The notes beneath the pieces are model-generated. The model worked only from the letters and a program-made list of their open reading frames with translations, did not search any database and was not told the origin of the DNA. This document shows positions 1 through 62,617 of a stretch of 62,617 bases of DNA, in pieces; position 1 is the first letter of the stretch; each line of letters starts with the position of its first letter. The stretch is taken from assembly GCA_904398325.1 (NCBI GenBank), contig CAJFPC010000071.1, positions 1-62,617 on the forward strand. The letters run 5' to 3'. This stretch comes from Candidatus Neoruminococcus faecicola (lineage in GTDB: Bacteria > Bacillota > Clostridia > Oscillospirales > Ruminococcaceae). A program made the translations under genes and the position numbers.

Positions 1-16
1 AGGAGCAAGGCCAGCC

Positions 17-571
17 ATGAAGTTCGGCAGGATCTTTATCTGCGTCTGTATGGCCGCCGTGGTTTGGAGCGGCTGCCAGGGCCAGGTCGGGAATCGCGTT
101 TCCCGGCCGCCGCTCCCGGGGGAAAGCGAGACCAGCGTCACCGCACCGACGGACGGTGAGCAGAGCGGCGCAGATGCCGCCCCGCTGCAGGAGGAGCTGC
201 TGACAGCGGCGCTGGACGGCATTTTAAACTGTGAGCAGGGCACGGCCGGCAGTTCGCTGAAAACTGCCGCCGCAGCGGCAGGCTTCCTGGATTTTGCCGA
301 GGGATATGATCCCGGGCAGGCGGCACAGCTGAAAGAGGCGGCTTCGGCCTATCTTTCCGGTCTGGATGAAGCGGGCCGGGAGCGGTTTGGGATCAATTTC
401 CCTGCGGTGATGGTGAGTGCGGGCTGGATTTTGGAAGATGAGACCGGCCAGGCGGCGGCGCTGCTCAGCGACGCCGGCATTGCCAAAGCCTATGACGCGC
501 AGCTGCTGGATGCCTTTGATTCCGCCAAGACACAGGTGGAGGAGGCGCTGGCCTCTCTGGAACAGTCCTGA
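17..571 (+). CDS. putative lipoprotein of unknown function
   Basis: A 184-residue protein that I do not recognise. The N-terminus has a short basic stretch, a hydrophobic core and a lipobox-like WSGC, so Cys20 would be lipidated and the protein anchored outside the membrane. After a low-complexity Ser/Thr/Pro/Glu linker (about residues 22-60) the rest is Ala/Leu/Glu-rich and probably helical. AGGAG at 1-5 precedes the ATG. The gene ends 25 bases before the iorB start chosen here, so the two are probably co-transcribed although no functional link is evident. The upstream context lies outside the window. Confidence 0.7.
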   Translation: MKFGRIFICVCMAAVVWSGCQGQVGNRVSRPPLPGESETSVTAPTDGEQSGADAAPLQEELLTAALDGILNCEQGTAGSSLKTAAAAAGFLDFAEGYDPGQAAQLKEAASAYLSGLDEAGRERFGINFPAVMVSAGWILEDETGQAAALLSDAGIAKAYDAQLLDAFDSAKTQVEEALASLEQS

Positions 572-596
572 TTAGATGAGAAGGGGTAATGAAACG

Positions 597-1166
597 ATGA
601 CAAAAAGCGTTCTTTTGGTCGGCGTTGGCGGTCAGGGAACCATCCTGGCCAGCAAACTGCTGACTTTGGGCCTGATGGAAAAGGGCTATGATGTGAAGAT
701 GAGCGAAATCCACGGCATGAGCCAGCGGGGAGGGGCGGTTTCCTCCCAGGTGCGCTATGGGGAGCAGGTGCAGTCCCCCGTCATTGAGAAGGGCGGCGCG
801 GATGTGCTGATTGCCTTTGAGAAGATGGAAGCGCTGCGCTGGATCCCTTACCTGCGCCCCGGGTGCAAGGTGATCGTCAACGATTATGAAATTCCCCCCA
901 TGCCGGTCATTACCGGCAAGGCGGAATACCCGGAAGACCTGCTGGAGCAGCTGAAGGCCCTGGCGGATACCACAGTGGTCAATGCCGCCGAGGAGGCGGT
1001 GAAGCTGGGCAACAGCCGGGTGATGAACATCATCCTGCTGGGCATGATTATCAAGGCCATGGGCCTGGAGGAGATCGACTGGGAGAAGATCATCCGGGAG
1101 AATATGAAGCCCCAGCTGGTGGAAATCAACCTGAAAGCATTGGCGCTGGGCCGCAGCCTGGCATAA
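597..1166 (+). CDS. iorB: indolepyruvate:ferredoxin oxidoreductase, beta subunit
   Basis: This is the small subunit of the two-subunit indolepyruvate ferredoxin oxidoreductase, which oxidatively decarboxylates aryl pyruvates from aromatic amino acid transamination and reduces ferredoxin. The protein (189 aa) matches the pyruvate-ferredoxin oxidoreductase gamma domain: a GVGGQGT glycine-rich N-terminus and the MSQRGGAV motif near residue 40. The start at 597 is preferred over the in-frame ATG at 576 because AAGGGG at 581-586 is well placed for it. The TPP-binding alpha subunit (iorA) is not in the window. A strong hairpin follows, separating it from the butyrate kinase gene. Confidence 0.9.
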   Translation: MTKSVLLVGVGGQGTILASKLLTLGLMEKGYDVKMSEIHGMSQRGGAVSSQVRYGEQVQSPVIEKGGADVLIAFEKMEALRWIPYLRPGCKVIVNDYEIPPMPVITGKAEYPEDLLEQLKALADTTVVNAAEEAVKLGNSRVMNIILLGMIIKAMGLEEIDWEKIIRENMKPQLVEINLKALALGRSLA

Positions 1167-1170
1167 ATCC

Positions 1171-1205
1171 AAGGCGCCGGAGGGATGCCTTCGGCGCCCT
1201 TTTTC
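1171..1205 (+). terminator. intrinsic terminator after iorB
   Basis: An 11-bp stem (GGCGCCGGAGG 1173-1183 with CCTTCGGCGCC 1188-1198, one G-U pair) is followed by CTTTTT. Confidence 0.85.
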
Positions 1206-1284
1206 TGCGCGAGAGCGGCAGATGCCCGCCTTTTGCGGCGTGCGGACCGGTTTTGCGCCTGTTTTTGAGGAAAGGTGTGCAGAT

Positions 1285-2349
1285 ATGTATCGGATTTTAG
1301 TCATCAACCCCGGCTCCACCTCCACCAAATGCGCCGTGTATGAGGATGACCGGGCGGCCTTTGAACAAAACATTCAGCACGACCCCGCCCAGCTGGATGC
1401 CCACCCCCGCATGACCGACCAGCTGGCGTTCCGCCGGCAGGGGATTTTGGATTTTCTGGCGGCGCACCACATCCCTCTGGAGGAAATCGACGCCTTTGTG
1501 GGCCGGGGCGGCATGCTGCCGCCGGTGAAAGGCGGCGCTTATCTGGTGGGGCCGGAGATGGTGGACTGCCTGGCCAACCGGCCTTTTGCCCAGCACGCCT
1601 CCAACCTGGGGGGGATTTTGGCCTACGAGCTGGCCGGGATGGTGCACAAGCCGGCTTATGTGTATGATCCTGTGGCGGTGGACGAGATGGAAGAAGTGGC
1701 CAAGGTCACCGGCATGCCGGAGATCCGGCGGCGCTCCAACTGCCATGTGCTCAACACCCGTGCCGTGGCCCGCCATGCGGCAGCGGCGGCAGGCAGGCGT
1801 TATGAGCAGATGACTTATATTGTGGCGCATCTGGGAGGCGGTATCACCATTGCACTGCACCAGCAGGGGCGCATTACCGACCTGGTGGGGGATGATGAAG
1901 GCCCCATGAGCCCGGAACGGGCAGGGGGGCTGCCCACCTCCCTTTTGGTGCGCATGTGCTACAGCGGGGAGTATGACCACCCCTTCATGGAGCGGCGGAT
2001 CAAGGGCTCCGGCGGGTTCAAGGCCTATTTCGGCACGGCGGACGCCAAGGAGGTGGAGCGCCGCGCCCTCTCCGGCGAGCCTGAAGCCGCCCTGGTCTAC
2101 GACGCCCTGTGTTATCAGGTGGCCAAAGGGATTGCCGGCCTGGCGGCCGCCGCCTGCGGCCGGGTGGATGGGGTGCTGCTCACCGGCGGGCTGGCCTATT
2201 CGGAAGAGATCTGCGCCCGCATCCGCCGCCGGGTGGAATTTATCGCCCCGGTTCAGGCCTATCCCGGCGAGAATGAGATGCAGGCCCTGGCGGAAGGGGC
2301 GCTGCGGGTTTTGCGTGGGGAAGAGCAGCCGCATATTTTCACAGAATGA
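1285..2349 (+). CDS. buk: butyrate kinase
   Basis: Acetate/propionate/butyrate kinase family (ASKHA fold). It converts butyryl phosphate and ADP to butyrate and ATP, the energy-yielding last step of the Ptb-Buk route. The 354-residue length is typical. Visible motifs are the N-terminal phosphate loop INPGSTSTK (residues 6-14), the AHLGGGIT segment in the middle and LLTGGLAYS near the C-terminus. An open frame extends upstream to 1222, but GAGGAAAGG at 1267-1274 sits correctly for the ATG at 1285, and the family N-terminus begins there. No phosphotransbutyrylase gene is adjacent. Branched-chain acyl phosphates are also plausible substrates given the neighbouring 2-oxoacid oxidoreductase subunit. 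Confidence 0.93.
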   Translation: MYRILVINPGSTSTKCAVYEDDRAAFEQNIQHDPAQLDAHPRMTDQLAFRRQGILDFLAAHHIPLEEIDAFVGRGGMLPPVKGGAYLVGPEMVDCLANRPFAQHASNLGGILAYELAGMVHKPAYVYDPVAVDEMEEVAKVTGMPEIRRRSNCHVLNTRAVARHAAAAAGRRYEQMTYIVAHLGGGITIALHQQGRITDLVGDDEGPMSPERAGGLPTSLLVRMCYSGEYDHPFMERRIKGSGGFKAYFGTADAKEVERRALSGEPEAALVYDALCYQVAKGIAGLAAAACGRVDGVLLTGGLAYSEEICARIRRRVEFIAPVQAYPGENEMQALAEGALRVLRGEEQPHIFTE

Positions 2350-2391
2350 CATGTTCAGAAATCAGCAGAATGGAGAAATTTCCCCGCGGCA

Positions 2392-2420
2392 TTGAAGTCC
2401 CCTTGGATTTGTGCTATCCT
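2392..2420 (+). promoter_or_regulatory. weak candidate promoter for the nitrilase gene
   Basis: TTGAAG (2392-2397), a 17-bp spacer and TATCCT (2415-2420). The -10 match is poor. Confidence 0.3.
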
Positions 2421-2490
2421 ATAAGGGATGGAAAATCCTACTTTTCTGTATGATTTCCGTTAGATTAAGATAATTTCGGAGGTGGGCCCC

Positions 2491-3330
2491 ATGGCTGTTA
2501 AAATCGCATTATGCCAGATGATGGTGGACGAATACAAGGAAAAAAGCCTTTTCACAGCGGAAAGCATGATCCGCGAGGCTGCTACCCAGGGTGCCCGCAT
2601 CGTGGTGCTGCCGGAGATGTTCTGCTGCCCGTATAAGAATGTCTGCTTCCCCATTTATGCCGAACCGGGCGACGGCCCGGTGGAGCAGCGGCTTGCTGCC
2701 CTGGCCAAGGAGCTGGGCATCTATCTGTTCGGCGGCACAATCCCGGAAAGCGACGGCGGCAAGCTGTACAACACCTGCTTTGTTTACGGGCCGGACGGCT
2801 CGCTGCTGGGCCGGAACCGTAAGGTGCACCTGTTCGACGTGAATATTGAGGGCGGCGTGCGCTTTATGGAATCCGAGGTGCTCACCCCCGGCAATGAAAT
2901 GACCATTGTGGAGACGGAGTTCGGCAAGATCGGCGTGGCGGTCTGCTTTGACCTGCGCTTTGCCGAGTGGTTCCGCCTCATGGCGCTGGAGGGCGTCCAG
3001 ATGGTGGTGGTTCCGGCGGCGTTCAACACCGTTACCGGCCCGGCCCACTGGGAGCTGACGCTGCGCGCCCGCGCGCTGGACAACCAGATCTTTATGGCGG
3101 CCTGCGCCCCGGCCCGGGATATGAGCAAGGATTCCTACCATTCCTACGGCCACTCCATCGTCACCGGCCCCTGGGGCGATGTGCTGGCCCAGGGCGACGA
3201 GAAGCAGGGCATCCTCTATCACGAGATCGATTTTGACGAGGTGGAAAAAATCCGCCGCCAGCTGCCGATTTTGAGCGCCCGCAGGACGGATCTCTACACC
3301 ATTTCTCTCAACTCCAAACAGGCGGAATAA
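2491..3330 (+). CDS. carbon-nitrogen hydrolase (nitrilase superfamily, omega-amidase-like)
   Basis: A 279-residue nitrilase-superfamily amidohydrolase. The Glu-Lys-Cys triad is visible: Glu in VVLPEMFCCPY (about residue 42), Lys in NRKVHLFD (about 111) and Cys in GVAVCFDLRF (about 150). The order and spacing resemble Nit2-type omega-amidases, which hydrolyse 2-oxoglutaramate or 2-oxosuccinamate, but substrate cannot be read from sequence. The start at 2491 is set by GGAGGTG at 2478-2484; a GTG at 2482 lies inside that ribosome site. It is cytoplasmic, with no signal peptide. The UroD-like genes follow after about 50 bases. Confidence 0.88.
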   Translation: MAVKIALCQMMVDEYKEKSLFTAESMIREAATQGARIVVLPEMFCCPYKNVCFPIYAEPGDGPVEQRLAALAKELGIYLFGGTIPESDGGKLYNTCFVYGPDGSLLGRNRKVHLFDVNIEGGVRFMESEVLTPGNEMTIVETEFGKIGVAVCFDLRFAEWFRLMALEGVQMVVVPAAFNTVTGPAHWELTLRARALDNQIFMAACAPARDMSKDSYHSYGHSIVTGPWGDVLAQGDEKQGILYHEIDFDEVEKIRRQLPILSARRTDLYTISLNSKQAE

Positions 3331-3381
3331 CTGGCGCAAGCCGTTATTTATAATTCTATGTCATAGAAAGGTATGAATAGC

Positions 3382-4374
3382 ATGGAAAAGATGACCAGAA
3401 GCGAAAGACTCAAAGCCGCTATCGCCAGCCAGGAAGTCGACAGACTGCCTGTCAATATGTGGCTGCATAAACCCGACGTGGATCAGGACCCCGTCGCTCT
3501 TGCCGAGGATCAGATCTACTGCGCGAAAGAGTATGGCTTTGATTTTATCAAGATGATGCCGTTCGGCAACTATGCCGCCTCTGACTATGGCCTGAGCTGC
3601 ACCTATTTCTGCACCAAGCTGGACGCTGTGCTGGAGAGAAAATGGGGCATCCAGTGCCTGGATGACTACAAGAGAGTCGTTCCCAAGCCCGGCTATTTCG
3701 GCACCCACGGCAAGGTTCTGATGATCGCCCAGGAGCTGCAGAGACAGCTGAAGGGTGAGGATATCCCCTACATCCAGACCATCTTCAGCCCCATCACCAA
3801 CCTGAAGAAGCTGGCCGGCCCCCGCGTGATCCAGGATATGAGAGAGCATCCCGAGATCATCCATGCCGCTCTGGAAGCCTTCACCGAGACCACCATCGAC
3901 TTCATCAAGCTGAACATCGAGGCTGGCGTTTCCGGTTTCTTCTTCGCTTCCCAGTGCTCCACCACCGATCTGATGACCGAGGCGGAGTATGACGAGTTCG
4001 GCGTCAAGTATGACCTGAAGCTGTTCGACGCCATGAAGGATTGCTGGTTCAACGTGGTGCACATCCACGGCGAGAACACCATGTGGGACAAGCTGGCCCA
4101 GTATCCTGCCCAGTGCATCAACTGGCATGACCGTTGGGTTGCTCCTACCATGGCCGAGGCCAGAAAGAAGACCAACAAGTGCCTGATGGGCGGCATCAAC
4201 GAGGCGAAATTCGCCGACATGACCCCGGGCGAGGTCAAGCATCATGTGCAGGAGGCTGTCGACATCCTGGGCGGCAACACCAAGGGCGTCATCCTGTCTC
4301 CCGGCTGCGTTGCTCATACCAACACCCCTGAGATCAACTACTATGCCCTGCGCATGGCGGTGGAGAACCTGTAA
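3382..4374 (+). CDS. uroporphyrinogen decarboxylase-fold protein, paralogue A
   Basis: A 330-residue protein of the UroD/MtaA superfamily (TIM barrel). It is not HemE: the N-terminal Arg-containing substrate loop typical of heme UroD is absent. His227-x-His229 and Cys309 (in SPGCVAHT) sit where corrinoid or thiol methyltransferases of this fold carry their zinc ligands (His-x-Cys and Cys), so a methyltransferase role is possible. No corrinoid protein or activase gene is nearby. The ATG at 3382 is chosen over 3373 because GAAAGG ends at 3371 and because it aligns with the start of paralogue B. Arginine is often encoded by AGA, unlike most neighbours, which fits high expression. Confidence 0.82.
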   Translation: MEKMTRSERLKAAIASQEVDRLPVNMWLHKPDVDQDPVALAEDQIYCAKEYGFDFIKMMPFGNYAASDYGLSCTYFCTKLDAVLERKWGIQCLDDYKRVVPKPGYFGTHGKVLMIAQELQRQLKGEDIPYIQTIFSPITNLKKLAGPRVIQDMREHPEIIHAALEAFTETTIDFIKLNIEAGVSGFFFASQCSTTDLMTEAEYDEFGVKYDLKLFDAMKDCWFNVVHIHGENTMWDKLAQYPAQCINWHDRWVAPTMAEARKKTNKCLMGGINEAKFADMTPGEVKHHVQEAVDILGGNTKGVILSPGCVAHTNTPEINYYALRMAVENL

Positions 4375-4437
4375 TCGTCGTTTTTAAGCGGCTGATACCG
4401 CTTTGAGAATCCAAGTGAAGAAAGGTGTGTATTTGCG

Positions 4438-5436
4438 ATGGATAAAATGACCCACAGAGAAAGAATCCAGGCGGCCCTGGCCAAAAAAGAAGTGGATAGA
4501 GTCCCCATCAATATCTGGTGGCATATGCCGGATATCGACCAGGATCCTGTGAACCTGGCCGAGACCCAGATCCAGCTGGCGGAAGAGTATGATTTTGATT
4601 TTATCAAGATGATGCCTTTCGGCAACTACGAGGCCTCTGATTTTGGCCTGAGCTGCACCTACTACTGTGATAAAATCCGCCCTGTGTTCGAGCGCAAGTG
4701 GGGCATCCAGTGCCTGGATGACTACAAGAGAGTGACCGAGAAGCCGGGCGATTTCGGCAATCACGGCAAGCACCTGCTCTTCACCCAGGAAATGCAGCGC
4801 ATGCTGGCGGCGAAGAAGAGTGATCTGCCCTATGTGCAGACCATCTTCAGCCCGCTGACCAACCTGAAGAAGCTGGCCGGCCCGCAGCTGTTCACCGACA
4901 TGCGGGAGCATCCCGAGGTGATCAAGCCCGCGCTGGAGGCTTTTGCCGCCACCACCGCCGACTATGCCAAGAAGTGCATCGAGGCCGGCGTTTCCGGTTT
5001 CTTCTTCGCTTCCCAGTGCTCCACCTATGACCTGGTCACCGAGGAGGAGTACAAGGAGTTCGGCGTTCCTTATGATATGAAGGTTCTGGATGCGTTCAAG
5101 GATACCACCTGGTTCAACATTGTGCACATCCATGGCCCCAACACCATGTGGAAGCTGATGGCGGATTATCCGGTCAACTGCGTCAACTGGCATGACCGCT
5201 GGGTCGCCCCCGACATGGCCGAGGCCAGAAAGCTGACCGACAAGTGCCTGATGGGCGGCATCAACGAGAAGCTGCTCAGCGAGATGACCGTTGAGGAGAT
5301 CCGCACCCACCTCAAAGAGGCGGTGGAGTGCGCCGGCACCAACCGGGGCCTGATCCTGTCCCCTGGCTGCGTTGCCCACACCAACACCCCGGCGCTGCAG
5401 TTTATGGCTGCCCGCGTCGCTGCGGAAAACCTCTAA
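4438..5436 (+). CDS. uroporphyrinogen decarboxylase-fold protein, paralogue B
   Basis: A 332-residue tandem paralogue of the preceding gene, with well over half of positions identical by eye and long identical blocks such as VSGFFFASQCST, NWHDRWVAP and SPGCVAHTNTP. The same His-x-His and C-terminal Cys are present, and HemE hallmarks are missing here too. GAAAGG precedes the ATG at a normal distance plus a few bases. The 63-base gap to paralogue A has no terminator, so a bicistronic mRNA ending at the strong hairpin at 5450 is likely. Function and substrate are unknown; the two copies may differ in substrate or form a heterodimer. Confidence 0.82.
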   Translation: MDKMTHRERIQAALAKKEVDRVPINIWWHMPDIDQDPVNLAETQIQLAEEYDFDFIKMMPFGNYEASDFGLSCTYYCDKIRPVFERKWGIQCLDDYKRVTEKPGDFGNHGKHLLFTQEMQRMLAAKKSDLPYVQTIFSPLTNLKKLAGPQLFTDMREHPEVIKPALEAFAATTADYAKKCIEAGVSGFFFASQCSTYDLVTEEEYKEFGVPYDMKVLDAFKDTTWFNIVHIHGPNTMWKLMADYPVNCVNWHDRWVAPDMAEARKLTDKCLMGGINEKLLSEMTVEEIRTHLKEAVECAGTNRGLILSPGCVAHTNTPALQFMAARVAAENL

Positions 5437-5449
5437 TTCCAAAACGGCA

Positions 5450-5480
5450 AAAAAGCGATGGCTTCGGCCATCGCTTTTTT
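5450..5480 (+). terminator. intrinsic terminator after the UroD-like pair
   Basis: A perfect stem AAAAAGCGATGGC / GCCATCGCTTTTT closes a TTCG tetraloop and runs into a T tract. Confidence 0.93.
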
Positions 5481-5584
5481 CTTTTGCAGCGCGGGAATGG
5501 CAGGCTGCCGCCAAGGTTTCCGCAGCAGCGCCCGCTTGGCGCGGAAAAAAGCACCGGAAAAGGGAATTTTATTCTAATAATTTG

Positions 5585-5613
5585 TTGAAATCACCCCGGG
5601 AGGATGATAAAAT
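5585..5613 (+). promoter_or_regulatory. candidate sigma-A promoter for murT-gatD
   Basis: TTGAAA (5585-5590), a 17-bp spacer and TAAAAT (5608-5613), about 70 bases before the murT start. A second TATAAT occurs just downstream near 5631. Confidence 0.6.
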
Positions 5614-5684
5614 AAAAGTTGTTCTGGCTATAATAACGAAGATGCAATCCCCACTGCACCTTCAAGGACGGGAGGACTAAAATT

Positions 5685-7001
5685 TTGAGATTTGCAATCG
5701 CTGTACTCATCGGGCGGGTGGTTCGCTTTGCGGGCCGTTTTCTGCACCGCTCCACCAACCTGCCGGGGCAGGTTGCCCTGAAGATCTGCCCCGATCTGCT
5801 GGGCAGGCTGACCTTCCAGGGCAAGGTCATTGCGGTGACCGGCTCCAATGGCAAGACCACCACCTCCAACCTGATCGCCCACATCCTGCGGCAGAACGGC
5901 TACTCGGTGGTCAACAACACCGAGGGCTCCAACCTGACGGCGGGCGTGGCCACCACGCTGCTCTGCTCCTGCACGCTGGGCGGCCATGTGGCGGCCGATT
6001 TTGTGGTGCTGGAGGTGGATGAGCGCTATTCCCGGCTGATTTTTAAAGAGATGAAGCTGGATTATTTCCTCATCAACAACCTGCTGCGGGACCAGGTGGT
6101 GCGCAACGGCAACCCGGATATCGTGCTGGATAAAATCGCCCAGGCGATCCATCCGGGGGTGAAGCTGATCCTCAATGCCAACGACCCCATCTCCCAGACT
6201 ATTTCGCCCGAGACGCCGCGGGCTTATTTCGGCATGGCGCGTACCGAGCGCAGCACCGACACCTGCGTCAACCTGACCCAGGACTGCAAGGTCTGCCCCT
6301 ACTGCTTCCACACCATGCAGTATGAATACTTCCACTACAATCATATCGGCAAATTCGCCTGCTCCCACTGTGATTACCACATGCCCCAGCCGGATTATCT
6401 GGCCACGGATGTGAACTTTGAGACAGGCGATTTCTGCATCAACGGCCATCCCGCCAAGGTGACCTACACTACCGTGTTCCATTTTATGAATACCACGGCG
6501 GCGGTGGCGGTGGCCTGCGAGGCGGGGCTCAAGCTCGAGGATGTCATCGCGGCGGCGGCCACCTTTGAGGTCAGTCGGGAACGGTATGACGAGTTTGACG
6601 TGGGCGGCCGCAAGGCGGTGCTGATGCTCACCAAGCAGAACCCCGTTTCGCTGGATCAGTCCATCTCCTTTGTGCTGACCCGCCCGGAGGAAAAGACGGT
6701 GGTGCTCTTTGTCAACAACGTAATTTATACGGAAAACAAGGATATCTCCTGGCTGTACGACGTCGCCTTTGAGCGGCTGAAGGGCCAGGCGGATTATATC
6801 GTCTGCTCCGGCAGCCGCGCCTATGACATCGCGGTGCGCCTGAAGCTGGGCGGCTTTGAGGACAGCGTCCTCAAGGTGGAGGACGACCTGAAAAAGCTGC
6901 GCGGCGTCATGGAATCCACCACCGGGACCATCTACATCCTGGCGGCCTCCGCCTTCGGCGATGAGGACGGCATCCTGGATGTGCTGCGTCCCCAGAAGTG
7001 A
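5685..7001 (+). CDS. murT: MurT-like Mur ligase subunit (lipid II isoglutaminyl synthase)
   Basis: A 438-residue Mur-ligase-type ATP enzyme. In the MurT-GatD complex this subunit activates the alpha-carboxylate of D-Glu in lipid II for amidation to D-isoglutamine. Visible features are the ATP loop GSNGKTTTS (about residues 52-60), an inserted zinc ribbon with two CxxC pairs (CPYC and CSHC, about residues 205-230), and the C-terminal DUF1727 segment with KDISWLYDVAFE, which keeps the Asp essential in known MurT. TTG at 5685 is the start, with GGGAGGA 8 bases upstream. The gene overlaps the open frame of the next and is clearly coupled to it. The unusual feature is the partner rather than this protein. 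Confidence 0.87.
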   Translation: MRFAIAVLIGRVVRFAGRFLHRSTNLPGQVALKICPDLLGRLTFQGKVIAVTGSNGKTTTSNLIAHILRQNGYSVVNNTEGSNLTAGVATTLLCSCTLGGHVAADFVVLEVDERYSRLIFKEMKLDYFLINNLLRDQVVRNGNPDIVLDKIAQAIHPGVKLILNANDPISQTISPETPRAYFGMARTERSTDTCVNLTQDCKVCPYCFHTMQYEYFHYNHIGKFACSHCDYHMPQPDYLATDVNFETGDFCINGHPAKVTYTTVFHFMNTTAAVAVACEAGLKLEDVIAAAATFEVSRERYDEFDVGGRKAVLMLTKQNPVSLDQSISFVLTRPEEKTVVLFVNNVIYTENKDISWLYDVAFERLKGQADYIVCSGSRAYDIAVRLKLGGFEDSVLKVEDDLKKLRGVMESTTGTIYILAASAFGDEDGILDVLRPQK

Positions 7002-7018
7002 AGGGAGGAGGAACCGGT

Positions 7019-7732
7019 ATGCGTGAAGTGAAACTACTGCACCTTTACAGCCAGACGCTGGATCTCTACGGCGATTATTCCAACCTGACGGCTATCCGCC
7101 GCCGGGTGGAGGAGATGGGCTATCCCTGCCGGGTGGCTTATGCCGAGCTGGGCGACCCCATCCAGCCGGAGGGCTACGATTTCATCTATATGGGCCACGG
7201 CAAGGCCCGCAATCTGGCCGCGGTGGCGGAGCATTTCTGCAGCTACGGGCAGGCGCTGCTCGATGCCGTGGAACGGGGCCAGCTCTTCCTGGTCACCGGC
7301 AACGCCCGCCTTTTGTGGGGCAAGAGCTTTGAAACCTATGACGGCGGCCAGCAGAAAGGCATCGGCCTGTTTGATACCACCGCGGTGGAGACCAATGCGG
7401 TTTTTGTCAGCGATGTGGTGGCCCATCCGGCCTTTGACGAGTCGCTCACCAGCTATGGCTTTGTCAACCGCACCTCCCACATTGTGGGGGAAAACCCCTG
7501 CCCGCTGTTCCGGGTGGTGAAGGGCTGCGGCGACGGCACCGAAGCCAGCGGGGCAGAAGGCAACCTTTATCACAATTTGTTCGCCACCTGGCAGATGGGG
7601 CCGCTGCTGGCGCGCAATCCCGCCATCCTCAAGGAGCTGCTGCACCGGATGCTGGGGGAGGACTATCGGGATTTTGATACTTCGCTGGAAGAAAAGGCTC
7701 TGGCCCTGACGCTCAAAGAATTCGATCTGTAA
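7019..7732 (+). CDS. GatD-like class I glutamine amidotransferase homologue lacking catalytic Cys and His
   Basis: A 237-residue homologue of GatD, the glutaminase partner of MurT. It aligns along its length, from LLHLYSQTLDLYGDYSN to LFATWQMGPLLARNP. The nucleophile-elbow motif of GatD (ICGGYQ) reads VTGNAR here, putting Thr93 in place of the catalytic Cys, and the YLHGP motif reads WQMGP, putting Met193 in place of the catalytic His. Codons were checked directly (ACC at 7295, ATG at 7595). It should therefore not hydrolyse glutamine by the known mechanism. The start at 7019 is set by GGGAGGAGGAA; the upstream gene stops at 7001. It may be a structural or allosteric partner of the MurT-like ligase, which could use free ammonia or another amine. 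Confidence 0.83.
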   Translation: MREVKLLHLYSQTLDLYGDYSNLTAIRRRVEEMGYPCRVAYAELGDPIQPEGYDFIYMGHGKARNLAAVAEHFCSYGQALLDAVERGQLFLVTGNARLLWGKSFETYDGGQQKGIGLFDTTAVETNAVFVSDVVAHPAFDESLTSYGFVNRTSHIVGENPCPLFRVVKGCGDGTEASGAEGNLYHNLFATWQMGPLLARNPAILKELLHRMLGEDYRDFDTSLEEKALALTLKEFDL

Positions 7733-7768
7733 CCGTACCTGCACTGCATTGCGAGAGGAGATTTGCAC

Positions 7769-9115
7769 ATGGGCTTAAAACGAGAACTGCGCGTAATCGA
7801 CATTTTTTCCCTGGCGCTGGGCGCCATCATCGGATGGGGGTGCTTTGTGCTGCCCGGCACGGATTTTTTGCCTCAGGCAGGCCCGTTGGGCACGCTGCTG
7901 GGGCTTTCTGCCGGCGGCATCATGGTGGCCATCATCGGCTTCAATTATGGTTTCCTCATTGAAAAATATCCGGAAGCGGGCGGCGAATTTGTTTATGCCT
8001 ACCGCAATCTGGGGCCGATCATGGGCTTTATCTGCGGATGGTTCCTGCTGCTTTCCTACATTTCCATCATCCCGATGAATGCCACTGCCATTGCCATGGT
8101 GGGGCGGTACATTTTCCCCGGCGTGCTGCAGCACGGATACTTATACTCGGTGGCCGGCTGGGAGGTCTACCTGGGCGAGGTCATCGCCGCCACGCTGTTC
8201 CTGGTGCTGTTTGCCTGGATCAATATCCGCGGCGTGCGCAGCATGGGGAATTTCCAGACCCTGCTGGTGGTCCTGCTGGTGGGGACGGTGCTGATTCTCA
8301 CGGGTTCCACCTTCTTTCTGCATGAGAGCGCGGCGGCCAATCTTTCCCCCGCTTTCCCCACGGGTATCACTCCGCTGGCTGCCGTGATGGCCATCTGTGC
8401 GATGGCGCCATGGGCGTTTTCCGGCTTTGACTGCATCCCTCAGGCGACGGAGGAATATAATTTCTCCCACAAGAAATCCAAGGTGCTCATTATGCTTTCC
8501 ATCGCGTTTGCAGTGCTGATGTATGTGTGCATGACCCTGGTGACCGCAGCTTATGAGCCGTGGGAAGGCTTTCTCGCCTCTGCGCCGCTGTGGCCCACCG
8601 GCGAATCGGTCAACGCCGTCACCGGCACCCCGGGCATGGTGCTGCTGGCCATTGCGATGCTGTGCGCTGTTATTTCCGGCATCAATGGGTTTTATATGTC
8701 GGCCAGCCGGCTGATTTATTCCATGTCCGCCTTTAAGGCGCTGCCGCCCAGCTTTTCCAAGCTTTCCAAAACCTCCACGCCGAAAAACGCCATCCTTTTT
8801 ATTCTGCTGATTTCGCTGTTTGCTCCCTGGTTTGGGCGGCAGGTACTCAGCTGGATTGTGGATATGTGTTCGGTGGGCGTGAGCGTGGCCTATTTTATCA
8901 CTTCCATGGTGGCGTTCCGCCGCAGCAAAGGGGAGAGCCGGCCCTTCATCCGGGTCACCGGCGTGCTGGGCATGCTGGTGTCTCTGGTGTTCCTGGCGCT
9001 GCTGCTGGTGCCGGGTATGCCGGGCTTTTTGGCGCCGGAATCTTTGATCATGCTGGGCATCTGGGTGGTGCTGGGCGTCTGCTTTTTGCTGTTTAAACGC
9101 CGCCATCAGGCGTAA
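7769..9115 (+). CDS. APC-family amino acid permease
   Basis: A 448-residue integral membrane protein with about 12 hydrophobic segments and the APC signature near the N-terminus (LALGAIIGWGCFVLPG), where unwound helix 1 binds the substrate amino group. It probably imports or exchanges an amino acid; the substrate is not evident. The ATG at 7769 follows GAGAGGAG at 7753-7760. It lies 36 bases after the GatD-like gene and may be read from the same mRNA, with no obvious terminator between. Confidence 0.85.
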   Translation: MGLKRELRVIDIFSLALGAIIGWGCFVLPGTDFLPQAGPLGTLLGLSAGGIMVAIIGFNYGFLIEKYPEAGGEFVYAYRNLGPIMGFICGWFLLLSYISIIPMNATAIAMVGRYIFPGVLQHGYLYSVAGWEVYLGEVIAATLFLVLFAWINIRGVRSMGNFQTLLVVLLVGTVLILTGSTFFLHESAAANLSPAFPTGITPLAAVMAICAMAPWAFSGFDCIPQATEEYNFSHKKSKVLIMLSIAFAVLMYVCMTLVTAAYEPWEGFLASAPLWPTGESVNAVTGTPGMVLLAIAMLCAVISGINGFYMSASRLIYSMSAFKALPPSFSKLSKTSTPKNAILFILLISLFAPWFGRQVLSWIVDMCSVGVSVAYFITSMVAFRRSKGESRPFIRVTGVLGMLVSLVFLALLLVPGMPGFLAPESLIMLGIWVVLGVCFLLFKRRHQA

Positions 9116-9180
9116 ATTCATAGGATGGTCACAATTGTGTGCTACACTCTTAGCAAGATTACCAAACAGGAGTAGTGAAA

Positions 9181-10203
9181 ATGAAGATTTACAGCAAATT
9201 TCTGGGGACACTGCTGGCGGCTTCCATGGTTTTGGGCGGATGCAGTTCTTCTGCGGAGCCGGATGGTGCCGCCTATCTGAAAATAGAGGATGAGACCATC
9301 AAGGTGGATTCCTTCCTGTCCATTGACGGTGAGGCGATACCGGCGGATTATTTCCGTTATTATTATCTCAATCTGCGCGACACCTATCAGGCGCAGAACG
9401 GGGAGGATGCTTTTGAGCAGAACCCCGAGATGGAGGATGCCCTCAAGGAGCAGGTGGTGCTGCAGCTGACCCAGGGAGAAGCTTTTTACCAGCTGGCGGA
9501 TCAGCTGGGCCTTTCCCTGACAAAAGAGGATCAAGAGGCGATAGATGCCCAGATTCAGGAAGAGATTGACACCTATAACAGTGAGGAGGATTTTCTCGCC
9601 TATCTGGTGGAGAGCAATTCCGATACGGAAGTTTACCGCTACGCCGTGACCACCAACTACCTGGCGCAGAAGATTTTTGACTCCCTTTACGGCGAAGACA
9701 GCGACGGCTACCTGGATGACGAGGAGCTCAGCGACTATATCCGGGAAAACTATGTGCGCGTCTATCATGTGTTGCTGCCCAAGACGGATGATGAGGGCAG
9801 CGACAACCGCCAGGCCGCTGAAGAACTGTTGGCAGAGATCAAATCCAGTGAGATCGATGATTTTATCGGCTATGCCTTTGATTCGGATTTAAACGCGGAC
9901 CCGGGCATGATCGGCAGCCCGGAGGGATACTGCTTCACCCGCGGCGAAATGCTGCAGGAGTTTGAAGATGCCGCCTATGCCCTGGAGGAGGGCGAGGTCA
10001 GCGATGTGGTGGAAACCTCCGCCGGTTACCACATCATTAAACGTTATCCAATCGAGCAGAGCTATATCAACGATAATATCGACATGTTCCGCAGCACCAT
10101 CCACAATGCCCTGCTGATGGAACAATTACAGGCGGTCATGGACGAGATGACGGTGGAATACTCCCCTGAGTACGATCTGGTTACCACTACGACGCTGTAT
10201 TGA
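9181..10203 (+). CDS. PrsA-like parvulin-type peptidyl-prolyl isomerase lipoprotein
   Basis: A 340-residue secreted lipoprotein. The signal peptide ends in LGGCSS, so Cys is lipidated. The middle region (about residues 50-190) is acidic and helical like SurA/PrsA chaperone domains. Residues about 190-290 match a PPIC rotamase domain: VRVYHVLLPK at the start, then GYCFTRGEM and VVETSAGYHIIKR at the end. It would assist folding of exported proteins at the outer face of the membrane. The ATG at 9181 has ACAGGAG upstream. A terminator hairpin follows at 10245. Strong Glu/Asp enrichment is the only unusual feature. Confidence 0.85.
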   Translation: MKIYSKFLGTLLAASMVLGGCSSSAEPDGAAYLKIEDETIKVDSFLSIDGEAIPADYFRYYYLNLRDTYQAQNGEDAFEQNPEMEDALKEQVVLQLTQGEAFYQLADQLGLSLTKEDQEAIDAQIQEEIDTYNSEEDFLAYLVESNSDTEVYRYAVTTNYLAQKIFDSLYGEDSDGYLDDEELSDYIRENYVRVYHVLLPKTDDEGSDNRQAAEELLAEIKSSEIDDFIGYAFDSDLNADPGMIGSPEGYCFTRGEMLQEFEDAAYALEEGEVSDVVETSAGYHIIKRYPIEQSYINDNIDMFRSTIHNALLMEQLQAVMDEMTVEYSPEYDLVTTTTLY

Positions 10204-10244
10204 TCTGGCGGTTCCGGCCGGATATATCAGGCATTTGTGCCATA

Positions 10245-10280
10245 AAGAGGGGAAGGCTGTGCGCCTTCCCCTCTTGTTTG
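10245..10280 (+). terminator. intrinsic terminator after the parvulin lipoprotein gene
   Basis: A 13-bp perfect stem AAGAGGGGAAGGC (10245-10257) / GCCTTCCCCTCTT (10263-10275) with a 5-base loop. It may act in both directions and also end the minus-strand microprotein mRNA. Confidence 0.85.
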
Positions 10281-10301
10281 CCTGTTTCCGGGCCTGCTGA
10301 T

Positions 10302-10400
10302 TCAGTCGTGCAGGTACAGATCATCATCCCAAACAATCAGGATGATTAAGATTAACAGCAGCAGGGTCCCCAAGTCCAGGTTGGCAAAGAAGTTTCTCAT
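10302..10400 (-). CDS. 32-residue single-span membrane microprotein
   Basis: A short minus-strand frame: ATG at 10400, TGA at 10304-10302. The protein begins MRNFFANLDLG, continues with an uninterrupted hydrophobic run of Leu/Ile/Val (about residues 12-23), then Trp and an acidic tail (DDDLYLHD). A purine-rich GGAAAGGAACC lies about 8 bases upstream. The frame fills an otherwise empty interval, and an upstream element shared with the Cys-rich gene at 12.6 kb points to expression. I do not recognise the family. It could be a small sporulation or membrane-regulator peptide; function is unknown. Confidence 0.68.
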   Translation of the reverse strand: MRNFFANLDLGTLLLLILIILIVWDDDLYLHD

Positions 10401-10425
10401 AAGTAAGGTTCCTTTCCGTATGAAG

Positions 10426-10457
10426 TTACTGTATCCTATGCTTGGGAAAGCAGAATG
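10426..10457 (-). promoter_or_regulatory. CATA-type promoter element, copy 1
   Basis: On the minus strand: CATTC, 12 bases, then CATAGGATACAGTAA. The -10-like CATAGGATA fits the CATAnnnTA pattern of late mother-cell sigma factors. A near-identical element at the same spacing lies at 12631-12662. Confidence 0.55.
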
Positions 10458-10486
10458 ACACTGCGCCGCCTATCCCGGAAAAACAG

Positions 10487-10515
10487 GTGACAACCGAGGC
10501 TCTTTCCGCTATAAT
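10487..10515 (+). promoter_or_regulatory. sigma-A promoter of the thioesterase gene
   Basis: GTGACA (10487-10492), a 17-bp spacer and TATAAT (10510-10515), 38 bases before the start codon. Confidence 0.75.
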
Positions 10516-10553
10516 AAGAAAAAATCACCCCGTCAAACAGGAGGAACTTGCAT

Positions 10554-10943
10554 ATGGAAATGATCGGAGCGTCTTATAGCTGCACGGTGACTGTGGATGA
10601 GACCAATGTGGCCACCCGGGTGGGCAGCGGTGCGGTGGAGGTTTTTGCCACCCCCATGATGGTCGCCTTGATGGAGGCCGCCGCCCAGGGCTGCCTGGCC
10701 GCTTTTTTGGAGGAGGGACAGTGCTCGGTGGGCACCAGCATCAGCGTCAGCCATGATGCAGCCACCCCCATCGGCATGGAGGTCACCGCCCGGGCGGTCA
10801 TCACCGCGGCGGAGGGCCGCCGGGTGGATTTTTTGGTGGAGGCGTTTGACGCCTGCGGCTGCATCGGCAAGGGCACCCACAGCCGTTTTATTGTGGATCA
10901 GGCCCGCTTTGAGAGCAAAGCCAACGCCAAGCGCCAGGCGTAA
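10554..10943 (+). CDS. hotdog-fold thioesterase (FlK-like)
   Basis: A 129-residue single-domain hotdog protein resembling fluoroacetyl-CoA thioesterase FlK and its many housekeeping relatives. The FlK catalytic set is recognisable: Thr and Glu in FATPMMVALMEAAA (about residues 30-40) and His in SVSHDAATPIG (about residue 65). It would hydrolyse a small acyl-CoA in the cytoplasm; the natural substrate is not inferable. The ATG at 10554 has CAGGAGG at a good distance. It has its own promoter and terminator, so it is monocistronic. Confidence 0.85.
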   Translation: MEMIGASYSCTVTVDETNVATRVGSGAVEVFATPMMVALMEAAAQGCLAAFLEEGQCSVGTSISVSHDAATPIGMEVTARAVITAAEGRRVDFLVEAFDACGCIGKGTHSRFIVDQARFESKANAKRQA

Positions 10944-10957
10944 CCGGCGCGACCGGA

Positions 10958-10984
10958 GCCGGCCCCTGGGCCGGCCCTTTTTTT
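10958..10984 (+). terminator. intrinsic terminator after the thioesterase gene
   Basis: Stem GCCGGCC (10958-10964) / GGCCGGC (10969-10975), then CC and seven T residues. Confidence 0.85.
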
Positions 10985-11121
10985 GCGGCGCGGGCGGGGA
11001 GCAAGGCCGGCCGTCTCCCTGTGCTGCTGACGAAAAAACAGGGGAAATCTGGGGCAATCATACAAAATGATGTTCGGATTCACAAATTTTTCGTTTAAGA
11101 ATACCAATTTTCTGCGGGCTG

Positions 11122-11159
11122 TGGTATAATCAATCCGTCGGCTGCCCGGTGCGGGCAGC
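11122..11159 (+). promoter_or_regulatory. extended -10 promoter and leader hairpin of the RraA-family gene
   Basis: TGGTATAAT (TATAAT at 11125-11130) is an extended -10 with no good -35. The transcript would begin with a perfect 8-bp hairpin, GCTGCCCG / CGGGCAGC (11141-11159), about 33 bases before the start codon. Confidence 0.6.
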
Positions 11160-11192
11160 GGCGCCGATTTTGATTTGCAGGAGGGAAGCGAG

Positions 11193-11921
11193 ATGAATCA
11201 ATCCAATTTTGACAGCCGCCTGGAGGCGCTCAAGCAATACGACACGCCGTCTATCACCAACGTGGTGGCTACCTACCCGGAGGATCGGGAGCTCTGTCTG
11301 GGCCTTTACAACCCCTGGAGCACCAACTGGTACACCGACTCTGAGCTGAAGTGCATGTACCCTGAGCTGGGCCGCCGTGTGGGATATGCGGTGACCTGTG
11401 TGTACGAGATGCCCGACCCCTCTTTTCAGCGCCTGGGCTTCGGCGATGTGCTCAAAGCCATCGAGGCTTCGCCCAAGCCGGTGATTTTGGTCATTAAGCA
11501 GAATATCCCCGAGGAGATCAAAAAGAAAAACGGCCTGAGCGGCGGAAACATGACCACCGCCATGAAAACCCTGGGCTGTGTGGGCTGCATTTCGGACGGC
11601 CCTTCCCGGGATATCGACGAGATTCGCGAGATGGATTTTCAGTACATGCTCACCGGCGTCTGCGCCGGCCACGGCAATTTCTCGGTGGGGGCGGTCAATG
11701 TGCCGGTGAATGTCTGCGGCATGGATGTGGCCCCCGGTGAGATCATCCACATGGATGAAAACGGGGCGGTGAAATTCCCCGCCGACAAAATCGACCAGGT
11801 GGCGGACCTTGCCGCCCGTCTGGCCGAGGTGGAAAAAAAGCGCATGGCAGATATCCGCGCCTGCAAAATGGCGGAGGAGATCATCCGCGTCATGGGCGGC
11901 TTTGAAAGCAGCGAAGAATAA
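11193..11921 (+). CDS. RraA-family protein (HMG/oxaloacetate aldolase-decarboxylase-like)
   Basis: A 242-residue member of the RraA / 4-hydroxy-4-methyl-2-oxoglutarate aldolase family. The core spans about residues 85-200 and keeps the metal-site Arg-Asp pair in DGPSRDID, which in the enzymes positions Mg and the pyruvate moiety; an aldolase or decarboxylase role is therefore more likely than RNase E regulation. It is longer than E. coli RraA, with an N-terminal part containing DTPSITNVV and a Lys/Glu-rich helical C-terminus. AGGAGGGA at about 11179 supports the ATG at 11193. It stands alone between its own promoter and a terminator. Confidence 0.82.
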   Translation: MNQSNFDSRLEALKQYDTPSITNVVATYPEDRELCLGLYNPWSTNWYTDSELKCMYPELGRRVGYAVTCVYEMPDPSFQRLGFGDVLKAIEASPKPVILVIKQNIPEEIKKKNGLSGGNMTTAMKTLGCVGCISDGPSRDIDEIREMDFQYMLTGVCAGHGNFSVGAVNVPVNVCGMDVAPGEIIHMDENGAVKFPADKIDQVADLAARLAEVEKKRMADIRACKMAEEIIRVMGGFESSEE

Positions 11922-11924
11922 AGA

Positions 11925-11958
11925 AAAACAGCTCCCGGCTAATCGGGAGCTGTTTTTG
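11925..11958. terminator. bidirectional terminator between the RraA-like and Cys-rich genes
   Basis: AAAAACAGCTCCCG / CGGGAGCTGTTTTT with a 6-base loop; T tracts exist on both strands, so it can end the convergent transcripts. Confidence 0.9.
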
Positions 11959-12019
11959 TGATTGGAGGGTGCCGGCTTCAAGCCGGGAAAAAAGGCCGCC
12001 GGCCTGTGTAAGAGGATTT

Positions 12020-12592
12020 TCAGCCGCAGACATAAGCCATCGGGTGGCTGACGACCAGCTCGTTTACGCAGCCTTCCGCCTCCAGCGAGAGCTTGGCGCA
12101 GCAGGCCTCCTCCGGGACAGGGAAGCGCCCGATCATCCGGCGGGGATTGCAGGAAAGGAACGGGGTCACATTGCGGCGGATGGTGGTGAGCAGCTGGCCG
12201 CAGCAGTCATAAAAATCCACCCTGAGGCGCACGGTGCCGCCGCAGCCCTTGCGCATGCAGAAGCCCCAGTACACCGCGGAGCGCCCGCACACCGACAGGG
12301 AAGGGCAGTAGCTCAGCTGAGAGGTCTGGCCACAGCCCTGCTGGCAGAGCTTCAGGCTTTTGGCGCAGCGGCAGCCGCAGCCGCAGGGATGCCCCCAGCC
12401 CTGGCAGCCGCAGGAATTGCTGCAGCCGCAGTTCTGGCATCCGCCGCAGGAATTGCCGCAGCCCTGGTCGCAGCAATCGTCACAGCTGCCCCAGCAGCCA
12501 TCCTCGTAGGAAAAAGCGCTGTCCATGCTAAAAAAACGCGGGCTGCCGTCGCAGCCGGGATATAGGTACGGATTCATGATAATGTTTTTCAT
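12020..12592 (-). CDS. cysteine-rich protein, possibly a spore-surface protein
   Basis: A 190-residue protein with 29 cysteines (about 15%), most in residues 14-110 in Gly-Cys-rich runs such as CGNSCGGCQNCGC. The C-terminal half is less biased, with a beta-rich segment (TVRLRVDFYDCCGQLL) that recurs in Clostridia spore-associated proteins only in a general sense; I do not recognise a named family. The ATG at 12592 is preferred to 12598 because AGAGGA is 6 bases from it. It has no signal peptide or membrane span. The upstream CATA-type element suggests late mother-cell expression, and extensive disulfide cross-linking would suit a coat or exosporium role (inference). Metal storage is an alternative. 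Confidence 0.75.
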   Translation of the reverse strand: MKNIIMNPYLYPGCDGSPRFFSMDSAFSYEDGCWGSCDDCCDQGCGNSCGGCQNCGCSNSCGCQGWGHPCGCGCRCAKSLKLCQQGCGQTSQLSYCPSLSVCGRSAVYWGFCMRKGCGGTVRLRVDFYDCCGQLLTTIRRNVTPFLSCNPRRMIGRFPVPEEACCAKLSLEAEGCVNELVVSHPMAYVCG

Positions 12593-12610
12593 TTTCATTC
12601 CTCTTTCTTT

Positions 12611-12628
12611 CAGAGGGGGTGCCCTCTG
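12611..12628 (-). promoter_or_regulatory. leader hairpin of the Cys-rich gene
   Basis: CAGAGGG / CCCTCTG with a 4-base loop lies between the promoter element and the ribosome site, so it forms in the 5' leader and may stabilise the mRNA. Confidence 0.5.
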
Positions 12629-12630
12629 TT

Positions 12631-12662
12631 TTACTGCATCCTATGACGCAGCGGGAGGAATG
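12631..12662 (-). promoter_or_regulatory. CATA-type promoter element, copy 2
   Basis: On the minus strand: CACCATTC, 12 bases, then CATAGGATGCAGTAA. CACC lies 16 bases before CATA, which fits the sigma-K pattern (AC-containing -35, 16-17 bp, CATAnnnTA). Matches copy 1 at 10426-10457. Confidence 0.6.
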
Positions 12663-12691
12663 GTGAGGGGATTCGGCGGCTGCCGAATTTG

Positions 12692-12720
12692 AAAAAAAGA
12701 GGCGCCCGGCCGGGCGCCTC
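12692..12720 (-). terminator. intrinsic terminator of the GT4-flavoprotein operon
   Basis: GAGGCGCCC / GGGCGCCTC closing GGCC, followed on the minus strand by seven T residues. A second perfect hairpin (ATTCGGC / GCCGAAT, 12671-12688) lies just downstream. Confidence 0.92.
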
Positions 12721-12728
12721 CTGCAGTT

Positions 12729-14114
12729 TTAAAGGGATGCGGATTTGCAGATTTGATCGGCTGCGTACAGGCCGTGCGCCGCCGCCTGAGAAAGGGACCG
12801 GGTGAACCCCGCCCCGTCGCCGATGGCGTAGAGGCCGGGGCAGCCCTCCAGCATGAAGTTTTCGCATTTGGGCCGGGCGGAGTAGTATTTGCACTCGATG
12901 CCGTAGAGCAGCGTATCATAATTGGCGGTGCCGGGGGCGATGCGGTCCAGGGCGTGCAGCGTCTCGATGATGTTGTCCAGCTGGCGGCGGGGCATGCAGA
13001 GGCTCAGGTCGCCGGGCACAGCCTTCAGGGTAGGCCGCGTGGTGGATTGAGCCAGCCGCTTTTCATCGGTGCGGCGTCCGGCCAGCAGGTCGCCCAGCCG
13101 CTGCACCAGCACGCTGCCGCCGCTGATCAGGTTGGCCAGGCTGGCCACATGGCGGGCGTATTCGATGGGGGCGCGGAAGGGCTGGGTGAAGCGGATGGTG
13201 GTGAGCAGGGCAAAGTTGCTGTTCTCTGTTTTGCGGGCGGCGTCCCGATAGGCGTGGCCGTTGACGGTGAGAACGCCGTCGGTATTTTCCGTCACCACGC
13301 TGCCCCGTTCATTGAAACAGAACATCCGTGTGGTGTCGCCATAGCCCTTGGAGCGGTACCAGATTTTCGGCTCGTAGATTTTTTTGGAAAAAGCGTCCCA
13401 GATCAAAGCGGGCAGCTCCACCCGCACGCCGATATCCACCTGGTTGTTTTCCAGCGGGATGCCGTTTCTCTCGCACCAGCCGGACATGAACCGGCTGCCG
13501 GAGCGCCCCACCGCAAAGATGACCGCGTCCCCGGTGACCGCCTTTTCTTCTCCGCCCTGGCGGAAATGCACCTCGTGGGAGGCGGCCAGCACATCGGTGA
13601 CCTCGCTGTCTGCATAGAGATCCACCTTTTCCTGCAGGGAATGGATCAGCCGCTGCATAGTGTCAAAATTGGCGTCGGTGCCCAGATGCTTTAGCTGCGC
13701 CTGATGCATGTGCAGATCGTGCTCCAGGCAGAGCAGTTTGAGCTCATCGTTGGGATAAAACCGCTCGGTGGTCGCCCCAAAGCCCACCAGGATGCGGTCG
13801 GCCTGCTCGATATAATCCAGCACCACCTCGGGGGGCAGAAAATCCGTCAGCCAGCCGCCGTATTCGGTGGAGATGACATACTTTCCGTCCGAAAAGGCGC
13901 CGGCGCCCGCCATGCCCTCCATAATGGCACAGGTGGGGCAGTGGACGCATTTTTCCGCCTGGCCGGTGATGATCGGGCAGCGCCGTTTCTCGATCGGGCT
14001 GCCCCGTTCCAACAGGCAGACCGAAAGCCCGGGCGCACGCTCCTTCAAGCGGTAGGCGCACATCAGCCCGCTGATGCCCCCGCCAATGATCACAGCGTCG
14101 TAGTGGGATTTCAT
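12729..14114 (-). CDS. FAD-dependent oxidoreductase of the COG2509 type
   Basis: A 461-residue flavoprotein. The N-terminal Rossmann motif IIGGGISGLMCAYRL binds FAD, and the C-terminal GDGAGFTRSLSQAAAHG closes the FAD site, as in uncharacterised COG2509 dehydrogenases. Cysteines cluster in KRRCPIITG and CVHCPTCAIMEG (about residues 45-65), a family feature that could bind metal. The start at 14114 overlaps the stop of the upstream glycosyltransferase (ATGA), with GGAGG upstream, so translation is coupled. The substrate is unknown; the family often sits with cell-envelope or tRNA-related genes. Confidence 0.83.
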   Translation of the reverse strand: MKSHYDAVIIGGGISGLMCAYRLKERAPGLSVCLLERGSPIEKRRCPIITGQAEKCVHCPTCAIMEGMAGAGAFSDGKYVISTEYGGWLTDFLPPEVVLDYIEQADRILVGFGATTERFYPNDELKLLCLEHDLHMHQAQLKHLGTDANFDTMQRLIHSLQEKVDLYADSEVTDVLAASHEVHFRQGGEEKAVTGDAVIFAVGRSGSRFMSGWCERNGIPLENNQVDIGVRVELPALIWDAFSKKIYEPKIWYRSKGYGDTTRMFCFNERGSVVTENTDGVLTVNGHAYRDAARKTENSNFALLTTIRFTQPFRAPIEYARHVASLANLISGGSVLVQRLGDLLAGRRTDEKRLAQSTTRPTLKAVPGDLSLCMPRRQLDNIIETLHALDRIAPGTANYDTLLYGIECKYYSARPKCENFMLEGCPGLYAIGDGAGFTRSLSQAAAHGLYAADQICKSASL

Positions 14115-15286
14115 GCACGTTCCTCCTTGCGGCAAAGGCCCTCATAAATCGGCAGGATCTTGCGGGCCAGGTCGGTGGCGCCGGCGCTGAGCACCGACTG
14201 ATGGGTGCGCCGCTTGAGGGCGGCAAGCTCCTCGGGGGGCATGGCTTTGATCTGGCGCATGCGCTGGCCAAACTGCGCCGGGCTGTCGAAGGTGAAGCCG
14301 TTTTCCCCATCCTTGATCTGATCCTTGTTCAGTTCGTCATAGCGCTGCAGCACCGGCAGGCCCATGGCCATGCCCTCCAGCATGGAGATGGAGTTGGTAT
14401 CCGACAGCGAGGCGGTCACATACACGTCGCAGACGGCGTAATAAGGCCGCAGCTGGTCGTGCATCACCTTGCCGGGGAAAGTGACCATCCCCTCGATGCC
14501 CAATTCCCGGGCCAGCTCCATGAGGCCGGGGCGCTCCGGCCCGTCGCCGATCACCACCAGATGCATGTGATCTTCCGGCGTGATGGAATCAGCCCAGTAG
14601 CGCAGCAGCACATCCACGCTTTTTTCCCGGCCCAGCCGCCCGACAAAACAGGCCACCAGGTCGTGGCCGTCCAGATTCAGGCGGCGGCGGTATTGGGCGA
14701 TATCCTCTGCGGTGACCTTTTCCGCGCTGAACTGGTCCAGCTCCACCGGGTTGGGGATAACGCTGACATCCTTATCCACCCCGCAGGAGGCGATATACTC
14801 CTGGCATTTCTGCGAGGGGCCGGTGATGGCGCCGGCTTTTTTGGCCAAAAAGCGGCTGTACCGGTGGGAAAGGCTGGTGGTCATCTTGACAAAGGGCTTG
14901 GGCGAAACATAATAAATGTATTCATCATACATGGTGTGCAGGGTGTAAACCAGCGGCTTGCCCAGCTTTTTGGCCGCCATCACGCCGGAAAGGCCGATAC
15001 CGAATTCGGTGTGGATATGGATGACGTCAGGGTTAAAATCCTTGATAAAAGCGAGGCGGGTGTGGCTCAGCGGCGGCGCCACCCCAAAGCCGTAAAAGCG
15101 CTTGACCTCAATGGCGGGGCAGTGCAGCACATCATCCTTGACATAATGGTGGCGGGCCTCTTTATCCGCCGTCACCACCAAAACGGTGTGGCCCAGCTGT
15201 TCCAGGCCGTCCTTGAGGATTTTCACATGGGTGACCACGCCGTTGATAAGCGGCAGATAAGTCTCGACAAATAGAGCGATCCGCAC
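14111..15286 (-). CDS. GT4-family glycosyltransferase (diacylglycerol glucosyltransferase-like)
   Basis: A 391-residue GT-B glycosyltransferase. The N-terminal acceptor domain starts with RIALFVETYLPLINGVVTH; the C-terminal donor domain has CFVGRLGREK and SISMLEGMAMGLPV. The C-terminal pattern (EGMAMGLPVL, then KDGENGFTF) is like 1,2-diacylglycerol 3-glucosyltransferases, so glycolipid synthesis at the membrane is a reasonable guess. The first acidic residue of the usual E-x7-E motif is Asp (in SDTNS). GTG at 15286 is chosen because AAGGAGGAAGG stands just upstream; the ATG at 15358 would lie inside the promoter. The gene is coupled to the flavoprotein gene. Confidence 0.83.
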   Translation of the reverse strand: MRIALFVETYLPLINGVVTHVKILKDGLEQLGHTVLVVTADKEARHHYVKDDVLHCPAIEVKRFYGFGVAPPLSHTRLAFIKDFNPDVIHIHTEFGIGLSGVMAAKKLGKPLVYTLHTMYDEYIYYVSPKPFVKMTTSLSHRYSRFLAKKAGAITGPSQKCQEYIASCGVDKDVSVIPNPVELDQFSAEKVTAEDIAQYRRRLNLDGHDLVACFVGRLGREKSVDVLLRYWADSITPEDHMHLVVIGDGPERPGLMELARELGIEGMVTFPGKVMHDQLRPYYAVCDVYVTASLSDTNSISMLEGMAMGLPVLQRYDELNKDQIKDGENGFTFDSPAQFGQRMRQIKAMPPEELAALKRRTHQSVLSAGATDLARKILPIYEGLCRKEERA

Positions 15287-15329
15287 GTTCCTTCCTCCTT
15301 TTTGGTAAAGAAAAAAGATAGCCGTCAAT

Positions 15330-15358
15330 ATTATAACAACTATTTCCCGGTATTTCAA
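15330..15358 (-). promoter_or_regulatory. sigma-A promoter of the GT4-flavoprotein operon
   Basis: Minus-strand TTGAAA (15358-15353), 17-bp spacer, TATAAT (15335-15330), about 44 bases before the GTG start. It is divergent from the hprK promoter, the two -35 boxes being only 18 bases apart. Confidence 0.8.
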
Positions 15359-15376
15359 TTTTTATGCAAAAATAGT

Positions 15377-15405
15377 TTGAATCCCCAGTGGGGATAGGGT
15401 ATAAT
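15377..15405 (+). promoter_or_regulatory. sigma-A promoter of hprK with internal palindrome
   Basis: TTGAAT (15377-15382), 17-bp spacer, TATAAT (15400-15405). A perfect inverted repeat ATCCCC-AGT-GGGGAT (15381-15395) fills the spacer, a position where a bound regulator would block RNA polymerase. Confidence 0.78.
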
Positions 15406-15433
15406 AAATCCAAAGCGGATCGGACGGTTTTCG

Positions 15434-15472
15434 CGGCCGTTTCCCCGATGTCAGCAGGGGAAGATGCGGCCG
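15434..15472 (+). promoter_or_regulatory. stem-loop in the long hprK leader
   Basis: CGGCCG / CGGCCG (15434-15439 with 15467-15472) encloses TTCCCC / GGGGAA (15441-15446 with 15457-15462). The leader runs about 160 bases from the promoter to the ATG. No known riboswitch class was recognised. Confidence 0.4.
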
Positions 15473-15569
15473 GTTCTTTGGCGCGGGCAGCGCTGGGGAA
15501 GCCGTGGGAAAAGATAGACGCTGCGGCTTAGAGGTGTCCGCAGCGCTGTAAAGCGGGAGGAGGTCCTTT

Positions 15570-16550
15570 ATGCAGCCGTATTTTGTTACGCTGGAAAAAC
15601 TGATTAAAGAATATAAACTGGAAATACTCACCCTGCCAAAGGAGGCGGATGAGATCCGGGTGACCTCCTGGGATGTCAACCGGCCCGGCCTGCAGCTGAT
15701 GGGCTTTTTGGATTTCTTCGATCCGGACCGGATTCAGATCCTGGGCAAGACGGAGTTTTCCTACCTGCAGCGCTATTCCCACGAGGAGCGCATGGAAGCC
15801 TTTGAGAAATTCTTTCAGCTGCATCCGGTGGCGGTGGTCATCACCCGCGATCTGGAGGTGGAGCCCCGGGTCATCGAGCTGGCGGTGGAAAACGAGGTGG
15901 CGCTGCTGCGCACCCATGAGAACACGTCGGTGTTCTCTGCGGCGCTGGTCGCCACGCTGAATGTGGATCTGGCCCCCCGGGTGACCCGGCACGGCGTGCT
16001 GGTGGAGGTCTACGGCGAGGGCATCCTGCTTTTGGGCGAGAGCGGCGTGGGCAAAAGCGAGACGGCCATCGAGCTGGTCAAGCGCGGCCACCGGCTGATT
16101 GCCGACGACGCGGTGGAAATCCGCCGGGTGTCGGCCAAGACGCTGGTGGGCTCCTCGCCGGATAACATCCGCCACTTTTTGGAGCTGCGGGGCGTGGGCA
16201 TCATCAATGTGCGGCGCATTTTCGGTATTGGCGCCGTCAAGCCCACCGAGAAAATCGACATGATCATCCAGCTGGAACAGTGGGACAGCGAGAAAATGTA
16301 CGACCGCATGGGGCTGGAAAGCGAATATACCGACATTTTGGGCATCAAGGTGCCCTCGCTGGTGATCCCGGTCAAGCCGGGGCGCAATCTGGCGGTGATC
16401 ATCGAGGTGGCCTCGATGAACAACCGGCAGAAAAAGCTGGGCTATAATGCCGCCGAGGATCTTTTGGAGCGGCTGGGCATGGTCAACGATCTTGCTGCCC
16501 CTTCGGCGCCGGATCATGGGCCCGACCAGCACGACTGGGAGGATTATTGA
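15570..16550 (+). CDS. hprK: HPr kinase/phosphorylase
   Basis: A 326-residue bifunctional enzyme that phosphorylates HPr (or Crh) on Ser46 and reverses it, linking glycolytic flux to carbon catabolite repression. The C-terminal catalytic domain has the Walker A GESGVGKS (residues 156-163) and the signature RGVGIINVRRIFG (about 210-222) needed for phosphorylase activity. The acidic C-terminal tail is a little longer than usual. GGGAGGAGG precedes the ATG. It is the first gene of the hprK-murB-rapZ-whiA-dnaE-pfkA run, and its promoter spacer holds a palindrome. Confidence 0.95.
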   Translation: MQPYFVTLEKLIKEYKLEILTLPKEADEIRVTSWDVNRPGLQLMGFLDFFDPDRIQILGKTEFSYLQRYSHEERMEAFEKFFQLHPVAVVITRDLEVEPRVIELAVENEVALLRTHENTSVFSAALVATLNVDLAPRVTRHGVLVEVYGEGILLLGESGVGKSETAIELVKRGHRLIADDAVEIRRVSAKTLVGSSPDNIRHFLELRGVGIINVRRIFGIGAVKPTEKIDMIIQLEQWDSEKMYDRMGLESEYTDILGIKVPSLVIPVKPGRNLAVIIEVASMNNRQKKLGYNAAEDLLERLGMVNDLAAPSAPDHGPDQHDWEDY

Positions 16551-16627
16551 TTCATATTCCCGCCGGGCAGGCGGTATATTATCCTGTGTGCGGGTGCCGG
16601 CAAGGCGCCCCAAAAGGAGGATCGCTT

Positions 16628-17539
16628 ATGACAGACCGCAGCCGTTTTGAAGAGGAGGCCCGGCGGGCGGGGCTTGCCTGGCGCGCTCAGGAGCCGATGA
16701 AGGATCATACCAGCTTTGCAGTCGGCGGCCCGGCGGAGTATTTCTTTCAGCTTGCCCGGCAGGAGCAGATCCAGCGGCTGCTGCAGCTCTGCCAGGCCTG
16801 CGGGATGCCCTATGCCGTCATCGGCCGGGGCTCCAACCTACTGGTCAGCGACCGTGGGGTGCAGGGTGTGGTGCTCTGCATTTACGATCCGCAGGCGCAG
16901 CCGGTGCTCCTCGGCGAGGGGGCCGTGCAGGCCCCGGCGGCCATGCCCTTGGGCACCCTTTGCCGCTGGGCGGCATCGCAGGGCCTGTCGGGGCTGGAGT
17001 TTGCCTGCGGCATCCCCGGCACGGTGGGCGGCGCGGTCTTTATGAATGCCGGCGCCTACGGCGGGGAGATGAAGGATATCCTGGCCGGCGCGCGGCATCT
17101 CTATGAGGGCCGGGTGGAGCATCTTTCAGCCGGGCAGATGGGCCTGGGCTATCGCTCCAGTGCGTACCAGGGGATGGAGGGCTGCTGCATCCTGGAGGCG
17201 CAGCTGGCCTTAAGGCCGGGCGAGCCTGCTGAAATCCGCGGGCGCATGGAGGAGCTTTTGCGCCGCCGCCGGGAAAAACAGCCTCTGGAACTGCCCAGCG
17301 CCGGCAGCACCTTCCAGCGGCCGCAGGGCGGCTATGCGGCCCAGATGATCGAGGAATGCGGCCTGAAGGGCCTTTCCTTCGGGGGCGCGCAGGTCAGCGG
17401 GAAGCACGCGGGCTTTGTGGTCAATACCGGCGGGGCGACGGCGGAGGATATCCTGCGGCTCATCCAGCGGGTACAGGATGAGGTGTACCGGCAGAAGGGA
17501 GTCCGGCTCAAGCCGGAGGTCAAATTCCTGGGATTTTGA
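16628..17539 (+). CDS. murB: UDP-N-acetylenolpyruvoylglucosamine reductase
   Basis: FAD enzyme that reduces UDP-GlcNAc-enolpyruvate to UDP-MurNAc, the second committed step of peptidoglycan precursor synthesis. It has 303 residues, type II (B. subtilis-like) length. Motifs: HTSFAVGGPAEYF, GRGSNLLVSD (FAD), ACGIPGTVGGAVFMNAGAYGG and LPSAGSTFQRP, whose Ser is the proton donor. The upstream open frame to 16547 is ignored because AAAAGGAGGA at 16612-16621 fits the ATG at 16628. It sits between hprK and rapZ as in many Clostridia. Confidence 0.95.
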   Translation: MTDRSRFEEEARRAGLAWRAQEPMKDHTSFAVGGPAEYFFQLARQEQIQRLLQLCQACGMPYAVIGRGSNLLVSDRGVQGVVLCIYDPQAQPVLLGEGAVQAPAAMPLGTLCRWAASQGLSGLEFACGIPGTVGGAVFMNAGAYGGEMKDILAGARHLYEGRVEHLSAGQMGLGYRSSAYQGMEGCCILEAQLALRPGEPAEIRGRMEELLRRRREKQPLELPSAGSTFQRPQGGYAAQMIEECGLKGLSFGGAQVSGKHAGFVVNTGGATAEDILRLIQRVQDEVYRQKGVRLKPEVKFLGF

Positions 17540-17556
17540 AAAGGCGGCGGTGAGTG

Positions 17557-18417
17557 ATGGATTTTCTGATTGTGACCGGCATGTCGGGGGCGGGCAAATC
17601 CACAGCGGTGGAGGTGCTGGAGGATATCGGCTATTATTGCATCGACAACATCCCTCCTATGCTCATTCCTAAGTTTCTGGAGCTTTGCCTGCACTCCTCC
17701 CACCGGCTGGATAAGCTAGCGATGGTGGTGGATGTGCGGGGCCGGGAGCTGTTTGCAGGGCTGACGGAATCGCTGGCCTCCCTCAACCGGCAGCGCATCG
17801 GGTACCGCATCCTGTTTCTGGATGCCGCCGACGAGGTGCTGCAGCTGCGCTTTAAAGAGACGCGCCGCAAGCACCCCATGCTGGGCGGTCAGGTTGGGGA
17901 GCTTTCCCAGGCCATAGAGAAGGAGCGTGGTCTGCTGGGCCAGCTGCGGCAGGCGGCGGATTATTACATCGACACCAGCAAATTGAGCGTCGCCCAGCTG
18001 CGGGAGCAGATCTCGGATATCTTCCTGCGGGATAAGGCGGACGGGATGCTCATCACCTGCATGTCCTTCGGGTTTAAATACGGCCTGCCCAGCGATGCGG
18101 ACACGGTTTTTGACGTGCGCTGCCTGCCCAACCCCTTTTATCTGCCCGAGCTGCGGGAAAAGACAGGGCTGGACGACGAGGTCTACAACTACGTGATGGA
18201 CTCGCCGGTCTCGCAGGAATTTGCGCAGAAAATCTCCGCCATGATGGATTTTTTAATCCCCCATTACCAGGCGGAGGGCAAGAGCCAGCTGGTCATCGCG
18301 GTGGGCTGCACCGGCGGCAAGCACCGGTCGGTGACCTTTGCCCGGTACCTGTATGACCATCTGAAAAGCCGCGGCAACAATGTGGTCATCGCCCACCGCG
18401 ACCTGCAGAAACATTGA
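17557..18417 (+). CDS. rapZ: RapZ/YvcJ-family nucleotide-binding protein
   Basis: A 286-residue P-loop protein (RNase adapter RapZ in E. coli; YvcJ in Bacillus). Walker A GMSGAGKST is at residues 7-15; the C-terminal domain carries ITCMSFGFKYG and GCTGGKHRSV, the substrate-sensing part. In Firmicutes the gene travels with whiA and a YvcK gene, though no yvcK is seen here. The start could be GTG at 17554 or ATG at 17557; the ATG is chosen. Translation likely couples to whiA 12 bases downstream. Confidence 0.93.
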   Translation: MDFLIVTGMSGAGKSTAVEVLEDIGYYCIDNIPPMLIPKFLELCLHSSHRLDKLAMVVDVRGRELFAGLTESLASLNRQRIGYRILFLDAADEVLQLRFKETRRKHPMLGGQVGELSQAIEKERGLLGQLRQAADYYIDTSKLSVAQLREQISDIFLRDKADGMLITCMSFGFKYGLPSDADTVFDVRCLPNPFYLPELREKTGLDDEVYNYVMDSPVSQEFAQKISAMMDFLIPHYQAEGKSQLVIAVGCTGGKHRSVTFARYLYDHLKSRGNNVVIAHRDLQKH

Positions 18418-18429
18418 CGGAGAGATGCT

Positions 18430-19356
18430 ATGTCCTTTGCCTATGAACTGAAAAAAGAGATCGCACAACATCGGCCCAATCTGGTGCACCACAAGGCGGC
18501 ACTGGCTTATGGGCTGATTCGTTTTGCAAAGTATTACAGCGCCGACCATGTGGCCCTGCACACCGAGCACCGCTTTGTGGCACGGCTTTACAGCACGGTG
18601 ATCGCAGACCTGATCCAGCTGCACTACAGCATTACCACCCAGGAAAAGCTGGCGGGGGAAAGCCAGTATGTCTATGTGGTCCGGGTGGACAGTGCCGGCG
18701 ACCGCGCCCGGCTGCTGGAATATTTCGGCGCGCCGCAGGCGGGGCTGAACGCCGAATTTTTTGCCGGCGAGGGGGATTTCGGCGCCTTTATCGCCGGGGC
18801 CTATCTGGCCTGCGGCGCTTTCAGCGACCCCAACAAGGGATATCATCTGGAATTTTCCCTGACGGACAGCGCCCTGGCGGAGCAGCTTGCCCAGGTGCTG
18901 GCAGAGCGCGGCCTTGCGCCCAAGCTCAGCCGCCGCCGGGGCAAAACCGTCCTTTATTATAAGGAAAGCGAGCAGATCGAGGAGCTTTTGGCCCTTATGG
19001 GCGCCAGCCGCTCCACCATGGAACTGATGGAGGTCAAGATCGTCAAAGAGCTGCGCAACAAGGTCAACCGGGTCACCAACTGCGAAACAGCCAACATCAC
19101 CAAGACGGTGGCCGCCTCCTTGGCGCAGGTGGAGGATATCCGCTATATTTTTTCCCACGGAGGGGCGCAGCAGCTGCCGGAGGACCTGCTCCGCGTGGCA
19201 CAGCTGCGGCTGGACAACCCGGAGTATTCCCTGCGGGAACTGGGTGAGGCACTGGGCGGGGAGGTTTCCCGTTCCAGCGTCAACCGGCGGCTGGCCAAGC
19301 TGGCCAAAATCGCCCGGCATATGAGAGAGGAAAGGGGGGAAGAGCTGGATGGCTGA
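18430..19356 (+). CDS. whiA: WhiA-family DNA-binding protein
   Basis: A 308-residue protein with an N-terminal LAGLIDADG-like domain lacking endonuclease activity (GAYLACGAFSDPNKGYHLEF, about residues 120-138) and a C-terminal helix-turn-helix (SLRELGEALGGEVSRSSVN, about residues 268-286). WhiA controls sporulation septation in Streptomyces and affects division and metabolism in Bacillus. It follows rapZ and overlaps dnaE by 8 bases. Confidence 0.94.
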   Translation: MSFAYELKKEIAQHRPNLVHHKAALAYGLIRFAKYYSADHVALHTEHRFVARLYSTVIADLIQLHYSITTQEKLAGESQYVYVVRVDSAGDRARLLEYFGAPQAGLNAEFFAGEGDFGAFIAGAYLACGAFSDPNKGYHLEFSLTDSALAEQLAQVLAERGLAPKLSRRRGKTVLYYKESEQIEELLALMGASRSTMELMEVKIVKELRNKVNRVTNCETANITKTVAASLAQVEDIRYIFSHGGAQQLPEDLLRVAQLRLDNPEYSLRELGEALGGEVSRSSVNRRLAKLAKIARHMREERGEELDG

Positions 19357-22300
19357 TTTCGTCCATCTGCATCTGCACACCCAATACAGCCTGCTGGATG
19401 GCGCCTGCCGCATCGACGAATTGATGGAGCATCTCCACTCCATCGGCCAGCATGCGGCGGCTATTACCGACCACGGCGTCATGTACGGCGTGGTGGATTT
19501 TTATAAAAAGGCCAAGGCGGCGGGGATCCATCCCATCATCGGCTGCGAGGTCTATGTGGCCACCCGCACCCGCCTGGATAAGGAATACCGGGTGGATACC
19601 TCCCCCTATCACCTGATTCTGCTGTGCGAGAACCAGCAGGGCTATCAGAATTTGATCAAGCTGGTCTCTCTGGCTTTCACCGAGGGGTTTTATTTTAAGC
19701 CTCGGGTGGATTTTGAGCTGCTGGAGCAGTATCACGAGGGGCTGATCTGTCTTTCCGCCTGTCTGGCGGGGGAAATCCCCCGGGCGCTGCGGGCGGGGGA
19801 TTATGATAAGGCGCTGGAGGCCGGCAGGCGGTACCGCGACCTGTTCGGCCGGGAGAATTATTTCATCGAGCTGCAGGACCACGGCATCGCCGAGCAGCAG
19901 GCCATCCTGCCGGATCTGGTGCGCCTGGCGGGGGATCTGGGCGTGGGCCTGGTGGCCACCAACGACTGCCACTATATCAAAAAAGAGGACAGCCGCACCC
20001 AGGATATCCTGGTGTGCATCCAGACCAACCATACGATTTATGAGGAAAAGGACCTGGAATTCCAGACCCAGGAATTTTATGTCAAAACCGCCGAGGAGAT
20101 GGAGGCCCTCTTCGGCCAGTATCCCGGCGCGTTGGAAAACACGGTGAAAATCGCTCAGCGCTGCCAGGTGGAATTTGAGTTCGGCCACACCAAGCTGCCG
20201 CTGTTTGTCGCCCCGAACGGGGAGGATAACAAGGCCTACTTCCGGCGCATGTGCTATGAGGGGCTGCGCCGCCGCTACGGTGAGCACCCCTCCCAGGAGG
20301 TGCGCGACCGGCTGGAGTATGAGCTGGGCGTGGTGGAAAAAATGGGCTATGTGGATTATTACCTCATTGTCCACGATTTTATCCGCTACGCCAAAAGCCA
20401 GGATATCCCGGTGGGCCCGGGCAGAGGCTCCGGCGCCGGCAGCATCGCCGCCTACTGCATCGGCATCACCGGCATCGACCCTATGAAATACCAGCTGCTT
20501 TTTGAACGGTTCCTCAATCCGGAACGGGTCAGCATGCCGGATTTTGACATTGATTTCTGCTACGAGCGCCGGGGCGAGGTGATCGACTATGTCATCCGCA
20601 AGTACGGCGCCGACCATGTGGCGCAGATCATCACCTTCGGCACCATGGCGGCCCGGCTTGTCATCCGGGATGTGGGCCGCGCTATGGGGCTGGGCTATCA
20701 GAATGTGGATGCCATCGCCAAAATGGTGCCTGCGGAGCTGAACATCACCCTGGATAAGGCCCTGGCGGAATCCGCCGACCTGCGGGCCGCCTATGAAGGG
20801 GACCCCCGGGTGAAGGACTTGATCGACACCTCCCGCCGGCTGGAGGGGATGCCGCGTCATGCCTCCACCCATGCGGCCGGGGTGGTCATCACCCGGGAGC
20901 CGGTGGACCATTATGTGCCCCTGGCTAAAAACGACGAGGCGGTGGTCACCCAGTTCACCATGACCACGCTGGAGGAGCTGGGCCTCTTAAAAATGGATTT
21001 TCTCGGCCTGCGCAACCTGACGGTGATCCACGACGCAGTACAGATGATCCGCCGGTATGAGCCGGATTTCGACATCGAGAAGATCGACCGGCAGGACCGG
21101 GCCGTGTTTGAGATGCTTTCTGCCGGGCAGTCCAACGCTGTGTTCCAGTTCGAGTCGGCGGGGATGCGAAGCGTCCTCTCCCAGCTGAAGCCGGAGAGCA
21201 TTGAGGATCTCATCGCTGTGCTGTCGCTGTACCGTCCCGGCCCGATGGAATCCATCCCCAAATACATCCGCAACCGCCACAACCCTAGCCTGGTGACCTA
21301 CCGCCATCCGCTGCTGGAGAGTATCCTCAAGGTCACCTACGGCTGCATCGTCTATCAGGAGCAGGTCATGCAGATCTGCCAGAAGCTGGCGGGCTACTCC
21401 TACGGCCGGGCGGATTTGGTGCGGCGGGCCATGTCCAAGAAAAAGGCCGACGTCATGGAGCATGAGCGCCGTAACTTTATCTACGGCGCCAAGCGGGAGG
21501 ACGGCACGGTGGAATGCTGCGGCTGCATCGCCAACGGGGTGGATGAGGCCACAGCCAACGCCATTTTTGACGAGATGAGCTCCTTTGCCTCCTATGCCTT
21601 CAATAAATCCCATGCGGCGGCCTATGCCTTTGTGGCCTATGAGACCGCCTATCTGAAATGCCATTATCCCCGGGAATATATGGCGGCCCTGCTCACCAGC
21701 GTGCTGGAAAACACCGACAAGGTTATCGACTACATCGGCGAATGTGAAAAGCTGGGCATCCGGGTGCTGCCGCCGGATATCAACCGCAGCGGCATCAGCT
21801 TCACCGTCGTGGGGGAGGATATCCGTTTCGGCCTGCTGGCGGTGAAAAATGTGGGCCGCAGCTTTTTGGATGCCCTCCTGGCGGAGCGGGAAAGCGGCGG
21901 CGCGTTTGTCAGCTTTCAGGATTTCTGCCGGCGTATGTACGGCAAGGAGCTCAACAAGCGCTGTCTGGAGAGTTTGATCCGCAGCGGCGCCATGGATTGC
22001 CTGGATGCCAACCGCCGCCAGATGCTGCTGGGGTATGAGGCGATTCTCGCCGGGCTGGAGCAGGAGCGCCGCAGCACCCTGGCCGGGCAGCTGAGCTTTT
22101 TTGACCTGGCCGAGGGGGAGGCGCCAAGGGATGAGCCTTTACCCTACGCGGAGGAATTCGACACCCCGCAGCTGCTGGCCATGGAGAAGGAAGTGACCGG
22201 CCTCTATCTGAGCGGTCACCCCCTGCGGGATTATGCCAAGCTGCATCAGCAGCTGAAAGCGGATACCATTGCCGCCCTCACCGACGGGGAGCATCACGAC

Positions 22301-22819
22301 AGCGTGCGCGCCAGGCTGCTGGCAGTGGTTTCGGGCAGGAAAAACAAGCTGACCAAAAATGGCGACACCATGGCCTATCTCACCCTGGAGGACCTGACCG
22401 GCTCCATGGAAGGGGTGGTCTTTTCCAGCGTGCTGCGGCAGTTTGGCCCGCTGGCGCAGGAGGGGAGCATCGTGCTGGTGGAGGGCCGGGTGGACTTCCG
22501 GGAGGACCGGGACCCGGTGATGCGCTGCGAGCGCTTTACCGCCGCTGCAGAGATTAAACCCGGTGAAGCCGCTTCGCAGAAGGCAAAGAAATCCCAGGCG
22601 CCTGCGGGGCTGTATCTTCTGGTGCCGGGCGAAAACACCGAGGAATACCGCCAGGTGCTGCGCCTGGTGGAGGAAAACCGCGGCGCCAAACCGCTGATTA
22701 TCAAGTTTTCCGATACTGACAAGGCAAGGCGCTTTACAGAAGTGGGCGTGAAAATCACACCGCACTTTTTGCAGCAGCTGCGCCAGCTGTTGGGGGATCA
22801 GCAGGTGGCGGACCGTTAA
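19349..22819 (+). CDS. dnaE: DNA polymerase III alpha subunit (DnaE)
   Basis: A 1156-residue C-family replicative polymerase. The PHP domain (FVHLHLHTQYSLLDG; AITDHGVMYG) is followed by the palm, with catalytic aspartates in MPDFDIDFCYERRGEV (about residues 395-410), then thumb and fingers, a helix-hairpin-helix region, and an OB domain near the C-terminus (about residues 990-1065). There is no inserted exonuclease domain, so it is DnaE rather than PolC. The 8-base overlap with whiA implies coupled translation. The PHP metal-binding His/Asp residues look largely kept. Confidence 0.96.
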   Translation: MADFVHLHLHTQYSLLDGACRIDELMEHLHSIGQHAAAITDHGVMYGVVDFYKKAKAAGIHPIIGCEVYVATRTRLDKEYRVDTSPYHLILLCENQQGYQNLIKLVSLAFTEGFYFKPRVDFELLEQYHEGLICLSACLAGEIPRALRAGDYDKALEAGRRYRDLFGRENYFIELQDHGIAEQQAILPDLVRLAGDLGVGLVATNDCHYIKKEDSRTQDILVCIQTNHTIYEEKDLEFQTQEFYVKTAEEMEALFGQYPGALENTVKIAQRCQVEFEFGHTKLPLFVAPNGEDNKAYFRRMCYEGLRRRYGEHPSQEVRDRLEYELGVVEKMGYVDYYLIVHDFIRYAKSQDIPVGPGRGSGAGSIAAYCIGITGIDPMKYQLLFERFLNPERVSMPDFDIDFCYERRGEVIDYVIRKYGADHVAQIITFGTMAARLVIRDVGRAMGLGYQNVDAIAKMVPAELNITLDKALAESADLRAAYEGDPRVKDLIDTSRRLEGMPRHASTHAAGVVITREPVDHYVPLAKNDEAVVTQFTMTTLEELGLLKMDFLGLRNLTVIHDAVQMIRRYEPDFDIEKIDRQDRAVFEMLSAGQSNAVFQFESAGMRSVLSQLKPESIEDLIAVLSLYRPGPMESIPKYIRNRHNPSLVTYRHPLLESILKVTYGCIVYQEQVMQICQKLAGYSYGRADLVRRAMSKKKADVMEHERRNFIYGAKREDGTVECCGCIANGVDEATANAIFDEMSSFASYAFNKSHAAAYAFVAYETAYLKCHYPREYMAALLTSVLENTDKVIDYIGECEKLGIRVLPPDINRSGISFTVVGEDIRFGLLAVKNVGRSFLDALLAERESGGAFVSFQDFCRRMYGKELNKRCLESLIRSGAMDCLDANRRQMLLGYEAILAGLEQERRSTLAGQLSFFDLAEGEAPRDEPLPYAEEFDTPQLLAMEKEVTGLYLSGHPLRDYAKLHQQLKADTIAALTDGEHHDSVRARLLAVVSGRKNKLTKNGDTMAYLTLEDLTGSMEGVVFSSVLRQFGPLAQEGSIVLVEGRVDFREDRDPVMRCERFTAAAEIKPGEAASQKAKKSQAPAGLYLLVPGENTEEYRQVLRLVEENRGAKPLIIKFSDTDKARRFTEVGVKITPHFLQQLRQLLGDQQVADR

Positions 22820-22843
22820 GGCAGGAGAAAGAGGAGTGACAAT

Positions 22844-23821
22844 ATGGAACATCTGAAGGTGAATACCATCGGCGTGCTGACCAGCGGCGGCGATTCCCCC
22901 GGCATGAACGCGGCGGTCCGGGCGGTGGTGCGCACGGCGCTGGGGGAGAATATGCGGGTGTACGGCATCCGGTTCGGCTATGCCGGCCTATTGGAAAACG
23001 ACATGGTGGAAATGAATATGAAGAGCGTTTCCGACTGCCTGCAGCGGGGCGGCACCATCCTGTACACGGCGCGCTCCAAGGAATTCGCCGCGCCGGAAGG
23101 GGTGGAAAAAGCCGCCCGCATCCTGCGACAGGCAGAGATCGACGGGCTGGTGGTCATCGGCGGGGACGGCTCCTTCCGCGGCGCCCGGGATCTGACGGCA
23201 GCGGGAATCCCCTGCATCGGCATCCCCGGCACCATCGACAACGATATCGCCTGCAGCGACTATACCATCGGCTTTGATACGGCGGTCAATACCGTGATTG
23301 AGAGCGTGGATAAGCTGCGGGATACCTCCAAGTCCCATCATCGCTGCTCGGTGGTGGAGGTGATGGGCCGCAATGCAGGCTACATCGCCATTCATGCCGG
23401 CATCGCCTGCGGCGCTATCGCCGCTCTGGTGCCGGAGGTGCCCTTCGATATCGACCGTGACGTCTGCGACCGCATCAAAAAAACGCTGCATCTGGGCCGC
23501 AGCCATTTCATCGTCATGGTTTCCGAGGGGGTGGGCAACACCGAGGAGATTGCCAGGTACATCAAGGCTCAGACCGGTGTGGATACCCGCGCCACCATCC
23601 TGGGGCATGTGCAGCGGGGCGGCAGCCCCACCGGCCGGGACCGCATCATCGCCAGCCGCATGGGCTATTATGCGGTCAAGCTGCTGCGCAGCGGTTTTGG
23701 CGGGCGGGTGGTGGCCATCCGGGAGGATAACATCGTGGATTATGACATCGATGAGGCGCTTTCCTTCCACAAGGATATGGACCGGGAGCTTTACCACCTG
23801 GTCGGCACCATTTCCATCTGA
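22844..23821 (+). CDS. pfkA: ATP-dependent 6-phosphofructokinase
   Basis: Phosphorylates fructose 6-phosphate in glycolysis. The 325-residue length matches bacterial allosteric PfkA. GVLTSGGDSPGMNAAVR at the N-terminus binds ATP; GGDGSFRGA and PGTIDNDIACSDYTIGFDTA hold the catalytic Asp and Mg site; the Gly in GGDGS favours ATP over pyrophosphate. Clustering with hprK in one direction links glycolytic commitment with catabolite control. A strong bidirectional terminator follows. Confidence 0.96.
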   Translation: MEHLKVNTIGVLTSGGDSPGMNAAVRAVVRTALGENMRVYGIRFGYAGLLENDMVEMNMKSVSDCLQRGGTILYTARSKEFAAPEGVEKAARILRQAEIDGLVVIGGDGSFRGARDLTAAGIPCIGIPGTIDNDIACSDYTIGFDTAVNTVIESVDKLRDTSKSHHRCSVVEVMGRNAGYIAIHAGIACGAIAALVPEVPFDIDRDVCDRIKKTLHLGRSHFIVMVSEGVGNTEEIARYIKAQTGVDTRATILGHVQRGGSPTGRDRIIASRMGYYAVKLLRSGFGGRVVAIREDNIVDYDIDEALSFHKDMDRELYHLVGTISI

Positions 23822-23846
23822 AGCCCGGGGCTGTCCGGAAGACAGG

Positions 23847-23882
23847 CAAAAAAAGAGAGAGGGGAACGCCCTCTCTTTTTTA
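23847..23882. terminator. bidirectional terminator between pfkA and the AEC transporter gene
   Basis: GAGAGGG / CCCTCTC flanked by A and T tracts, loop GAACG; works for both convergent units. Confidence 0.88.
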
Positions 23883-23915
23883 TTTTCTTGTTTTTTATCA
23901 GGCGGCACAAAGCCT

Positions 23916-24863
23916 TTATACCAGGCCCAGCTGCCGCAGCAGGAATACCCCGATAAAGGTGGTAAACAGGCAGAAGAAGGTGGTGGAAAGCACAATCTCC
24001 CCCGAGAGCTCGCCATCGCAGCCGAAGCCCTGCGCCATGGTGTAGCAGGAGACTGCCGATGGGGTGGCAAAGACGATGAAGATAGCGCCGATCTCCATCC
24101 CCCGGAATCCCATCAGGTAGCCCAGCGTCACCATGACGGCGGGCAGCAGCACCAGCTTGACCAGGTTGGCGGTAAAGAGGGGTTTTACATCCCGCCTGAG
24201 GCTTTCAAAGGAGAGCATCCCGCCCAGCATGATCAGCGCCGTCGGGGTGGCGATGGAGCTCAGATCCGAGACCGCCTTGTAGATTAATCCGGGAACCGGG
24301 ATGGAAAAGGCGCTGAAGATCCCGCCCAGTGCCGCGGCGATGATCAGGGGGTTTTTGATAATGCTCAGCGCCATGCCGGCCGGGGAGATTTTATGCTCCT
24401 TGCTGCCGGAAAAATAGATCAGCACGATGGTGGAAAACACGTTGTAGGTGGGCACCGTCACGGCCATCATCATGGCGACGGGGGCAATGTTTTCCGCGCC
24501 GAACATATTGACTGCGATGGGCATGCCCATGAGCAGAAAGTTGCTGCGCACCGACGCCTGCACCAGCGCGCCCACCCGGCCGCGGTCCTTAAAAAACAGC
24601 GGGTACACCACCGAGAAAAACAGCATGGCCAGAATGATGCCAAAAAAGACGAACAGCACCAGGCTGATGTTATCCTGCAGGTTGATGTTGGAGGTGTAGA
24701 TGCTGTCAAACAGGATGCAGGGGAAGCAGACATAAAACCCGAACCGGTTGGTGACGTCCAGCCAGTGGCTGTCAATGATGCCGATGTGCCGGATGAACGC
24801 GCCGATTGCCACGATTAGAAAGATCGGCGCCACTACATTAAATGCATAGGAGAAGCTTTCCAA
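23916..24863 (-). CDS. AEC-family transporter
   Basis: A 315-residue membrane protein with about ten hydrophobic spans, matching the auxin efflux carrier family (bacterial members move malate, malonate and other small carboxylates). Recognisable parts are the N-terminal NVVAPIFLIVAIGAFIR and the pore-region repeats with conserved Pro/Asn (MGMPIAVNMFG; FATPSAVSCYTMA). The start is TTG at 24863, with GAGG about 10 bases upstream. It lies 24 bases after a 2-hydroxyacid dehydrogenase gene, so a hydroxy- or oxo-acid is a likely substrate. Confidence 0.85.
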   Translation of the reverse strand: MESFSYAFNVVAPIFLIVAIGAFIRHIGIIDSHWLDVTNRFGFYVCFPCILFDSIYTSNINLQDNISLVLFVFFGIILAMLFFSVVYPLFFKDRGRVGALVQASVRSNFLLMGMPIAVNMFGAENIAPVAMMMAVTVPTYNVFSTIVLIYFSGSKEHKISPAGMALSIIKNPLIIAAALGGIFSAFSIPVPGLIYKAVSDLSSIATPTALIMLGGMLSFESLRRDVKPLFTANLVKLVLLPAVMVTLGYLMGFRGMEIGAIFIVFATPSAVSCYTMAQGFGCDGELSGEIVLSTTFFCLFTTFIGVFLLRQLGLV

Positions 24864-24887
24864 CGAAACACATCCTCTATCGTATCC

Positions 24888-25835
24888 TTACCGGCCGCCC
24901 AGCAGCTCCACCAGATGTTCCACCGACATGGAAAAGCTGCGCTCCCGGCTTTCCTCGGTGAAGGCGCCCAGATGCGGCGTGACCAAAAAGTTATCCAGCT
25001 CCAGCAGCGGGCAGCCGGGGGCGGGGGGCTCCTCGGTCATCACATCCACGGCGGCGCCGGCAATCCGCCCGGATTTTAAGGCGGCGTACAGTGCGTCCTC
25101 ATCGATCAGGCCGCCCCGGGCCGGGTTGATGAGATAAGCGTCCCGGCGCATCAGGGACAGGGTCGCGCTGCAAATCAGATGCTGGGTCTCCTCCGTCAGC
25201 GGCAGGCAGAGGAAGACTGCGTCCGCCTGGCGCAGCACCTCATCCCGTTCCAGCAGCGCGATGCCGAGGGGCTGTAGCGCCTCCCGGTTGGGGAAGGGGT
25301 CATAGCCGACCACCTTCATGCCCAGCCCGGCGGCCATGCGGGCGATCTCCCGCCCGATATCTCCCAGGCCGATGATGCCGGCGGTGCAGCCGAAGATCTC
25401 CCTGCCGCCCATACGCCGCCAGCCGCCGGTTTTGGCGCTGTTGGCGCAGGGATACAGATTGCGGAACAGAGACATCATCAGCAGGATGGACATTTCCGCC
25501 ACCGCTTCCTTATTGCAGCCCTTGCAGTTGCGCACCGGGATGCCGAATTCCCGGGCGGCTTCCAGATCCACGTTGTCCAGGCCGACGCCGCATTTGACGA
25601 TGGCCTTCAGCGACGGGCAGGCTTCCATCACACGGCGGGTGATCTGATCCAGCCCGGTGAGGATGGCGTCGATTTGATGCTCCTGGCAGAGGGCGATGAC
25701 CTCCTCCTCATTCAGCGGTACGACCGGATGGGGATTATACCAGACGTCGGCATCCAGCCGGCCGGCCAGGGCAGCCTCCAGCCTGCCGCGCGGGATGAAA
25801 TAGGGCTCGATTGCGTGCAGAATCTGATGGGACAA
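24888..25835 (-). CDS. D-2-hydroxyacid dehydrogenase (phosphoglycerate dehydrogenase-like)
   Basis: A 315-residue NAD-dependent D-isomer 2-hydroxyacid dehydrogenase. The Rossmann motif GLGDIGREIA lies at about residue 148; the catalytic Arg is in INPARGG, the Glu in DVMTEEPP and the His in TPHLGAF. There is no ACT domain, so it is the short form. Serine synthesis or reduction of another 2-oxoacid are both possible. TTG at 25835 is the start, with AAGGAG 8 bases before; longer upstream frames have no ribosome site. It is likely co-transcribed with the zinc-ribbon gene upstream and the AEC transporter downstream. Confidence 0.85.
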   Translation of the reverse strand: MSHQILHAIEPYFIPRGRLEAALAGRLDADVWYNPHPVVPLNEEEVIALCQEHQIDAILTGLDQITRRVMEACPSLKAIVKCGVGLDNVDLEAAREFGIPVRNCKGCNKEAVAEMSILLMMSLFRNLYPCANSAKTGGWRRMGGREIFGCTAGIIGLGDIGREIARMAAGLGMKVVGYDPFPNREALQPLGIALLERDEVLRQADAVFLCLPLTEETQHLICSATLSLMRRDAYLINPARGGLIDEDALYAALKSGRIAGAAVDVMTEEPPAPGCPLLELDNFLVTPHLGAFTEESRERSFSMSVEHLVELLGGR

Positions 25836-25927
25836 TAGGAACACTCCTTTTTTAGGATATAGAAACAAAGCTGCGCGGCCCCAGGGCAGTTTCATATTGC
25901 CGGGCCGCCGCACATAGCATGTAACGA

Positions 25928-26293
25928 TTATCTTGCCAGCGGGTGCCCGCAGTGAGGGCAGTAGGCGTGGCCGGGATCCACCGCCGCGCCGCAGCCGGGG
26001 CAGCGGGGATGGTCGTTGTTGCGGATCAGCCGGATGGCAAAGCCGGGCGCCTGGCCGCGCTGCCAGGCCTTGACCTCCTCCGGCATGCCTTCGCATACCG
26101 AGGCGCAGCCGGGGCAGGTGAGCAGGTAGCGCACATGGAATTTAATCAGGGGAATGAAAAACACATGAAAGTATTCATAGCGTCTGGTCATGGCAAAGGC
26201 GTGGAGCTGGCCGCAGGCCGGGCAGCGCATCTGCGGGCTCTGGCCCGCCGGCTCTGCCTTTTCCCCCATGCCGAAGATGCCGATAAAAAACAA
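25928..26293 (-). CDS. zinc-ribbon protein with hydrophobic N-terminus
   Basis: A 121-residue protein. The N-terminal FFIGIFGMG is hydrophobic; it then carries CPACGQ paired with CPGCASVC (about residues 25-65, with FFIPLIKFHVRY between) and a C-terminal double-CxxC ribbon, CPGCGAAV and CPHCGHPL. This matches a family of small zinc-ribbon proteins of unknown function. TTG at 26293 is proposed because GGGGGGAG lies 7 bases upstream and the promoter at 26333-26360 would start transcription about where the alternative ATG (26323) lies. Confidence 0.7.
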   Translation of the reverse strand: MFFIGIFGMGEKAEPAGQSPQMRCPACGQLHAFAMTRRYEYFHVFFIPLIKFHVRYLLTCPGCASVCEGMPEEVKAWQRGQAPGFAIRLIRNNDHPRCPGCGAAVDPGHAYCPHCGHPLAR

Positions 26294-26332
26294 AGCGGCT
26301 CCCCCCTCTCCATACAGTTGCATACATATAAA

Positions 26333-26360
26333 ATTTTACACGCTTAGCAGGATTTGTCAA
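26333..26360 (-). promoter_or_regulatory. sigma-A promoter of the zinc-ribbon/dehydrogenase/AEC unit
   Basis: Minus-strand TTGACA (26360-26355), 16-bp spacer, TAAAAT (26338-26333). Confidence 0.75.
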
Positions 26361-26404
26361 TCAAAATTCCAAAGAAAGACCAATTGTTAAATTGCGCCGG
26401 GCTA

Positions 26405-26433
26405 TTGACCTATTTTTGGCCATTGTGTAAAAT
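26405..26433 (+). promoter_or_regulatory. sigma-A promoter of the GHL10 lipoprotein gene
   Basis: TTGACC (26405-26410), 17-bp spacer, TAAAAT (26428-26433), leaving a leader of about 140 bases. Confidence 0.7.
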
Positions 26434-26578
26434 AGTATCAGATATTTCGACAGAAAATTCCGATAAAATCAGGGGAAATACCCCAAAAAATGCAAGACGT
26501 CCCACGATGGGGCAGCGGTGGAGCCTAAACAGGAAAAACTCTGACAAACCGGACCGACCGGGGAAAGCGATGGGGTTT

Positions 26579-28069
26579 ATGAAACGAGTATTGGCGGCGG
26601 TGCTTTCCGCCTTGATGATGATTTCGATGACGGCCTGCAGTGAAGAGGCGCTGCCTGACCCGGTCACAGCCAGCTCCCAGGTGGCGCTGACTCAGCCGGA
26701 GGACGCCTCAGAGCCGGAGGAAGAGCCTCAGCAGCCGCAGGAAGATCCTGCCGGGGAGGAGACGGCCTCTTCCCAGGCCGAGGCCTCCCAGGCGCAGGAT
26801 GAGGCGCCCACCGTCAGCTATGCGCCGGAAAGCCCGGCGCCCCCGGTGAATACCTCCACGCTGGCAGCCCAGGAGGAAAATTCCGCGGCATCGTCCTCTT
26901 CCTCCCAGCCGGAGCAGGAGGTTTCCTCTCAGCCTCAGGCGGCAGAGCCGGAGGAGGAAGAGGAGGAAGAGGTTTTTTATGCCGGCGGCAGCACGGCTCA
27001 GCTGCCGGATGAGATGATTGGGGACTGGCTTTCCTACCTTGATCTGCAGCGCATCCTGCAGGGCAAGACCAAGGCGGAGTTCACCTCGGCAATCCGGCAG
27101 GAATTTGCCAGTGCGGCCGATTACGGCATCAACACGGTTTTTGTGCAGGTGCGCCCCTTTGGCGACGCCTTGTATGAGTCGGAATTGTTCCCCTGGTCCC
27201 ATCTGGCCAGCGGCACCGAGGGGGTGGATCCCGGCTACGACCCGCTGGCTATCATGGTGCGGGAGGCCCACAACCAGGGCCTGCGCATCGAGGCATGGCT
27301 GAACCCATACCGGGTGCGCAACAGCGGCACCAAGGCCGAGATCAGCCGGGACAATATCGCTTATGAGTGGTTAAGCGACGGCTCCGGCAGAGTGATTAAA
27401 ACCTCCGCCGGGACCTTTTACAACCCGGCCAGCGCCCAGGTGCGCCAGCTGATTATCGACGGCGTGGTGGAGATCGTCACCAATTATGATGTGGACGGCA
27501 TCCACTTTGACGATTATTTTTACCCCACCACCGAGACCTCCTTTGACAGCAGCTTTTACCAGTCCTCCGGCTCGGGCATGAGCCTGGCCGACTGGCGGCG
27601 GGAAAACGTCAACAAGCTGATCCGGGGCGTTTACTCCGCCATCAAGAGCGTGGACAGCAGCCTCACCTTCGGCGTCAGCCCCGCCGGCAACCTGGATAAC
27701 AACTATAACCTGCTGTATGTGGATGCGGCCAAATGGCTTTCCTCCTCCGGGTATGTGGATTATATCATGCCGCAGGTTTACTTCGGCTATGAAAACGCCA
27801 CCTGCCCCTATGCCGAGACGGTGGAAGCCTGGGACGACCTGATCACCAACGACCGGATCAAGCTGTATGTGGGCCTTGCGGTCTATAAGGTGGGGGCCGA
27901 CACGGCGGAATGGAACAGCGCCAGTATTTTGGCGCGCCAGCTGGAAACCGCCCGCGATGCCGGGCATTATGGCGGCGTGGCGCTGTACCGTCATGACTTT
28001 TTGTTCCAGCCTTCGTATCAGAACAGCTATTTGAGCGCCGCGCTGGATCAGCTGCAGCAGCTGATCTGA
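26579..28069 (+). CDS. GHL10-type (DUF187) glycoside hydrolase-like lipoprotein
   Basis: A 496-residue exported lipoprotein. The signal peptide ends in SMTAC. A disordered linker of Glu, Pro, Gln and Ser (about residues 22-140) is followed by a TIM-barrel of the DUF187/YngK glycosyl hydrolase-like family (about residues 145-490) with VFVQVRPFGDALY, EAWLNPYRVR and GIHFDDYFYP; Asp311-Asp312 are candidate catalytic acids. It probably acts on a cell-envelope glycan. The ATG at 26579 (or 26570) starts the signal peptide; 75 codons of open frame upstream include the promoter and are not coding. The next gene has a related barrel fused to an amidase. Confidence 0.85.
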   Translation: MKRVLAAVLSALMMISMTACSEEALPDPVTASSQVALTQPEDASEPEEEPQQPQEDPAGEETASSQAEASQAQDEAPTVSYAPESPAPPVNTSTLAAQEENSAASSSSSQPEQEVSSQPQAAEPEEEEEEEVFYAGGSTAQLPDEMIGDWLSYLDLQRILQGKTKAEFTSAIRQEFASAADYGINTVFVQVRPFGDALYESELFPWSHLASGTEGVDPGYDPLAIMVREAHNQGLRIEAWLNPYRVRNSGTKAEISRDNIAYEWLSDGSGRVIKTSAGTFYNPASAQVRQLIIDGVVEIVTNYDVDGIHFDDYFYPTTETSFDSSFYQSSGSGMSLADWRRENVNKLIRGVYSAIKSVDSSLTFGVSPAGNLDNNYNLLYVDAAKWLSSSGYVDYIMPQVYFGYENATCPYAETVEAWDDLITNDRIKLYVGLAVYKVGADTAEWNSASILARQLETARDAGHYGGVALYRHDFLFQPSYQNSYLSAALDQLQQLI

Positions 28070-28132
28070 CCTTTCGGAAGGCGGATACCATCACATGGGC
28101 TGCCGGCACAGCCGGTGGAACGGAGGAAAATC

Positions 28133-31100
28133 GTGTCAAAATTTTTGCGGAATAAAATAGGCGTGGGCGTCACCATGATCTGCGTGTTTGCCCTGGCCAT
28201 TATCGCATCGGTGCTGACGCTGTTTTTCGCGCGGGATTCCCTGCCGGATTTTAACGAGCTGATGCCGGTTTTTCTGCAGAGCCGCGCCGTTTCGGAAGAA
28301 GAGGAGCAGGCGCCCGGCGGCAGTGACACCCTGCCTTATTTTTACCTGGAGGGCGTTGACGACGTCTCGATGGATCTGGAAGAGGAAGAGACGGTCTACT
28401 ACAACCGTCCCTCTGAGATGCGCGCCGTCTACCTGACGGCCGGGGTGGATTTCCTCACCGATTCCTCCGAGAGCGAGCAGACGGTCAAAGAGCAGATCGA
28501 TGCCGCCCTGGATCAGATTGTGGAATATAAGATGAACTCGGTGGTCATCGACCCGGTGGTGGGCAGCCGCGTCATCTACGAGACGGAAAGCTTCCCCAGC
28601 AGCGCCGCCTCCTTCGACGTGCTGGATTATCTCATCGAGGCCTGCCGGGAGCGCAGCCTCTATGTTTATGTGCTGTTCGACGTGATGTATGAGCAGGATG
28701 ACGGCGAGATGCGCGAGGTGGGCGTTTTCACCAGCGACACGCTGGATTTCATCACCCAGGCCGCCCGCAATCTGGGCGAGCATTACGCGGTGGACGGCAT
28801 CATCCTGGATTCCTATTATTATCCCGAGACCAGCCAGAGCTATCAGGATTATCTGCTCTACGGCGGCGGCATCGGGTACGAGAATTATCTGACCAGTGTC
28901 AGCGAGATTGCGGTGGAAACGGTAAGCGATGCACTGCACCAGTACGCCAAGGGCACCCAGGTGGGCCTGCTCACCGACGCTGTGTGGGAAAACAGCTCCC
29001 AGAACACCAAGGGCTCAGAGACCAGCGCGGAATTTACCGTTTATGGCGACGGCAACGCCGACACCCGGGAGTTTATCCGGGACGGCATGCTGGATTTTGT
29101 CATGGTGAAAAACTACGGCTCGCTGGAGGACCCCAACGCCGATTTTCTCACAGTGGTGGAGTGGTGGGCTTCCATCACCAGCCAGTATGATATCCCGCTG
29201 TATACCCTGATGGCGGCGGACAAGCTGGGTACCGACGAGCCCGGATGGTTCACCTATGACCAGCTGGTCAAGCAGGTGATCCAGGGCCGGGAGGTGGAGG
29301 GCTTCGCCGGCTGTGTGTTCAATTCCCTCGCCGCCCTGGAGGAGAACCCCAAGGAGGGCACCACCCTGCTGATGCGGTATTACGACAACGAGGTGAACCC
29401 GCAGCACATCCTCACCGAGCTGGCGGTGACCCGCCCGGCGCAGACTACCTATTCCACCTTTGAGCAGACGGTGACCTTCTCGGGCGCTTCTGACCCCAAC
29501 ATGCCCATCACCTGCAACGGGGAGGAGCTGACCACCGACCAGAACGGCTATTTCGGCTTCACGGCGGATTTGAAGCCCGGCGTCAATACCTTCGTCTTTG
29601 AGCATAAGGATAAGACGGTCACCTATACCATCACCCGCAAGGTGCAGATCTTTAAGGAATACACCCCCACCGGCTCCCTCTCTCTGGAGGGCGGCATGCA
29701 GCTGACGGTCAATGCCCTGGCTTATGCGGATGCCAATGTCACCGCCACCCTCAACGGCCAGACCATCACGCTGCAGATCACCGATATTGAGGATGACAGC
29801 ACCGACAAGGATACCAGCTACGCCCATTTTGTGGGCACCTTCACCATGCCGGCGGCAGGCACCTCCCTGCAGAATCTGGGCAACATCGTTTTTTACGGCA
29901 ACTGGGAGGGCATGAGCGAAACCAAGACCGGCGCCCTGGTCAAGGTCAACCCCAAGGCGGAGATCGGCTCCGGGGTCATGGTGCAGGTGGTGGCCGACCA
30001 GGCGGAAACCTTCCCCACCAACACCCTCAACGACCTTTCCGATCCTTCTTATTATCCGCTGCCCAAGGGCACCAAGGATTATACCACCGGCCCCGAGGTC
30101 AGCTACAACAACGGCAAGACCAATTATTATTACTACAACCTGGCCTCCGGGCTGCGGGTGTATTCTTCCGATATCCAGCGGATCTCGGGCAGCGATGTCT
30201 CCAACCGGATCAGCGGCATCACGGTGGACAGCGACTCCGATTATACCCGCGTGATCCTCAATATGAGCGACAAGGCCTCCTATGTGGCGCGGTATACCGG
30301 TTCCGCCATCACCTTTGATTTCCAATACACCACCGGTGTGCCGGACGATTTGAAGAATCTGACCAAAAACCCGCTCTTTACCTCCGCCACCTGGTCGGGC
30401 AGCCGCCTGACTTTGACCCTGGCCCGCAATGGCGGCCTGATCGGGTATAAGGCCTACTACGATTCCAACGACAATCTGGTGCTTCGCTTCACCAACCCGC
30501 CGGCCTCCTTCTCGGATGCGCGCATTGTGGTCGACCCCGGCCACGGCTATGGCGATGTGGGGGCGGTGGGCTTCCTGCCCGATTACCCGGAGCGGGAGAT
30601 CAACCAGATGATCGCGGAAAAGCTCACCGACACCCTGGCGGATATGGGCGCTGAAGTGACCATGATCGACACCCTTTCCTCCAAGATCGACGTGCGGGGC
30701 CGGGTGGCTTATGCACAGAACTACAACGCTCATGTGCTTATCAGTGTCCACGCCAATTCGGCGCAGGCATCTTCGGCGGCGGGCAGCGAGGCCTATTATT
30801 TCTATCCCAACGGCAAGACGCTGGCAACCAACGCCGCCAGCCGGATGGCCAGCGCGCTGGATACCAACAACCGCGGCGGCAAGTTTGGCCGGTATTATGT
30901 GACCAGGGATTCCCAGTTTATCGGGGTGCTCTCCGAGACGGGCTTTGTCACCAACCAGTCGGAATACCGCAAGCTGCTGGATGACGACTATCAGCAGCAG
31001 GTGGCCGACGCTTTGGCAGAGGCGGTGTATAACGCCCTTTCCTCCGCGGGCATGGGCACGGTGAAAACCGGCACCCAATCGGCCGGCCAGGGCGTGATGA

Positions 31101-31399
31101 CCGATGAGGAGGACGATCCCGACAGCAGCTGGGAGGAAGAAGAGGAGGAGACTGCCGAAATCGAGGAGCTCTCCCTCTCTGACGAGGAGCTGTATCTGGA
31201 AGTTGGGGAAGAGTACGAGCTGGAGGTGGAGATCTATCCCGACGATGCCGACGGAGAGCTGGAGTGGTATTCCAGCGACCCGGATATCGCCGATGTGGAC
31301 AGCGACGGCTATGTGACCGCCTATGAGTCTGGCAGCGCCACCATCACGGTGGAATCGGACAGCGGCGCCTGGGCGGAATGCGAGGTCGAAGTCGGCTGA
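28133..31399 (+). CDS. multidomain cell-wall protein: GHL-like barrel fused to N-acetylmuramoyl-L-alanine amidase and Ig-like domain
   Basis: A 1088-residue membrane-anchored protein. Order: a TM anchor (about residues 9-34); a barrel related to the preceding gene (about 90-430) in which the HFDDYFYP motif reads ILDSYYYP (Asp226, Ser227); Ig/beta-sandwich segments (about 430-640); an AMIN-like region (about 675-745); an Amidase_3 domain (about 795-980) with zinc ligands His804 (DPGHGYGD), Glu820 and His873 (SVHANS) and catalytic Glu935 (SETGFVTN), all intact; an acidic linker; and a C-terminal Big_2-like domain. It should cleave peptide stems from peptidoglycan outside the membrane. GTG at 28133 has GGAGG 6 bases upstream. 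Confidence 0.87.
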   Translation: MSKFLRNKIGVGVTMICVFALAIIASVLTLFFARDSLPDFNELMPVFLQSRAVSEEEEQAPGGSDTLPYFYLEGVDDVSMDLEEEETVYYNRPSEMRAVYLTAGVDFLTDSSESEQTVKEQIDAALDQIVEYKMNSVVIDPVVGSRVIYETESFPSSAASFDVLDYLIEACRERSLYVYVLFDVMYEQDDGEMREVGVFTSDTLDFITQAARNLGEHYAVDGIILDSYYYPETSQSYQDYLLYGGGIGYENYLTSVSEIAVETVSDALHQYAKGTQVGLLTDAVWENSSQNTKGSETSAEFTVYGDGNADTREFIRDGMLDFVMVKNYGSLEDPNADFLTVVEWWASITSQYDIPLYTLMAADKLGTDEPGWFTYDQLVKQVIQGREVEGFAGCVFNSLAALEENPKEGTTLLMRYYDNEVNPQHILTELAVTRPAQTTYSTFEQTVTFSGASDPNMPITCNGEELTTDQNGYFGFTADLKPGVNTFVFEHKDKTVTYTITRKVQIFKEYTPTGSLSLEGGMQLTVNALAYADANVTATLNGQTITLQITDIEDDSTDKDTSYAHFVGTFTMPAAGTSLQNLGNIVFYGNWEGMSETKTGALVKVNPKAEIGSGVMVQVVADQAETFPTNTLNDLSDPSYYPLPKGTKDYTTGPEVSYNNGKTNYYYYNLASGLRVYSSDIQRISGSDVSNRISGITVDSDSDYTRVILNMSDKASYVARYTGSAITFDFQYTTGVPDDLKNLTKNPLFTSATWSGSRLTLTLARNGGLIGYKAYYDSNDNLVLRFTNPPASFSDARIVVDPGHGYGDVGAVGFLPDYPEREINQMIAEKLTDTLADMGAEVTMIDTLSSKIDVRGRVAYAQNYNAHVLISVHANSAQASSAAGSEAYYFYPNGKTLATNAASRMASALDTNNRGGKFGRYYVTRDSQFIGVLSETGFVTNQSEYRKLLDDDYQQQVADALAEAVYNALSSAGMGTVKTGTQSAGQGVMTDEEDDPDSSWEEEEEETAEIEELSLSDEELYLEVGEEYELEVEIYPDDADGELEWYSSDPDIADVDSDGYVTAYESGSATITVESDSGAWAECEVEVG

Positions 31400-31421
31400 C
31401 CCGCAAAGAGCATCCTGCAAA

Positions 31422-31448
31422 GGGGACGGCAGCGCCGTTCCCTTTTTT
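31422..31448 (+). terminator. intrinsic terminator after the amidase fusion
   Basis: GGGGACGGC / GCCGTTCCC (one G-U pair), loop AGC, then TTTTTT. Confidence 0.88.
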
Positions 31449-31502
31449 GCGCGCCGTACAGCAAAAAAAGCACAAAACGGTGCGGTTTTTTCTTCAAATT
31501 TC

Positions 31503-31531
31503 TTGCAATCTTTCGGCATGTCGTGTAGAAT
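31503..31531 (+). promoter_or_regulatory. sigma-A promoter of nfnAB
   Basis: TTGCAA (31503-31508), 17-bp spacer, TAGAAT (31526-31531). Confidence 0.75.
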
Positions 31532-31573
31532 AAATTCTGAAGTAAAAGGGTTACTCCAAAAGGAGAGGTAGCT

Positions 31574-32422
31574 GTGTACAAAATTGTGAAAAAGCGCCAG
31601 CTTGGCGCCGGTGTGGTGCTGATGGAGGTGGAAGCCCCCTATGTCGCCCAAAAGGCAAAGGCTGGGCAGTTTATCATTTTCCGCGTCAACGAAAAAGGGG
31701 AGCGGGTCCCCCTGACCGTGGCGGGCTGTGACGCCGAACGCGGCACGGTCACCATTATCTTCCAGACGGTGGGCCGCTCCACCATGGAACTGGGCATGCT
31801 GGAAGAAGGGGAGAGCATCCTGGATTTTGTCGGTCCGCTGGGCACCGCCTCCGAGCTGGAAGGCATCGGACGCGCCTGCGTCATCGGCGGCGGCGTGGGC
31901 TGCGCCATTGCATATCCCCAGGCCAAGACGCTGCACGAAAACGGCTCCCGGGTGGATATCATCGCCGGCTTCCGCAGCAAGGATATCGTCATCCTGGAGG
32001 AGGAGATGAAAGCCTGCAGCGAGCATCTCTACATCACCACCGACGACGGCACCTACGGCCGCAAGGGCTTTGTCACCGACCAGCTCAGGGAGCTGCTGGA
32101 GCAGGGCGAGCATTACGACCTGGTGGTGGCCATCGGCCCGATCCCCATGATGAAATTTGTCTGCGCCGTCACCAAGGAATTCGGTGTGAAAACCATGGTC
32201 AGCCTCAACCCCATTATGATCGACGGCACCGGCATGTGCGGCTGCTGCCGGGTCACGGTGGGCGGTCAGGTGAAGTTCGCCTGCGTGGATGGGCCTGACT
32301 TTGACGGGCACCAGGTGGATTTTGACGAGCTGATGCACCGCAATACCATTTACCGCGATTGGGAAGCTAAGGAAAAAGAGCATGTCTGCAGAATGACCGG
32401 GGAGGTGAGACACCATGCCTAA
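31574..32422 (+). CDS. nfnA: NADH-dependent reduced ferredoxin:NADP+ oxidoreductase, subunit A
   Basis: Small subunit (282 aa) of the electron-bifurcating transhydrogenase NfnAB, which couples NADH and reduced ferredoxin oxidation to NADPH formation. It has an FAD-binding ferredoxin-reductase fold: GQFIIFRV and RVPLTV at the flavin, GGGVGCAIAYPQAK for NAD, and a C-terminal Cys cluster MCGCCRVTVGG plus a later Cys for the [2Fe-2S] centre. It resembles PyrK and sulfide dehydrogenase beta, but adjacency to the GltA-like subunit decides the call. GTG start, AGGAGAGG upstream; overlaps nfnB by 8 bases. Confidence 0.9.
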   Translation: MYKIVKKRQLGAGVVLMEVEAPYVAQKAKAGQFIIFRVNEKGERVPLTVAGCDAERGTVTIIFQTVGRSTMELGMLEEGESILDFVGPLGTASELEGIGRACVIGGGVGCAIAYPQAKTLHENGSRVDIIAGFRSKDIVILEEEMKACSEHLYITTDDGTYGRKGFVTDQLRELLEQGEHYDLVVAIGPIPMMKFVCAVTKEFGVKTMVSLNPIMIDGTGMCGCCRVTVGGQVKFACVDGPDFDGHQVDFDELMHRNTIYRDWEAKEKEHVCRMTGEVRHHA

Positions 32423-33803
32423 TATGAATCCGAACAAGACGGCCATGCCGGTGCAGGACCCGAAGGAGCGCGCCCGCAACTTTGAGGAGGTGGCCCTGGG
32501 CTACACCGAGGAGATGGCGGTGAGCGAGGCCCAGCGCTGCCTGCAGTGCAAGCATATGCCCTGTGTCTCCGGCTGCCCGGTGAATGTGCATATCCCGGAG
32601 TTTATCGCTAAAATGGCCCAGGGGGATTTTGAGGGCGCCTATCAGGTAATCGGCCTGACCAACGGCCTGCCGGCCATCTGCGGGCGGGTCTGCCCCCAGG
32701 AAAACCAGTGCGAGGGCAAGTGTGTCCGCGGCATCAAGGGCGAACCGGTGGGCATCGGCCGGCTGGAGCGCTTTGCGGCGGATTGGCACATGGCCCATTC
32801 CCAGGCGCAGCCGGAAAAGCCGGCTTCCAACGGCCACAAGGTGGCTGTGATCGGCGCCGGGCCTTCGGGCCTCACCTGTGCTGGCGACCTGGCCAAGCTG
32901 GGCTATGAGGTCACGGTGTTTGAGGCCTTCCACACCCCCGGCGGCGTGCTGGACTACGGCATCCCGGAGTTTCGTCTGCCCAAGGAGATCGTCCGCCGGG
33001 AGATCGATACCCTGCGCCACTTGGGGGTCGAGATCATGACCAACATGGTCATCGGCAAGGTGCTCTCCATCGACGAGCTGGAGCAGCAGGGCTATGAGGC
33101 GGTGTTTATCGGCTCCGGCGCTGGCCTGCCCTCCTTTATGGGGATTGAAGGCGAGGCGCTGGTGGGCGTTTACTCCGCCAACGAATACCTGACCCGCGTC
33201 AACCTGATGAAGGCCTATCTGCCCGGCTATGCCACCCCGGTCAAGCCCAGCAAGCGGGTCGCGGTGGTGGGCGGCGGCAACGTGGCGATGGATGCCGCCA
33301 GAAGCGCGCTGCGCATGGGCGCTGAGAAAGTCTATATCGTCTACCGGCGCTCGCTGGAGGAGATGCCTGCCCGCCGGGAGGAGATCGAGCACGCCATGGA
33401 AGAGGGCGTGGAGTTCCACCTGCTCAACAATCCGGTGAAGATCCTCGGCGACGAGAACGGCTGGGTCAAGGGGATGGAATGCATCGAAATGGAGCTGGGC
33501 GAGCCGGATGAATCCGGGCGCCGCCGCCCCATTGAGAAAAAGGGCTCCAATTTCACCCTGGAGGTGGATACGGTCATCATGGCGCTGGGCACCTCGCCCA
33601 ATCCGCTGCTGCGCAGCACCACTCCCGGCCTGGAGGCCAACCGCAAGGGCTGCCTGGTGGTCAATGAGGAGACCATGCAGACCACCCGCGAGGGGGTCTA
33701 CGCCGGCGGCGACGCTGTGACGGGCGCCGCTACGGTGATTTTGGCGATGGGCGCAGGCAAAACGGCCGCTGCGTCTATCGATGAGTATCTGAAGAATCAA
33801 TAA
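32415..33803 (+). CDS. nfnB: NADH-dependent reduced ferredoxin:NADP+ oxidoreductase, subunit B (GltA-like)
   Basis: Large subunit (462 aa). N-terminal cysteines (CLQCKHMPCVSGCPV; CGRVCPQENQCEGKC) ligate the [4Fe-4S] clusters. Two nucleotide folds follow: VIGAGPSGLTCAGDLAKLG (FAD) and VVGGGNVAMDAAR (NADPH). The C-terminal GGDAVTGAATVILAMGAGK completes the flavin site. Similar to glutamate synthase small subunit, but no large subunit is here and the overlapping nfnA partner indicates bifurcating transhydrogenase. It supplies NADPH for biosynthesis in a fermentative cell. Terminator at 33826. Confidence 0.92.
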   Translation: MPNMNPNKTAMPVQDPKERARNFEEVALGYTEEMAVSEAQRCLQCKHMPCVSGCPVNVHIPEFIAKMAQGDFEGAYQVIGLTNGLPAICGRVCPQENQCEGKCVRGIKGEPVGIGRLERFAADWHMAHSQAQPEKPASNGHKVAVIGAGPSGLTCAGDLAKLGYEVTVFEAFHTPGGVLDYGIPEFRLPKEIVRREIDTLRHLGVEIMTNMVIGKVLSIDELEQQGYEAVFIGSGAGLPSFMGIEGEALVGVYSANEYLTRVNLMKAYLPGYATPVKPSKRVAVVGGGNVAMDAARSALRMGAEKVYIVYRRSLEEMPARREEIEHAMEEGVEFHLLNNPVKILGDENGWVKGMECIEMELGEPDESGRRRPIEKKGSNFTLEVDTVIMALGTSPNPLLRSTTPGLEANRKGCLVVNEETMQTTREGVYAGGDAVTGAATVILAMGAGKTAAASIDEYLKNQ

Positions 33804-33825
33804 ATTCCGTCTTGGGATTTTATCT

Positions 33826-33858
33826 GCCAGGGGGGCTTAAGGCTCCCCTGGCTTTTTT
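33826..33858 (+). terminator. intrinsic terminator after nfnB
   Basis: GCCAGGGG / CCCCTGGC with a loop of about 11 bases and TTTTTT after it. Confidence 0.88.
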
Positions 33859-33886
33859 GCGCGCTGCGGCGGGGGCCCGCCGGCAG

Positions 33887-33915
33887 GCATAGGGCGTTTT
33901 TTCTTCGCATAAACT
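33887..33915 (+). promoter_or_regulatory. sigma-E-like promoter of spoIVFA-spoIVFB
   Basis: GCATAGG (33887-33893), 14-bp spacer, CATAAACT (33908-33915), close to the mother-cell sigma-E pattern (KMATATT, 14-15 bp, CATACAAT). The -35 match is partial. Confidence 0.5.
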
Positions 33916-33948
33916 GGGGAAAAAGGAATCCAAAAGGAGGGGGATACC

Positions 33949-34824
33949 TTGGAGCGTTGGCACCCATATTCCGCCCGGCCGCCCCGCCGCAGGCCTCACA
34001 GCGCCCCGGCCCGGAGCGGCAGGGGGAGAGAGGCTGAGCCCGGCGACGTCGTGGCCAGGACCCTGACCCTGCAGCTGGCCTTTTGCCTGGTGATTGCAGT
34101 GTCGGCAGCGATCTTCCGCCTGCAGGATGGGGCGGGCTTTGCCGCCTTTGCCGGGCGGTACCGGCAGATCATGGGACAGGAGCAGTCGGCTTCCCAGATG
34201 ATGGAGGAGGCCATAGACGCCTTGGCGGATGCCGCCGCCTGGCTGCGGGGGCAGGATCATATCCCCGGTGCATCCGCCGTGATGGAAGAGGAGCCGTTTG
34301 TCAGCGGAGGCTCCTCCCTCGCTGATCTTCCGGGGGAGGAGCTGGGGGCTGGGGGCGGCTTTCATCCGGCAGAGCCGGACAGCCTTCCCCCCGGTTACGC
34401 CCTTGCCTCGCCGGTTTTTCTCACCGCGCCGATGTACAACCCCATCTCCGGCGTGGTCAGCAGCCTGTATGGCTACCGGGAGCATCCGGTCACCCAGGCG
34501 GATGATTTCCACACCGGGGTGGATGTGGCTGCCGCTGCCGGCAGTGAGATTAGCGCTTCGCTGGGCGGCGTGGTGGAAGAGGTGGGTTACAGCGAAATTT
34601 ACGGCAACTATCTGACCATTCTGCACAGCGAGGGGCTGCGCACCCGTTATTGCCACTGCCAGCAGGTGCTGGCGAGCGAGGGCCAGACGGTGCGCCGGGG
34701 CGAGGTGGTGGCGCTGGTGGGCTCTACCGGCGTTTCTACCGGGCCGCACCTGCATTTTGAACTGAAAATCGGGGAGCAGTACGCCGATCCGCTGTGGGTG
34801 CTGCGCTGGGAGGAACGGGATTGA
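33949..34824 (+). CDS. spoIVFA: SpoIVFA-like M23-domain membrane protein
   Basis: A 291-residue protein: a basic, Pro-rich cytoplasmic head, one TM segment (about residues 39-58), an extracytoplasmic helical/acidic region, and a C-terminal LytM (M23) domain with His188/Asp192 (FHTGVD) and His267-Leu-His269. SpoIVFA anchors and inhibits the SpoIVFB protease at the outer forespore membrane until a forespore signal cleaves it. The identification rests on the overlap with the SpoIVFB gene and the domain layout. The zinc-ligand pattern looks intact, so enzymatic activity cannot be excluded. TTG start, AAGGAGGGG 8 bases before. Confidence 0.8.
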   Translation: MERWHPYSARPPRRRPHSAPARSGRGREAEPGDVVARTLTLQLAFCLVIAVSAAIFRLQDGAGFAAFAGRYRQIMGQEQSASQMMEEAIDALADAAAWLRGQDHIPGASAVMEEEPFVSGGSSLADLPGEELGAGGGFHPAEPDSLPPGYALASPVFLTAPMYNPISGVVSSLYGYREHPVTQADDFHTGVDVAAAAGSEISASLGGVVEEVGYSEIYGNYLTILHSEGLRTRYCHCQQVLASEGQTVRRGEVVALVGSTGVSTGPHLHFELKIGEQYADPLWVLRWEERD

Positions 34825-35414
34825 AGCAGTCTTTTCGCATCGGCGGCGCCGAGATTGTCTGGAGCTACGGCTTCTTTCTGGTGCTGGCGCTGTTTCTTCT
34901 GCTGGACCGCCAGGGCATCGCCTCCGCCTTTTTGCTGGCGGTGGCGCTGCATGAGGGGATGCACCTGGCGCTCCTCTATCTTGCGGGCGACGGGCTGAGG
35001 GAATTAAGCTTTCTGCCCGCCGGGGTGCGCATCCGGCGCCGGGGCAGGCGGCTGCTTTCCTACGGATGGGAGGCGGCGGTTTATCTGGCGGGCCCCGCCG
35101 GCAATTTGGCGGCTGCGTTTTTCTGCCGGCAGTTTTTCCCCCAGGCGCAGGTGTTTTATCAGATCAACCTGTTTTTGGGATTCTTTAACCTGCTGCCCAT
35201 CAGCAGCCTGGATGGCGGGCAGCTCTGCTATCTGCTGCTCTGCCGGGTGTGCAGCCCCGACCGGGCCCGGAGCGTCCATCTGGCGCTTTCCTTCCTGCTG
35301 CTGACGCCGCTGGCGGCCCTGGGGATTTTTTATCTTTTGGGCAGCCGGAATATCAGCCTGCTGGTCACCGCCTGCTATCTTGCCATCCTGCTTGTTAAGC
35401 GGCAGGAATTTTAA
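34821..35414 (+). CDS. spoIVFB: SpoIVFB-like M50 intramembrane metalloprotease
   Basis: A 197-residue site-2-protease family member. The zinc motif HEGMH (His44, Glu45, His48) lies in a membrane helix and the third ligand is in SSLDGGQL (Asp131). SpoIVFB cleaves pro-sigma-K in the mother cell. No CBS domain is present, shorter than the B. subtilis protein, where CBS senses ATP. The TTG start overlaps the spoIVFA stop (TTGA), with GGGAGGAAC upstream, so the two are translationally coupled. Confidence 0.83.
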   Translation: MKQSFRIGGAEIVWSYGFFLVLALFLLLDRQGIASAFLLAVALHEGMHLALLYLAGDGLRELSFLPAGVRIRRRGRRLLSYGWEAAVYLAGPAGNLAAAFFCRQFFPQAQVFYQINLFLGFFNLLPISSLDGGQLCYLLLCRVCSPDRARSVHLALSFLLLTPLAALGIFYLLGSRNISLLVTACYLAILLVKRQEF

Positions 35415-35438
35415 CCGCCTTTTGCGGCGGAGCCGGCC

Positions 35439-35467
35439 TTGCCACCGCGGAAAAGATGCGCTATAAT
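35439..35467 (+). promoter_or_regulatory. sigma-A promoter of the radical-SAM pair
   Basis: TTGCCA (35439-35444), 17-bp spacer, TATAAT (35462-35467). Confidence 0.75.
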
Positions 35468-35510
35468 AATACGATGTATGGAATCATCCAACCGCGACGG
35501 AGGCAGACCC

Positions 35511-37358
35511 ATGATCGAAGAAAAACTGGAAAAAATCCTTTTAAACGTGCAGAAACCGGCACGGTATATCGGCGGCGAGCAGGGCAGCGTGGTCAAGGAC
35601 CCTTCCAAGGTGTCCATCCGCTTTGCCATGTGTTTCCCCGACCTTTATGAGGTGGGCATGTCCCATCTGGGGATGAAAATCCTCTATTCTTTAAAAAATG
35701 AGCAGTCGGATGTCTGGTGCGAGCGTGTTTTCGCCCCCGACCTGGATATGGAAGCCGAAATGCGCCGGGAAGGCATCCCCCTTTACGGGCTGGAAAGTCT
35801 GGAGCCGGTGCGGCGGTTCGACTTCCTCGGCTTTACACTGCAGTATGAGATGTGTTACCCTACCATCCTCAATATGCTGGACCTGGCGGGCATCCCGGTC
35901 TGGGCGAAGGATCGGGGGGAGGCAGAGCCCATCATCGCCGCCGGCGGCCCCTGTGCCTGCAACCCTGAGCCTATTGCGGATTTTTTTGACCTGTTCGTGC
36001 TGGGCGAAGGGGAAGAGGTCAACCTGGAGCTGATCGACCTGTACCGCACCAAAAAGCGGGAGGGCTGGTCCCGCCGGGAATTCCTGCTGCGGGCGGCCAG
36101 GATCCCCGGTATTTATGTGCCGGCCTTTTATGAGGTGGCGTACGGGGAGGATGGCTGCATCCGTGCGGTGGCACCGGTGGTGCCCGAGGCGGCCCCGGTG
36201 GTCACCAAGCGCATCATAGCGGATCTGGACAAGGTCTATTACCCCAAAAACTTCGTGGTGCCCTATATGGAGATTGTCCACGACCGGGCGATGGTGGAGG
36301 TGCTGCGGGGCTGCATCCGCGGCTGCCGGTTCTGCCAGGCGGGGTTCATTTACCGCCCCTTCCGGGAGAAGGAGCCGGATACCCTCAATGAGAACGCCCA
36401 CACCCTTTGCCGCAATACCGGCTATGACGAGGTGTCGCTGACCTCCTTGAGCACCAGCGATTACAGCCGGCTGGAGGCCCTCCTGGAGAAGATGCTCCCC
36501 TGGAGCGGGGAAGAAAAGACCAACCTCTCCCTGCCCTCGCTGCGGGTGGACGGCTTTTCGGAGGAGCTGGCCGAAAAAATCGCCCAGGTGCGCAAAAGCG
36601 GGCTGACCTTCGCGCCGGAGGCCGGTACCCAGCGCATGCGGGACGTCATCAACAAAAACCTCACGGAGGAGGAGATCTTCTCCACCTGCCGGGCCGCCTT
36701 TGCAGGGGGCTATACGGCGGTGAAGCTCTATTTTATGATGGGGCAGCCCACCGAGACCGACGAGGATATCGAGGGCATCGTCCAGCTGGCGCAGCGCATC
36801 GTCAACCTCTATTACAGCATGCCGGAGCGCCCCAAGGGAAAATCCGTCACCGTCACCTGCAGCGTCGCCTGCTTTGTGCCCAAGCCCTTCACGCCCTTCC
36901 AGTTTGAGGCGCAGGATACGGTGGAGGAGCTGCGCCGCAAGCAGAAGCATCTGCTGGACACGCCCCACTCCAAAAAAATCCAGCTGAAATATCACGATGC
37001 CTCCACCAGCGTGCTGGAAGGGGTGCTGGCCCGGGGCGACCGGCGCTTGGCGCCGGTGATTTATGCGGCGTGGCGCGCCGGCTCCAAATTGGATGCGGAC
37101 GACCGCTATTTCGACCTGGCCCGCTGGGAGCAGGCCTTTGCCGCCTGCGGCATCGACCCGGCGTTTTATGCCAACCGCCGGCGGGAGTATGGCGAGGTGC
37201 TGCCCTGGGACCATCTGGATTTCGGGGTGGATAAGGCCTTTCTCATCCGGGAGGATGAGAAAGCCCATCGGGACGCGGTGACCCTCAACTGCCGGGAGGG
37301 GTGCTCCGCCTGCGGCGCTCAGAAACTGACAGGGGGGAACTGCCTTGTACGACGTTAG
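35511..37358 (+). CDS. TIGR03960-family B12-binding-like radical SAM protein
   Basis: A 615-residue radical SAM protein. The N-terminal region resembles a cobalamin-binding fold (MCFPDLYEVGMSHLG); the central radical SAM core has CIRGCRFCQ (about residues 268-276, a CxxxCxxC cluster), followed by FAPEAGTQRMRD. The family is found next to a DUF2344 protein and ribosome genes in many Clostridia; its reaction is unknown, RNA or ribosomal protein modification being a guess. The ATG at 35511 has GACGGAGG upstream. The C-terminus is Cys-rich (CREGCSACGAQ) and overlaps the partner gene by 14 bases. Confidence 0.88.
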   Translation: MIEEKLEKILLNVQKPARYIGGEQGSVVKDPSKVSIRFAMCFPDLYEVGMSHLGMKILYSLKNEQSDVWCERVFAPDLDMEAEMRREGIPLYGLESLEPVRRFDFLGFTLQYEMCYPTILNMLDLAGIPVWAKDRGEAEPIIAAGGPCACNPEPIADFFDLFVLGEGEEVNLELIDLYRTKKREGWSRREFLLRAARIPGIYVPAFYEVAYGEDGCIRAVAPVVPEAAPVVTKRIIADLDKVYYPKNFVVPYMEIVHDRAMVEVLRGCIRGCRFCQAGFIYRPFREKEPDTLNENAHTLCRNTGYDEVSLTSLSTSDYSRLEALLEKMLPWSGEEKTNLSLPSLRVDGFSEELAEKIAQVRKSGLTFAPEAGTQRMRDVINKNLTEEEIFSTCRAAFAGGYTAVKLYFMMGQPTETDEDIEGIVQLAQRIVNLYYSMPERPKGKSVTVTCSVACFVPKPFTPFQFEAQDTVEELRRKQKHLLDTPHSKKIQLKYHDASTSVLEGVLARGDRRLAPVIYAAWRAGSKLDADDRYFDLARWEQAFAACGIDPAFYANRRREYGEVLPWDHLDFGVDKAFLIREDEKAHRDAVTLNCREGCSACGAQKLTGGNCLVRR

Positions 37359-38001
37359 AATTTTCTTTTCCAAAACCGGGCGGGCGCGGTATATTTCCCA
37401 CCTGGATCTCAACCGCTGCATGCAGCGCGCCCTCAAACGCAGCGGCCTGCCGGTGGTGTATACCCAGGGGTTCAATCCCCACATCCGCAATACCTTTGCG
37501 CTGCCCCTTTCTCTGGGCTACGAGGGGGAGACGGAGACGATGGATTTCCGCCTGGAGCAGGAGCTTCCCCTGGAGGAGGTGGCCCGGCGCCTGCGGGAAA
37601 GCCTGCCGGCGGAGCTTTTTGTGCTGCGGGCGGCGGCGCCGGTGATGAAGCCGGAGAAAATCCGCTGGGGCCGTTACGCAATCGAGGCCAGGGGCGAGCC
37701 GCAGGCGGTCCGCCGGGCGGCCGAAAGCCTGCGGGACCTGCTGGCCCAGCCGGAGCTCCTGGTGGAGAAAACCACCAAAAAAGGCGGCACCAGGCAGATT
37801 GATATCCGCCCAGACCTGCGCCTGGAAAGCATGGAGGAGGGGGAGGGCAGCCTTCGCTTCACCCTGCTGGTGACCACCGGCATCAGCCGGAATATCAACC
37901 CCTCCCTGCTGCTGGATCTGTTGCCCGGCGCTGGGAAGGAATTTTCCCTGCGGGTGCGGCGCACCGCCGTGCTCACCGAGGAGCTGGAGCCTTTCTGCTG
38001 A
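37345..38001 (+). CDS. TIGR03936-family (DUF2344) radical SAM-associated protein
   Basis: A 218-residue partner of the preceding radical SAM protein; in some bacteria the two are one polypeptide. Family hallmarks are RYISHLDLNRCMQRALKR near the N-terminus and TQGFNPH. The TTG start at 37345 lies inside the upstream gene (14-base overlap) behind AGGGGGGAA. In related genomes RNase G and rplU follow; here the L19 unit follows instead. Confidence 0.86.
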   Translation: MYDVRIFFSKTGRARYISHLDLNRCMQRALKRSGLPVVYTQGFNPHIRNTFALPLSLGYEGETETMDFRLEQELPLEEVARRLRESLPAELFVLRAAAPVMKPEKIRWGRYAIEARGEPQAVRRAAESLRDLLAQPELLVEKTTKKGGTRQIDIRPDLRLESMEEGEGSLRFTLLVTTGISRNINPSLLLDLLPGAGKEFSLRVRRTAVLTEELEPFC

Positions 38002-38027
38002 CCGGCTGGGAAAATCTCCAAAACCGC

Positions 38028-38056
38028 TTGCATTTTTTTATTCTATATGCTATAAT
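38028..38056 (+). promoter_or_regulatory. sigma-A promoter of rplS
   Basis: TTGCAT (38028-38033), 17-bp spacer, TATAAT (38051-38056). Confidence 0.85.
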
Positions 38057-38062
38057 CTAGCA

Positions 38063-38192
38063 GCATGCAGTGACCGGCTGGTCTCACAGCCGGGGTTTAG
38101 TGCCAGATCATCACTGATTGTGACATTAAAGCGGGCAGTCCTCTGCCGCATCAGCGGGTATGAATGTCTGGAAAAACAAGGAGGAAATTTGG
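38063..38192 (+). promoter_or_regulatory. structured rplS leader (candidate autoregulatory RNA)
   Basis: About 130 untranslated bases. Two hairpins are visible: CCGGCTG / CAGCCGG (38074-38093) and GCGGGCAG / CTGCCGC (38131-38149), the latter about 40 bases before the start codon. L19 leaders that bind ribosomal protein are known in Firmicutes; I cannot confirm a match. Confidence 0.45.
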
Positions 38193-38537
38193 ATGGACGC
38201 GTTGAAAACCATCACCGAGGGCTGTCTTCGCCCTGAGATGCCTGTCCTGAACATCGGCGACACCGTGCGGGTGCATGTCCGCATCAAGGAAGGCGAGAGA
38301 GAGAGAATCCAGGTCTTTGAGGGTACGATCATTGCCAAGCGGCATGGCGGCATTTCCGAGACTTTCACCGTGCGGCGCATTTCTTATGGCTGCGGCGTGG
38401 AGAGAGTCTTCCCGGTGCATTCGCCCAATGTGGAAAAGGTGGAGATCGTCCGCCGGGGCCGTGTGCGCAGAGCCAAGCTCTATTATCTGCGTGACCGCGT
38501 CGGCAAGGCCGCCAAGGTCAAGGATGCCACTCTTTAA
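38193..38537 (+). CDS. rplS: 50S ribosomal protein L19
   Basis: A 114-residue protein of normal L19 length, at the 30S-50S interface. Motifs: [38 protein letters not shown] and [14 protein letters not shown]. The ATG at 38193 with AAGGAGG upstream is chosen over 38160, which would add an atypical N-terminus. AGA arginine codons are frequent, as in other highly expressed genes here. A hairpin separates it from lepB. Confidence 0.96.
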
Positions 38538-38548
38538 GATTCGTGCAG

Positions 38549-38575
38549 AAAAGGGACCTTTTGTGTCCCTTTTTG
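38549..38575 (+). terminator. terminator/attenuator between rplS and lepB
   Basis: AAAAGGGAC (38549-38557) / GTCCCTTTT (38565-38573), ending in a T tract. Partial read-through into lepB is likely, since no promoter was seen. Confidence 0.8.
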
Positions 38576-38603
38576 CTTTTTCTGGGGATAGAGGTGAGGC
38601 AGG

Positions 38604-39158
38604 ATGAATCAGCAGGAAGGCCGGAGCGCGGGCAGGTGGTTTTTTTCTGTGCTGGAGCCGCTGGTTTTTTACCTGATTTTGATTATCCTGTGCTTTACCT
38701 TTTTGTTGCGCACCACCGTGGTGGTGGGCGCCTCGATGGAGCCGACGCTGCACGACGGGGATGTGTTGGTGATCTCCCGCGTGGGCTATCAGCCGGATTA
38801 TGGCGACATGGTGGTCATCACCAAGCCGAATTATTACGACGAGGTGCTGCTCAAGCGGATTATCGCCAAGGGCGGCGATACCATCGACATCCAGCCGGAG
38901 ACGGGACAGGTGCTGCTCAACGGCTACGCATTGTTCGAACCCTATGTTTTGGAGCCGACCTATCTGGTGGATGACGTCACCTTCCCGGTGACGGTGCCGG
39001 AGGGGATGCTCTTCGTCATGGGGGATAACCGCAACCGTTCCAGCGACAGCCGCTCCACCAAGGTCGGCATGATCGAGGAAGAATATGTTCTGGGCCGGGT
39101 GATCCTGCGGCTGCTGCCGCTGGGGGATATGTCCTGGTTTTTAGGTGATAATTATTAA
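38604..39158 (+). CDS. lepB: signal peptidase I
   Basis: A 184-residue membrane-anchored serine protease that removes signal peptides from exported proteins. One N-terminal TM segment (about residues 18-37), then the catalytic Ser in GASMEPTL (about residue 44) and general-base Lys in VLLKRIIAKGGD (about residue 84); MGDNRNRSSDSR is the C-terminal family box. It sits between rplS and rbgA, the usual Firmicutes order. Confidence 0.95.
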   Translation: MNQQEGRSAGRWFFSVLEPLVFYLILIILCFTFLLRTTVVVGASMEPTLHDGDVLVISRVGYQPDYGDMVVITKPNYYDEVLLKRIIAKGGDTIDIQPETGQVLLNGYALFEPYVLEPTYLVDDVTFPVTVPEGMLFVMGDNRNRSSDSRSTKVGMIEEEYVLGRVILRLLPLGDMSWFLGDNY

Positions 39159-39162
39159 AAAA

Positions 39163-39194
39163 CAGCCACTCTTTTCCTGGGAAAAGAGGGGCTG
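39163..39194 (+). terminator. terminator-like hairpin after lepB
   Basis: CAGCC and CTCTTTTC pair with GAAAAGAG and GGCTG across 39163-39194; the trailing T tract is poor. Confidence 0.55.
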
Positions 39195-39279
39195 TGCTTG
39201 TTATTAGCCGTTAAATCGTCTGCATCCGGCGCACAGTCGCGGCGCGGACAGCTGTTTTTGCGGGCAGGAGGTGTTTTGC

Positions 39280-40206
39280 GTGATAAAAGAGGAAGAGATG
39301 CTCCGCCCTGAGGGGGGGCAGCTGGGGGATCTGGGCATCCAGTGGTTCCCCGGCCATATGGCCAAGACCCGGCGGCTGATGGCTGCCAACCTGAAGCTGG
39401 TGGATGCGGCGGCGGAACTGATCGACGCCCGCATCCCCGTTGCTAGCCGCAACCCGGAGATCCAGCGCATTCTGGGGCAGAAGCCGCGGATCATCCTGCT
39501 CAACAAGGCCGGCCTGGCGGATGAGAGGATCACCCGCCAGTGGATCGCTTATTATCAGCAGAAAGGGGTGCCGGCGCTGGCTATCGACTGCAAGAGCGGC
39601 AGCGGCATCTCACAGATCGCCCCGCTGCTGCGGCGGGTGCTGGCGCCGCTGCTGGCACGGCGCGCCCAGCGGGGCATGCAGACCCGGCCAATCCGCCTGA
39701 TGATCGTGGGGGTGCCCAACGTGGGCAAATCTTCCCTCATCAACCGGCTGGCCGGTTCCAAGCGCGCCAAGGTGGAGGACCGGCCCGGCGTCACCCGCGG
39801 CAAGCAGTGGGTTTCCCTGGAAAGCGGCATGGAGCTGCTGGATATGCCGGGTGTGCTTTGGCCAAAATTTGAAGACCCCGCCGTGGGGGAACGGCTGGCA
39901 TTCACCGGGGCGGTTAAGGACGACGTGCTGGATGTGGAGCTGCTGGCGCTTAAGCTGCTCCTGCTTTTACGGGAGGAATATCCTGAGCTGCTCTGCCAGC
40001 GCTACAAGCTGACACGGGAGGAGCTTGCCGCGGCAGCCGCAGCGGACCTGCTGGAGCTGGTGGGCCGCAAGCGGGGGATGCTGCTGGGGGGCGGCGCTGT
40101 CAACACCGAGCGCGCCGCCATCACCGTGCTGGATGAATTCCGGGGCGGCAGGATCGGCCGCATTTCATTGGAGCGCCCCCCGAAGGAGGAAGAAGCCTGT
40201 GTATGA
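39280..40206 (+). CDS. rbgA: ribosome biogenesis GTPase RbgA (YlqF)
   Basis: A 308-residue circularly permuted GTPase needed for late 50S subunit assembly. The permuted order is visible: NKAGLAD (G4) before GVPNVGKSS (G1), then a permuted G3 in LLDMPGV. It starts with the [13 protein letters not shown] signature typical of RbgA. GTG at 39280 is selected because AGGAGGTG lies upstream; the GTG at 39271 touches the ribosome site. Its 3' end overlaps rnhB by 8 bases. Confidence 0.94.
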
Positions 40207-40798
40207 GTTTGAAGGGGAGGCTTTTGCCGGCGGAATCCGTTTTGTCTGCGGTATCGACGAGGCCGGCCGCGGCCCGCTGGCGGGCCCGGTCTGCGCCGCT
40301 GCGGTCATCTTAAATCCTGCGGATCAGATCGAGGGCCTCAATGATTCCAAAAAGCTCAGCGAGAAAAAACGCGAGGCTCTCTTTGCAGAAATCACCCGCC
40401 GGGCTCTCAGCTATGGCATCGCCTACGCCAGCCCAGAGGAAATCGACCGGCTCAACATCCTGCAGGCCACCTTTTTGGCCATGCGCCGGGCGGTGGAGAT
40501 GCTTTCCCCCCAGCCGGAGCTTGCGCTGGTGGATGGCAACCGCGACCCCGGCCTGGGGCTGCAGACCCGGACCATCGTCAAAGGGGATGCCCGCAGCGCT
40601 TCCATTGCGGCGGCCTCCATCCTGGCCAAGGTCAGCCGGGACCGGGTGATGCTGCGCCTGGCGGAGCAGTACCCCGGCTACGGTCTGGAGCAGCACAAGG
40701 GCTATCCCACCCGGCAGCATTACGAGGCGATTCTGCAGCGGGGGATTCTGCCTATCCACCGCCGCAGCTTCTTAAAAAACCTGGGGGATCATGCCTAA
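40199..40798 (+). CDS. rnhB: ribonuclease HII
   Basis: A 199-residue RNase HII that removes ribonucleotides from DNA and RNA-DNA hybrids. Motifs: [14 protein letters not shown] with the catalytic Asp-Glu pair, [18 protein letters not shown] and [21 protein letters not shown]. The GTG start at 40199 follows AAGGAGGAAGAA and overlaps rbgA by 8 bases; its end overlaps yraN by 8 bases, so the trio is translated as a chain. Confidence 0.94.
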
Positions 40799-41171
40799 GG
40801 GCGGGGGAAGCGCCCGCCGCCGGGGCGGGGAGATGGAATCCTTCGCCTGCTGCCGGCTGGAGGAGGCCGGCTGCCGCATCCTCTGCCGCAATTATACGAT
40901 CCCCGGCGCGGAGCTGGACATTGTCGCCGAGGAGGGCGCATATCTATTGTTTATCGAGGTGCGTGCCCGCCGGCAGGGCGCGCCCGACCCGCTGGAAACG
41001 GTGGACCGCCCCAAGCGCCGGCGGCTGCTGGCGGCGGCCGAACGGTATTTGTATGAGCATCCTACAGCGCTGCAGCCGCGCTTTGATGTGTTTGCGGTGG
41101 TGACGGACCGGGAGGGCCGGGTGCTCTCCTGGCGGCATGAGAAAGGGGCGTTTACGGCGGATGACGCGTGA
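40791..41171 (+). CDS. yraN: YraN-family (UPF0102) putative endonuclease
   Basis: A 126-residue protein with a restriction-endonuclease-like fold. The family signature is present: [16 protein letters not shown] (catalytic Glu/Asp) and LLFIEVRAR (Glu-x-Lys-like, here EVR). It is nearly always found beside rnhB, so a nucleic acid repair or processing role is likely. It overlaps the next gene by 11 bases. Confidence 0.88.
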
Positions 41172-42138
41172 TTTTCGTCTGTTTGACCTGCACTGCGATA
41201 CCCTGACCGAGGCGGAAAAGTGGGGACTGGGGCTGGTCAACCGGGAGCTGATGCTCTCGTTGGATGCCCTGCCCGATGCCGCCGGATGGTGCCAGTGCTT
41301 TGCCATTTTCATCCCGGATAGCCTGCGGGGCCCGGCGGCAGCTGATTACTACCGGCGGGTGGTCCGCTTTTGGCACAGCCAGCTTGCGGCCCATGCCGGG
41401 CGCCTGGTGCAGCTCCATAATGCCGCGGAACCGGCGGCCCTTCCCTGCGGCCGGGTCGGCGGGCTTTTGACGGTAGAGGGCGGCGCCGTGCTGGGCGGCC
41501 GTCTGGATTTGATCGAAGAGCTGCGGCGGGACGGCGTCAGAGCCCTCACCCTCACCTGGAACGGGGCTAACGAGCTGGGCTCCGGCTGCGAAACGGAGGA
41601 AGGCCTGACCCCCTTTGGCCGCCGGGCGGTGGCCGCGCTGGAACAGGCGGGCATTGCGGTGGATGTTTCCCACCTCAATGACGCGGGCTTCCGGGATCTG
41701 TGTGCGGCGGCGAAGCGGCCGTTTCTGGCCACCCATTCCAATGCCCGCAGCATCTGCCCGGTTCCCCGCAACCTGGCGGATTGGCAGATCTGCGAGATCA
41801 GGGACCGCGGCGGGATCATCGGCTTTAATTTTATCGAAAGCTTTTTGGCCGGGCCGGGGCAGGCGCCGGATTTTGAGGCGGCGCGCCGCCATCTGGAGCA
41901 TTTTCTCTCCCTCGGCTGCGAGCGGTGCCTGGCCATCGGTACGGATTATGATGGCGGCGCCGTTTCGCCGCAGTTTGACCGCCCGGCCAAGCTGGAGGAT
42001 TTTTATCAGTATTTGTTGGGCTGCGGCTTTGATGAGGCGTTCTGCCGCGGCCTGTTTTTTGAGAACGCCCGGCGTTTTTTTGCCGCGCTGCCATTGGGCG
42101 GGGCGGCGGGAAGTGAAACAATCAGCGCCACCCGCTGA
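41161..42138 (+). CDS. M19-family membrane dipeptidase-like hydrolase
   Basis: A 325-residue amidohydrolase-fold protein of the renal dipeptidase family, cleaving dipeptides (often D-amino acid containing). Metal-site motifs: FDLHCDT (residues 6-12), LLTVEGG with bridging Glu (about residue 110), DVSHLND, FLATHSNARSICPVPRNL, and IGTDYDGG. There is no signal peptide, so it is cytoplasmic and may act on turnover peptides. ATG at 41161 overlaps yraN by 11 bases. Confidence 0.9.
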   Translation: MTRDFRLFDLHCDTLTEAEKWGLGLVNRELMLSLDALPDAAGWCQCFAIFIPDSLRGPAAADYYRRVVRFWHSQLAAHAGRLVQLHNAAEPAALPCGRVGGLLTVEGGAVLGGRLDLIEELRRDGVRALTLTWNGANELGSGCETEEGLTPFGRRAVAALEQAGIAVDVSHLNDAGFRDLCAAAKRPFLATHSNARSICPVPRNLADWQICEIRDRGGIIGFNFIESFLAGPGQAPDFEAARRHLEHFLSLGCERCLAIGTDYDGGAVSPQFDRPAKLEDFYQYLLGCGFDEAFCRGLFFENARRFFAALPLGGAAGSETISATR

Positions 42139-42152
42139 AAGGAGGCAATGTT

Positions 42153-43640
42153 ATGGAGTATTTTAGCACCCGCAGCCAGCAGGACCGCGTGACGGCGGCG
42201 CAGGCCATCGCCCAGGGCCTGGCGCCGGATGGGGGCCTGTTTTTGCCGGAGGAGTTCCCCGCCCTTTCGCAAAGCGATTTGGAAGAGCTGACCGGCATGA
42301 ATGATATCGACCGATACTGTAAAGTTCTGGGCCTTTATCTCACCGATTTTGCGCCGGAAGAGATCCGCCGCTGCGTGCTGGCGGCCTATGGGGAGGGCTT
42401 TGACAGCGAGAGGATCGCGCCCATCTCCAAGCTGGACGAGCAGGATTACATCCTGGAGCTCTGGCATGGCCCCACCTGCGCCTTCAAGGATATGGCGCTG
42501 CAGCTGCTGCCCCATCTGATGACCGCCGCCATGCGGATTGTGGGGGAGAAGCGCACGGCAGTGATCCTGGCGGCCACCTCCGGCGACACCGGCAAGGCGG
42601 CGCTGGAGGGCTTCTGTGATGTGCCGCAGACCAAGGTGATGGTCTTTTATCCCCAGGATGGCGTCAGCACCATGCAGAAGCTGCAGATGCAGACCCAGCA
42701 GGGCGGCAATGTGCAGGTGACGGCGGTGCAGGGCAACTTTGACGATGCGCAGACCGGCGTCAAGGCGATTTTCGGCGATGCCCAGATGGCCCGCCGCATG
42801 GAGGAGTGCGGCGCGTTCCTCACCTCGGCCAATTCCATGAACTGGGGCCGCCTGCTGCCGCAGATCGTCTATTACATCAGCGCCTACTGCCAGCTGGTGG
42901 CGGATGAGGAGATCGCCCTGGGGGATGTGATCGACATCTGTGTGCCCACCGGCAATTTTGGCAATATCCTGGCGGGCTATTACGCCAAGCGCATGGGTCT
43001 GCCGCTGGGCAGGCTGGTCTGCGCCTCCAACGAAAACCATGTCCTCACCGATTTTCTGCGCACCGGGGATTATGACCGCAACCGGCCTTTTTATGCCACC
43101 AATTCCCCTTCGATGGATATTTTGGTCTCCAGCAATCTGGAGCGGCTGCTCTGGCACCTTTTGGGGCAGGATGGCCTGGTGCGCGAGCGTATGCAGCAGC
43201 TTGCCGGGTGTGGGGAATACACCATCCCGGCGCAGGCCCTGGCACAGCTGCAGCGGGAGTTTGCCGGCTACTACTGCGGGGAGGCCGGGACGCTGGCGGC
43301 GATCCGGCGGGTGTTCGAGCGGTATTCCTACCTGCTGGATACCCATACCGCTGTCGCTTATGACTGCGCCTGCCAGTACCGCAGCCAGACGGGCAGCGAC
43401 CGCAAGATGCTGATCCTTTCCACCGCCAGCCCTTATAAATTCCCCGAGAGCGTGGCGTCGGCCCTGGGCATCGACCTGGCCGGCAAGGAAGGGCTGGCCC
43501 TCTGCGAAGAGATCGCCCGCCGCACCGGCGCCCCGATTCCCGCGCCGCTGGCCGCCCTGGGGGAAAAGCCCCTGCGTTTTTCGGAAGAGATCCCCTGCAG
43601 CCGGATGGCGGAGCACGTTTTGCGCTTTGCCCGGCAGTAA
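42153..43640 (+). CDS. thrC: threonine synthase
   Basis: A 495-residue PLP enzyme that makes L-threonine from O-phosphohomoserine. Type II (long, E. coli/yeast-like) form. The PLP-binding Lys is in HGPTCAFKDMALQ (about residue 111), the phosphate-binding loop region in ATSGDTGKAALEGF, and NSMNWGRLLPQI is diagnostic. AAAGGAGG precedes the ATG. No hom or thrB gene is nearby. A terminator follows. Confidence 0.95.
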   Translation: MEYFSTRSQQDRVTAAQAIAQGLAPDGGLFLPEEFPALSQSDLEELTGMNDIDRYCKVLGLYLTDFAPEEIRRCVLAAYGEGFDSERIAPISKLDEQDYILELWHGPTCAFKDMALQLLPHLMTAAMRIVGEKRTAVILAATSGDTGKAALEGFCDVPQTKVMVFYPQDGVSTMQKLQMQTQQGGNVQVTAVQGNFDDAQTGVKAIFGDAQMARRMEECGAFLTSANSMNWGRLLPQIVYYISAYCQLVADEEIALGDVIDICVPTGNFGNILAGYYAKRMGLPLGRLVCASNENHVLTDFLRTGDYDRNRPFYATNSPSMDILVSSNLERLLWHLLGQDGLVRERMQQLAGCGEYTIPAQALAQLQREFAGYYCGEAGTLAAIRRVFERYSYLLDTHTAVAYDCACQYRSQTGSDRKMLILSTASPYKFPESVASALGIDLAGKEGLALCEEIARRTGAPIPAPLAALGEKPLRFSEEIPCSRMAEHVLRFARQ

Positions 43641-43652
43641 ACCGGCCCTTTG

Positions 43653-43680
43653 CAGCGCGCCCAGGCAGGCGCGCTGTTTT
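43653..43680 (+). terminator. intrinsic terminator after thrC
   Basis: CAGCGCGCC / GGCGCGCTG with a 6-base loop, then TTTT. Confidence 0.88.
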
Positions 43681-43709
43681 GCGGTGCGGGATTTTTTTGC
43701 GGGCCCTCC

Positions 43710-43738
43710 TTGCCGGAACGGAAAAAATGTTTTATACT
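43710..43738 (+). promoter_or_regulatory. sigma-A promoter of the phosphoesterase gene
   Basis: TTGCCG (43710-43715), 17-bp spacer, TATACT (43733-43738). Confidence 0.72.
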
Positions 43739-43799
43739 AATTTTGTATATGCTGACGCGTGCGGCGCGTCTTAAGCTGTAAATGGAAGGGAGGCGTGCT

Positions 43800-44483
43800 A
43801 TGGCGGTTTATACCATGGCGGACCTGCATCTTTCGCTGGGCGCTGATAAATCCATGGATATCTTCCCGGGGTGGGAAGGATATGTCCAGCGCATCCAGCG
43901 GCATTGGCAGAAGCTGATCTCCCCGGAGGATACCATCCTGGTGGGGGGCGATATTTCCTGGGGAATGACGCTGGAGCAGTCCTTGCCGGATTTCCGGTTT
44001 ATCGAGGCGCTGCCGGGGCAAAAATACCTGCTGAAGGGCAACCACGACTACTGGTGGACCACCAAGAGCAAGATGGAGCGCTTTTTTGCCGAACACGGCC
44101 TTGGCACCCTGCATATTCTCCACAACAACTGTGCTGTGGCGGAGGGCAAGGCCCTCTGCGGCACCCGCGGCTGGATGTTTGAAGCGGGCCAGCCCCACGA
44201 TCAGAAAATCGTCCAGCGGGAGGCCCAGCGCCTGGCCGCCTCCCTGGCCAGCGCGCCGGAGGGGGTGGAGAAGATTGCCTTTCTTCATTACCCGCCCGTC
44301 TACCTGGGGCAGACCATCCCGGAGTTTTTAAGGATCATGCAGGAGCATGGGGTCCGGCGCTGCTATTACGGCCATTTGCACGGCGCTGCCTGCAAAAGCG
44401 CCTTCCAGGGAGAGTATGAGGGCATCACGATGCGGCTGGTTTCGGGGGATCATCTGGGTTTTCGGCCGGTTTTCATCGAATAG
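43800..44483 (+). CDS. calcineurin-like metallophosphoesterase
   Basis: A 227-residue dinuclear metallophosphoesterase. All signature blocks are present: MADLHLS (Asp-x-His), GGDISWG, KGNHDYWW (GNHD), FLHYPP and GHLHG (GHxH). The short length and lack of a signal peptide suggest a cytoplasmic enzyme on a small phosphoester or nucleotide; the substrate is unknown. The ATG at 43800 has GGAAGGGAGG upstream. It has its own promoter and is followed by the tig promoter. Confidence 0.88.
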   Translation: MAVYTMADLHLSLGADKSMDIFPGWEGYVQRIQRHWQKLISPEDTILVGGDISWGMTLEQSLPDFRFIEALPGQKYLLKGNHDYWWTTKSKMERFFAEHGLGTLHILHNNCAVAEGKALCGTRGWMFEAGQPHDQKIVQREAQRLAASLASAPEGVEKIAFLHYPPVYLGQTIPEFLRIMQEHGVRRCYYGHLHGAACKSAFQGEYEGITMRLVSGDHLGFRPVFIE

Positions 44484-44486
44484 GGC

Positions 44487-44515
44487 TTGTGGTTTTAGGA
44501 TAGCTATGCTATAAT
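44487..44515 (+). promoter_or_regulatory. sigma-A promoter of tig
   Basis: TTGTGG (44487-44492), 17-bp spacer, TATAAT (44510-44515), beginning 3 bases after the phosphoesterase stop. Confidence 0.8.
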
Positions 44516-44560
44516 ATACGAGTTAAAATGGCAGGTTTGCTGCATACAGGAGGAACAAAA

Positions 44561-46024
44561 ATGAGTTTAACTTCAGCGAAAAAAACAGAAAATAATACTT
44601 ATGAACTGGAGCTGACCGTGGATGCGGCCGCGTTTGAAGCTGCCGTCAACAAGGCTTACCGCAAAAATGTCGGCCGGATCAATGTCCCCGGCTTCCGCAA
44701 GGGCAAAGCGCCCAAGTCGATCATTGAGAAAATGTACGGCGCCGATGTTTTTTATGATGATGCGCTCAACGATGTGTTCCCGGCAGCCTATGAGGAAGCG
44801 GTGAAAGAATCCGGCATCGAACCTGTCGACCGCCCCGATGTGGAGGTTGTCTCGGTGGATAAAGAGGCTGGCGTGCAGCTGAAGGTCTCTGTGACCGTCA
44901 AGCCCGAGGTCACCCTGAAAAACTACAAGGGCGTGGAAGTGGAAAAGAAGGCCGTCGAGGTCACTGAAGAGGATATCACCCGCGAGCTGGGCCGCCTGCA
45001 GGAAAGAGGCGCCCGTCTGGTGACGGTGGATGACCGCGCTGCTCAGAACGGCGATATCGTGGATATCGACTTTGAGGGTTCGGTGGACGGCGTCAACTTT
45101 GAGGGCGGCAAGGCGGAGCATTATGAGCTGACCCTCGGCTCCGGCAGCTTCATCCCCGGCTTTGAGGATCAGGTCGTGGGACACAGCACCGGCGAGGAGT
45201 TTGACATCCATGTCTCTTTCCCGGAGGATTATCAGGCTGAGGAGCTCAAGGGCAAAAACGCCACCTTCCACATCAAGCTGCATGAGATCAAATACCGTGA
45301 GCTGCCCGCCCTGGATGACGAGTTCGCCAAGGACGTCAGCGAGTTCGACACCCTGGAGGAGCTGAAGGCCGACCTTTCCAAGCATATCCTGGAGGCCAAG
45401 GAGCACCAGGCTGAGGAAGAGATGGAAAACGCCATTCTCGACAAGATCGTGGAGGAGATGGAGGTTGACCTGCCCCGGTGCATGATCGAGCACCGCATCG
45501 ACGAGATCGTGCAGGATTTCAACTACCGGCTGCAGTCCCAGGGCATGAACCTGGATATGTACCTGAAGTACACCGGCTCCAATCTGAGCGTTTTCCGCAA
45601 GACCTTTGAGATTTCTGCCGAGCATCAGGTGAAGGTCCGCCTGGCGCTGGAGAAGATCGTCGAGCTGGAAAAGCTGGAGGCTACCGAGGCCGAGCTGGAG
45701 GAAAAATACGCCGAGATGGCCAAGCAGTACGGCATTGAGGCGGAGAAGATCAAGAATTTCGCGCCGGAGGAGGATGTCTCCCGCGATATCTGCATGAACA
45801 AGGCTGTGGACCTGGTGAAGGCGGAAGCCAAGATCACCGAGGGCGACAAGAAGCCTGCCAAGAAGGCCGCCGCCAAGAAGCCGGCCGCCAAAAAGACCGC
45901 TGCCAAGAAGGAAGGCGAGGCGGAGGAAGGCGAGGCCAAGCCCAAAAAGACCACCACCAGAAAAACCGCTGCCAAGAAGGATAAGGCGGAGGAAGCGAAG
46001 GCTGAGCCCGCCAAGGAAGAATAA
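44561..46024 (+). CDS. tig: trigger factor with Lys/Ala-rich C-terminal tail
   Basis: Ribosome-associated chaperone and peptidyl-prolyl isomerase. The N-terminal ribosome-binding domain carries the signature VPGFRKGKAP (about residues 39-48); the FKBP-type PPIase domain lies at about residues 150-245 (NGDIVDIDFEGSVDG; GSFIPGFEDQVVG); the rest is the helical chaperone domain. At 487 residues it is about 50-60 longer than usual because of a tail from about residue 427 made of KKPA/KKAA repeats, then acidic and basic clusters, like histone H1-type tails. ACAGGAGGA sets the ATG at 44561. It precedes clpP-clpX, the usual order. Confidence 0.93.
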   Translation: MSLTSAKKTENNTYELELTVDAAAFEAAVNKAYRKNVGRINVPGFRKGKAPKSIIEKMYGADVFYDDALNDVFPAAYEEAVKESGIEPVDRPDVEVVSVDKEAGVQLKVSVTVKPEVTLKNYKGVEVEKKAVEVTEEDITRELGRLQERGARLVTVDDRAAQNGDIVDIDFEGSVDGVNFEGGKAEHYELTLGSGSFIPGFEDQVVGHSTGEEFDIHVSFPEDYQAEELKGKNATFHIKLHEIKYRELPALDDEFAKDVSEFDTLEELKADLSKHILEAKEHQAEEEMENAILDKIVEEMEVDLPRCMIEHRIDEIVQDFNYRLQSQGMNLDMYLKYTGSNLSVFRKTFEISAEHQVKVRLALEKIVELEKLEATEAELEEKYAEMAKQYGIEAEKIKNFAPEEDVSRDICMNKAVDLVKAEAKITEGDKKPAKKAAAKKPAAKKTAAKKEGEAEEGEAKPKKTTTRKTAAKKDKAEEAKAEPAKEE

Positions 46025-46040
46025 ATTCCATTTGCTTGCC

Positions 46041-46069
46041 TGCCCCTGCTTCATTTTGAGGCGGGGGCA
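46041..46069 (+). promoter_or_regulatory. hairpin between tig and clpP
   Basis: TGCCCCTGC / GCGGGGGCA with one G-U pair and an 11-base loop. It lacks a T tract, so it is more likely an mRNA-stability or processing element than a terminator. Confidence 0.4.
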
Positions 46070-46122
46070 GCATGCAACTGAAACGATTTTGACAAAATAC
46101 GACCGATCAGGAGGGATTTTTC

Positions 46123-46704
46123 ATGAGCCTTGTGCCAATGGTAGTAGAACAGACCAGCCGCGGGGAGCGCAGCTACGATATTTTTTCCCGGCTGCTCAAC
46201 GACCGCATCATCATGCTCAGCGAGGAGGTCAATGACACCACTGCCAGCTTGGTGGTGGCCCAGATGCTGTATCTGGAGGGCCAGGACCCGGAGAAGGACA
46301 TCAGCTTTTATATCAACAGCCCCGGCGGCTCTGTCACGGCCGGCATGGCGATTCTGGATACCATGAATTATATCAAATGCGATGTTTCCACCATCTGCGT
46401 GGGCATGGCGGCCTCCATGGGGGCGTTTTTGCTGGCCAACGGCACCAAGGGCAAGCGCTTTGCCCTGCCCAACAGCACGGTGATGATCCACCAGCCCTCC
46501 GGCGGCGCCCGGGGCCAGGCGACGGATATGATGATCCACACCGAGTGGATCCTGAAGGTGAAAAAGGATCTGAACCGCATGCTTGCGGAGGCCACCGGCC
46601 AGCCGCTGGAGGTCGTCGAGCGGGATACGGAACGGGATAATTTCATGACCGCCAAAGAGGCGCAGGAATACGGCCTGGTGGACCAGGTGATTGCGAAACG
46701 GTAA
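46123..46704 (+). CDS. clpP: ATP-dependent Clp protease proteolytic subunit
   Basis: A 193-residue serine protease forming the tetradecameric ClpP chamber. Catalytic Ser in GMAASMGAF (about residue 97), His in VMIHQPSGG (about 122) and Asp near the C-terminal third. The N-terminal [15 protein letters not shown] is the axial-loop region. GGAGGG precedes the ATG. Immediately followed by clpX, its unfoldase partner. Confidence 0.96.
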
Positions 46705-46717
46705 GGATGGATGAACG

Positions 46718-48040
46718 ATGCCAAATAAAGGCGACGAAATGAGAACGCTGCGCTGCTCCTTCTGCGGCAAAACCCAGGAGCAGGTGGGCCGGATGATCGC
46801 CGGCCCCGGGGTGTGCATCTGCAACGAGTGTGTGGAGCTCTGCTTAAGCGTGCTGGAAGAGGATAACGGCGTGCGCCGCCCGGCCCAGCCCGCCGCCCGG
46901 GAACAGCGGGAGGAGCAGCCGATCCCCACCCCCATGGAGATCAAGGCGATTTTGGATGATTACGTCATCGGTCAGGAGGAGGCGAAGATCTCCCTGTCGG
47001 TGGTGGTATATAATCATTATAAGCGGATTTTTTACGGGGAGGACAGCGGCGTCAAGCTGGGCAAAAGCAACGTGCTGCTGCTGGGTCCCACCGGCGTGGG
47101 CAAGACTTTGCTGGCCCAGACCCTGGCGGAGGCGCTGCATGTGCCCTTTGCCATTGCGGACGCCACTACCCTGACGGAAGCCGGCTATGTGGGCGAGGAT
47201 GTGGAGAATATCCTGCTGCGGCTGATCCAGGCGGCGGATTATGATATCGACCAGGCCCAGAGGGGCATCATCTATATCGATGAGATCGATAAAATCACCC
47301 GCAAGTCGGAAAACCCCTCCATCACCCGGGATGTCAGCGGGGAGGGTGTGCAGCAGGCCCTGCTGAAAATCATCGAGGGCACGGTTTCCAACGTGCCGCC
47401 CACCGGCGGGCGCAAGCATCCCCAGCAGGAGTTTATCCAGATCGACACCTCCAATATCCTGTTTATCTGCGGCGGTGCCTTCGAGGGGATCGACAAGGTG
47501 ATCGAGCGGCGCATTTCCACCGGCTCCATGGGCTTTAACAACGACATCAAAAAGACCGACCAGGAGCGCGACGCCATCCTCAAGGAGGTAACGGCGGAGG
47601 ATCTGGTGCGGTTCGGCATGATTCCCGAGCTGGTGGGCCGCCTGCCGGTGATTACCACCCTGAACGCCCTGGATGAGAAGGCCCTGGTGGCGATCCTCAC
47701 CGAGCCGAAAAATGCCATCCTCAAGCAGTATCAGGCGCTCTTTGCCCTGGATGAGATCAATCTGGTCTTTGAAGAGGACGCAGTGACGGAGATCGCCCAT
47801 AAGGCGTTGGAGCATAAAACCGGCGCCCGCGGCCTGCGCTCCATTATGGAGGGGATTTTGGGCAGGCTGATGTTTGAGGCCCCGTCGGATTATACCATCA
47901 GCGAGATCCGCGTCACGGCGGAGATGGTGCGCGGCACCGGGGAGCCGGAGATTATCCGCGACCCCAGCCGCAAGCCTCATCAGCTGAAAATGCGCAGCCT
48001 GGAGGAGAAAAACCGCCGGCGCCGGCGCAGCGCCTCTTGA
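46718..48040 (+). CDS. clpX: ATP-dependent Clp protease ATP-binding subunit ClpX
   Basis: A 440-residue AAA+ unfoldase that feeds ClpP. The N-terminal zinc-binding domain has CSFCG and CNECVELC; Walker A GPTGVGKT (about residues 125-132), Walker [10 protein letters not shown], and the ClpP-binding IGF-type loop region lies in the 270s (sequence there reads GSMGFN). The ATG at 46718 is 13 bases after clpP, with AAGGATGG upstream. A strong terminator separates it from lon. Confidence 0.96.
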
Positions 48041-48064
48041 CGGAGCACAGCAAAACGGCATGAT

Positions 48065-48099
48065 AAAAGGCAAGGGAAGGCGATTTCCCTTGCCTTTTT
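48065..48099 (+). terminator. intrinsic terminator after clpX
   Basis: AAAAGGCAAGGGAA / TTCCCTTGCCTTTT with a 6-base loop. Confidence 0.93.
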
Positions 48100-48194
48100 G
48101 CGGCTGCGGGAAAAGCGTGCCATTGGCGAGAAGGATTTCTGCGCTTGCAGGATTAAAAAGAATAAATTGCAAATATGCAGGACGAAATTCATAA

Positions 48195-48230
48195 ATTATA
48201 CTTGATACATCCAGATGAAACAAGTATAAT
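48195..48230 (+). promoter_or_regulatory. lon promoter with a 10-bp inverted repeat spanning -35 and -10
   Basis: TTGATA (48202-48207), 17-bp spacer, TATAAT (48225-48230). A perfect inverted repeat ATTATACTTG (48195-48204) / CAAGTATAAT (48221-48230) overlaps both boxes. It is not CIRCE or a CtsR site. Confidence 0.75.
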
Positions 48231-48283
48231 GATAATAATCTGCCCTAGAGGGCAGAAACGAGTAGCAAAAAGGGGGAGATTAT

Positions 48284-50698
48284 ATGGCGGAAGTAATGCA
48301 GAAAGAATCCGGCGCGCTGCTGCCCATGCTGGCGCTGCGCGGGCTGGTGCTGTTTCCCCAGATGGTCCTTCATTTCGATGTGGGGAGGGAAAAATCCCTC
48401 CAGGCGCTGAACGATGCCATGAGCAACGACAGGATGATCTTCCTGGTGGCTCAAAAAGATATAAGGACAGAGGACCCTGCGGTTTCGGATCTGTACCAGA
48501 TCGGCGTAGTGGCCAAAATCAAGCAGATCATCAAGCCCTCCCAGGGCGGCCCGGTGCGGGTGCTGGTGGAGGGGCGCTACCGTGCCCGCATGGCGGAATG
48601 CCTGCGCAGCGACCCGTATTTTTATGTGGAAGCGGAGCGCATGGAGCTGAAGGCCATGCCGGTGAAAAAATCCATGATGGCGGCGGCGCTGATGCGCACC
48701 ATCAAGGAGCTGTTCGAGCAGTACTGCTCGCTGACGCCCCGCATGCCGCGGGAGCTGGTGGTCAATGCCATGGGCAGCGATGACCCGGTGTATCTGGTGG
48801 AGTATATCGCCTCCCAGATGACCATCCCGCCGGAGGATAAGCAGGCGATTCTGGAGGAATCCCGCCCTATCGAGCGGCTGGAGCGGATGGCCAAGATCCT
48901 GGAGCACGAGAACAGCATCCTGACCCTGGAGCAGGAAATCCAGGAACGGGTGCGGGAACAGGTGGATAAAAACCAGCGGGAATATTATCTGCGGGAGCAG
49001 ATGCGCGCGATCTCCGTGGAGCTGGGGGAGGAGGACGTGGTCACCGAGGCCGCGGACTACCGGGAAAAAATCGAGGCCCTGCACGCGGTGGACGAGGTGA
49101 AGGAAAAGCTCCTCAAAGAGGTGGACCGCCTGGTCAAGCTGCCCTCCAGCTCCCATGAGTCCGGCGTGATCCGCGGCTATCTGGATAGCTGCCTGGAGCT
49201 GCCCTGGGGCATTTATACCAAGGAGAAAATCGATATCAAGGCAGCCAAGCGCCAGCTGGATGCCGACCATTACGGCCTGGAGAAAATCAAGGATCGCATT
49301 CTCGAATCCATCGCGGTGCGCAAGCTGGCCCCCGAGATGAAAGGGCAGATCCTCTGCTTTGTGGGCCCTCCCGGCGTGGGCAAGACCTCGATCGCCAAGT
49401 CCATTGCCAAGGCGCTGGGGCGCAAATATGCCCGCATGTCCCTGGGCGGGGTGCGGGATGAATCGGATATCCGCGGCCACCGCAAGACCTACATCGGCGC
49501 CATGCCCGGCCGGATCATCAACGCCATCAAGCTGGCGGGCAGCTCCAATCCGCTGATCCTGCTGGATGAGGTGGATAAGCTGGGCAGCGATTACCGGGGC
49601 GACCCCTCCTCCGCGCTGCTGGAGGTGCTGGACAGCGAGCAGAACTACGCCTTCCGCGATCATTATATCGAGGTGCCTTATGATCTTTCCCAGGTGCTGT
49701 TCATCGCCACAGCCAACGACCGGGATACCATCCCCGCGCCGCTGCTGGACCGCATGGAGATCATTGAGCTGGGCAGCTACACCCGGGAGGAAAAATTCCA
49801 GATCGCCAAGCGCCATCTTCTCAAAAAGCAGATGCAGCGCCACGGCCTTAATGGGCGTATGCTGCATGTGAAGGATGAGGCCTTGTACACCCTGATTGAC
49901 CACTACACCCGGGAGGCCGGCGTGCGCCGCCTGGAACGGAGCATCGCCTCTTTGTGCCGCAAAGCGGCCAAGGCCATTGCAGCCGGGGATGCCAAGCAGG
50001 TGACCGTCACCGCCCAGACGGTGGAGGAATACCTGGGCCCGAAAAAATACCTGCCGGAGCTGATCTTTGCTGAGGATCAGGTGGGCGTGGTCAACGGCCT
50101 GGCCTGGACCAGCGTGGGCGGCGAGCTGCTGCAGGTGGAAGTGGCGGTGCTGGATGGCAGCGGCAAGCTGGAACTGACCGGCTCCCTGGGCGATGTGATG
50201 AAGGAATCCGCCCATGCCGCCGTCAGCTATGTGCGCAGCTGCACCGAACAGTACGGCATCGAGAAGGATTTTTATAAAACCAAGGATATCCATATTCATG
50301 TGCCGGAGGGCGCCGTGCCCAAAGACGGCCCTTCGGCAGGCGTCACCATCTGCACGGCGCTGGTGTCCGCCCTTTCCGGCATCCCGGTGCGGCGGGATAT
50401 CGCCATGACCGGCGAGATCACCCTGCGCGGCCGGGTGCTGCCCATTGGCGGGCTGAAGGAGAAAACCATGGCCGCCTATCGGGCCGGGGTGAAGACGGTG
50501 ATGATCCCCTTCTTAAACCGGGCGGATCTCTATGAGGTGGACCCGGTGGTCAAGGAGCATATCGAGTTTATCCCCGCGGAGCATGTCAGCACCATCCTGG
50601 ATCATGCCCTGGTGCGCCAGCCGCAGCCCCTGGAGGCTGCCGCGCTGCCGGCCGGAGGGCTGGGCGCCCCCGCCGCTTCCGAAGCGGTGCGTCAGTAA
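48284..50698 (+). CDS. lon: ATP-dependent protease Lon
   Basis: An 804-residue LonA protease for misfolded and regulatory proteins. The N-terminal LAN domain starts [15 protein letters not shown]; the AAA+ module has GPPGVGKTS (about residues 361-369) and [11 protein letters not shown]; the C-terminal protease domain has the catalytic Ser in PKDGPSAGV and Lys in [21 protein letters not shown] precedes the ATG. It has its own promoter with a palindrome and is followed 12 bases later by engB. Confidence 0.96.
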
Positions 50699-50710
50699 AG
50701 GGGGCCCGCC

Positions 50711-51349
50711 ATGAATTTTCAGCAGGTGGTTTTTGAGTCTTCCTACGGCAATGCATCCCAGCTGCCGGCTTCTGATCTGGCGGAGATTGTCTTCGCTGGC
50801 CGCAGCAATGTGGGCAAATCCTCCATGATCAATAAGATTTTCTGCCGCAAGCAGCTGGCAAGGGTCAGCTCGGTGCCGGGCAAAACCCGCACCATCAATT
50901 TCTTCCGGGGGGAAAACCTGCGCTTTGCCGACCTGCCGGGCTACGGCTACGCCAAGGTCTCCAAGGCGGAGAAGGAGCGCTGGGGCAGGCTGATGGCGGA
51001 ATATTTCGCTTCGGGGCGGAATATTGCCCTGGTGTTCAGCCTGATCGATATGCGCCACAGCCCCACCCGGGATGATGTGCAGATGATCCAATTTCTCATC
51101 GAGCAGGAGTTCCCGCTGGTGGTGGTGCTGACCAAGAAGGATAAGCTCTCCCGCCGCGAGGCACAGGAGCGCCTGGCCGCCTTCCAGACGGAGATCCCCT
51201 GCGGCGACCAGATCACCATGATCCCCTTTTCCGCCGAAACCGGCGAGGGGGTGGAGGAGATCCACGCCATTTTGGAGGAGATTTCCGACGGCATCCGTCA
51301 GGAGGAGGCTGTCATCCCCCCAGGGGATGATGAAAATAGAGGAAATTAA
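50711..51349 (+). CDS. engB: ribosome biogenesis GTP-binding protein EngB (YsxC)
   Basis: A 212-residue TRAFAC GTPase for 50S assembly. Motifs: GRSNVGKSS (G1), PGKTRTINFF (G2), DLPGYGYAK (G3), TKKDKLSR (G4) and FSAETGEG (G5). Downstream of lon as in many Firmicutes (lon-ysxC), so translation is probably from the lon mRNA. The C-terminal tail is acidic. Confidence 0.95.
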   Translation: MNFQQVVFESSYGNASQLPASDLAEIVFAGRSNVGKSSMINKIFCRKQLARVSSVPGKTRTINFFRGENLRFADLPGYGYAKVSKAEKERWGRLMAEYFASGRNIALVFSLIDMRHSPTRDDVQMIQFLIEQEFPLVVVLTKKDKLSRREAQERLAAFQTEIPCGDQITMIPFSAETGEGVEEIHAILEEISDGIRQEEAVIPPGDDENRGN

Positions 51350-51369
51350 ATAGCAAAGGAGCAGAGGGT

Positions 51370-52668
51370 ATGTTTGTATCAGACGCGCTGAATGTCAACC
51401 AGCTGGGGCATCTCACCATCGGCGGCCGCGACACGGTGGAGCTGGCCCGCACTTTTGGGACGCCGCTCTATGTCATGGATGAGCAGGAGATCCGCCGCAG
51501 CTGCCGCAGTTACCGCAAATCCATGGAGGAGTTTTACCACGGCCACGGTTTGGTGGCCTATGCCAGCAAGGCCATGTGCTGCAAGGCGATCTGCCAGATC
51601 GTCAAGGAAGAGGGCCTGGGGCTGGATGTTGTCTCCGGCGGGGAGCTGTATACCGCCCGACAGGTGGATTTCCCCATGGAGAAGATTTTCTTCCACGGCA
51701 ACAACAAGACCCCGGAAGAATTGATGATGGCGCTGGAATATGAGGTAGGCCACATTGTGGTGGATAACCTGCCGGAGCTGGAGCTGCTCAGCCAGCTGGC
51801 TGCCAGCCAGAAAAAAACCGCTCACATCCTCTTCCGCATCAAGCCGGGCATCGACGCTCATACTCACAATTTTGTGCGCACCGGCCAGATCGACAGCAAG
51901 TTCGGCTTCGCGTTGGAAACCGGCGAGGCCATGGCGGCGGTGAAGGCTGCCATCGCGGCGGAAAATATCCAACTGGACGGCCTGCACTGCCACATCGGCT
52001 CCCAGATTTTCGGCAAGGAGCCCTTTGAGCTGGCGGCCAAGGTGATGGTGAATTTTATCGGCGACATCAAGGATGCAACCGGCTATGAGATCAAAATGCT
52101 CAACCTGGGCGGCGGCTACGGCATCAAATACCTGCCGGAGCATGACCCCATCGAATACGACCAGTACATGCTCAGCGTCTCGGAGGTGGTCAAAAGCGAG
52201 TGCCAGGCCCGCGGCGTGCAGCTGCCCTTCATCGTCATGGAGCCGGGCCGCTCTATTGTGGGGCCGGCCGGCATCACCCTGTACACGGTGGGCGCCGTCA
52301 AAGAGATTCCCGGCATCCGCACCTATATTTCCATCGACGGCGGCATGGGGGATAATCCCCGCTACGCGCTGTACCAGTCGGAATATGAGGCCATTGTGGC
52401 CAACAAAGCGGGCGAGCCCAAGAGCATGCGGGTCACCGTCGCGGGCAAATGCTGCGAGAGCGGCGATTTGATCGGCGAGGGGATGATGATCCAGCAGGTG
52501 CAGGCGGGGGATATCCTGGCGGTGCTGGCCACCGGCGCCTACAACTATTCCATGTCCTCCAACTATAACCGCATCCCCAAGCCGGCCGTGGTCCTGGTCA
52601 ACGGGGAGGATGCCCGCGTGATTGTCAAGCGGGAAACCATGGAGGATATTGTGCGCAACGATCTGTAA
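51370..52668 (+). CDS. lysA: diaminopimelate decarboxylase
   Basis: A 432-residue PLP enzyme, last step of lysine synthesis (meso-DAP to lysine). PLP Lys in AYASKAMCC (about residue 67), glycine loop LNLGGGYGIKY, EPGRSIVGPAG, and CCESGD with the substrate-contacting Cys of the dimer partner. AAAGGAG upstream of the ATG at 51370. It is 20 bases after engB without a terminator. Confidence 0.94.
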   Translation: MFVSDALNVNQLGHLTIGGRDTVELARTFGTPLYVMDEQEIRRSCRSYRKSMEEFYHGHGLVAYASKAMCCKAICQIVKEEGLGLDVVSGGELYTARQVDFPMEKIFFHGNNKTPEELMMALEYEVGHIVVDNLPELELLSQLAASQKKTAHILFRIKPGIDAHTHNFVRTGQIDSKFGFALETGEAMAAVKAAIAAENIQLDGLHCHIGSQIFGKEPFELAAKVMVNFIGDIKDATGYEIKMLNLGGGYGIKYLPEHDPIEYDQYMLSVSEVVKSECQARGVQLPFIVMEPGRSIVGPAGITLYTVGAVKEIPGIRTYISIDGGMGDNPRYALYQSEYEAIVANKAGEPKSMRVTVAGKCCESGDLIGEGMMIQQVQAGDILAVLATGAYNYSMSSNYNRIPKPAVVLVNGEDARVIVKRETMEDIVRNDL

Positions 52669-52734
52669 TCCTTGCGGGAAATTTTGCAAAAGCCTCTTTA
52701 CTTTTATGCGCTAAAATGCTAAACTGTTTACAGG

Positions 52735-52791
52735 GAACCTGCCGGCCGGCGGGTTCTGAATGACGGATAAGGCGCTTTTGACGGCCTTATC
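52735..52791 (+). promoter_or_regulatory. two hairpins in the yerC leader
   Basis: GAACC / GGTTC (52735-52756) enclosing a GC-rich apex, then GATAAGGC / GCCTTATC (52766-52791). Neither is followed by a T tract. Confidence 0.4.
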
Positions 52792-52820
52792 CCACGCACG
52801 GAAAGTGCTGGAGGTTATGC

Positions 52821-53111
52821 ATGAATACGAAACTGAAAGAGATGAACGTCGAATACCTGTTTAAGGCGGTTTTGTCTTTAAAAACGATGGAGGAGTGCTA
52901 CGCCTTTTTTGAGGATCTTTGCACGGTGCCGGAGCTGAAGGCGCTCTCCCAGCGGCTGCAGGTGGCCAAAATGCTCAACGAACACCGCGTCTACAGCGAC
53001 ATTGTGCAGGAGACGGGCGCATCCACCGCCACGATCAGCCGGGTCAACCGCTCGCTCAACTATGGCAGCGACGGCTACCATATTATCTTTGAGAGGCTCA
53101 AGGAGAACTGA
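52821..53111 (+). CDS. yerC: YerC/YecD-family TrpR-related DNA-binding protein
   Basis: A 96-residue helical protein of the TrpR-like YerC/YecD family. The helix-turn-helix is ASTATISRVNRSL (about residues 68-80), preceded by the conserved LCTVPELKALSQRLQVAKML. It likely represses a few genes, possibly its own, but no target is known. GAGG is 6 bases before the ATG at 52821. It overlaps the methyltransferase start by one base (TGATG). Confidence 0.9.
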   Translation: MNTKLKEMNVEYLFKAVLSLKTMEECYAFFEDLCTVPELKALSQRLQVAKMLNEHRVYSDIVQETGASTATISRVNRSLNYGSDGYHIIFERLKEN

Positions 53112-53857
53112 TGGCGCGCTATTTGGGCTTAGCCCCTTATTATGACGGCCTGACGGAAAATGTGGATTACCGCCGCCGCGCCGCCTATTTTGACCAGGTG
53201 ATCCAGCGCTATCGAGGAGGAGCCAGGCTTCTCCTCGATGCTGCATGCGGCACCGGCAGCCTCTCGGTGGAGCTGGCACGGCTGGGCTATGAGGTGATCG
53301 GGGTCGATCAATCCCCCGAGATGCTCGCCCAGGCGATGGCCAAGCAGCCGGAAGAGGGGGAGCCGGTACTGTACCTGTGCCAGGATCTCTGCCGGTTGGA
53401 TCTTTATGGCACGGTGGAAGCGGCGGTCTGCGCGCTGGACAGCGTCAACCACTTCACCGACCCGCAGGCGCTGCGCCAGGCTTTCGGCCGTATTGCGCTG
53501 TTTTTGGAGCCGGGTGGGGTGTTTGCCTTTGATTTCAATACCCCGTATAAGCATCGGGTGCTGCTGGGGGAGGAGGTCTACGTCTATGATACCGACGGCG
53601 TCTACTGCGTCTGGCAGAACCATCTGCAGCAGGATGGCGTCACGGTGGTGATGGATCTGGATTTTTTCATCCCGCAGCAAAAGGGCCTTTACCGCCGGGA
53701 AAGCCAGCAGATTGTAGAGCGCGCCTATACGGTGGAGGAGCTGGAGCGTCTGGCCGTGGATTGCGGATTGCAGATTGCCGCCGTTTACGGGGAGGATAGC
53801 TTTTCCCCTTTACAGCCTGAGGACGCCCGGGGCGTGATGGTTTTATTAAAAAAGTGA
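53111..53857 (+). CDS. class I SAM-dependent methyltransferase
   Basis: A 248-residue protein with the Rossmann methyltransferase motif I LLDAACGTGSLSVEL (about residues 38-52) and GVDQSPEML (motif II). N-terminal YYDGLTENVDY is typical of a subgroup of small-molecule methyltransferases in Firmicutes. The substrate is not inferable. Coupled to yerC by a one-base overlap and followed 9 bases later by hslO. Confidence 0.85.
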   Translation: MARYLGLAPYYDGLTENVDYRRRAAYFDQVIQRYRGGARLLLDAACGTGSLSVELARLGYEVIGVDQSPEMLAQAMAKQPEEGEPVLYLCQDLCRLDLYGTVEAAVCALDSVNHFTDPQALRQAFGRIALFLEPGGVFAFDFNTPYKHRVLLGEEVYVYDTDGVYCVWQNHLQQDGVTVVMDLDFFIPQQKGLYRRESQQIVERAYTVEELERLAVDCGLQIAAVYGEDSFSPLQPEDARGVMVLLKK

Positions 53858-53866
53858 GGTGACAGC

Positions 53867-54769
53867 ATGGCACATGTGCAAAGATACTTATCCGAAGACG
53901 GCGCAGTGATGGTGGCCGTCATCGATTCCACTGATATTGCGGCCAGAGCGGAGGAGATCCACAAAACCTCCGCGGTGGTCACTGCCGGGCTGGGCCGGCT
54001 GCTGACCGCAGGCTCCCTGATGGGGACCATGCTGAAAAGCAGGACCGACAGCCTGACCCTGCGCCTGGATGGCGGCGGGCCCGCCGGGGCATTGATCGTC
54101 GTTTCCGACGGGGAGGGCAATGTGCGCGGTTATGTGCAGAATCCGGTGGTGGAGCTGCCCCTCAACCAATACGGCAAACTGGATGTGGGCGGCGCCCTGG
54201 GCAAGGACGGCACGCTGACTGTGATCCGTGATCTGGGCGCCGGGGAGCCTTATGTAGGCCAGGTGCCGCTGGTCAGCGGTGAAGTGGCGGAGGATATCAC
54301 CAGCTATTACGCCGTCAGCGAGCAGGTGCCTACTGTGTGCAGCCTGGGGGTTCTGGTGCAGCCTGATCTTACAGTGGCCTGCGCCGGAGGGTTTCTCGCA
54401 CAGCTGCTGCCTGGTGCCACAGAGGCGAGCATCGACCGCCTGGAGGAGAATATCCGGCAGATTCCGCCGGTCACCAAGCTGCTGTCTTCCGGCTGCGGGG
54501 TAGAGCAGATTGCCGCCCAGGTGCTGGATGGCTTCTCGCCCAATCTGCTGGATGAGTATCACACGGCTTATCGCTGCAACTGCAGCCGTCAGCGGGTAGA
54601 AACTGCGCTGATCAGCATCGGCCGGGAGGAGCTGCTGCAGATGGCGCAGGAACAGCCGGTCACCACGGTGGAGTGTCATTTTTGCGAAAAGGTTTATCGC
54701 TTTACCGGCGAAGAGCTGCGCCAATTGGCCCAGAGAAAAAGCGGGCCGGACAGCGGGGAAACCGTATGA
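53867..54769 (+). CDS. hslO: redox-regulated chaperone Hsp33
   Basis: A 300-residue holdase activated by oxidative unfolding. The C-terminal zinc switch CNC (in YRCNCSRQR) and CHFC (in VECHFCEKV) is intact. The N-terminal core has RDLGAGEPYVGQVPLVSGE. GTGAGG lies upstream of the ATG at 53867. Ends the run of protein-quality genes; a terminator follows. Confidence 0.95.
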   Translation: MAHVQRYLSEDGAVMVAVIDSTDIAARAEEIHKTSAVVTAGLGRLLTAGSLMGTMLKSRTDSLTLRLDGGGPAGALIVVSDGEGNVRGYVQNPVVELPLNQYGKLDVGGALGKDGTLTVIRDLGAGEPYVGQVPLVSGEVAEDITSYYAVSEQVPTVCSLGVLVQPDLTVACAGGFLAQLLPGATEASIDRLEENIRQIPPVTKLLSSGCGVEQIAAQVLDGFSPNLLDEYHTAYRCNCSRQRVETALISIGREELLQMAQEQPVTTVECHFCEKVYRFTGEELRQLAQRKSGPDSGETV

Positions 54770-54774
54770 TTTTG

Positions 54775-54808
54775 GCAGGGGGAGAAAATTTCTCCTCCTG
54801 CTTATTTT
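54775..54808 (+). terminator. intrinsic terminator after hslO
   Basis: GCAGGGGGAGAAA pairs with TTTCTCCTCCTGC (one G-U), followed by TTATTTTTTT. Confidence 0.85.
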
Positions 54809-54822
54809 TTTCACAAAATAAG

Positions 54823-54851
54823 TTGACAAGCAAGGGAAGTTCGGGTATAAT
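54823..54851 (+). promoter_or_regulatory. consensus sigma-A promoter of the tRNA gene
   Basis: TTGACA (54823-54828), 17-bp spacer, TATAAT (54846-54851), both boxes perfect. Confidence 0.92.
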
Positions 54852-54882
54852 AATCTTCGTCGCTGATACAGCGATGCGCGAC

Positions 54883-54955
54883 GGGAGCATAGCTCAGCTG
54901 GGAGAGCATCTGCCTTACAAGCAGAGGGTCACAGGTTCGAGCCCTGTTGTTCCCA
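54883..54955 (+). tRNA. tRNA-Val (anticodon UAC)
   Basis: A 73-base cloverleaf: acceptor GGGAGCA / TGTTCCC (one G-U), D arm AGCTCAGCTGGGAGAGC, anticodon stem TCTGC / GCAGA with loop CTTACAA (anticodon TAC), T arm ACAGG / CCTGT around TTCGAGC, and discriminator A. The 3' CCA is not encoded, so it must be added post-transcriptionally. It is a single gene with its own promoter and terminator. Confidence 0.96.
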
Positions 54956-54962
54956 GAAAGCG

Positions 54963-54992
54963 AAAAGACAACCGGAAAGGTTGTCTTTTTTT
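54963..54992 (+). terminator. intrinsic terminator of tRNA-Val
   Basis: AAAAGACAACC / GGTTGTCTTTT with loop GGAAA and a long T tract. Confidence 0.95.
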
Positions 54993-55322
54993 TGTTTGTG
55001 TACTTTGCCGGATGCGGCAGGCTTTTGAGTGAACCCTGCCCGGAGGCGCGGGAGGGAGTTCCTTGCAGGGATGATAGGAAAGGCCTGCAAAGGGAATCGT
55101 TTTTAGGGGCTTTGGCTTTTGAAAAAGAACATTTTGGAATTTAATGAAAATTTTATCTTTGGCCGCAAAGATTTATACAGGCCTTAACGGGAAGGAGTTA
55201 TGATCAAAATGAGCTGAGGCTCCCGCTTTTTGCGCACCTTCGCTGACTGCCTTTCCGGAAAATGTATGGAATAAAAACGGATTTTAAGGACTTTTTTCAG
55301 GAAAACTTTCCTCAGGAAATCG
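54993..55322. other. intergenic region without recognised gene
   Basis: More AT-rich than its surroundings. It contains an inverted repeat TTGCAGG / CCTGCAA (about 55063-55090) and a five-codon ATG frame after AAGGAG at about 55193-55217, neither convincing as a gene. Confidence 0.5.
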
Positions 55323-55351
55323 TTGACAACATATAGACAGTATATTATAAT
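55323..55351 (+). promoter_or_regulatory. consensus sigma-A promoter of the amino acid ABC transporter
   Basis: TTGACA (55323-55328), 17-bp spacer, TATAAT (55346-55351). Confidence 0.9.
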
Positions 55352-55397
55352 AAACGAAATTAATTGGCAAAGAGAACGGTGCTCTTTTGTAGGGCTG

Positions 55398-55456
55398 CAA
55401 TTTCAGAAGAAATCTCCTTGCAAAAGCGGCCGGCTTGGAGCCGAAAACTGAAATTG
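55398..55456 (+). promoter_or_regulatory. structured leader of the ABC transporter operon
   Basis: A 9-bp outer stem CAATTTCAG (55398-55406) / CTGAAATTG (55448-55456) encloses CGGCT / AGCCG (55431-55443) and lies just before the ribosome site (GAGGAG at about 55463). No T-box or known riboswitch motif was recognised. Confidence 0.45.
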
Positions 55457-55473
55457 GGAAACGAGGAGAAAAC

Positions 55474-56430
55474 ATGAAATCAATAAGGAAGTTTTTAGCC
55501 CTGATGCTGTGTGCCGCCATGATGTCCGGCCTGGCGCTGGCAGCTGCCGGCTGTTCCGGGCAGGAGGCTCCCGCTCAGGAGGGGACCGAAACTCCCAACG
55601 CCGAGTCGCCGGAGCAAACCCCTGAAGAGGCGCCCGCCGGGGAAAGCGGGACTGCCGGCGGCGAGACAAAGGTCCTGCGGGTCGGCATGGAGTGTGCTTA
55701 CGCCCCCTATAACTGGACCCAGATGGACGACGCCAACGGCGCCGTGCCCATCTCCAATGTCCCCGGCACCTATGCCAACGGCTACGATGTGATGATTGCC
55801 AAGCGGATCTGTGAGGCCAACGGCTGGGAGCTGGAGGTAATTTCCAGTGCCTGGGATTCCCTGGTGCCCTCCGTCCAGTCCGGCACCATTGACGCCTGCA
55901 TTGCCGGCCAGTCCATGACGGCTGACCGGATGGAGCAGGTGGATATGGCCGGCCCCTATTATTATGCCACCATCGTCTGCGTAACGACTAAGGACAGCCC
56001 CTATGCTTCCGCCCAGTCCATTGCGGACCTGGCCGGCGGCAAATGCACCGCTCAGTCCGGCACGATCTGGTATGACACCTGCCTGCCCCAGATTCCCGAT
56101 GCCCAGATTCAGTCCCCGGCCGAGACGGCTCCCGCCATGCTCATGGCGCTGGAGACGGCTACCGTTGACTTTATCTGCACCGATATGCCCACTGCCCGGG
56201 CGGCCGTCGCCAGAAACGACAACCTGATGATTCTGGATTTCTCCGGCACGGACGGCGACTTCCAGTTCGCCACTGAGGAAGAGCGTGCGGAAAACGTCAA
56301 TATCGGGATCTCCGTTGCCAAGGGCAATACGGAGCTTCTCGACGCCATGAACAGCGTTCTGTCTCAGATGACGGAGGACGATTTCAACGCCATTATGGAC
56401 GAGGCTATCGCCATTCAGCCTGAGATCTAA
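55474..56430 (+). CDS. polar amino acid ABC transporter, substrate-binding lipoprotein
   Basis: A 318-residue family 3 solute-binding protein. The signal peptide ends in LAAAGCSG, so Cys is lipidated; a Glu/Pro/Ala linker follows (about residues 28-62). The binding lobes start VLRVGMECAYAPYNWTQ and include SVQSGTIDACIAGQSMT, a pattern of the HisJ/GlnH group. The ligand is uncertain (polar or basic amino acid). ACGAGGAGA precedes the ATG at 55474. It leads an operon with permease and ATPase. Confidence 0.9.
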   Translation: MKSIRKFLALMLCAAMMSGLALAAAGCSGQEAPAQEGTETPNAESPEQTPEEAPAGESGTAGGETKVLRVGMECAYAPYNWTQMDDANGAVPISNVPGTYANGYDVMIAKRICEANGWELEVISSAWDSLVPSVQSGTIDACIAGQSMTADRMEQVDMAGPYYYATIVCVTTKDSPYASAQSIADLAGGKCTAQSGTIWYDTCLPQIPDAQIQSPAETAPAMLMALETATVDFICTDMPTARAAVARNDNLMILDFSGTDGDFQFATEEERAENVNIGISVAKGNTELLDAMNSVLSQMTEDDFNAIMDEAIAIQPEI

Positions 56431-56525
56431 AAAATAATACGGCCGCGCAAAAGCGCGGCGGATGGGCGTCCGGCTCTGGCAATAGGGCCGGACGCAGCCG
56501 TCTTGACAGGAAAGGAGTATGCTCC

Positions 56526-57341
56526 GTGGATCGGTTCAGCCAGCTTGGCACGGATATGGCTAAGCTTTGGAGCACCTACAGCAGCGCTTACCTGGGCGGA
56601 ATGCTCAGCACTCTGGGTCTTGCGCTCATCGCAACATTCATCGGCTGTATCATCGGCCTTGCCTGCGGGATTCTCAACACCATCCCCTACAGTAAAAACG
56701 ATCCTCTGCCGAAGCGCATCCTGCTCAAAGCGATCCGGGTGATCGTGCGGGCCTATGTGGAAATCTTCCGGGGGACCCCCATGGTGCTTCAGGCAGTGTT
56801 TATCTACTATGGCTTGCCCTATTTTTCGGGCAACGCCATGCGGTTTGACAGCCTGTGGGCTGCAGCTATCCTGGTGGTGTCCATCAACACTGGCTCTTAC
56901 ATGGCGGAATCCGTCCGGGGCGGAATTATCTCCATCGACCCTGGACAGACGGAGGGTGCCAAGGCCATCGGCATGACCCATTTCCAGACCATGGTCTCCA
57001 TCATTCTGCCCCAGGCCCTGCGGAACATTATGCCTCAGATCGGCAACAATTTCATCATCAATATCAAGGATACCTCCGTCATGTTTATTATCGGCTTTAC
57101 GGAGTTCTTCGCTTTCCACCGGTACATCACCGGCATCAATGCCATGTATTTCCCGTCGGCGGCCATCGAGATGATCGGCTACCTGACCATGACGCTGGCG
57201 TCCTCTTTCCTGCTGCGGCTTCTGGAGCGGCATATGGACGGCGCCGACAGCTATGAGCTGGTCACGTCCGACAAGCTGGTCATGGCGGCGGGAACCTACC
57301 GCTCCCACTCCGGGACGAAAGAGAAGGAAGGGGTGCAGTGA
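56526..57341 (+). CDS. polar amino acid ABC transporter, permease
   Basis: A 271-residue HisM/GlnP-type permease with about five membrane spans. N-terminal [18 protein letters not shown] and [17 protein letters not shown] are typical, and the EAA loop contacting the ATPase reads [23 protein letters not shown] start at 56526 with AAAGGAG 8 bases before. The gene ends one base before the ATPase start codon. Confidence 0.9.
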
Positions 57342-57342
57342 C

Positions 57343-58083
57343 ATGGGCGAAATGATTCTGGAGGTCCGGCATCTCTCCAAATCCTTCGGCAAGCATGAAG
57401 TGCTGCGGGACATTGATTTTTCCGTCTCGAAGGGCGATGTCACTTCTGTCATCGGCGCCTCCGGCTCCGGCAAATCCACATTGCTGCGGTGCATCAATCT
57501 GCTGGAAACCCCCAGCGGCGGCGAGGTGCTGTTCCATGGCCAGAATGTGACAGGCAGGGGATTTAAGGCGCCCAGTTATCGGGCCCGGGTTGGAATGGTA
57601 TTCCAGTCCTTCAACCTGTTTAACAATTTGACGGTTTTGGAAAACTGTACCATCGGTCAGGTGAAGGTGCTGAAAAAAAGCCGGGAGAAAGCCCGGGAGA
57701 GCGCCATGGTTTATTTGGAGAAGGTGGGGATGGCGCCCTATATCAACGCGAAGCCCCGGCAGATTTCCGGCGGCCAGAAGCAGCGGGTAGCCATCGCCCG
57801 GGCGCTGGCGATGGAACCGGAGATCCTTCTCTTTGACGAGCCCACCTCCGCCCTTGACCCTGAGATGGTGGGGGAGGTGCTGGAGGTAATGAAAGACCTG
57901 GCGCGGGAGGGCATGACCATGGTGGTAGTGACCCATGAGATGGATTTTGCCCGGGATGTTTCTTCCCGCATTATTTTTATGGACCAGGGCCTTATCGCGG
58001 AGGAAGGTCCCCCCGACCAGCTCTTTAATCATCCCCGCAGCCAGCGGACCCGGGAATTTCTGGCACGGTTCCGGGAAGAATAA
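57343..58083 (+). CDS. polar amino acid ABC transporter, ATP-binding protein
   Basis: A 246-residue GlnQ/HisP-type ATPase. Walker [10 protein letters not shown] (about residues 39-47), Q-loop in VFQSFNLF, signature ISGGQKQR, Walker [13 protein letters not shown], and switch His in [14 protein letters not shown] at 57343 with GAAGGAAGGGG upstream. Closes the operon; a very stable terminator follows. Confidence 0.93.
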
Positions 58084-58103
58084 AACTTACTTACTGCGCA
58101 TTG

Positions 58104-58149
58104 AAACACCCCGCCCCATATTCGACAGGATATGGGGCGGGGTGTTTTT
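58104..58149 (+). terminator. strong intrinsic terminator after the ABC operon
   Basis: An 18-bp perfect stem (58104-58121 with 58130-58147; core ACACCCCGCCCC / GGGGCGGGGTGT), then T residues. It probably also ends the convergent RlmA-like transcript. Confidence 0.94.
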
Positions 58150-58213
58150 GAAGCCCGGCGGCAGAACGGCTGAACGGGCGGAAAAAGCATTGCTGTCCGC
58201 CGGGACGGTTTCC

Positions 58214-59059
58214 CTAGGAAGAGAGCCGGACAAGATGCTGAATGTGAAAGCTCAGAGGTGTCTCAAGACTGTCCAGCCGGGCCAGCTTTTCTGCGGCCCT
58301 GGCAGGGGTTTTCCAGTAATAGGGAGTCATCTTGAAAAGGTTTTCCGCATCCTCCCGGGGAGAAACCCGGGCCGTCTGCCGGATTGTCCAGGACCGGAAA
58401 GGGCTGAAACCTTCCAGGGAAAATTTTTTTACCTGATTTTCGTAGGGCTTTTCATAGAGAAGGTTCTTCAGGCCCCAGAGATGGTCCTCCGCCGGCGTAA
58501 CCAGAAAGAGGGAGCCGCCCGGCTGCAGGACCCGCGCAAACTCCTTTGGAATCACAGGCGCAAAAATGCTGACGGCGGCGCCGGCACTCCCGTCGTCCAC
58601 TGGAAGCCTGGCAACACTGGCGACGGCGTAAGCGGAGAGCTTATCCCTTCGAGCGGCGTACTGAACGGCGGCTTTGGAGACGTCAAAGCCCAGGACGCTG
58701 AAAGAAAGCCCGGCCTGGGAGAGAGTTTGGCTGATATGGCTGGTGTAATACCCTTCTCCGCAGCCGCAGTCCAGAACGAGAGAGGAGGAACCCTCCCGCT
58801 TGATCGCTGTCAGCACCGCTTCACTGACGGCGTCCCGGAGAAATTGATAATACCCCCGCGCGAGAAAGGCACGGCGAGCCTGCACCATCTGCCGGTTGTC
58901 CCCCGCCTGGCGGGAGGCTTTCCTCCCGGAGGGCAGGAGATTGACATGCCCGTCGGCCGCAAGATCAAAGCAGTGGCGGGCCGGGCACCGGTAAGCTCCC
59001 TGGGAGAAGGAGAGAGGCCCGCCGCAGACAGGGCAGCGGTAATCATTCGTCAGGGCCAT
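58214..59059 (-). CDS. RlmA-like 23S rRNA (guanine-N1) methyltransferase
   Basis: A 281-residue protein: an N-terminal zinc finger (CPVCGGPL and CPARHCFDLA, residues 9-33), then a class I methyltransferase domain with LVLDCGCGEGYYTS (about residues 94-107). The layout is that of RlmA enzymes, which methylate G745 or G748 in 23S rRNA, with the short linker DGHVNLLPSGRK characteristic of that family. RlmA(I) versus RlmA(II) cannot be told. It overlaps the GNAT gene by 10 bases, with AAAAGGA as ribosome site. Confidence 0.85.
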   Translation of the reverse strand: MALTNDYRCPVCGGPLSFSQGAYRCPARHCFDLAADGHVNLLPSGRKASRQAGDNRQMVQARRAFLARGYYQFLRDAVSEAVLTAIKREGSSSLVLDCGCGEGYYTSHISQTLSQAGLSFSVLGFDVSKAAVQYAARRDKLSAYAVASVARLPVDDGSAGAAVSIFAPVIPKEFARVLQPGGSLFLVTPAEDHLWGLKNLLYEKPYENQVKKFSLEGFSPFRSWTIRQTARVSPREDAENLFKMTPYYWKTPARAAEKLARLDSLETPLSFHIQHLVRLSS

Positions 59060-59484
59060 GGGATCAGATCCTTTTCCATGGGGATGTGGGGATGGCCCTC
59101 GTCCAGGTAAACCTCCCCGCAGGCAGAAAAGCCCAGCCGCTCATAGAATCCCCGGGCGTGTGTCTGGGCGCCCAGCCTCAGCTTTGCGGCGTTCAGGGAG
59201 CGGGCTTTGCGCTCCATCTCCCGGACAATGGCTGCGCCCAGCCCCTGGCCCCGGTATTCCTTCCGGACGGCGATGCGCCCCAGCTTGTAGCTCCCGTTTT
59301 CCTCAGGGGTCATTCTGCCGGTAGCCACCGGCAGTCCGTCCCGCTCGATGGTCAGATGAAGGCTGTCCCTTTCCAGCTCGTCAAACTCGTTGAGGAAACC
59401 CTGCTCCTGGACAAACACAAGGGTGCGCAGGGAAAAAGGGTCGGAAAGATCCTCCGTGCCCAGTCGCCAAATGATGGTATCCAA
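59050..59484 (-). CDS. GNAT-family N-acetyltransferase
   Basis: A 144-residue acetyltransferase. Acetyl-CoA motif RIAVRKEYRGQGLGAAIV (about residues 75-92), then LGAQTHARGFYERLGF (motif B), like the YjcF/ElaA group. TTG at 59484 (GCAGGA upstream) begins where the family does; the same frame stays open nearly 100 codons further upstream without a good ribosome site, and I treat that as leader. Its end overlaps the RlmA-like gene. Substrate unknown. Confidence 0.82.
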   Translation of the reverse strand: MDTIIWRLGTEDLSDPFSLRTLVFVQEQGFLNEFDELERDSLHLTIERDGLPVATGRMTPEENGSYKLGRIAVRKEYRGQGLGAAIVREMERKARSLNAAKLRLGAQTHARGFYERLGFSACGEVYLDEGHPHIPMEKDLIPWP

Positions 59485-59784
59485 TGCTGTCACATCCTGC
59501 TTTCTGATTGATCTTGCCGGGGAGGCGGCGCGGGACTCCTTCTGCAAAGTGCTGTCTGCTCTCCGGCCGCCTTCCCCGACGGGTGACGAGAAGCTGCGGA
59601 CAATGCCGGAGCGGCAGCCCTCCCGCTTGCCTGCTCCCGGAAAACGGATTCCGCCCTCCTGCAGCCTCGGGTGCCGGGCGCGGCAAATGAGGGGAAAAGC
59701 ATAAGGCTGCATTGTGGGAGTGCTGCCTGGGTGCGCCTTTTGATCTGCCTGAGGAAGCTGGCAGCCCCTTTGCAAAATATTATA
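59485..59784 (-). promoter_or_regulatory. -10 element and long leader of the GNAT/RlmA-like unit
   Basis: A minus-strand TATAAT at 59784-59779 lacks a clear -35. If used, the leader is about 290 bases and GC-rich; no known riboswitch was recognised. Confidence 0.4.
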
Positions 59785-59880
59785 TCACAAAGCCTGCTGT
59801 TCTGAAAGCGGCAAAAAGGCAAATCCCCTGGACTGCCCGGCCTCCGGCGCGGAGCATATCCCAGAAACGGGCAGCAAAAT

Positions 59881-59908
59881 AAAAACCGCCGGTTCCCCGG
59901 TGGTTTTT
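59881..59908. terminator. terminator-like hairpin in the intergenic region
   Basis: AAAAACCGCCGG / CCGGTGGTTTTT with loop TTCC (one G-U). T tracts on both strands; no adjacent gene on the plus strand ends here. Confidence 0.6.
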
Positions 59909-60228
59909 CCCAGGTTTCGGAAGAGTTATGATTTTCCGGCCCCTGAGGTGGCTCTGAAGCCTGATGCAGCGCTGCTGCCGCAGTTGGCCGCCTGTTTTTT
60001 TGCCTTGCTTTTTCTTCCGCATTTCGGCGCAAACATTATGGGATATTCACACAGAGTACTTGAACGTGCCGTGTGTTTTGCTTTATTTTTTACTGGGAAG
60101 CCCCCTGCTGTCCTCTGTGATGCGGCCGCCAAACGATCACAATCATAGCGGGGAGGTTTTGTTTACCGGGATTTTTGATTCGCCCCTGCTTCCGCCAGGA
60201 GTCCTCATGCCTGAAAGCGCAAACAGAA
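59909..60228. other. intergenic region without recognised gene
   Basis: Short open frames occur on both strands but have no ribosome site or recognisable protein. Nothing else is evident. Confidence 0.5.
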
Positions 60229-60260
60229 CGGCCGCCCAAACAGGAGAGTTCAGGCGGCCG
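60229..60260 (-). terminator. terminator-like hairpin after bofA
   Basis: CGGCCGCC / GGCGGCCG with a 16-base loop, followed on the minus strand by TTCTGTTT. Confidence 0.55.
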
Positions 60261-60266
60261 AAAGCT

Positions 60267-60509
60267 CTATGCCAACAGTTGGAAGAACGTCAGAAAAACG
60301 ACGCCGGGCAGGCCGGTGAGGCCGGTAAACAGGGCGCCGGGCACCGTGAAAGCCTGGCAGGCTCCCAGAGAGGCCAGCACGTAGTAAAGCCCCGTCCCGG
60401 TCACGCCCTGGAATAACAGCCCGCGGAACAGGCTGCGCCCCTTGAGGAGGGTCAAAAGGACTGCCAGAGCAAAGAAACCGAACACCCAAAGAAGGACCTG
60501 GGAGGTCAG
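60267..60509 (-). CDS. bofA: BofA-family pro-sigma-K processing inhibitor
   Basis: About 80 residues, almost wholly hydrophobic, ending with the family's FTGLTGLPGVVFLTFFQLL (glycine/proline-containing membrane hairpin). BofA blocks the SpoIVFB active site in the outer forespore membrane until the checkpoint is met. The best start is a CTG at 60509: GGGAGG lies 7 bases upstream and the codon overlaps the yaaL stop (CTGA). The in-frame GTG at about 60482 would be far from a ribosome site and shorten the first span. Gene order yaaL-bofA is as in Bacillus. Confidence 0.75.
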   Translation of the reverse strand: MTSQVLLWVFGFFALAVLLTLLKGRSLFRGLLFQGVTGTGLYYVLASLGACQAFTVPGALFTGLTGLPGVVFLTFFQLLA

Positions 60510-60799
60510 AGGACGGCCTCCCGCAGAGCCTGAAGACGGGATTGCGGCTTTGCCTGCGCCGTGTGGGCGCAAATGCCCTGCTCCTTTGCGAGGCGCAGGT
60601 AGTAGCAGTACCGCAGGTGAAGCGCCTGTCCCTCCAAAATGCAGGCGTCTACCAAATCCTCGTCCGTGGCCAGATTGAACAGGTTTTCATTGGCGCGGAT
60701 CTGCCCTTCCAAAATGCGGATCTGAGCCATCACATCCTCGGGGGAGGCGGCGTCTTTCTGCAGAAGGTCTTCCGTTTTGTTCTTCAGGGACAAAGTCAT
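60506..60799 (-). CDS. YaaL-like DUF2508 protein
   Basis: A 97-residue helical protein. The middle contains ILEGQIRANENLFNLATDEDLVDA and LRYCYYLRLAKEQG, matching the DUF2508 pattern of B. subtilis YaaL, which is encoded just before bofA. Function unknown. The ATG at 60799 has AAAGGTGG upstream and sits about 20 bases downstream of a sigma-E-like promoter. No recR gene precedes it, unlike Bacillus. Confidence 0.75.
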   Translation of the reverse strand: MTLSLKNKTEDLLQKDAASPEDVMAQIRILEGQIRANENLFNLATDEDLVDACILEGQALHLRYCYYLRLAKEQGICAHTAQAKPQSRLQALREAVL

Positions 60800-60826
60800 G
60801 GGCGTTACCACCTTTCTTTCCATGTC

Positions 60827-60852
60827 TATGCAGAAAGTTTGGGCGGATATGC
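60827..60852 (-). promoter_or_regulatory. sigma-E-like promoter of yaaL-bofA
   Basis: Minus-strand GCATATC (60852-60846), 15-bp spacer, CATAGACA (from 60830). Fits the mother-cell sigma-E pattern. Confidence 0.5.
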
Positions 60853-61053
60853 GCGGCTCTATGCAGGGAAGGAAAAAACGGCTGCATTTCCCAGAGCTTT
60901 TCGCTTTGCGCGGGAAAGGAGTATCTTGATCCGCCGGTGTCTTGGGCGGAAAGGCGGGGCGTCCTCCGCCCAGAGCAGCCTGTGAAGCCTCCGGCGGGAT
61001 GCACCTTGACGGCTGTATGGGCCGGCGGTGCAGGAAGAACGATGCCGAAAGGA
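60853..61053. other. intergenic region between yaaL and the rnpB terminator
   Basis: GC-rich spacer; no ribosome site, RNA motif or convincing open frame seen. Confidence 0.4.
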
Positions 61054-61092
61054 AAACAAAAGAACGGCGGCTGGGATTCCAGCCGCCGTTCT
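61054..61092 (-). terminator. intrinsic terminator of rnpB
   Basis: AGAACGGCGGCTGG / CCAGCCGCCGTTCT, 14-bp perfect stem with a 4-base loop, then TTTTGTTTT on the minus strand. Confidence 0.92.
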
Positions 61093-61102
61093 CTGTGGGA
61101 CC

Positions 61103-61450
61103 AGGCATATAAGCCGAGTTCTGTATTGGATGACAATCTGTCTGGGAACGCCGTCGCCGGCGCCCTCTAGCCACCGTCTGAGGACACGGCGGGCCGCCGC
61201 CGGAGGCCGCAGCCTCCCATCCCCTTTTATGCGGTGTTGCTTCGGATAGGGTTTGCAGGGCCGCCCGGTCTCCCGGGCGCCGGTGAGCTCTTGCCTCGCC
61301 TTTCCATCCTTACCGCTTGAAAGCGGCGGTTTCTTTCTGTTGCACTTTCCCTGGAGTCGCCTCCGGCTGCCGTTAGCAGCTATCCTGCCCTGCGAAGCTC
61401 GGACTTTCCTCATGGGCCGTCAGGCCCACGCTGCCATCTTGCCTGCTCGC
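61103..61450 (-). ncRNA. rnpB: RNase P RNA
   Basis: Catalytic RNA that matures tRNA 5' ends. The universal GAGGAAAGTCCG block is at 61411-61400, and the 3' ACAGAACTCGGCTTAT block at 61124-61109. About 348 bases, with GC-rich stem-loops between. The ends are estimated: 5' from the promoter's position, 3' from the conserved block plus a few bases. Own promoter and terminator. Confidence 0.93.
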
Positions 61451-61456
61451 CGGTTT

Positions 61457-61486
61457 ATTATACTCCCCTCGGTCCGGCCTTGTCAA
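61457..61486 (-). promoter_or_regulatory. consensus promoter of rnpB
   Basis: Minus-strand TTGACA (61486-61481), 18-bp spacer, TATAAT (61462-61457). Confidence 0.88.
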
Positions 61487-61656
61487 TCCCGGGCAGGCTC
61501 CCAACCGGTGCTCCCTCGGCTCCGCCAGCCGGGACCAGAGCGGCCCGCTGCTCTGGAAAATCCTTGTATATGCTTTTTGAAAGGCGGCGATTTGGCAAAT
61601 TTGAGCGCAGGGAGCGAAAAACCTTCAAAAAAATTGAAAAATATGAAACCTCTAGG
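61487..61656. other. intergenic region between rnpB and gdhA promoters
   Basis: GC-rich then AT-rich spacer between two divergent promoters. No further element recognised. Confidence 0.4.
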
Positions 61657-61685
61657 TTGAAAAACTGCAAGAAATACAGTATACT
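61657..61685 (+). promoter_or_regulatory. sigma-A promoter of gdhA
   Basis: TTGAAA (61657-61662), 17-bp spacer, TATACT (61680-61685), about 60 bases of leader. Confidence 0.82.
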
Positions 61686-61739
61686 GATACACGTGGTCCT
61701 GCACCGCGGCAGGGCGGATTATGAGAAATGATGTTCTAA

Positions 61740-62617
<878 letters not shown>

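Follow-up and report, generated by a model that had tools for sequence, protein, structure and literature searches.

A GatD homologue without the catalytic Cys, predicted to have lost glutamine hydrolysis, marks a large and conserved branch of MurT/GatD pairs in one class of Clostridia-like bacteria

The window analysed here, i.e. the whole stretch of 62,617 nucleotides, carries a gene for a MurT-like Mur ligase and, adjacent to it after a spacing of 17 bases, a gene for a homologue of its partner GatD. The features relevant to this study are the following:

5685–7001, + strand: MurT-like Mur ligase, 438 aa, TTG start (Pfam MurT_C, 2.5e-23; Mur_ligase_M, 5.3e-9; PDB 7q8e, 1.6e-57)
5838–5864, + strand: MurT P-loop TGSNGKTTT (Lys57 and Thr58, aligned to Lys59 and Thr60 of S. 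aureus MurT)
6294–6371, + strand: MurT zinc ribbon, Cys204, Cys207, Cys226 and Cys229 (alignment)
6741–6743, + strand: MurT Asp353, equivalent by alignment to S. aureus Asp349, the third member of the proposed glutaminase triad
7002–7011, + strand: ribosome-binding site of the GatD gene, AGGGAGGAGG, read directly
7019–7732, + strand: Cys-less GatD homologue, 237 aa (NCBIfam GatD, PDB, family alignment)
7196–7198, + strand: His60, replacing the oxyanion-hole Gly60 (family alignment)
7295–7303, + strand: Thr93-Gly94-Asn95, the clade motif at the nucleophile elbow (ungapped profile alignments)
7400–7402, + strand: Val128, replacing the glutamine-binding Arg128 (family alignment)
7595–7597, + strand: Met193, replacing the catalytic His189 (profile alignments)
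7769–9115, + strand: APC-family amino acid permease, directly downstream of GatD (Pfam AA_permease_2, 1.1e-35)

The reading frame of GatD is intact, from the ATG at 7019 to the stop at 7732. The protein matched the NCBIfam GatD model NF045636 (1.9e-24) with 86 bits against an equivalog cut-off of 400, which was not reached, and Pfam GATase_3 (PF07685; 2.2e-7) with 31.1 bits, above the cut-off of 27. GatD chains in the PDB were matched at 9e-19 to 3e-15 (6fqb, at 9e-19, 9sq9 and 5n9m), and a scan of viral contigs returned no relatives. Elsewhere in the window, two tandem paralogues of MtaA/UroD-family corrinoid-type methyltransferases (3373–4374 and 4438–5436) lie directly upstream of MurT on the same strand, and an ORF on the minus strand (12020–12598) contains a stretch very rich in Cys and Gly (GCGNSCGGCQNCGCSNSCGCQGWGHPCGCGCRC).

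The placement of the nucleophile elbow was ambiguous in pairwise alignments and was settled by family alignments, specifically by profile–profile comparison with ten canonical GatDs and by a profile search of the PDB. The resulting ungapped alignment (VTGNARLLWGK versus TICGGYQFLGK) sets Gly94 of the window GatD opposite Cys94 of the S. aureus protein and Thr93 opposite Ile93, while in the family alignment Asn95 stands opposite the oxyanion-hole Gly95. The initial annotation had reported that the catalytic Cys and His are both missing, and this holds; it had, however, named Thr93 as the replacement of the Cys, which is instead Gly94. Its assignment of Met193 to the position of the His agrees with the profile alignments, in which this residue faces His189. 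The replacements of Arg128, Gly60 and Gly95 go beyond those it had listed. All together, the Cys–His pair and the oxyanion hole of a class I (triad) glutamine amidotransferase are absent from the window GatD (Gly94, Met193, His60 and Asn95). An AlphaFold2 prediction, for which the L014 homologue was the sole additional sequence, was of poor quality (mean pLDDT 43) and has no evidential weight; its strand 91–93 and helix from 96 are compatible with Gly94 at the elbow.

In S. aureus GatD, the C94A, H189A and R128A substitutions each abolish glutaminase activity, Arg128 being a glutamine contact (PMC5871853), and with C94S lipid II is no longer amidated in vitro (PMC6113224). Since these changes inactivate the S. 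aureus protein, glutamine hydrolysis should, judging from the sequence, be lost in the window GatD, as the initial annotation had also expected.

The MurT partner presents a different picture. As previously proposed, it keeps the ATP loop, the zinc ribbon and the essential Asp: the alignment shows Lys57, Thr58, Asn83, Glu110, Asp136, Arg140, Asn269, Lys317, Asp353, Asp359 and the four Cys, whose columns are invariant in Cys-less and canonical types. The PDB entry that it matches, 7q8e, is S. aureus MurT. Its scores, 230 and 206 bits, do not reach the NCBIfam equivalog cut-offs of 800.

We then assessed how widespread the loss of the Cys is. The genome from which the window derives is a draft of 94 contigs, 92% complete, and a second GatD was not found in it, which answers a point that the initial annotation had left to be checked. 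One match in this genome (C54) was rejected as a GatD and is HisH, while two others (C49) are GATase_3 domains in long frames, which we take to be cobyrinate/cobyric acid synthases. The survey at the order level covered 394 genomes, many of which, like others surveyed, look metagenome-assembled; matches were obtained in 100 of them, including a few to fragments or to GATase_3 proteins of other kinds. Among the 95 GatD genes of the order typed by sequence, 67 lack the Cys and 28 carry it, and no genome in this survey was seen to hold both types. The class and phylum searches, in which the best-scoring 30 loci were typed so that the counts are lower bounds, yielded at least 12 more Cys-less pairs outside the order in the wider class sample. 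In the other classes of the phylum the Cys was missing in only one of 27 typed loci (L147). This GatD has Gly at the position of Cys94, retains His189 and a canonical MurT, and lies inside the canonical clade, amid canonical sequences; its Cys-to-Gly change is either a separate natural event or an error.

Phylogenetic analyses grouped the Cys-less pairs together. With L147 set aside, the MurT partners of Cys-less GatDs fell into one clade (79 of 79, SH-aLRT 99), and under a mixture model all 60 of the 60 partners included grouped with a support of 99. The same was observed in a GatD tree built without the active-site columns, in which the Cys-less sequences group (62 rows, support 99). CobQ/CobB-type relatives of GatD carry the Cys, and therefore its loss is the derived state. 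These trees point to a single old origin of the Cys-less MurT/GatD type.

Of the 82 members of this clade, 81 have Gly at position 94 and one has Ser; His189 is retained in none, and Arg128 in 55, with Val in the window subclade. The T-G-N triplet ranks with the best-conserved segments, only seven of 202 consecutive triplets having an equal or lower mean entropy. The window pair belongs here, with Gly94, no His189, the T-G-N motif and a MurT inside the Cys-less clade. Its own subclade (the window, L014, L047, L048 and L050) shares His60, T-G-N-A, Val128, Arg149, Trp187 and Met189 (S. aureus numbering). A second large Cys-less subclade (L176, L179–L191 and L193–L196, also L010 and L101) has signatures of its own, GFKSQF and LGPLLVLN in GatD, and RDSxxRNAHP, AKGQNPxACSR and Asn in place of Asp349 in MurT.

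For gatD, dN/dS values (NG86) of 0.07–0.20 were obtained for most Cys-less pairs, and of 0.22–0.38 when the window was compared with L014 and L047, the latter being rough, with dS near or above 1. Such values indicate that gatD of the Cys-less clade is under purifying selection. That the same substitutions return in 82 homologues from a single clade, at dN/dS values far lower than 1, puts them beyond chance. The initial annotation had asked whether the changes are conserved in homologues, which they are, far more widely than it assumed, and had argued against simple decay, with which the intact frame, the recurrence of the residues and the dN/dS values agree. A pseudogene, an error of sequencing or assembly, or a recent loss confined to this genome, which the draft state of the genome might suggest, is hence hardly tenable: the gene has a ribosome-binding site, the same residues occur in the independent genomes L014, L047, L048 and L050, and the survey of homologues led us to reject a recent isolated loss. 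All together, these data suggest that the Cys-less pairs mark a large, old and well-conserved branch of MurT/GatD in one class of Clostridia-like bacteria.

The conservation of the new motif could be read as the sign of a relocated active site, with GatD still hydrolysing glutamine through, for instance, Thr93 as nucleophile. Thr93 is conserved in 71 of the 82 members, Asp19/Glu19 is kept, and in 31 of 82 a His stands at 187, two positions ahead of the original one. However, the Cys-less alignment contains no invariant Cys or His, position 187 is Trp in the window, where Arg128 is also gone, both oxyanion-hole glycines are replaced, and in S. aureus even C94S is dead (PMC6113224), so that we consider this reading very improbable.

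Turning to MurT across the clade, nearly all members keep Lys59, Thr60, Asn85, Glu108, Asp134, Arg138, Asn267, Arg298, Lys315, Asp355 and the zinc Cys (S. aureus numbering), while Asp137, Glu141, Asn341, Asp342, Asp349 and Arg375 are changed in most. Specifically, the Asp349 equivalent is retained in the window subclade and is Glu or Asn across most of the clade; there are insertions at 315–317, the loops facing GatD and the nucleophile side are altered, and in the main subclade the DNADD region has become DAxSRKYF, adding an Arg and a Lys. In S. pneumoniae, loss of the loop residues matching Asp134 and Arg138 by numbering lowers activity, while those matching Asp137 and Glu141 are replaceable with minor effect (PMC6085368).

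This remodelling raises the hypothesis that the pair no longer acts on the D-Glu of lipid II, which would remain free in the wall, and ligates or amidates another carboxylate or regulates cell-wall synthesis. The loops are altered where contact with the third stem residue has been proposed (Asn341-Asp342-Asp349, Arg375), the scores fall far under the NCBIfam equivalog cut-offs, and one side branch lacks several MurT landmarks. Against it, nearly all members retain the acceptor-contact residues Asn85, Glu108, Asp134, Arg138 and Asp355, and the Cys-less pair replaces the canonical MurT/GatD rather than accompanying it; we regard a change of target as unlikely. The side branch (L085 4354–5685, L086 3997–5325 and L088 4368–5804) has Asn85 changed to Gly and lacks the RDQxxRNG loop; both its genes are under purifying selection, and its MurT may have another role.

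The gene neighbourhood was compared with a simple ORF caller, which sometimes picked antisense frames. As a rule gatD adjoins murT across the clade, and no third gene conserved beside the pair was found in these neighbourhoods. An APC-family amino acid permease on the same strand lies directly downstream of the Cys-less GatD in three of the five window-subclade loci, i.e. the window, L048 (6726–8135) and L050 (3842–5329), but not at L014 and L047. In the window, the permease is probably in the same operon as the pair and is at most a candidate member of the system. The MurE of this genome has a DNPR motif, which implies an ordinary meso-DAP peptidoglycan, a point that we count in favour of the ammonia-based reading given below.

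The permease enters into a further hypothesis, namely that the pair links the alpha-carboxyl of D-Glu, or a neighbouring carboxyl, to another nucleophile, for example an amine or amino acid, with the GatD pocket binding or delivering the nucleophile. Pocket residues are indeed re-conserved and not free to vary (T-G-N, Glu63, Lys/Arg149), the glutamine contact Arg128 survives in two thirds of the clade, the SRKYF change supplies basic residues, and the MurT loops towards GatD and the nucleophile have been remade, insertions included. On the other hand, the changes vary by subclade with no single binding motif, the window subclade has neither SRKYF nor Arg128, no conserved ligase or racemase partner lies nearby, and the literature found describes no modification of this kind in these bacteria; a search on amine-modified D-Glu returned one unrelated genome paper. 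Because the subclades do not converge on one motif, we rate this proposal, fairly unlikely in our estimate, below the ammonia-based reading discussed next. Its bolder form, in which the clade would be a distinct ligase coupling the D-Glu alpha-carboxyl of peptidoglycan precursors to an amino acid or amine, with the former glutaminase pocket binding the nucleophile and an undescribed wall chemistry in many members of the class, is an improbable one.

The reading that we tentatively favour, giving it nearly an even chance, is that the pair amidates D-Glu in an ammonia-dependent manner, with GatD as a pseudo-glutaminase that serves as a non-catalytic activating subunit. MurT would use ATP to activate the alpha-carboxyl of D-Glu on the lipid-linked peptidoglycan precursor and would amidate it with free ammonia rather than with ammonia derived from glutamine; GatD would still be needed by MurT for assembly and activation. 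This reading builds on sequences in which the Cys, the His and, in the window subclade, Arg128 are gone, while the catalytic, acceptor and zinc residues of MurT are kept, in pairs of apparently single old origin that are under purifying selection and constantly paired, with no canonical GatD alongside. Cys-less and canonical pairs were not seen together in any one genome, as is expected if one replaces the other. In the work of Munch et al., S. aureus MurT combined with GatD C94G no longer amidated lipid II with glutamine but still did so with ammonia at pH 8.5, and MurT on its own had no activity with glutamine or with ammonia (PMC3266927). We favour the ammonia-dependent amidase because the clade has fixed at position 94 the exact change of this mutant. 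In addition, mammalian CPS1, the human enzyme included, follows the same logic: the Cys of its glutaminase domain has been lost, the domain persists, and ammonia is used (PMC4655335).

Three points speak against the ammonia-dependent amidase. Ammonia is accepted by the S. aureus enzyme only at pH 8.5, and not at 7.5 (PMC3266927); a purely structural GatD would need neither a conserved T-G-N elbow nor Arg128 in 55 of 82 members; and the MurT changes (Asp137, Glu141, Asn341-Asp342 and the insertions at 315–317) exceed what the loss of glutaminase requires. In the bacteria with Cys-less pairs, the nitrogen donor is probably free ammonia, or else the cell wall is modified in another way.

Several Gram-positive pathogens cannot do without MurT/GatD, which is regarded as a glutamine-dependent enzyme with a conserved Cys–His pair; in Bacillaceae, on the other hand, murT-gatD is nearly absent (PMC6085368). 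Here, a clade in one bacterial class has discarded the glutaminase yet kept both subunits under selection, which opens to test the roles of GatD beyond glutamine hydrolysis and whether a cell can sustain peptidoglycan amidation on ammonia alone. It also raises the question of the true identity of the second stem-peptide residue in these bacteria. Life in the gut seems likely for many members among such Clostridia, and if so this residue bears on the sensing of peptidoglycan by NOD. Annotation of the Cys-less proteins as glutamine amidotransferases is, on sequence grounds, probably wrong as to the nitrogen source. The literature searched offered nothing pertinent on a Cys-less GatD, with no paper found describing the clade, nor on the muropeptides of Faecalibacterium-like bacteria, and biochemical or muropeptide data for bacteria with Cys-less pairs were not found.

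Among known systems, the closest is the MurT/GatD lipid II isoglutaminyl synthase of S. aureus and S. pneumoniae (6gs2, 5n9m and 6fqb), with which the window pair shares the two-gene unit, full-length homology of both subunits, the P-loop, zinc ribbon and catalytic residues of MurT and, by profile, the GatD fold. It differs in the absence of Cys94, His189 and Arg128, in the replaced oxyanion-hole glycines, in the altered MurT loops facing GatD and in scores below the equivalog cut-offs. The S. aureus GatD C94G mutant likewise combines Gly at position 94 with an intact MurT (PMC3266927), but it is an engineered single change, whereas the pairs described here have lost the entire glutaminase site, in whose place stands a new conserved motif. 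Mammalian carbamoyl phosphate synthetase 1 also keeps a glutaminase-like domain after loss of the catalytic Cys and has free ammonia as its substrate (PMC4655335); unlike the present pair, it is an unrelated synthetase with a fused domain, a Cys-to-Ser change and an allosteric activator, N-acetylglutamate. Finally, archaeal MurT-like ligases (PMC11915815) are relatives of MurT that work without a glutaminase; in those GatD is absent, whereas in the Cys-less pairs a GatD-like subunit is kept under selection.
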